A DNA stretch of 24,345 nt from positions 1-24,345 of the forward strand of contig CAAFRY010000123.1 of assembly GCA_900765525.1 (NCBI GenBank), read 5' to 3'. A program made the position numbers and the translations under genes. Below, one piece after another: positions 1-24,345 of this stretch. The DNA is from an uncultured Blautia sp. (GTDB lineage Bacteria; Bacillota; Clostridia; Lachnospirales; Lachnospiraceae). Under the pieces are notes generated by a model. The model saw only the letters and a list, made by a program, of their open reading frames with translations. It was not told the DNA's origin and searched no databases. The first letter of the stretch is position 1, and each line of letters starts with the position of its first letter.

Positions 1-25
1 CTCATTCAAGTGCCTTGCAGAAATG
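1..25 (-). repeat. Partial inverted copy of the dispersed hairpin repeat
   Basis: Read on the minus strand, this stretch gives CATTTCTGCAAGGC followed by GAATGAG. It resembles the repeat copy at the right edge of the window (TCATTCTGCAAGGC, GGAGGAATGAG, 24287-24312). It is cut by the window start, so its full extent is unknown. It suggests that the left edge holds more than one piece of the same repeat family, in opposite orientations. No gene is visible in 1-218. Confidence 0.4.
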
Positions 26-52
26 CATATTTAGCTCCTTCCGACTCTTCGA

Positions 53-180
53 CCTCTGCCATCGAAATTTTGTCCATTTTCAAGGCAGAGGATTGAGGCG
101 TACTGGACGTACGCCGACTGAGAATAACGTAGAAAATGGGCAAAATTACATGGCAGAGGCGTTTGGCCCTTTGTATACTG
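53..180. repeat. Dispersed foldback repeat (MITE/REP-like) with inner hairpin
   Basis: Positions 53-80 and 133-159 form an imperfect terminal inverted repeat of about 27 bp; both outer ends read CCTCTGCCAT inward. Between them lies a perfect 7-bp hairpin, GGCGTAC-TGGAC-GTACGCC (97-115). The tail 158-180 recurs at 23387-23409 with one mismatch. The core 81-129 recurs in diverged form at 24295-24344, where the inner stem is kept by compensatory changes. No transposase is encoded, so this is a non-autonomous or RNA-structured repeat. It lies directly upstream of the fucosidase operon and may carry part of its leader or promoter; a TATACT at 174-179 is the only -10-like hexamer I see and it lacks a good -35. 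Confidence 0.65.
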
Positions 181-218
181 AAGGTACAGATGCATGGTAT
201 AGAGAAAGGAAATAATAG

Positions 219-1529
219 ATGTATAAGTTTGACCGGAATGATTATGAAAAAAGAGTAAAGTGGTACCAGGAGGCCAGATTCGGAATGTTTATCCATTGGG
301 GCCTTTACGCCATACCAGCCAGAGGAGAATGGGTAAGGAGTACAGAAGAGATTCCAAAGGAAGATTACATGAAGTATTTCCACGCTTTTGACCCTGTGGA
401 TTACGACCCTGTGAAATGGGCCAAAGCAGCTAAAAGGGCGGGCATGAAGTATGTGGTTCTGACAGCTAAACACCATGACGGGTTCTGTCTCTTTGACAGT
501 CAGTATACGGATTTTAAATCTACGAATACAAAATGGGGCCGAGACATAGTGGCGGAATTTGTGGAGGCAGTCCGTGGGGAAGGCTTAAAGGTAGGGCTGT
601 ATTTTTCTCTCTTGGATTGGTATCACCAGGATTATCCTCATTACGGAGATAAGAACCATCCCATGAGGAACAGAAAGGAATATAGCAATGAAAATCGGAA
701 CTTCCAACGGTATCTGGAATATATGCATAACCAGGTGAGAGAGATTTGCACCAATTATGGAAAGCTGGATATTCTCTGGTTTGATTTTTCCTATGACAAT
801 CTAAGAGGTGAGGCCTGGAAAGCAGGGGAATTGATAGATATGGTCAGGAGCCTTCAGCCGGATGTGATTATTGACAATCGCCTGGAGGTCAGCGGTGAGG
901 GTTATGGCTCTTTGGCTTCGGGAAACCCGGCTCCCTGGCACGGAGATTTTGTCAGCCCGGAGCAGATGATTCCCCCTAACGGGATTCAGGATGTCAATGG
1001 CAAGGATATGGTGTGGGAAGCCTGTGTTACCATGAATAATAACTGGGGCTATCATGCTCAGGATAATTTCTTTAAGCCGGCTTCCATGTTGATTAAGAAG
1101 CTGGTGGAGTGTGTCTCCAAGGGCGGAAATATGCTTCTGAACGTAGGACCGGACGCTAAGGGTAATATACCGGAGGAATCGATGAAGCGGCTGGAAATCA
1201 TAGGAAAATGGATGGAAAAAAATAAGGAAAGTATTTATGGATGCGGGAAGGCGGATATGGAGAAGCCGGATTACGGAAGAGTGACAAAGAGGGGAAACTG
1301 CCTGTATTTACATGTATATGAGAATTCTATAGGTCCGCTGCCTATTCTGGGAGTAGCTAAGGAACAGGTAGAATCTATACAATATCTCAGTACAGGAGCA
1401 GAGATTCCTGTGTCTGCAAGCTGGGTTCACAGCGATTATCCGGAAATCCTTTTCGCAGATTTAGGACCGAACCCGGTGCTTCCGGATGAAATAGATACGG
1501 TTCTGAAGCTTACCCTGAAGACAGAGTAA
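219..1529 (+). CDS. GH29 alpha-L-fucosidase, cytoplasmic
   Basis: This 436-aa protein hydrolyses terminal alpha-L-fucose from oligosaccharides or glycoconjugates. It shows the GH29 signature near the N-terminus (RFGMFIHWGLYAIPARGEW, residues about 21-39), the K-HHDGF block (about 84-89) and LDILWFDFSYDN, in which D189 fits the family nucleophile. A later MVWEACVTMNNNWGYH block is also family-typical. The start ATG follows a GAAAGGAAA ribosome binding site by about 7 nt. There is no signal peptide and no C-terminal carbohydrate-binding module, so it should act on imported substrate. It heads a compact operon, with 14 nt to the DeoR-type regulator. The GH29 subfamily (broad, or alpha-1,3/4-specific) cannot be fixed by eye. 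Confidence 0.95.
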   Translation: MYKFDRNDYEKRVKWYQEARFGMFIHWGLYAIPARGEWVRSTEEIPKEDYMKYFHAFDPVDYDPVKWAKAAKRAGMKYVVLTAKHHDGFCLFDSQYTDFKSTNTKWGRDIVAEFVEAVRGEGLKVGLYFSLLDWYHQDYPHYGDKNHPMRNRKEYSNENRNFQRYLEYMHNQVREICTNYGKLDILWFDFSYDNLRGEAWKAGELIDMVRSLQPDVIIDNRLEVSGEGYGSLASGNPAPWHGDFVSPEQMIPPNGIQDVNGKDMVWEACVTMNNNWGYHAQDNFFKPASMLIKKLVECVSKGGNMLLNVGPDAKGNIPEESMKRLEIIGKWMEKNKESIYGCGKADMEKPDYGRVTKRGNCLYLHVYENSIGPLPILGVAKEQVESIQYLSTGAEIPVSASWVHSDYPEILFADLGPNPVLPDEIDTVLKLTLKTE

Positions 1530-1543
1530 AGAGGAAACGGATA

Positions 1544-2305
1544 ATGTTTACAGAGGAAAGACTTAGTGAAATTGAAAAACGCCTTCGCAGCAGGGGCAAG
1601 GTTAAGGTAAAGGAATTAAGCGAATATTTCCAGGTGACGGAGGACTGCATTCGTAAAGACCTGAAAATCCTGGAAAATGCAGGTAAATTAAAGAGAACCT
1701 ATGGGGGAGCCATACTTTCCCAGGATTATCCTTTGGAGAGAGACGTTATAGACAGGCGGAACTACCATTTGGAGAATAAAAAAATAATTGCCCGGAAGGC
1801 TTTTCAGCTGATTCGGGATGGAGAGACTATATTTCTGGATATTTCTACCACAAATATTGAATTGGCCCGTCTTCTGGCAGAATCGGGAAAACGAGTGGAA
1901 GCAGTCAGCAACATGATTGATATTGTACAGATATTAGGTACAGGCAGAAATATTACGGCCATCAGTACCGGAGGGATTATGTACCGGACGGTCAATGGAT
2001 TTATGGGTGCCGCCGCTATAGAGGCCATTAAGAGATACAGCTTTGATAAGGTTTTTGTGGGATGCTGCGGTATGGATATGATGAGCCATTCTTTTACCAC
2101 CATGGGTGTAGAAGACGGACTTACTAAAAAGGCGGCCATTTCCAGCGGAAGGCACAAGTATATTGTAATGGAACGGGAAAAGTTTTATTTTAATGAATCC
2201 TACAAATATGCAGAGTTGGATGAAGTGGACGGAATTATTACAGAGGAATATCCTGATGAGAGTGTGAAAAATATATTGGATTCCTATGGAGTGACTTTAT
2301 ATTGA
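1544..2305 (+). CDS. DeoR-family transcriptional regulator
   Basis: This 253-aa protein has an N-terminal DeoR helix-turn-helix (residues about 3-57, with GKVKVKELSEYFQVTEDCIRKDLKILE and then RTYGGAIL). A C-terminal DeoR sensor domain follows (about 75-235), of the ISOCOT fold that binds phosphorylated sugars or sugar metabolites. ATG 1544 is preceded by GAGGAAAC. Because it sits inside the fucosidase operon, it probably represses this operon in response to a sugar-phosphate such as one derived from fucose; the ligand is inference. Several DeoR-family members regulate fucose or other monosaccharide pathways. The downstream gene starts 40 nt later with its own GGAAGGAG site. Confidence 0.9.
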   Translation: MFTEERLSEIEKRLRSRGKVKVKELSEYFQVTEDCIRKDLKILENAGKLKRTYGGAILSQDYPLERDVIDRRNYHLENKKIIARKAFQLIRDGETIFLDISTTNIELARLLAESGKRVEAVSNMIDIVQILGTGRNITAISTGGIMYRTVNGFMGAAAIEAIKRYSFDKVFVGCCGMDMMSHSFTTMGVEDGLTKKAAISSGRHKYIVMEREKFYFNESYKYAELDEVDGIITEEYPDESVKNILDSYGVTLY

Positions 2306-2345
2306 TGCTCTCAGTTAAGTCCCAAGAGTCGGAAGGAGTGAAAAA

Positions 2346-3104
2346 ATGAAGCGTTTTATTTTAGAGGCCTGTGCGGATTCTGCGGAATCTGTGGAGGCAG
2401 CACAAAAAGGAGGGGCAGACAGAATTGAACTGTGCGGGAACCTGATTATAGGAGGAACCACCCCCAGTCCCTGTCTGTTTCAGGAAATAAGGAAGCATAC
2501 AGATATTAGAATCCATGTGCTGATTCGTCCCAGGTTTGGAGATTTTTGCTATACGGACCATGAGTTTCAGATTATGAAGGAAGAGATTAAAATGTTCCGC
2601 AGTTTGGGAGCAGAGGGAGTAGTCTTTGGTATCCTGAAACCGGACGGAAGTTTAAATAAAGAGCAGATGGGGGAGCTGGCCGAAGAGGCCGGGGATATGT
2701 GGATGACCCTTCACCGGGCTTTTGACGTGTGCAGAGACCCGTATAAGGCCCTGGAAGAGGCTGTGGAGCTGGGGTTCGATACAATCCTTACCTCCGGTCA
2801 AAAGGACGCCTGCAGAGAAGGAATTCCACTGCTGCAAAGGCTGAAGGAGCAGAGCCGGGGAAGAATCCAGCTTCAGGCCGGAGCCGGCGTCAGCGCAGAG
2901 GTAATAGAGGAGATTTACCGGGAAACGGGAATCATGGCCTACCATATGTCGGGAAAACGAACCCTGGACAGCAGTATGCAGTTCCGTACGGAAAATGTGA
3001 ATATGGGACAGCCGTCTATCAGTGAGTATGAAATTTTCCGTACAGATGAAGAGAAAATCAGGGCAGCCAGAAGCGTTTTAGACAGACTTTCAGCCCAGGG
3101 ATAA
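2346..3104 (+). CDS. cutC: CutC-family TIM-barrel protein
   Basis: This 252-aa protein matches CutC along its length: LEACADSAESVEAAQKGGADRIELCGNL at the N-terminus, then IHVLIRPRFGDFCYT, GAEGVVFGIL, LHRAFDVC, ILTSGQ and a QAGAGV block before AYHMSG. CutC was named for copper homeostasis in E. coli, but that role is disputed and the conserved pocket looks enzymatic. Here it lies between a sugar regulator and a transglutaminase-fold protein, with no copper genes nearby. That context favours an unknown step in glycoconjugate breakdown. The next gene begins 11 nt downstream. Confidence 0.93.
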   Translation: MKRFILEACADSAESVEAAQKGGADRIELCGNLIIGGTTPSPCLFQEIRKHTDIRIHVLIRPRFGDFCYTDHEFQIMKEEIKMFRSLGAEGVVFGILKPDGSLNKEQMGELAEEAGDMWMTLHRAFDVCRDPYKALEEAVELGFDTILTSGQKDACREGIPLLQRLKEQSRGRIQLQAGAGVSAEVIEEIYRETGIMAYHMSGKRTLDSSMQFRTENVNMGQPSISEYEIFRTDEEKIRAARSVLDRLSAQG

Positions 3105-3115
3105 GGAGATAGCGC

Positions 3116-5566
3116 ATGTTTTTAGAAAGTAAAAGAGAAGAAATATTGGAAGCCTATGAAAAACTGGCCAGGGAATTTCCGCTTATATTCAAGAAAGGGG
3201 AAGAGGTAATCGAAAGGTCCAGTCCCAATGAGGCTATGGCCCTTCGATATTTTTACACGGTAATGCCCCTCAGCGACATGGAAAATTATGACGTGGAGAC
3301 TTTTTTAGATTTTGCCAGACAGGGGGTATATCTCTGGGATAATGTTGCCTGGGTAAAGGACCTTCCTCTGGATATTTTTCTTAACTATGTGCTGCACTAC
3401 AGGGTAAATGAGGAGGAAATACGGCCCTGCAGACAGGAATTCTGGAGACAGATTAAAGACAGAATCCGTGGGAAAAAGCCCATGGAGGCGGCGCTGGAAA
3501 TCAATTATTGGTGCGCCCAGGAGGCCACCTATCAAAGCGGAGACGAGAGAACACTGTCCGCCCGGGCTGTGTATGAGAGAGGCTACGGACGCTGCGGAGA
3601 GGAGTCAGTGTTTTATGTGAATGCCCTGCGAAGTGCGGGAATTCCTGCCAGACAAGTCTATGTACCCAGGTGGTCCCATTGCGATGACAACCATGCATGG
3701 GTAGAATTCTGGTGTGAGGGAAGCTGGTATTTTACAGGGGCCTGTGAGCCTTTCCTGGTACCCGGCAAGGGATGGTTTACCAATGCAGCATCCAGGGCTA
3801 TGCTGGTTCATTCCAGAGTCTTTGGGGAGAACTGCCAGCCGGAGGAAAACGCAGGAAAAGAGGGTATGGTACAGAGCTTCAACCAGCTGGAGCGATATGC
3901 ACGCACCAGGAAAATTACGGTGTGGGTAAAGGATGAACAGGGACATCCGGTAAAGGGTGCCAGAGTAAAATTCCAGGTACTAAATATGGCGAAATATTAT
4001 ACCTGTGCAGAGTTTCCCTCAGATGAAGAGGGAAAGGTGCAGTTCTTAACAGGGCTGGGAACGATATATATTTATGTAAACGATAAAGGCTTACATGGAG
4101 AGTTAAATGCAGATGCAAGTAAGGCAGATACTTTTACTGTTGTTCTGAAAGAAAGAGGAAGAGAAACAGATTGGCAAGAGGTTGACATAATTTCACCGAA
4201 GGATGAACCTGTTAATCCGGATACTTCCACCAGGGAACAGACAGAAGAAGGGAAAAAGAAAGCCGCCCAGGGGGAGGAAATCCGCAGAACCCGAAAAAAT
4301 GGCTGGGAGAATCCGGAGGTCCGGCTGTTCTTGGATGCTGACAGGGAGACGGCTTCTCTCAGGAAAGCCATGATAGAGAACCTGAGCAAAAAGGATTTAA
4401 CGGATTTGAAGCAGGAAATTTTAGAAGAGCATCTGGCTTGGGCCATGCCTTATAAGGATAAGGTGAATCCGGAGCTTTTCGTGAAATATATTTTAAACCC
4501 CAGAGTGGAGCATGAAATCCTGGGAACTTACAGAGAAGAAATCATGAATGCCTTTACCTCAGAGGAGACAGTGAAATTCCGGGAAGAACCGGAAACCCTG
4601 TGGCAGGCCATAGACAGCCGTATCCGGGAGCTTCCGGACAGGGAAAGGCAAAGTGTGATTACCATGCCAGGCCCTTGTATAAAATACGGTATGGGCAGCA
4701 GGAAATCAAAAGAAATTCTTTTTGTGGCAGCAGCCAGGACTATGGGAATCTGTGCCAGATATAATACTTCTTATGAGACTATAGAATACTGGAAGAAGGA
4801 CAAATTTGTTCCTGTGCTTCCTGAAGAAAAGAGGACAGCCAGCCTTATCCTGGAGAACAGAGAAAATACAGACTGGAAGTATTTCCAGAATTGGAGCCTT
4901 GGCCGGTTAAAGGAAGGGGAGTATGTGTCTCTGAAGCTGGAGCAGATTTCCTGGAAGGACAGCCTGAGACTGGAACTGCCTCAGGGACAGTACCGTTTGA
5001 TTACGGTGAACCGTCTGCCAAACGGAAATATTTTTGCCCTGCAGAAAGAGTTTTCTCTGTCTGAAGGACAGGAGAGAAGTGAGGAGCTTTGTCTGAGGAA
5101 GGCTAATCTGGAGGATATGCTGGAAAGCCTTACCCTTCCGGAATTTTTCCTGCAGGATGGGAAGGGACAGTCTGTAAGTTCTGCAGCCCTTACCCGTGGC
5201 GGCAAACATATTTTCCTGTGGCTGGAAGAAGGATGTGAACCCACAGAGCATATTTTAAATGAGATGATGGAGCAGGAGGAAGCCTTCCGGGAATATGAAG
5301 ATAGGATTTCCTTTGCAGTCAGAAGCAGGGAGGCTTTAAATACCCCTACATTATCCAAGGCCTTGAAACGGCTTCCGGGGATTTCTGTTTACTATGACAG
5401 CTTTGGGGAAAACGTAGAGCTGCTGGGAAGAAGAGTCTATGTGGACCATGAAAAACTTCCCCTGATTATCGTGACAAAGGGCGAAAACCAGGCTATCTAT
5501 GGCACCAGCGGCTATAATGTAGGTACAGGAAGTATGCTTTTGCGCCTGATGGGAGAGGAAGTTTAG
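3116..5566 (+). CDS. Transglutaminase-fold protein with Ig-like and redoxin-like domains
   Basis: This 816-aa protein has no signal peptide. The transglutaminase-like core (residues about 130-240) contains GYGRCGEES (C160), DNHAWVEFW (H193) and WYFTGACEP (E211). The usual third residue of the Cys-His-Asp triad is Asp, so this Glu is unusual. Residues about 265-345 look like a beta-sandwich (TVWVKDEQGHPVKGARVKF onward). A charged linker follows (about 350-395), then a helical region. The last 140 residues resemble a thioredoxin-like/redoxin fold (LPEFFLQDGKGQSV, then IFLWLEEGCEPTEH) without a CXXC pair. The fold is shared by proteases and by peptide:N-glycanase, so it may cleave peptides or glycan-peptide links. 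The M28 peptidase gene follows after 3 nt. Confidence 0.8.
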   Translation: MFLESKREEILEAYEKLAREFPLIFKKGEEVIERSSPNEAMALRYFYTVMPLSDMENYDVETFLDFARQGVYLWDNVAWVKDLPLDIFLNYVLHYRVNEEEIRPCRQEFWRQIKDRIRGKKPMEAALEINYWCAQEATYQSGDERTLSARAVYERGYGRCGEESVFYVNALRSAGIPARQVYVPRWSHCDDNHAWVEFWCEGSWYFTGACEPFLVPGKGWFTNAASRAMLVHSRVFGENCQPEENAGKEGMVQSFNQLERYARTRKITVWVKDEQGHPVKGARVKFQVLNMAKYYTCAEFPSDEEGKVQFLTGLGTIYIYVNDKGLHGELNADASKADTFTVVLKERGRETDWQEVDIISPKDEPVNPDTSTREQTEEGKKKAAQGEEIRRTRKNGWENPEVRLFLDADRETASLRKAMIENLSKKDLTDLKQEILEEHLAWAMPYKDKVNPELFVKYILNPRVEHEILGTYREEIMNAFTSEETVKFREEPETLWQAIDSRIRELPDRERQSVITMPGPCIKYGMGSRKSKEILFVAAARTMGICARYNTSYETIEYWKKDKFVPVLPEEKRTASLILENRENTDWKYFQNWSLGRLKEGEYVSLKLEQISWKDSLRLELPQGQYRLITVNRLPNGNIFALQKEFSLSEGQERSEELCLRKANLEDMLESLTLPEFFLQDGKGQSVSSAALTRGGKHIFLWLEEGCEPTEHILNEMMEQEEAFREYEDRISFAVRSREALNTPTLSKALKRLPGISVYYDSFGENVELLGRRVYVDHEKLPLIIVTKGENQAIYGTSGYNVGTGSMLLRLMGEEV

Positions 5567-5569
5567 AAA

Positions 5570-7012
5570 ATGAAAGGCAGAGAAACCAGGAGCAGAGAAA
5601 TGAACGGCAGAGAAGCAAGAGACGGAGAAATGCGGGATAGAGAAGCGAGGGACGGAGAAATACGGGACGGGGAAGCAAGAGACGGAGAAATAAGGGGAAG
5701 AGAAGTAAGAGACAGAGAAATAAGGAGTAGAGAAGCAAGAGATGGAGAAATACGGGACAGGGAAGCAAGGCACAGAGAAATAAGCGGCGGCAGACAGTAC
5801 CGCTTTATGGAGAACTTTGCCTATAGCAGAGAGGCGGGCACCAAGGGTGAGGAGCAGGCAGCCAAAAGAATCTGCAGGGAATTGGAGGAAATGGGACTGC
5901 ATCCGAAAATAGAACCCTTTTCCTTTGAGACCTTCCGTGTAGCCGAAGAAAGTCTGAAGGCTTTGGAACCTTATGAAAAAGAATATCCGGTAAGGGCATA
6001 TCTGAACACTTCAAACACAAAGCCTGAAGGACTTACAGGAGAGTTTTTGTACGGAGAAAACGGGGATGAAATAAGCCTTTCCCTGGCAGAGAATAAAATC
6101 CTGCTTTTAAATGGCACGGTGCGCAGAGATATGTATGAGAAGCTGAAAAAAGCAGGAGCTTTAGGCTTCCTTACCCTCTGGGGAGGCCCGCTGGATGAAG
6201 GGGAAGATAAGGCACCTCAGCCTCAGACTCTGAGAGGAGTCAGGAATCCTCAGCTTCCGGGCGCCTGTATCCACTATAATGATGCCAGGGAACTGGTAGA
6301 AAAAGGTGCAAAAAGGCTGAAGCTGGCCATTATCCAGGAAAAGCAGGAGCAAATTTCTCATAATGTGCGGGTTTCTATACCTGGTACAGACAAGAGCCAG
6401 GAGATTCTTACCCTTACCGCTCATTATGATTCTGTTCCCCAGGGGCCGGGGGCTTACGATAATATGGCAGGATGTGCCATTATCATGGAGCTGTGCCGGT
6501 ATTTTGCAAAGCACAGGCCCCGGAGGACCATGGAGTTTATCTGGTTTGGAGCAGAGGAAAAAGGACTCTTAGGAAGTCTGGCCTATACGGAACAGCACCG
6601 GGAAGAATTGAAATTTCATAAGTTTAACATGAATGTAGACTTGGCAGGGCAGCTCATAGGCGGAAATGTCATAGGCGTTACAGGAGACAAAAAAATCTGC
6701 GGCATGATTTTAGATATGGTAAGAGAGGAAAACATCGGAGTTTCTTTTAAAAACCAGATATGGGGAAGCGACTCCAACACCTTTGCATGGAAAGGCATCC
6801 CTGCTATGACTCTAAACCGGGACGGCTTTGGTATGCATACCAGACATGATACCCTGGAGATGATTTCTCCCTGGTCTTTGGAGAGAAGCGCAAGGCTTTT
6901 GTGCTGCCTGGCAGATAAACTGGGCAACATAGAAGAAATTCCCTTTCCCAGGGATATTCCCCAGGAGATGAGGGATGAGCTGGAGAAATATTTTGAGGAT
7001 ATGGTATGCTGA
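5570..7012 (+). CDS. M28-family metallopeptidase with charged repeat N-terminus
   Basis: This 480-aa protein has an apparently complete two-metal M28 site: H285 and D287 in AHYDS, D297 in YDNMAG, E329/E330 in FGAEEKG, D357 in NVDLAG and H423 in GMHTRHDT. The family mostly comprises aminopeptidases, and the M28 domain begins near residue 80 (MENFAYSREAGTKGEEQAA). Residues 4-73 are 14 tandem pentapeptides. I kept the ATG at 5570 because GGGAGAGGAAG lies just upstream and overlaps the end of the previous gene; the internal Met at 5807 has no visible ribosome binding site. No signal peptide is seen. It probably trims peptides released by the upstream transglutaminase-fold protein. It is the last gene of the operon. 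Confidence 0.88.
   Translation: MKGRETRSREMNGREARDGEMRDREARDGEIRDGEARDGEIRGREVRDREIRSREARDGEIRDREARHREISGGRQYRFMENFAYSREAGTKGEEQAAKRICRELEEMGLHPKIEPFSFETFRVAEESLKALEPYEKEYPVRAYLNTSNTKPEGLTGEFLYGENGDEISLSLAENKILLLNGTVRRDMYEKLKKAGALGFLTLWGGPLDEGEDKAPQPQTLRGVRNPQLPGACIHYNDARELVEKGAKRLKLAIIQEKQEQISHNVRVSIPGTDKSQEILTLTAHYDSVPQGPGAYDNMAGCAIIMELCRYFAKHRPRRTMEFIWFGAEEKGLLGSLAYTEQHREELKFHKFNMNVDLAGQLIGGNVIGVTGDKKICGMILDMVREENIGVSFKNQIWGSDSNTFAWKGIPAMTLNRDGFGMHTRHDTLEMISPWSLERSARLLCCLADKLGNIEEIPFPRDIPQEMRDELEKYFEDMVC
5579..5788 (+). repeat. In-frame 15-bp tandem repeat (14 pentapeptide units)
   Basis: Fourteen 15-bp units encode [R/G]-E-[A/I/M/V/T]-R-[D/S/G] pentads such as REARD and GEIRD. The A-type and I-type units often alternate, giving a 30-bp higher-order period. 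Because the unit is a multiple of three, gain or loss of copies would keep the M28 reading frame. The encoded stretch is almost entirely Arg, Glu, Asp and Gly, and could form a long charged helix. Confidence 0.9.
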
Positions 7013-7185
7013 AGGTAGGATAAGAAGAAAGCATTTGGGCAGGGAGAGCCTTAGCCATAAGCGAAAATTTGGCTGGATAAGTAGTGGAAAAGCAGCATAG
7101 GCTGGGAATATGAGCTGTATGGCTGAATCAATACGGCCGGATAAACAGGCGGTAAAATCCGGATAAACAGACCGAAAAAATCTCC
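7013..7185. other. Intergenic stretch with degenerate GGATAA repeats, no gene seen
   Basis: GGATAA occurs at 7018, 7075, 7139 and 7161. CCGGATAAACAG is directly repeated at 7137-7148 and 7159-7170. I see no convincing coding sequence and no clear U-tract terminator after the M28 gene, so where the first operon ends is uncertain. It may be a decayed tandem repeat. Confidence 0.45.
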
Positions 7186-7214
7186 TTGCCAAAATGCAGA
7201 ACTTATAGTATCAT
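7186..7214 (+). promoter_or_regulatory. Candidate promoter of tRNA-Arg
   Basis: TTGCCA (7186-7191) and TATCAT (7209-7214) are 17 bp apart, placing transcription start about 15 nt before the tRNA. The match to sigma-70 consensus is fair. No other promoter-like pair was seen between the M28 stop and the tRNA. Confidence 0.55.
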
Positions 7215-7237
7215 AGTAAGGCAGGAATTTTATATAG

Positions 7238-7309
7238 GTTCCCTTAGTTAAATGGATATAACAAGCGCCTCCTAAGCGCTAGTTGTGAGTTCGATTCTCG
7301 CAGGGAACG
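7238..7309 (+). tRNA. tRNA-Arg (anticodon CCU, reads AGG)
   Basis: The cloverleaf is complete. The acceptor stem GTTCCCT (7238-7244) pairs with AGGGAAC (7302-7308). The D stem is GTTA/TAAC. The anticodon stem AGCGC/GCGCT encloses the loop CTCCTAA, with anticodon CCT at 7271-7273. The T stem GTGAG/CTCGC encloses TTCGATT. The discriminator base is G7309 and CCA is not encoded. AGG is used often in the neighbouring genes. It stands alone, with its own promoter-like sequence and terminator. Confidence 0.95.
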
Positions 7310-7318
7310 TGGTTGAAA

Positions 7319-7358
7319 CGCCGAAGATTTTGAGAGTTCAAAATTTTCGGTGTTTTTT
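7319..7358 (+). terminator. Intrinsic terminator after tRNA-Arg
   Basis: CGCCGAAGATTTT (7319-7331) pairs with AAAATTTTCGGTG (7340-7352) through 13 bp with two G-U wobbles. A run of six T follows at 7353-7358. Confidence 0.88.
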
Positions 7359-7382
7359 ATTTCCCCATATTTCCCTATATTT

Positions 7383-7411
7383 TTTAAACAAAATCTAAAA
7401 AATGCTATAAT
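7383..7411 (+). promoter_or_regulatory. Promoter of the two-component system, with a shared motif
   Basis: TTTAAA (7383-7388), a 17-bp spacer and TATAAT (7406-7411) with an extended TGC just upstream make a strong promoter about 50 nt before the regulator start. AACAAAATCTA (7387-7397) overlaps the -35/spacer and recurs at the same relative position upstream of the second binding-protein gene (12266-12276). Confidence 0.7.
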
Positions 7412-7465
7412 GAAAAAGTGTAATTTCTATGCTATCCTTTAGAAAAATTGAAGGGGATGTGGAGA

Positions 7466-9007
7466 ATGATTAAGATAATGTTAGTAGATGATGAGGTGTT
7501 AGCCTTAAACTATCTAAGAAATTTGGTAGATTGGGAAAAGTTAGGCTTTGAGATTACAGGCTGTGCTTCCAGTGGAAAAAAGGCTTTAGAAATGTATGAG
7601 AGGAGCAGGCCGGATGTAGTGATTTCAGATATTAAGATGGTAGGCATGGATGGACTGGAACTGGCTATGCGTCTAAAGGAAAAAGACCCGCAGTTGATTT
7701 TTCTTTTGCTGTCAGCATATCAGGACTTTGAATATGCGAAAAAGGGCATTCAGTATGGAGTGAAGAACTACCTCCTGAAACACGAATTAAGCGAAGAAAC
7801 GCTTGAAAAGGAATTAGAGCAAATCAAGGAACATTACTATAAAAACAGCAAGCGAGAAAAAGTATATCAAAAATATCTGGCAAGTCAGTTGATTCGAAAC
7901 CAGGGAAATGAGACCGGAAAAGAACTGAGTACATTAGGTAACCGTTTCTGCCTTGTTATGGTTCAGAGAAGCAGCCGGTTTTGTGACGGTACTCTTCATG
8001 ATACAGAATTTACTTCTGATGTACTGGAGAGGCTGGAAAGAAAGGCGGAGACACCTGAGCAGGATATTCTTTATTATGTATCAGATGTAAGTATTACCGG
8101 GAATACAGTGGTTATATTATATAGGATTGATAATACGGCCAGCAAATATTTGATAAATACACTTATTGACCAAAAATGCCGGAGCATTAAAGATGCATGG
8201 AAGGAAGCGGCTAAGGGAGAACTTCGCATTTTATACAGTGAGGAGATTTCTCAGAGAGAAATTAGCAGTGTGTTTCGTAAAATGGCTGGACAGATTAGAT
8301 ATTCTTCTTTTTGGAAGGAAGATGTCTGTGCTCTTTATAAGCTTCCTCAGATTATTCCGGAAGAACGGGTTTCCTGGGGCAGACAGTTGGATGATTTAAG
8401 AGAGGCGGTATATAAAAACAGCACAGAGATACAGGAAATGCTGGTATATCTGTTTGAACAGGTGAATTTTCCTTACGGACGTCTGGAAGGATTGAGAGAA
8501 CTGATTCATTTATTAGAGCAGATGTTGTGTGAAATCGAGGAAAAGGAGGGGTTTATCAGAGAAAAGAGGCAGGAAAATTGCTACAGATTAAAAGATATTC
8601 AAAAATATTACGTGACACATTACGTATTAGCTGCGGAGAAAATTAGAGAGACTGAGGATAAGAAATATTCTAAGACAGTAGTAGATATTCTCCGGTATAT
8701 TCGGAAAAATTATCAGCAGGAATTAAATCTGGATATACTAGGGGATGTATTTCAAATGAATGGAGTATATTTGGCACAGATTTTTAAGAAAGAAGTAGGC
8801 ACAACTTTTTTAAAATATCTCACTGGACTTCGGATGGAAGCGGCAAAGCGGCTTTTGGAGAGTGGGGAGTGTAATATTACCGAAGCAGCGGAAAAAGTAG
8901 GATATAAATCTGGACAATATTTCAGTCAGATTTTTTTGAAAAATGTCGGTATGAAACCTCAGGAGTATAGAAAATGGAGCAGAGAAAAGGAAAGAAAAAA
9001 CAATTAA
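7466..9007 (+). CDS. AraC-type response regulator (YesN-like)
   Basis: This 513-aa protein has a receiver domain (residues 1 to about 120) with the acidic pair D8/D9, phospho-acceptor D55 (in VVISDIKMVGMDG) and a Lys in NYLLKHEL. A long linker follows, then an AraC-type double helix-turn-helix (about 410-508, including ITEAAEKVGYKSGQYFSQIFLKNVGMKPQEYR). I chose ATG 7466 over the upstream TTG at 7448 because the AAGGGG site (7451-7456) sits at proper distance only for 7466. It is the DNA-binding half of a two-component system with the overlapping downstream kinase. It likely activates the adjacent importer and glycosidase genes. Confidence 0.92.
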   Translation: MIKIMLVDDEVLALNYLRNLVDWEKLGFEITGCASSGKKALEMYERSRPDVVISDIKMVGMDGLELAMRLKEKDPQLIFLLLSAYQDFEYAKKGIQYGVKNYLLKHELSEETLEKELEQIKEHYYKNSKREKVYQKYLASQLIRNQGNETGKELSTLGNRFCLVMVQRSSRFCDGTLHDTEFTSDVLERLERKAETPEQDILYYVSDVSITGNTVVILYRIDNTASKYLINTLIDQKCRSIKDAWKEAAKGELRILYSEEISQREISSVFRKMAGQIRYSSFWKEDVCALYKLPQIIPEERVSWGRQLDDLREAVYKNSTEIQEMLVYLFEQVNFPYGRLEGLRELIHLLEQMLCEIEEKEGFIREKRQENCYRLKDIQKYYVTHYVLAAEKIRETEDKKYSKTVVDILRYIRKNYQQELNLDILGDVFQMNGVYLAQIFKKEVGTTFLKYLTGLRMEAAKRLLESGECNITEAAEKVGYKSGQYFSQIFLKNVGMKPQEYRKWSREKERKNN

Positions 9008-10776
9008 AGAAGCGCATACTGCTGAGATTGGCGGCAGTACTGTCAGTTTCCATGATTATTAGTTCGGCGGTGGGATATTTCTACTTTGAATATGTAGTCA
9101 AAGAGCAGAATATAGAGGATGAACAGGCAAATCAGCAGCAGATTGTGAGCCAGCTTCAGTTTCTTACCGAAGATATTCAGAATTTCGCTCAGAGTATTGT
9201 TGTAGACGAAAGCCTTCAGGCTGCATTAGGAAAAAAAGACTTTGCAAATACTTTTGATGAGGTTAAAAATGCAAATGTAATTATTAAGCGGCTGGCCTTT
9301 TATAATAGTCTCAGAACTTATATAGCAGGTTCTTTTTTGGAATTATCTGACGGACGCCGCTACAGCAGCAGCATCAGTGCCAATGAATCAGACTATATAG
9401 AAAGAAAATTCGGGGAAGAGGAAATACAGACGTACTTGGAAAATCCCCAGTGGATTTATTCGAATCCCTATAAAGTATTGGAAACAAGGGATAGTTCCCA
9501 GGTAGTATGTTTTCGGGCACCTATGTGGAGTACAGAAAATTTCGGAGTCCGGCAGGGAACCCTGTATGTAGAGGTTTATTTAGAGGATTTGCTGCAGTCT
9601 GTGGAAAATTATGGTGTGGGATATGAAAATGTATATCTTCTGGGAAACCAGGAGGAGCTTCTTTACTTAAATGGAGATTCGGAAAAAATTACTGCTTATG
9701 TCCGGCAGGAGGGGCGATATCCGGAAAGCGGAGTCTATCCATCTGGAGAAGGATACATTATCTGCAAAGACATTTCGGAAACAGGCTGGCAGTTATGCAC
9801 GCTGATTACCAGAGAATACCTATGGCAGCAGAGCAGCTTCGTATGGGAATTTTTTGTCCTGTTTTTTCTGATTTCTCTTAGTATTATGCTGGTAGTAACT
9901 TCGAAAATATTAGAACGGACTATCCGGCCTGTTACAAAATTATCCCAGCAGATGGAACGAACCAGTTATCCGGAAATGGAAATGGGTGAAATCGTATATA
10001 CAGGAGATGAGATTCAGACTTTATATGAGTGTTATCAGGATATGATTGGGGAAATTAAACGGGGAATTGAAGAGAAGCTGATTTATGACAAGCAGAAAAA
10101 GGAAATGGAATTTGATATTATGCTGTCACAGATAAATCCTCATTATCTTTATAATGTTTTGAATACCATTGTGTATCTGGCAGCAGCAGAGAAAAATAAA
10201 AATATTGTAAAGATTACCAATTCTTTGATATATACTCTTCAAAGTACCCTGAATCTGGGAGAACACAGTATAGAGACACGAATCAGTGAAGAGCTGGAAT
10301 TAACCAGATGCTATGCAGCAATCCAGGAGTATCGGTACCCGGAGATGTTTTCTCTGGAGATTTCTTGTTCGGAGGAACTGCAAGGGCTAAGGATACCTAA
10401 AACCTCAATCCAGCCCCTTGTAGAAAATGCGCTGCTTCACGGAATCCTTCCAACGGAAGAGCCGGGAAAGATTCGGGTGAATATCTGCCGGGAAGATACG
10501 GGAATCCAGATTATGGTGACAGATAACGGGATTGGGATTTCCCAGGAAAACCTGGAGAAGTTCCGAAAGAAACAGCCAATCATCTATGGAAAAAATAATA
10601 GGAAACATATTGGAATCAGTAATATCAGGGATAGAATTGCCTATCTCTACGGAGAACCCTACAGTATGGAAATTCTGCCGGGAGAGAAAGGGGGAACGAT
10701 GGTTTTCCTCCATATTCCGGAGCTTTTAGAGCAGGAGCGGGATTTGGACAATTTAATAGGAAAAGGGGAAAAATGA
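8974..10776 (+). CDS. Sensor histidine kinase (YesM-like, LytS/HisKA_7TM-type HATPase)
   Basis: This 600-aa membrane protein has TM1 at about residues 15-40, an extracellular sensor region of about 245 residues (probably Cache-like), TM2 at about 287-310 and a HAMP linker. The YesM-type His_kinase box QINPHYLYNVLNT follows, with phospho-acceptor H390. The ATP-binding motifs are ENALLHGI, DNGIGIS and GISNIRDRI. The start overlaps the regulator gene by 34 nt and is preceded by CAGGAG, which indicates translational coupling. YesM-type kinases sense extracellular sugars, often through a binding protein, and the next gene encodes one. Confidence 0.92.
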   Translation: MEQRKGKKKQLKKRILLRLAAVLSVSMIISSAVGYFYFEYVVKEQNIEDEQANQQQIVSQLQFLTEDIQNFAQSIVVDESLQAALGKKDFANTFDEVKNANVIIKRLAFYNSLRTYIAGSFLELSDGRRYSSSISANESDYIERKFGEEEIQTYLENPQWIYSNPYKVLETRDSSQVVCFRAPMWSTENFGVRQGTLYVEVYLEDLLQSVENYGVGYENVYLLGNQEELLYLNGDSEKITAYVRQEGRYPESGVYPSGEGYIICKDISETGWQLCTLITREYLWQQSSFVWEFFVLFFLISLSIMLVVTSKILERTIRPVTKLSQQMERTSYPEMEMGEIVYTGDEIQTLYECYQDMIGEIKRGIEEKLIYDKQKKEMEFDIMLSQINPHYLYNVLNTIVYLAAAEKNKNIVKITNSLIYTLQSTLNLGEHSIETRISEELELTRCYAAIQEYRYPEMFSLEISCSEELQGLRIPKTSIQPLVENALLHGILPTEEPGKIRVNICREDTGIQIMVTDNGIGISQENLEKFRKKQPIIYGKNNRKHIGISNIRDRIAYLYGEPYSMEILPGEKGGTMVFLHIPELLEQERDLDNLIGKGEK

Positions 10777-10777
10777 G

Positions 10778-12145
10778 ATGAAAAAGTGGAAATTTTGGCT
10801 GCTTACAGCGGTAATTCTGTCCTTTTCCGGTTGCGTGAAAACAGAAAAGGCAGGGGAGCAGGAACAAGCGGAGGATATCCAAAAAGAAGATGCCGGACAG
10901 GATAATTTTGCAGAGGAACCAGATTATAGTCAAGAGCTTCCGGAAGATTATGAAGGGACCTTAACGATGTGGGGATGGGATGATATTTATTATAAGACCA
11001 TTGCAGAGGCGTTCCAGAAAAAATATCCGGGAGTTTCCATTGAATACACAGCAGTAGAAAATGGTGATTTGTATCAACGGTATGAAAATGCTCTCCGTAC
11101 AGGTGGGGAGCTTCCGGACATTGGCTGGGCAATGCTTCCTTACAGGGCAGAAATCTATGAGCTGGATATGTGGGAGAACCTTGCAGAGGAACCCTATAAT
11201 TTTAAGCTGACAGAAGTATATGATTATGTGCGGCCGCTGCTGACAGATTCTAAAGGGCAGGTGTGCGGGCTGGAGCAAAGCCTGTGTACTGCCGGGTTGG
11301 CTTACCGCAGGGACTTGACAAAGGAATATCTGGGGACAGATGACCCGGAAGAACTGGAGGCCATGTTTCCCACCTGGGAAGCTTTTGCCGAAAAAGGCCA
11401 GGAGATTTATGAGAATACAGGAGGGGAGGTCTGTATGTGGCCGGGAATTGCGGATGCTCAGTCATTTATCCGTGAACAGAAGGATGAGGCCTGGATTCAG
11501 GGAAATGAGATAAAAGTAACAGAGGCCCTGGGAGAATCTATAGAGACAGTATGTCTGCTGAGAGATACTCATACAGCAGATACGATGGAGGCATGGACAC
11601 CAGAATGGTATGAAGCCATTGGAGAAGGAAAGTATTTGTTTATTGCCTGCGCTCCCTGGACTGTTGCTTTTCAGATTGAAACCTATGACCCGGAAGGAGA
11701 GACTTCCGGCCATTGGGGATTGATGAATGCTCCTGAGGGAAACATCTGGTGGGGAGGCACTGCCATGGGCATTACGAAAACCTGTCAGGATAAACGATTG
11801 GCCTGGGAGTTCATACGCTTTGCCGCTCTTTCTACAGATGGTGCCAGAGCCCTTAGAAGTATCGGTCTTTTTACTACGGCTGTGGCCCCTTATGCCGAGG
11901 CTTTGGAGTTGAGCAGCTTCCAGAATCCCTGGTTTGGGGAACAGGATATTGGAAACTATTTTTTGCAGCATATTGCACCAGAGGTCCATATACGAAAGCA
12001 TACAATGGGAGAAAGCCAGATTCATGACAGTTTAAATCTGATGAATACAGCACTGCGGCAGGACCCTCAAATGACAGCAGAGGAAGCGGTGAAATACTTA
12101 AAAGAGGATTTGCAGGAACGATTTCCTTCTTACAAAATCGAATAA
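10778..12145 (+). CDS. Sugar-binding lipoprotein (family 1 SBP), likely sensor partner
   Basis: This 455-aa protein has a lipoprotein signal with lipobox FSGC (C19), then an acidic linker. The solute-binding protein family 1 fold follows (TLTMWGWDDIYYKTIAEAFQKKYPGVSIEY, GGELPDIGWAMLPY, and an Asn/Trp/Gly-rich late region with WWGGTAMGITK). It begins 1 nt after the kinase stop, with an AGGGG site inside the end of the kinase gene, and is followed by a terminator before the importer genes. That placement suggests it works with the histidine kinase as an extracellular sugar sensor. It could also be an alternative binding subunit for the downstream permeases. Confidence 0.88.
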   Translation: MKKWKFWLLTAVILSFSGCVKTEKAGEQEQAEDIQKEDAGQDNFAEEPDYSQELPEDYEGTLTMWGWDDIYYKTIAEAFQKKYPGVSIEYTAVENGDLYQRYENALRTGGELPDIGWAMLPYRAEIYELDMWENLAEEPYNFKLTEVYDYVRPLLTDSKGQVCGLEQSLCTAGLAYRRDLTKEYLGTDDPEELEAMFPTWEAFAEKGQEIYENTGGEVCMWPGIADAQSFIREQKDEAWIQGNEIKVTEALGESIETVCLLRDTHTADTMEAWTPEWYEAIGEGKYLFIACAPWTVAFQIETYDPEGETSGHWGLMNAPEGNIWWGGTAMGITKTCQDKRLAWEFIRFAALSTDGARALRSIGLFTTAVAPYAEALELSSFQNPWFGEQDIGNYFLQHIAPEVHIRKHTMGESQIHDSLNLMNTALRQDPQMTAEEAVKYLKEDLQERFPSYKIE

Positions 12146-12185
12146 CGGAAACAGGATATAAAAAGGATTTTCTTGTCTTTAGCCG

Positions 12186-12236
12186 ATACCCTTTTTGGCA
12201 ATAGAAGTGTATATCATTGTCAAAAAGGGTATTTTT
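12186..12236 (+). terminator. Intrinsic terminator of the two-component operon
   Basis: ATACCCTTTTTGGCAAT (12186-12202) pairs with ATTGTCAAAAAGGGTAT (12216-12232) through 17 bp with one G-U pair and a 13-nt loop. Ts continue to 12236. Confidence 0.85.
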
Positions 12237-12261
12237 GCTGTTTATTTTAAGACCTATAAAA

Positions 12262-12290
12262 TTCGAACAAAATCTATATTTTGTGATATG
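12262..12290 (+). promoter_or_regulatory. Candidate regulated promoter and operator of the importer operon
   Basis: TTCGAA (12262-12267) and GATATG (12285-12290) are spaced by 17 bp and align with the promoter at 7383-7411. The spacer holds the dyad ACAAAAT-CTAT-ATTTTGT (12267-12284). Its left half, AACAAAATCTA, matches the upstream two-component promoter exactly. The weak -35 and -10 fit an activator-dependent promoter. TAAAATTCGAAC also recurs in part at 18165-18175, before the last gene of this operon. An alternative -10, TATACT at 12312-12317, has no good -35. Confidence 0.45.
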
Positions 12291-12364
12291 GGGCTTAAAG
12301 GCCGGCTGGGCTATACTGAGAATCACAAGGAACAAGAAAAATAAAATAGAAAGAGGGAAAGAAC

Positions 12365-13597
12365 ATGAAGCAAAAATTAGTAAGCGTACTGCTCTGCTGT
12401 ACAATGGCAGCGGCTATGATGTCAGGCTGTGGAAATAAGGAGGAAAAAGGAGCTGAGGCTCAGAACCAGGCTGTGGGCGAAGACGGATTGACTACAGAGG
12501 ACGTGACTTTGAAAGTGTGGGAATCTTCAGGAGTAGCCCAAGAATTTATTGAGGAGGCTGCGCAGGCCTTTACCGAGGAACATCCCAATATTACCATTGA
12601 GTATGAGAATGTAGAGCTTGCAGATGCAAATGGACAGATTGCGCTGGACGGACCGGCAGGAGTAGGAGCGGACTGCTTTGCCATTCCAAACAATGTAATT
12701 GGAAATCAGGTGACCGGAGGCCACATTGAGATTACAGATACCCAGGCTTTAACCGATAATATTCCGCAATCAGGAATAGATGCTGTAACCTATGATGGAA
12801 AATATTACGGCTATCCTTTCTCGTCTGATACATATGCGCTTTTCTACAATAAGGATTTGGTAGAAGAGGTGCCCAAGACCTGGGAGGATGTGGAAAAATT
12901 CTGTGAGTCATTTAATGGAGACGGCAAATATGGAATTATTTTTAATGTTGCTTCCGGCTATTATTCTGTAATGTTTAACGGGATGAATGGCAATAAATTA
13001 TTTGGCCCGGATGGAACAGATGCCAGCGACACTTATATGAACAATGCTGATGCAGTAAAAGGTATGGAATATTTCCAGTCCTTCCGTCAGTATCTGGATG
13101 TGCCTGCGGCAGATATTTCTGATGATTCTGTCTGCCTGGCTGCATTTACAGAGGGGAAGGCTGCTATGTATGTAACCGGTGCATGGAATATTGCTAATTG
13201 TGAGAATGCAGGACTGAATTTTGGAGTAACCACTCTTCCGTCCCTTCCGGGAGAAGACCATCCCTGCCCCTCTCTTTCCAATGCAAGGACAATGGTGGTA
13301 TCCGCCTATACAGAACATCCGGCAGAAGCGGAGGCATTTGCGAAATTCTTAGTGACACCTGAAATGCAGAAGCTTCGCTGTGAGATTACCGGTGAAGTTC
13401 CGGCAGGAACAGTGGAAGTAGACAGTGAATATGTAAATGGACTGATTGAACAGCTTCAATATGCATATCCGGCACCTTCTATTCCAGAGGCTCAGGACTG
13501 GTATGAGGTCATGGACAGTGCCTGTGCGAATATCTGGGATGGAGCAGATGTACAGAGTGAACTGGATGCAGTAAATAATAGAATTGCAGCTCAGTAA
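12365..13597 (+). CDS. Maltodextrin-type sugar-binding lipoprotein of the ABC importer
   Basis: This 410-aa protein has a lipoprotein signal with lipobox MSGC (C22). A MalE/MdxE-like solute-binding fold follows: LKVWESSGVAQEFIEEAAQAFTEEH, LVEEVPKTWEDVEKF, AFTEGKAAMYVTGAWN and AEAFAKFLVTPEMQK. ATG 12365 is preceded by an AGAGGGAAAG site. It captures an oligosaccharide outside the membrane and delivers it to the two permeases encoded next. No ATPase gene is present, so a shared MsmK-type ATPase elsewhere is expected. The substrate is not evident from the sequence. Confidence 0.9.
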   Translation: MKQKLVSVLLCCTMAAAMMSGCGNKEEKGAEAQNQAVGEDGLTTEDVTLKVWESSGVAQEFIEEAAQAFTEEHPNITIEYENVELADANGQIALDGPAGVGADCFAIPNNVIGNQVTGGHIEITDTQALTDNIPQSGIDAVTYDGKYYGYPFSSDTYALFYNKDLVEEVPKTWEDVEKFCESFNGDGKYGIIFNVASGYYSVMFNGMNGNKLFGPDGTDASDTYMNNADAVKGMEYFQSFRQYLDVPAADISDDSVCLAAFTEGKAAMYVTGAWNIANCENAGLNFGVTTLPSLPGEDHPCPSLSNARTMVVSAYTEHPAEAEAFAKFLVTPEMQKLRCEITGEVPAGTVEVDSEYVNGLIEQLQYAYPAPSIPEAQDWYEVMDSACANIWDGADVQSELDAVNNRIAAQ

Positions 13598-13617
13598 AAC
13601 CTGTAGGAATGCCCCTT

Positions 13618-13656
13618 GGGACCGTCTTTATAGATTCTGGAATCAAGGACGGTCCC
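13618..13656 (+). promoter_or_regulatory. Intercistronic stem-loop between binding protein and permease
   Basis: GGGACCGTCTT (13618-13628) pairs with AAGGACGGTCCC (13645-13656) with one bulge. No T-run follows, so it is unlikely to be a full terminator. Such hairpins often protect the 3' end of the binding-protein mRNA and give it higher levels than the permease message. Confidence 0.65.
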
Positions 13657-13722
13657 CTGTTATGAATGGCAGCAGGAAACGGAAAAGCCGGCTTCCTGCT
13701 GTACAAGAAGGAGGGATGTGCA

Positions 13723-15030
13723 GTGACTGCATTAAACACAGATGGCAGTTCAGCCAAAAAAGTAAAAAGAACAGCCCTGGCATTTATGGGACTGAGCCAT
13801 ATATTATATTTTAAAGATTATGTAAAAGGCGGATTTTATGCGCTGGTAGAAATCATCGCCTTATGCCTGATTCCCTTTTGGGCGGGAAAGATTTATGATT
13901 TGATTACTCTCGGAGAACCCCACCCGGAATTGGCAGTAAAATTTCGTGACAATTCTATGTTTATGATGATTGACGGAATTATGGTACTGGCAGTACTGGC
14001 GATGATTTTTGCTGTTTATGCAATTTCCGTAAAAAGTGCGGCAAGTGAGTACCAGGAGTATTGCAGAAATGGAGGAATAAAACGCAGCCGGAGTATATCC
14101 GGAAAGGCTTTCCCTATTTTGGGCCTTGCCCCGGCGCTGATTCTCATGCTGATTTTCGTAGTGGTGCCGCTGATTTTTTCAGCATGTGTGGCTTTTACCG
14201 ATTATTCTTCACCGGAGCATATTCCGCCGAATAATCTGGTGAATTGGGTAGGTTTGAAAAATTTTGTGGAAATGTTCGGCGGAGATGCCACATGGACAGG
14301 AGCCTTTGGACGTGTGGCTGTATGGACACTGGTATGGGCGGTCCTGGCTACAGCCACTTGTTTCTTTGGCGGATTCATTTTGGCCGCAGTGCTTAATGAA
14401 AGCAAGATTCGTATAAAACCGGTTTTCCGCTCCATTTTTATATTGCCTTATGCAGTACCTTCTATAGTAAGTATGCTGGTATGGAAGAATCTTCTGAATG
14501 GTTCCTTTGGAATTGTAAACAGAACGCTGATGGAATTGGGAATGATAAATGGTCCGATTCCATGGCTTAGTGATGCCGGGTTATGCAGGTTTGTCTGTGT
14601 CCTGGTGAATCTGTGGGCTGGATTTTCTTATTTTATGCTGTTGACTATGGGAAATATGACGGCCATCTCGTCAGACATATATGAGGCAGCCAAAATTGAC
14701 GGAGCTTCACCTTTTTATATGTTCCGGAAAATTACATTTCCTCTGGTATTATTCCAGACCATGCCGCTGATTATTATGGGATTTACCCATAACATCAATA
14801 ACTTTGGCGCTATTTATTTCCTCACCAATGGTTTGCCGGAGGCGGCAGACAGTGCGGCTACATCTGCCGGCTCAACAGATATTTTAGTGACCTGGATTTA
14901 TAATCTGACTATGGACCTCCAGAAATATAATTATGCATCCGTACTGGCTGTTGTAATTTTTCTGGTTATGGCGCCTTTTGCCATACTCAGCTTCCGTCAG
15001 ACGAAATCTTATAAGGAGGGTGAGTTATAA
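13723..15030 (+). CDS. ABC sugar permease, MalF-like
   Basis: This 435-aa membrane protein has about eight TM segments, including an extended N-terminus with two helices as in MalF/MdxF permeases. The EAA loop for ATPase contact is EAAKIDGASPFYMFRKITFPL. I prefer the GTG start at 13723 because a perfect AAGGAGGG site (13708-13715) lies 7 nt upstream. An in-frame ATG at 13666 would put that site inside the gene and has no good site of its own. It pairs with the downstream MalG-like protein; the two genes overlap by one base. Confidence 0.92.
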   Translation: MTALNTDGSSAKKVKRTALAFMGLSHILYFKDYVKGGFYALVEIIALCLIPFWAGKIYDLITLGEPHPELAVKFRDNSMFMMIDGIMVLAVLAMIFAVYAISVKSAASEYQEYCRNGGIKRSRSISGKAFPILGLAPALILMLIFVVVPLIFSACVAFTDYSSPEHIPPNNLVNWVGLKNFVEMFGGDATWTGAFGRVAVWTLVWAVLATATCFFGGFILAAVLNESKIRIKPVFRSIFILPYAVPSIVSMLVWKNLLNGSFGIVNRTLMELGMINGPIPWLSDAGLCRFVCVLVNLWAGFSYFMLLTMGNMTAISSDIYEAAKIDGASPFYMFRKITFPLVLFQTMPLIIMGFTHNINNFGAIYFLTNGLPEAADSAATSAGSTDILVTWIYNLTMDLQKYNYASVLAVVIFLVMAPFAILSFRQTKSYKEGEL

Positions 15031-15866
15031 TGAAGAAAAATCGGCATATTTTCACAGGGATACTGGTTTGGGTTTTTCTGATTGGCACCAGTTTGTTTGT
15101 ACTGTATCCCCTGGTTTATGTTTTTGCTGCGGCCTTTTCACCTCAGCAGAATATTGCTTCCCTCAGTGTAGTACCCTTTGGGAACGGATTTACATTAGAT
15201 AATTTTATATACCTATTTCAGGAAACGGATTTTCCTCTGTGGTTTCGCAATACATTGATTATTGCAGTTGCCACCACGATAAGTACTGTTTTCGTATGTG
15301 CTTTAAGTGCTTATGTGTTTTCCAGATTCCGCTTTGTATTTAAGCGTTCTCTGATGATGTCGCTGCTGATACTGCAGATTTTTCCATCTTTTGTAGGAAT
15401 GGTGGCTATTTATGTCATACTTCTGCGTATCGGAGGACTGAATACCCTCTGGGGCCTGGTACTGGTGTACCTGGCTGGAAATATTCCTTATAATACCTGG
15501 ATGGTAAAAAGCTATCTGGATACCATCCCGAAAAGTCTGGATGAGGCGGCCAGAATTGACGGGGCCAGCCATTTTCAGATATTCAGGAAGGTTGTAATGC
15601 CGGTTGCAAAGCCGATTTTAATTTTGCTGACTATTACCAGTTTTATTGCACCATGGATGGACTTTATCTTTCCAAAGCTGGTTCTGCGCTCCTCTGAAGT
15701 ACAGACCATTGCTCAGGGCCTCTTTGGATTTGTAACAGACAAAAAGAACTTATTTGCAGCATTTTCTGCAGGTTCACTTTTAATTGCCATACCCTTTATT
15801 ATTTTCTTTGTATTGACACAAAAGACCTTGATTACTTCATTAAGCGGCGCAGCCGTCAAAGAGTAA
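15030..15866 (+). CDS. ABC sugar permease, MalG-like
   Basis: This 278-aa protein has six predicted TM segments. The conserved EAA loop (EAARIDGASHFQIFRKVVMPVAKP) precedes the last helices. The start ATG overlaps the stop of the MalF-like gene (TAATG) and follows a GGAGGGTGAG site, so the two are translationally coupled. With the MalF-like protein it forms the membrane channel of a carbohydrate uptake (CUT1-type) importer. Confidence 0.93.
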   Translation: MKKNRHIFTGILVWVFLIGTSLFVLYPLVYVFAAAFSPQQNIASLSVVPFGNGFTLDNFIYLFQETDFPLWFRNTLIIAVATTISTVFVCALSAYVFSRFRFVFKRSLMMSLLILQIFPSFVGMVAIYVILLRIGGLNTLWGLVLVYLAGNIPYNTWMVKSYLDTIPKSLDEAARIDGASHFQIFRKVVMPVAKPILILLTITSFIAPWMDFIFPKLVLRSSEVQTIAQGLFGFVTDKKNLFAAFSAGSLLIAIPFIIFFVLTQKTLITSLSGAAVKE

Positions 15867-15894
15867 ACATAATAAAAAAGCAGGAGGACCAGAG

Positions 15895-18165
15895 ATGAAC
15901 TATCAGGTATCAGCCCCGGACTTTAGGAAAAAAGGAATCTATGATTTAGGAGATGACTTTCGGGGAACAAATCCCCAGGGCCAGGACATTGGGTTTACGA
16001 ATTATTATATGACGCTGGAAGGAAAGCCCTTCTTTGGAATCAGCGGAGAATTTCATTTTTCAAGGTGTGACCACCGCCGGTGGGAGGACGAAATCATTAA
16101 AATGAAAATGTGCGGCATTAACGTGATTGCAACCTATGTGTTCTGGATTCATCATGAGGAGGAAGAAGGCTACTTTGATTTCAGCGGCAGGAAAAATCTC
16201 CGGTATTTCATAGAACTGTGCGGAAAACATGGGATGTATGTCATTGTCCGTATCGGCCCCTTTGACCATGGAGAGGTGCGGAACGGAGGACTTCCGGATT
16301 GGCTGTACGGAAAGCCTTTCCAGGTAAGAAAATTAAGCGAAGGATTTCTTTACTATGTTCGAAGACTCTATGGAAAGATTTCTCAGCAGCTTGAGGGACT
16401 TCTCTATAAAGACGGCGGCCCGGTTATTGCCACTCAGATTGACAATGAATATATGCATTCTTCTGCTCCCTGGGAAATTACTACAGGTATTTCCGATGAA
16501 TGGGTATTTGGCGGAGACGAGGGAGAGACTTATATGCTGACCCTTCTGGAAGAAGCAAAGAAATGCGGAATTGTGACACCTTTCTATACTTGTACCGGCT
16601 GGGGCGGCGCCATAACTCCGTCTGTGATGATGCCTTTATGGGGAGGATATGCCTACCGGCCCTGGCTCTTCTATGCAGAAAGAGGAGAGCACCCCTGTAC
16701 AGAGGAATATGTATACCAGGATTACCATAATAACCAGGCGAAAGTCACCAGTGATTTCCAGCCGGCCTATGAACCGGAAAGCCGCCCGTATGCCTGCTGT
16801 GAAATGGGAGGAGGTATGACCTGTACCTATAATTATCGTTTTATTCTACCGTATAAGAGTATAGACGCTATGACAAACATTAAGATTGCTTCAGGCTGTA
16901 ATTTCCTTGGATATTATGTATTCCAGGGCGGGACAAATCCTCTTGGAAAGCATGGAACATTTATGAATGAATCCCAGGTGCCGAAAATGTCTTATGATTA
17001 CCAGGCGGCTCTGGGCGAGTTCGGACAGATACGGGAGTCTTATTCCCGGTTAAAGGCAATCCATTATTTCTGCCAGGCTTTTGGAAATGAGCTCTGTCAA
17101 ATGCAGACACTTTTGCCAGAGGGAGCTTCCTTTATAGCACCTAAAGATTTAGACACACTACGCTTCTGTGTCCGGACAGATGGTGAAAAGGGCTTCCTGT
17201 TCCTGAATAATTTTCAGGACCATGTACAAAACCAGCCCAAAGAGAAGGAAAGGGTAACGATTACCCTGGGGGAAAAGCAGGTGGTCTTTGATGACATTGA
17301 CCTGGCGGCAGAAGAAAACTGTATCCTGCCTTTTAATCTGGACATGGAAGGCATTGTCCTGGAAAAGGCCACGGCACAGCTGATTACCAGAATTGAAAAA
17401 GAAGGTCAGATTACGTATGTATTTTTGAAACCAGAGGGCATGTGTCCGGTGTTTACCTTTGAGGATGGAGCGGTGACCAGCCAGGGAGGGAAAACCTTTG
17501 CATGTCATTCGGATAGAGAAAAGGAACTTTTCCAGGTGGAAAAAGGAGAGACACAGATTCACATTCTCTGTCTGAACCGGAAAATGGCGAATCAGATGTA
17601 TCTGCTTCAGGACCAGACTTTGCTTTTTGCAGAGGGAGCGGTTATGGAGGATGATAATGGTCTCCGCCTGGAAACAGACAAGGTGCGTAATACAGTTATG
17701 TCCTACCCTAAAGGCGCTTTTACGGAACATGGAAATCTGGAAAAAGACCAAAATCAGGATGAGATTTTTGACTGCTGGATTTTGAGTACAGAAGAGAAGA
17801 GACTGGATTTTGAGGTGACAGAAACAGGAAATCTCCGTTATACAGTAAAAATGCCTGATGATTTTATGGAAGGCCTTAAAGATGTGCTGGTACAAATCAG
17901 ATATACAGGGGATATAGGATATGCCTTTATAGATGGAGAGATGATTCATGATAACTTCTGCAACTCTGATGTGTGGGAAATCGGCCTGGCGGATTTTGCA
18001 CAGAGACTTGCAGAAGAGCCTTTGACTATAGTCATTACACCTCTGAGGGAAGGTGCTAATGTTAATGTAGAGTCTGCTATGGCCGCCCGTATGGAAAATG
18101 TAGAGGCTTTTATCGGTGAATTGAAGAGTATTGCATTAAAGCCGGTATATGAGATTGCCTTTTAA
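15895..18165 (+). CDS. Divergent GH35-like beta-galactosidase family enzyme
   Basis: This 756-aa protein has no signal peptide. The GH35 TIM barrel is recognised from FFGISGEFHFSRCDHRRWEDEIIKMKMCGINVI, YVFWIHHE, a VRIGPFDHGEVRNGGLPDWL block and TQIDNEY, where E185 is the likely acid/base. The likely nucleophile is E303 in CCEMGGGM. Both motifs differ from the usual ENEYG and the usual nucleophile context, and the canonical CAEW is replaced by DHGEV, so the substrate may not be a plain galactoside. The C-terminal half looks like beta-sandwich domains. A GGAGG site precedes the start. It presumably acts on the imported oligosaccharide together with the next protein. Confidence 0.85.
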   Translation: MNYQVSAPDFRKKGIYDLGDDFRGTNPQGQDIGFTNYYMTLEGKPFFGISGEFHFSRCDHRRWEDEIIKMKMCGINVIATYVFWIHHEEEEGYFDFSGRKNLRYFIELCGKHGMYVIVRIGPFDHGEVRNGGLPDWLYGKPFQVRKLSEGFLYYVRRLYGKISQQLEGLLYKDGGPVIATQIDNEYMHSSAPWEITTGISDEWVFGGDEGETYMLTLLEEAKKCGIVTPFYTCTGWGGAITPSVMMPLWGGYAYRPWLFYAERGEHPCTEEYVYQDYHNNQAKVTSDFQPAYEPESRPYACCEMGGGMTCTYNYRFILPYKSIDAMTNIKIASGCNFLGYYVFQGGTNPLGKHGTFMNESQVPKMSYDYQAALGEFGQIRESYSRLKAIHYFCQAFGNELCQMQTLLPEGASFIAPKDLDTLRFCVRTDGEKGFLFLNNFQDHVQNQPKEKERVTITLGEKQVVFDDIDLAAEENCILPFNLDMEGIVLEKATAQLITRIEKEGQITYVFLKPEGMCPVFTFEDGAVTSQGGKTFACHSDREKELFQVEKGETQIHILCLNRKMANQMYLLQDQTLLFAEGAVMEDDNGLRLETDKVRNTVMSYPKGAFTEHGNLEKDQNQDEIFDCWILSTEEKRLDFEVTETGNLRYTVKMPDDFMEGLKDVLVQIRYTGDIGYAFIDGEMIHDNFCNSDVWEIGLADFAQRLAEEPLTIVITPLREGANVNVESAMAARMENVEAFIGELKSIALKPVYEIAF

Positions 18166-18220
18166 AAATTCGAACCTTTGATAAACTGGAATAGATGGTA
18201 TTTTGGAGGAGCATTACAAA

Positions 18221-21200
18221 ATGGAAGCGAAAAAATTAGAAGCAGTGAAAATATGGGAAGAAGATGTAGTTATCCCCACATATGAAGCAGGGGAACCGGA
18301 CAAGAATCCTATGTTTTTGGAAAAACGTGTATATCAGGGAAGCTCAGGAAAGGTGTACCCTTATCCCACTACAGAGAAGATAAGTCACAAAAAAACAGAC
18401 AAGGTATGGCATGCCGTATATCTTGAAAATGAATATCTGAAGATTATGGTTTTGCCGGAGCTGGGCGGCCGCATTCAGCGGGCATATGACAAGACAAATG
18501 ACTACGATTTTGTATATTATAATCATGTGATTAAACCGGCACTGGTAGGACTGGCTGGCCCCTGGATTTCAGGAGGAATCGAGTTTAACTGGCCGCAGCA
18601 TCACAGGCCTACTACTTATATGCCGGTAGACCATCTTATTCAGGAGAACGAAGACGGAAGTAAGACCCTGCTGGTACATGATGTAGACCAGATGTACGGC
18701 ACCAAAGGAATTGCAGCATTTACGCTGTATCCGGGAAAGGCCTATATTGAAATCCGGGGACAGCTTTATAACCGGACCTCTATGCCACAGACATTTCTGT
18801 GGTGGGCGAATCCCGCAGTTCCCGTAAATGAATATACGCAGTCTATTTTCCCACCGGATGTTCACTGTGTATATGACCATGGAAAAAGAGCTGTTTCCAG
18901 ATTTCCTATTGCTAAAGGTGTATATTACAAGCATGATTACAGCGAAGGTGTGGATATATCCCGATATAAGAATATCCCTGTTCCTACCTCCTATATGGCG
19001 GAAACTTCCTCCTATGACTTTGTAGGCGGATATGATTATAAGAAAGAGGCCGGACTTCTCCATGTGGCAGACCATCATTTCTCACCGGGGAAAAAGCAGT
19101 GGACCTGGGGCTGCGGAGATTTTGGAAAGGCCTGGGACAGAAATCTGACAGATGAAGACGGCCCTTATGTGGAACTGATGACAGGTGTTTATACAGAGAA
19201 CCAGCCGGATTTCACATGGCTGAAACCTTTTGAAGAAAAAACCTTTAAGCAGTATTTCATGCCTTATAAAAAGGTAGAAGCAGTGAAAAATGCCACGATT
19301 CACGCTGCCCTTCATGTGAACGTGAAACCAGATAGCACTGCTATTGTGGTATATGCAACAGAAAAATACGAGGATGCAGAAATCCTTGTAGAGAAGAAGG
19401 GACAGGAAATTTACAGAGAAAGAGTTATGCTGTCTCCAGTGGATATTTATGATAAAGAGATTCCTGTTGGAGCGGAAAGAGAGGAGGATATCCGTACAGT
19501 GGTTCTTTGGAATGGCCGGATTCTGGTAGAGTATCAGGCAGAGGACCAGGGAATTCCCAAGATTGGACAGCCGGCAGAGGCAGCCAGGGAACCGCAGGAA
19601 ATCATGACTAATGAAGAACTGCTGTTGACAGCTCAGCATATAGAGCAGCACAGACACGCTACTTATATGCCGGACCCATATTACCTGGAGGGACTGAAAA
19701 GAGACCCTCTTGACAGTCGAATCAACAATGCCTATGGCATGCTGCTGCTGAGAAGAGGACTTTTCCAGGAGGCAGAAGAACATTTCCGCAAAGCGGTAAA
19801 ACGTCTTACATGGAGAAGCCCTAACCCCTATAACAGCGAGGCTTACTATAATCTGGGACTTGCCCTTTTCTATCAGGACAGAAAGAAAGAGGCTTATGAT
19901 GCCTTTTATAAGGCAGCCTGGAGCAATGAGCAGCAGGAGATGTCTTATTATTATCTGGCTTCCATACGTGCCGGAGAGGGAGACTACCAGGAGGCTCTGG
20001 ACCTGGCAGAAAAAGGACTGGTGAAAAATGCACATAATATTAAGGCCAGAGGTCTGAAGGCTGTTTTACTCAGAAAACTTGGACAGACAGAAAAAGCCCG
20101 GAAATGGGTTCAGGAAAATCTGGAGCTGGACCCCTTCGACTATGTATCCTTATATGAGCAGGCTCTGCTTTCCCAGGAAAAAGAGAAGATGCTGAATACA
20201 ATGAACAGTATTATGAGAAATTTTCAGGAAAATTATCTTCAGGCAGCCAGAGACTATGGAGAAAACGGATGCTGGGAAGAGGCCGTTGGCATTTTGGAGC
20301 AGTGTACCAGAGAATATCCAATGATTTCCTACTATAAAGCCTATTATCTGAAAAAAATGGGTCAGCCGGAACTGTGCCGGGAGGAATACAGAAAAGCGGA
20401 AGAGGCTTCCCCACTTTACTGCTTCCCAAACAAACTGGAGGATATTGTCGTATTGAAGGAAGCTATGTCAGCTTATCCGGAAGGAGCAAAGGCATATTAT
20501 TACCTGGGAAACCTGTATTATGATAAGCTGCAGTTTGAGGAGGCTGCTGCGCTGTGGGAAAAATCTATAGAGCTGGATGGAGCTTATCCTACAGTTCACC
20601 GGAACCTTGCCCTGGCATATTACAATAAGCAGCAAAAGCCTCAGAAAGCCAGAGAGGAACTGGAAAAGGCTTTTTCACTGGATAAAACAGATGCCAGAGT
20701 ATTCTTAGAATTAGACCAGCTTTATAAAAAACTGGGAGTAGATTTTGGGGAAAGGCTGAAAAATTATCAGGATAATATGGAAATCATTTCGGAAAGAGAT
20801 GATGTAATGCTGGAATACGTAACTCTTTATAACCTGACGGGAAATTATGAAAAAGCCTATGAAACCATTATGTCCCATACCTTCCGCCCATGGGAGGGAG
20901 CCGAAGGAAGAGTGTCCGGCCAGTATAAGATTGCGCTGACGGAGATGGCAAAAGAGAGGCTTGCACAAGGTCAATGGAGCCAGGCAGAAGAGCTTTTGAA
21001 GAAAGCCCTGGAATATCCGGTAAACCTGGGAGAAGGCAGACTGGAAGGAACAAAGGATAACAATATTTATTACTATCTGGGGCTGATTGAGAAGCACAAA
21101 GAGAATCAGGAAAAAGCTACAGAATATTTCAACCTGGCAGAACTGGGAGAAGATGAACCGGCAGGAGCCATGTACTATTATGACCAGCCGGCAGATATGA

Positions 21201-21535
21201 TTCTGTACAAAGGCCTGGCTGCCCTGGAGATAGGAGAGACAAAAGCTGCCTATGCCTGCTTTAATAAACTGATGGATTATGGTGAGAGACATTTGCAGGA
21301 GGAAGTAAAAAATGATTTCTTCGCAGTATCCCTTCCGGATTTCCTGATTTTTGAGGATGACATGGAGAAAAGAAATAAAGCCCACTGTCATTACCTTATG
21401 GGACTGGCAAATATAGGACTTGGAGAGTATACAAAGGCAGAAGAGCAGTTTGTGAAGGCATTGAGTTATGACTATAATCACCAGAACAGCAGGATTTATC
21501 TGAAAATGGTGAGAGACAGGGCTGTCGGGAAATAG
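18221..21535 (+). CDS. Mutarotase-like (DUF5107-type) domain fused to TPR array
   Basis: This 1104-aa cytoplasmic protein has a galactose-mutarotase-like beta-sandwich in residues about 1-390: ENEYLKIMVLPELGGRI is the family hallmark, then GGIEFNWPQHHRPTTYMP and FLWWANPAVPV. A linker leads to a long TPR array (about 470-1100; for example YNSEAYYNLGLALFYQDRKKEAYDAFYKAAW). I recognise the domain as DUF5107-like. I chose ATG 18221, since GGAGGAG (18205-18211) is its binding site; the in-frame TTG at 18203 would consume it. It is the last gene of the importer operon. The role is unknown; an enzyme or carbohydrate-binding scaffold working with the GH35-like protein is likely. Confidence 0.85.
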   Translation: MEAKKLEAVKIWEEDVVIPTYEAGEPDKNPMFLEKRVYQGSSGKVYPYPTTEKISHKKTDKVWHAVYLENEYLKIMVLPELGGRIQRAYDKTNDYDFVYYNHVIKPALVGLAGPWISGGIEFNWPQHHRPTTYMPVDHLIQENEDGSKTLLVHDVDQMYGTKGIAAFTLYPGKAYIEIRGQLYNRTSMPQTFLWWANPAVPVNEYTQSIFPPDVHCVYDHGKRAVSRFPIAKGVYYKHDYSEGVDISRYKNIPVPTSYMAETSSYDFVGGYDYKKEAGLLHVADHHFSPGKKQWTWGCGDFGKAWDRNLTDEDGPYVELMTGVYTENQPDFTWLKPFEEKTFKQYFMPYKKVEAVKNATIHAALHVNVKPDSTAIVVYATEKYEDAEILVEKKGQEIYRERVMLSPVDIYDKEIPVGAEREEDIRTVVLWNGRILVEYQAEDQGIPKIGQPAEAAREPQEIMTNEELLLTAQHIEQHRHATYMPDPYYLEGLKRDPLDSRINNAYGMLLLRRGLFQEAEEHFRKAVKRLTWRSPNPYNSEAYYNLGLALFYQDRKKEAYDAFYKAAWSNEQQEMSYYYLASIRAGEGDYQEALDLAEKGLVKNAHNIKARGLKAVLLRKLGQTEKARKWVQENLELDPFDYVSLYEQALLSQEKEKMLNTMNSIMRNFQENYLQAARDYGENGCWEEAVGILEQCTREYPMISYYKAYYLKKMGQPELCREEYRKAEEASPLYCFPNKLEDIVVLKEAMSAYPEGAKAYYYLGNLYYDKLQFEEAAALWEKSIELDGAYPTVHRNLALAYYNKQQKPQKAREELEKAFSLDKTDARVFLELDQLYKKLGVDFGERLKNYQDNMEIISERDDVMLEYVTLYNLTGNYEKAYETIMSHTFRPWEGAEGRVSGQYKIALTEMAKERLAQGQWSQAEELLKKALEYPVNLGEGRLEGTKDNNIYYYLGLIEKHKENQEKATEYFNLAELGEDEPAGAMYYYDQPADMILYKGLAALEIGETKAAYACFNKLMDYGERHLQEEVKNDFFAVSLPDFLIFEDDMEKRNKAHCHYLMGLANIGLGEYTKAEEQFVKALSYDYNHQNSRIYLKMVRDRAVGK

Positions 21536-21546
21536 ATAGTTCCAAA

Positions 21547-21594
21547 CAGAGGTCGGAGTAACTCGCATAAGTCACTCCGACCTCTGAAATTTTT
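21547..21594 (+). terminator. Intrinsic terminator of the importer/glycosidase operon
   Basis: A 17-bp stem with one mismatch pairs 21547-21563 with 21570-21586 around the loop CGCATA. It is followed by AAATTTTT. It lies 12 nt after the stop of the TPR protein. Confidence 0.85.
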
Positions 21595-21597
21595 GCC

Positions 21598-21632
21598 AAA
21601 AAAGAAAAAGATGGCTAACGACAACCATCTTT
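21598..21632 (-). terminator. Intrinsic terminator of the minus-strand accessory operon
   Basis: On the minus strand AAAGATGG (21632-21625) pairs with CCATCTTT (21614-21607), and TTCTTTTTT follows. It faces the plus-strand terminator a few bases away. The remaining 21633-21748 holds no gene that I can support. Confidence 0.75.
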
Positions 21633-21748
21633 CTCTTCGTTCCATGTTATAACTATGCGAAAACAAGATTGAGGCAGACCCGGCCAATCCAGACTTACAA
21701 CATTTGTGATGTATCATTTGTAAAGAGTTGGCTTGCATTGAGCTGACT

Positions 21749-21958
21749 CTATTTTTCTTTATACTCGGAAATCAGTTCCTCTGTCAAATACTCATCGCTC
21801 ATACAGTGCAAATCAGATACTCCTTCACTGATTAGACGATAAATGGTTGAGCGATAGAAAAAGTTCAGGGCATCATCCAAGGACAGGTTTTCTTTTTTCG
21901 AAAATTGCTGGATAATTCGGGCATATTTTTTTTGTAATAAAATAGGATTGGCGGTCAA
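21749..21958 (-). CDS. Small helical protein, DUF3791-like, third gene of triad
   Basis: This 69-aa protein has a predicted all-helical fold with LLQKKYARIIQQFSKKENLSLDDALNFFYRS, then LISEGVSDLHCMSDEYLTEELI. It resembles small DUF3791-type proteins that accompany DUF3990 genes. It starts with TTG that overlaps the TGA stop of the DUF3990-like gene (TTGA); GAGGGGAG lies 9 nt upstream inside that gene, supporting the unusual start. No catalytic motif is visible. It probably binds or regulates the DUF3990-like partner, by analogy with toxin-antitoxin gene pairs; this is inference. Confidence 0.75.
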   Translation of the reverse strand: MTANPILLQKKYARIIQQFSKKENLSLDDALNFFYRSTIYRLISEGVSDLHCMSDEYLTEELISEYKEK

Positions 21959-22428
21959 AGCTGTTCACTCCCCTCATAGTGCAGATATTCATCAAGAGCT
22001 TTCTGTGTTCGGAAACATATTTGTAAGTTGGGCTTTTCATAGCGCAGGCGGCGAATAGCTTCGCCTTTGTCAATCAGATTATCAAAGTAAAGCTCAACGG
22101 TATTAAATACCTTATCGTTGGCGACACCGCCAATCACTATATCATAATCTGTTGTATCATTTCCGGTTCTGCATTTCAAAATAAAGTCGAGCCATTCTTC
22201 AGAATAGCTTTCAAATCTCAAAATCTTGAGTTCCTGATAAGCCTTTTCATCAAAACTGTAACGAGAAACAATTCTGTTTTTGCCACGACGCTTGAATTTT
22301 TCACACCACTTTACTGCCTGATTGTAAAGCGGTGTTGTGTAAAAGCCACGTCCAAAATCGACATTTTCTCTGGAATGTAATAAATCCGGAATTTGAATCT
22401 CCAGATAGGAGCCATGATATAAAATCAT
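21955..22428 (-). CDS. DUF3990-like protein, probable ADP-ribosyltransferase fold
   Basis: This 157-aa protein begins MILYHGS, continues with FGRGFYTT (residues 25-32), and has DYDIVIGGVANDKVF followed by NTVELY. These blocks are typical of DUF3990. H5, Y30 and E112 could form an H-Y-E triad like that of ADP-ribosyltransferases, to which I recall this family being assigned. The start overlaps the stop of the upstream small gene (ATGA), and its own stop overlaps the next start. This arrangement suggests tightly linked production of three proteins, one of which could be a toxic enzyme. The cellular target is unknown. Confidence 0.82.
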   Translation of the reverse strand: MILYHGSYLEIQIPDLLHSRENVDFGRGFYTTPLYNQAVKWCEKFKRRGKNRIVSRYSFDEKAYQELKILRFESYSEEWLDFILKCRTGNDTTDYDIVIGGVANDKVFNTVELYFDNLIDKGEAIRRLRYEKPNLQICFRTQKALDEYLHYEGSEQL

Positions 22429-22664
22429 AATTGGATACCCCTTTCTTCCATTAAGCTGATAATATCATCTACGATATAGTCCTTACTTTGGGTATGAAGC
22501 ATCTCATATTCTGGTATAATATAGTTACTCAAAATATCGCTTTTTTCAGTCAGCGCCTGATAAATTTCTTCGGCATTTTTTCCCAGTCTAATGGCAATAT
22601 TTTCAATACAGAATACAGCAAACTCCAGTTCGTCTGTATTTGTTATTTTGGCGTTATCCCCCAT
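22425..22664 (-). CDS. DUF3791-like small protein, first gene of triad
   Basis: This 79-aa protein contains LEFAVFCIENIAIRLGKNAEEIYQALTEKSDILSNYIIPEYEMLHTQSKDYIVDDIISLMEERG, which I recognise as DUF3791-like. I chose ATG 22664 rather than the in-frame ATG at 22688, because AGGAGGTG lies 8 nt before 22664 and would fall inside the longer reading. It precedes and overlaps the DUF3990-like gene (ATGA). Being first and small, it fits an antitoxin or accessory position. It starts 31 nt after the DUF1349-like stop, so it may be co-transcribed with that gene. Confidence 0.82.
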   Translation of the reverse strand: MGDNAKITNTDELEFAVFCIENIAIRLGKNAEEIYQALTEKSDILSNYIIPEYEMLHTQSKDYIVDDIISLMEERGIQL

Positions 22665-22694
22665 CGCTGCAACACCTCCTGTCTGCATGAGAGT

Positions 22695-23294
22695 TTAGTC
22701 AGGCTGCTGCCCGTCGTGGGCCTTCCACTGACAATCCGTAAGCTTCATATCCGTAAAAACTGCCTTGAAGGAGGAATCCTCAGGAGAGCAGGCGTAAATG
22801 CCGAACCGGATTTTTCCATTGCCTTTGTGCATATGACAGATACGCATTTGACTAAAATGTACACCGTCATCGGAACATTCGATACAGTAGTCGTCTTCTC
22901 TGCGGCTAAAGCGGTACCACATAGAGTTTACAGCAGCAGGGATAGCTGTGGTTGCCCAATCAGAGTAGCCGTCATTGGTCACCACACTGCCTAAATGCTG
23001 AAACTCCTTGTTTTCGTATTCTACAGAGCCTTTCAGCCAGTTTTCGCTGTCTAAATACATAACAATGCCGCATTGGTCGAAACGATGATGACTGTCTGTA
23101 AAATCTGTTTTAACGACAAAGCTGAAGAATTTTTCTTCTGTTTCCATCTGAAAAACAGGAGCATTATCATTTTGAAAATGGTAGTAAGTTCTCTGCCATA
23201 AATCGGTATGAGGACTTGTAACAATTTCTATCCTGCCATCTTCTATGTGAAAACTTTTGGGCTGCCTTGTCCATTTGAAATTTTTTGTATCCAT
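22695..23294 (-). CDS. DUF1349-like concanavalin-type beta-sandwich protein
   Basis: This 199-aa protein starts MDTKNFKWTRQPKSFHIEDGRIEIVTSPHTDLWQRTYY and contains DQCGIVMYLDSENWLKGSVEYE, a W/Y/R-rich strand and ECSDDGVHFSQMRICHMHKGNGKIRFGIYACSPE. These blocks match DUF1349, a lectin/glucanase-like beta-sandwich family of unsettled function. There is no signal peptide. AAAGGAG lies 8 nt before the start. It sits upstream of the DUF3791/DUF3990 triad and may share its transcript. Carbohydrate binding is possible but not shown by the sequence. Confidence 0.85.
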   Translation of the reverse strand: MDTKNFKWTRQPKSFHIEDGRIEIVTSPHTDLWQRTYYHFQNDNAPVFQMETEEKFFSFVVKTDFTDSHHRFDQCGIVMYLDSENWLKGSVEYENKEFQHLGSVVTNDGYSDWATTAIPAAVNSMWYRFSRREDDYCIECSDDGVHFSQMRICHMHKGNGKIRFGIYACSPEDSSFKAVFTDMKLTDCQWKAHDGQQPD

Positions 23295-23375
23295 GCTATA
23301 CTCCTTTGCGCATGTCAGTCAATCTTTGTGCAAATTCAAATTGCCGACACGTTTTATTATTGCAACTTTTTACCT

Positions 23376-23410
23376 CCGGTGTACAAGGCGTTTGGCCCTT
23401 TGTACACTGG
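23376..23410. repeat. Dispersed repeat fragment forming a hairpin
   Basis: CCGGTGTACAAGG (23376-23388) pairs with CCTTTGTACACTGG (23397-23410) with one bulged base and the loop CGTTTGGC. Positions 23387-23409 repeat 158-180 with one mismatch. It lies in the 129-nt gap between the P-loop gene and the DUF1349-like gene. There is no T-run on either side, so terminator function is doubtful. Confidence 0.65.
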
Positions 23411-23423
23411 GGATAACATACAA

Positions 23424-24110
23424 TCAGTCTGTTTCATTTCCGCAATTAGTGAGATTGGAACCATTTTTAACAAGCCCAAAATGTTGCTCTACTTTTTCTA
23501 CGGTTTCATCAATTGTACTTTTTTGGGTTCTTTCAATCCAATAATAACCACTATTCTTAATATCCGTATATCTTTTTTGGTTCAAATCTTTCAAGGCCCC
23601 ATTGCATATTGCCTTTGCTTTTATGACATCAGACGCACTGTTTATAAAATCTCTAAATCCTTGATGGTCGGGGCGATTACAATAATCATCAACTAAATTC
23701 GAAGGTTCTTTTATCAAAAAAACTATTCTTGATGCTTCTGTTAATTGATTAGCTTCTTCCACGGTTAAATGGCAGTCACACAACAGGATTCTATTTTGTG
23801 AAAGACGAATCAAATCTAACAATACAAAATCTAATTGCTCCCTTGTGTTATCAATCAGCCATTTTTTATATTCCTCTACAGTACGTCCAAAAAATGCATC
23901 AGCATTTTTAAAGACTTTATTCATAGATGGTTGAAAAGCAAAATTTGAAATTTTTTGATGAATTGCGAACTGCTCATCTATATTATAAACTAATAAATTG
24001 TGGCGTTTCGCTAATTTGTGTGAAACAGTTGTCTTTCCACCGCAGGGAGTTCCGGTTATAAAATAAACATTTTTTAAATATTCACGGAGTACATTATCTT
24101 GAAATATCAT
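23424..24110 (-). CDS. P-loop kinase-like NTPase behind a leader-peptide attenuator
   Basis: This 228-aa protein has an N-terminal Walker A, GTPCGGKTT (residues 20-28), after a hydrophobic strand (NVYFIT), then LLVYNIDEQF. A middle strand, RILLCDCHLT, may be a Walker-B-like or kinase site, and SRIVFLIKEPSNLVDDYCNRPDHQGFRDF resembles a lid-region loop. The overall plan is that of small-molecule or nucleotide kinases; the substrate is not identifiable by eye. AAAGGAG precedes ATG 24110 by 8 nt. The upstream leader ORF and alternative hairpins suggest ribosome-dependent induction, as for some antibiotic resistance genes. An antibiotic-modifying phosphotransferase is one possibility; a housekeeping nucleotide kinase is another. 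Confidence 0.75.
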   Translation of the reverse strand: MIFQDNVLREYLKNVYFITGTPCGGKTTVSHKLAKRHNLLVYNIDEQFAIHQKISNFAFQPSMNKVFKNADAFFGRTVEEYKKWLIDNTREQLDFVLLDLIRLSQNRILLCDCHLTVEEANQLTEASRIVFLIKEPSNLVDDYCNRPDHQGFRDFINSASDVIKAKAICNGALKDLNQKRYTDIKNSGYYWIERTQKSTIDETVEKVEQHFGLVKNGSNLTNCGNETD

Positions 24111-24111
24111 T

Positions 24112-24184
24112 ACAAAATCTCCTTTATTAAATAGTTTTTAGCATTTTGTCTGTACATAAAACTATTTAATATAGCTTTATGTAC
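24112..24184 (-). promoter_or_regulatory. Candidate attenuator with mutually exclusive hairpins
   Basis: In the minus-strand RNA, 24184-24171 (GTACATAAAGCTAT) pairs with 24165-24152 (ATAGTTTTATGTAC) over 14 bp including one G-U; on the plus strand the same position would be an A-C mismatch. Overlapping the second arm, 24170-24158 (ATTAAATAGTTTT) pairs perfectly with 24138-24126, which abuts the AAAGGAG site at 24125-24119. A third possible helix is 24149-24143 with 24118-24112 (ACAAAAT/ATTTTGT), which flanks the site. No T-run follows any stem, so control would be at translation. Which state is ON is not clear from the sequence. Confidence 0.6.
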
Positions 24185-24217
24185 CTAGATATTTCTTAAT
24201 CGTAAAAATGCCACCAT
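24185..24217 (-). CDS. Putative 10-residue regulatory leader peptide MVAFLRLRNI
   Basis: ATG 24217 follows an AGAGGTG site by 6 nt and the ORF ends with TAG at 24185-24187, right where the attenuator stem begins. The peptide contains R6-L7-R8, matching the Arg/Lys-X-Arg/Lys pattern at which macrolide-bound ribosomes arrest in ErmDL-type leaders (which contain MRLR). The peptide's length, start signal, position and motif together suggest a stalling leader for the P-loop gene. No homologue was searched, so chance cannot be excluded. Confidence 0.55.
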   Translation of the reverse strand: MVAFLRLRNI

Positions 24218-24275
24218 ATTTTTCACCTCTCTAAATCCTAGTGTGCTGGCACGTTCATTTTCAGCATAATGACGT

Positions 24276-24345
24276 AGAATGAATTTTCATTCTGCAAGGC
24301 GGAGGAATGAGACGTAGCGGTGGCTACGTTGATTGACGACAACGC
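24276..24345. repeat. Dispersed hairpin repeat copy, cut by the window end
   Basis: AGAATGAA-TT-TTCATTCT (24276-24293) is a hairpin. It is followed by a core (24295-24344) aligning with 81-129 of the left repeat: CAAGGC, GAGGA, TGAG, stem, loop, stem and a TGA-AACG tail. The inner stem here is GACGTAGC/GCTACGTT (24311-24318 with 24323-24330), where the left copy has GGCGTAC/GTACGCC. The stem is thus preserved by paired changes. It has the same orientation as the left copy. Confidence 0.65.

Follow-up and report, generated by a model that had tools for sequence, protein, structure and literature searches.

Near the end of the window (the whole stretch of DNA analysed here, 24,345 nucleotides of contig CAAFRY010000123.1 from an uncultured Blautia sp.), a gene for a P-loop kinase-like protein is preceded by a ten-codon open reading frame and by several RNA segments that could pair with each other in more than one way. 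The locus therefore raises the question of whether these elements form a drug-responsive leader and, if so, through which RNA contacts such a leader would control a kinase-like gene. Our favored answer, to which we assign a probability of roughly two in three, is that a leader-peptide attenuator of the macrolide type (with a +X+ motif) controls translation of this kinase gene, which often encodes a kinase-acetyltransferase.

The leader and the kinase gene

All features concerned lie on the minus strand of the window and are given here from 5' to 3' of the RNA.

24223..24231, minus strand: Shine-Dalgarno (SD) sequence of the leader, GAGAGGTGA, identified by sequence
24185..24217, minus strand: leader reading frame MVAFLRLRNI followed by TAG (ATG at 24217, stop codon at 24187-24185)
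24188..24195, minus strand: arm 0, GAAATATC (also given as GAAAUAUC), inside leader codons 8-10; pairs with arm 4
24171..24184, minus strand: arm 1 of stem 1:2, GTACATAAAGCTAT, directly after the leader stop codon
24152..24165, minus strand: arm 2 of stem 1:2, ATAGTTTTATGTAC
24158..24170, minus strand: arm 2', ATTAAATAGTTTT, which overlaps arm 2 and has arm 3 as its alternative partner
24126..24138, minus strand: arm 3, AAAACTATTTAAT, abutting the kinase SD
24119..24125, minus strand: SD of the kinase gene, AAAGGAG, identified by sequence and conserved in the alignments
24101..24108, minus strand: arm 4, GATATTTC (also given as GAUAUUUC), spanning the start region of the gene between the G of the start codon and kinase codon 4
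23424..24110, minus strand: gene for the 228-amino-acid P-loop kinase-like protein (AAA_18, Pfam PF13238)

The +X+ motif of the window's leader is Arg6-Leu7-Arg8. An initial annotation of this DNA had described a ten-codon frame with its own SD that ends at a 14-bp stem, and its coordinates are right in the window sequence. Stem 1:2 indeed comprises 14 bp around a 5-nt loop and contains one G-U pair, so that it is perfect only as minus-strand RNA, as had been proposed. The second arm of this stem can alternatively pair next to the kinase SD, again as described, with full complementarity of arm 2' to arm 3 over 13 nt. Absent from that earlier model is a third helix, 0:4, in which arm 0 (24195-24188) pairs with arm 4 (24108-24101) over 8 bp.

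The leader and hairpin region folds better than shuffled sequences do (z -3.99, 0/200), and Rfam reported only tRNA in the window. Short reading frames with an SD and an [RK]L[RK] motif occur twice in the window versus 0.93 times on average across 30 simulated sequences, so the leader is unremarkable by count alone and its significance rests on conservation and on the covariation of three helices. A promoter-like site lies near the leader in 24 of 34 loci including the window, compared with a fraction of 0.35 by shuffling; the window's own site is weak.

The downstream protein matches the Pfam family PF13238 (AAA_18; E 3.2e-8) and has a Walker A P-loop, and its structural model (pLDDT 87.6) shows the fold of adenylate, gluconate, and shikimate kinases. 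The product is thus predicted to have a small-molecule-kinase fold, with putative kinase activity; by sequence, the PDB gave weak kinase matches at E 0.4 or more. A Pfam search up to E 0.1 returned AAA_18 and other P-loop models and no methyltransferase, in line with the earlier statement that the protein is not an Erm methylase. In many relatives, the kinase is fused to a C-terminal GNAT acetyltransferase domain that is missing from the reading frame in 14 of 36 relatives among those listed. The window has a remnant resembling the 3' end of a GNAT gene after the kinase domain (23380-23450), and the GNAT domain itself is absent. In another protein (P0057), the same kinase domain is joined to a glyoxalase/bleomycin-resistance domain in place of GNAT. 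The reading frame upstream of the leader had been considered as a GNAT tail and was rejected because it has no Pfam match and is absent in relatives, where the GNAT domain is C-terminal to the kinase and not upstream.

At the DNA level, no match was found in plasmids or phages, and none in viral contigs. At the protein level, the kinase had one plasmid match at 27% identity and no phage match, and searches of PHROGs and PADLOC up to E 0.001 gave no hit. The leader strings appeared in no paper of the open-licence PMC literature, and the gene was absent from titles and abstract starts on macrolide leaders, GNAT/P-loop kinase resistance, and macrolide kinases in the same literature, among the matches listed.

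Two further observations concern other parts of the window. Genes with DUF3990 and DUF3791 domains adjoin with a 4-base overlap at 21955-22688 on the minus strand and may be a system of their own. The reading frame at 5570-7012 opens with a repetitive charged stretch (5570-5790; GEIRDGEARDGEIR...) that is followed by a putative peptidase-like part.

Conservation of the leader and covariation of the helices

Scanning genomes with the kinase protein yielded 43 loci in Lachnospiraceae, Oscillospiraceae, Eubacteriaceae, and unclassified Clostridia (according to record titles and the tree), of which 39 include the kinase start and upstream DNA (L001, L034, L041, and L043 were left out because one or the other is missing). 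A leader with recognisable hairpin arms was present in 36 of these 39 close homologues, in 33 distinct versions. The typical leader reads M-x-x-F-L-R/K-L-R-N-I-stop, has its own SD, and lies directly before the kinase gene, with variants that include MVTFLKLRNI, MMMFLRLRNI, MVAFLRLKNI, and MVMFRKLRNI; most relatives show a purine-rich GGAGG-like stretch at the position of the leader SD. In nine loci, the leader start was set by hand to the ATG of the ten-codon leader.

The initial annotation had tied the leader to this gene and had counted homologues without it against its proposal. Such homologues exist, namely L006, L016, and L036 among the close ones, which are in no leader alignment, as well as 12 distant relatives (24-33% identity) in which the upstream DNA, examined in register, contains no comparable leader; the leader is nevertheless kept alongside the kinase gene in the other 36 of 39. 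The distant set consisted of 14 loci taken from 17 matches, and in L078 and L084 (short contigs) the upstream DNA was out of register. Several distant relatives hold unrelated short reading frames with [RK]x[RK]. From this distribution, the leader seems to belong to a single clade.

The DNA 5' of the leader is mostly unlike between loci by eye, except that it is common to the near-copies L007/L008/L010 and L009/L012 (L008, L010, and L012 duplicate other rows across the leader region and were dropped). No recurring neighbour gene was seen by eye in 15 of the 33 leader loci, with neighbours listed as reading frames. The locus L060 (genome G272) has kept the leader, arm 0, and arm 4 and has lost arms 1 and 2, with a leader frame that extends to 16 codons. 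One copy, L029:2886-3591, seems to be decaying: Its leader stop is shifted, its 0:4 pairing is partly broken, and its P-loop is altered.

Codon usage was counted in 38 distinct ten-codon leaders with [RK][NRS][IL] from codon 8 (excluding L020, L067, and L042). Codon 6 specifies Arg or Lys in 37 of them through AGA (12), CGA (13), CGT (4), CGG (1), AAA (4), and AAG (3), with Trp in L018 as the exception, and this constancy across six different codons points to selection on the +X+ motif at the level of the peptide. The view that R-L-R does not evolve neutrally is thereby borne out. Leu at codon 7 (35/38) and Phe at codon 4 (34/38) are also common and are encoded by varying synonymous codons; all 38 leaders have Arg or Lys at codon 8, but the motif by which the set was selected demanded this. 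At codons 9 and 10, the nucleotides themselves hardly vary (AAT in 37/38 and ATC in 35/38), as expected of arm 0. The leader of L020 has seven codons and no +X+ motif.

The register of the motif fits the macrolide-stall pattern to which it had been likened, as it is that of Arg6-Leu7-Arg8 in ErmDL. Telithromycin stalls the ribosome on ErmDL when Leu7 occupies the P site and Arg8 the A site, and Lys is the sole substitute for either Arg (PMC8298421). Stalling by erythromycin does not need the +X+ motif of ErmDL, and only Ser, Ala, and Gly at position 4 keep it at full strength (PMC8298421). By analogy, Phe at position 4 suggests that the inducer of our leader may be ketolide-like, tylosin-like, or another drug rather than erythromycin.

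Covariation was assessed in an alignment (A4) of 41 sequences that left out L060, where arms are missing, and L056, and dropped L035, which is part of another alignment (A2), as a copy of L030. Both stems of the initial annotation covary: Stem 1:2 is paired in 94.5% of cells with 47 double-change cells in 6 pairs, and stem 2:3 in 92.5% with 15 double-change cells in 7 pairs, with 0/500 shuffles reaching either cell count (kinship ignored). In an earlier 34-row alignment, stem 2:3 was weaker, and 77/500 shuffles reached its number of pairs and 5/500 its number of cells. The energy of the arm 2/arm 3 duplex has a median z of -4.3 over 42 sequences, and in 31 of these no more than 2 of 200 shuffles equalled it; the duplex is unremarkable in four of the 42 (L027, L032, L054, and L055), where 12 to 31 of 200 shuffles were as good. 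Across the alignments, no more than a few bases separate arm 3 from the kinase SD.

Helix 0:4 is paired in 98.2% of cells, with five double-change cells in three pairs and 0/500 shuffles (A4; kinship ignored), and sliding it by 1 to 3 columns lowers pairing to 14-63%. Its double changes occur in L020 together with L067, in L040, in L059, and in L032, and require four independent origins on a quick kinase tree (with partial or long rows for L040 and L032). The double changes of L040 and L059 are synonymous in leader and kinase alike. Arm 3 next to the SD had been taken as the main contact, and this part of the earlier model gives way to the start-codon helix 0:4 as the strongest candidate for the OFF contact.

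A link from this class of leader to a classical type of resistance gene came from a covariance model (R1) with which 397 genomes from one family and 295 from one order were searched. Strong matches in 12 and 3 genomes, respectively, were all located before the kinase. Weak matches (36-37 bits, E 0.007-0.009) were obtained in 5 and 4 genomes, with one genome, G299, having a strong and a weak one. The weakly matching loci (L062-L066 and L068-L071; nine genomes) share the leader MVTFMRLR-stop, are nearly identical across the stretch printed, and have the same downstream protein start as far as printed. This protein was typed in L065 (L065:1513-2452) and is of the RlmA type (PF21302, E 1.2e-12; PDB 1p91 RlmA, E 2.8e-28), with models of the G745/G748 23S rRNA methyltransferases below their cut-offs. 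No near-identical DNA of this locus was found in plasmids or phages, and its neighbours in L065 are presumably a recombinase end and mobile-element genes. The presence of a similar leader before an RlmA/TlrB-type 23S rRNA methyltransferase ties the leader class to macrolide resistance.

Predicted folding, proposed mechanism, and competing readings

The stalled state was modelled by masking the leader as far as 16 nt past the start of P-site codon 7 in 42 sequences, with L056 included and L035 and L060 left out. Under this mask, the predicted openness of the kinase start site rises from a median of 0.25 to 0.48 and is higher in 40 of 42 sequences, with part of the effect following from the mask itself. 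The gain comes largely from the removal of helix 0:4, for which the median probability without a ribosome is 0.81. When the ribosome is instead at the stop codon, arm 1 is covered too, the median probability of 2:3 is 0.99 (L027 excepted), and the start site has a median openness of 0.49 that is not separable from the stall. As start openness is equal at stall and stop, a separate role of 2:3 rests on the predicted openness of the SD, which is 0.57 in the stalled state versus 0.43 with the ribosome at the stop codon. SD openness shifts little between the states, the stall gives a mixed picture for 1:2 against 2:3 across sequences, and ON and OFF are not decided by folding alone. Without a ribosome, 1:2 has an intermediate probability (0.1 to 0.9) in 17 of 34 sequences.

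The prediction for helix 0:4 depends on how much coding sequence is included. In the window RNA, its probability is 0.97 when 14 nt of the gene are folded along but 0.04 at 25 nt, 0.32 at 40 nt, and 0.00 at 60 to 150 nt, and this loss with at least 60 nt is caused by a local hairpin in which early kinase codons pair with the SD. Across the 42 sequences, the probability exceeds 0.5 in 33 with 14 nt and in 25 with 60 nt. No terminator-like site was found on the minus strand at 23950-24345 of the window, and no U run after either hairpin was seen by eye in the alignments. Control of the kinase gene is therefore probably translational.

We propose that, without drug, ribosomes would finish the leader and leave, so that arm 0 could pair with arm 4 around stem 1:2 and hold the kinase start site closed. 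While a ribosome lingers on the leader stop codon, arms 0 and 1 would both be covered, and the 2:3 hairpin forming beside the SD would provide a further brake. In the presence of drug, the ribosome would stall when Leu7 occupies the P site and Arg8 the A site. The front edge of the stalled ribosome would then be at about the end of the leader, with arm 0 masked and arm 1 nearly free, so that stem 1:2 could form, arm 3 and the SD would be released, and the start codon would be open. We infer a macrolide as inducer, the position of the stall, the ON and OFF roles of 1:2 and 2:3, and a product that counteracts the drug; according to the folding models, the gate would open best with the ribosome at codon 7. 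Drug sensing by the leader is likely, and resistance conferred by the kinase gene is plausible. A far more specific version strikes us as possible yet doubtful. There, the gene would be translated only with a ribosome exactly at codon 7, being closed by 0:4 when the leader is empty and by 2:3 when a ribosome is at the stop codon, and its P-loop kinase/GNAT product would inactivate a macrolide-class drug while being unrelated to the macrolide-modifying enzyme Mph.

Part of this evidence would also suit the same drug sensing with a gate formed by the 1:2/2:3 switch alone, acting via SD access or mRNA stability, and with 0:4 as a secondary contact. Double-change cells are more numerous in these stems (47 and 15 versus 5 for 0:4), intermediate 1:2 probabilities in half of the 34 sequences are expected of a balanced switch, and arm 3 is only a few bases from the SD. 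However, a codon-7 stall leaves arm 1 almost untouched and thus does not by itself force the switch, and the frozen codons 9-10 and the covariation of arm 0 with the start codon region would go unexplained, so that we regard a gate of this kind as unlikely. We also consider it rather improbable that the leader senses another translation stress such as a shortage of Arg or Leu or a non-macrolide ribosome drug. In favor of such a sensor, HflXr with its RLR leader protects against lincomycin as well as erythromycin (PMC6310831), the toiL leader senses several drug classes (PMC12121999), and the kinase has no known macrolide link. It is opposed by the similar leader before a 23S rRNA methyltransferase of the tylosin-resistance type, and Lys at codon 6 in 7 of 38 leaders argues against Arg starvation in particular.

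Transcription attenuation as in mef(E) or hflXr, where stalling prevents a terminator, is how several RLR leaders work (PMC4335068, PMC6310831), but no terminator-like site was found on the minus strand at 23950-24345 and, by eye, no U run after the hairpins, and we view this mode as very improbable. Least credible of all is a coincidence, with the leader as the end of a coding frame from further upstream and the stems as ordinary inverted repeats. The upstream frame does read ...ENERASTLGFREVKNMVAFL, which resembles the end of a GNAT protein, and an SD with a short RLR frame is not rare by count. Yet this frame is not seen before other leaders and matches no Pfam model, whereas leader and helices are conserved without it, with codon conservation and covariation.

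Relation to known leader systems

Among these readings, translational control by a +X+ leader through helix 0:4 remains the one we prefer, and the locus is a variant of the known +X+ leader attenuators on a putative kinase gene; the arrangement is real, is conserved, and sheds light on mechanism. Should the leader respond to macrolides, then gut Lachnospiraceae and Oscillospiraceae harbor a drug-inducible determinant in which leader and gene form a unit in changing surroundings. As the leader names a likely inducer class, the substrate of an orphan kinase-acetyltransferase becomes directly testable. The overlap of the start-codon helix with the last leader codons accounts for the conservation of residues after the stall motif, and overlaps of this kind can be sought in other leaders.

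The closest parallels are ErmDL/ErmKL, Mef(E)L, and Msr(A)L, described as short leaders with Arg-Leu-Arg at codons 6-8 and hairpins before the gene, like ours (PMC4335068, PMC8298421); ErmDL (MTHSMRLR...) and Mef(E)L (MTASMRLR) have RLR at the same codons (PMC4335068). Compared with this group, our leader has an MVAFL N-terminus and two extra codons (N-I) that are part of an RNA arm, is without a terminator as far as found, and precedes a gene that is not a methylase, efflux, or ABC-F gene. The tlrB/yxjB (RlmAII) leader of Bacillus subtilis, MIIQFIRYR, shares the +X+ motif and is reported to stall on tylosin when the middle residue of the motif occupies the P site and its second Arg the A site, as part of translation attenuation (PMC6851288). 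It differs from ours in its downstream gene and in also having a terminator, an SD-sequestering hairpin, and NusG pausing (PMC6851288). The MVTFMRLR loci combine an RlmA-type gene as in tlrB with a leader like ours.

In Listeria, hflXr (rli80) resembles our locus in that a 14-amino-acid RLR leader and alternative RNA structures precede a non-classic resistance gene, but it is controlled by transcription attenuation and encodes a homologue of a ribosome-splitting factor (PMC6310831). The toiL upstream frame of topAI-yjhQ in E. coli is a sensor of ribosome-targeting drugs and offers a precedent, as a part of the leader frame has been predicted to base-pair with the ribosome-binding site downstream, yet it precedes another gene, and RLR has no occurrence in the main text of its description (PMC12121999).
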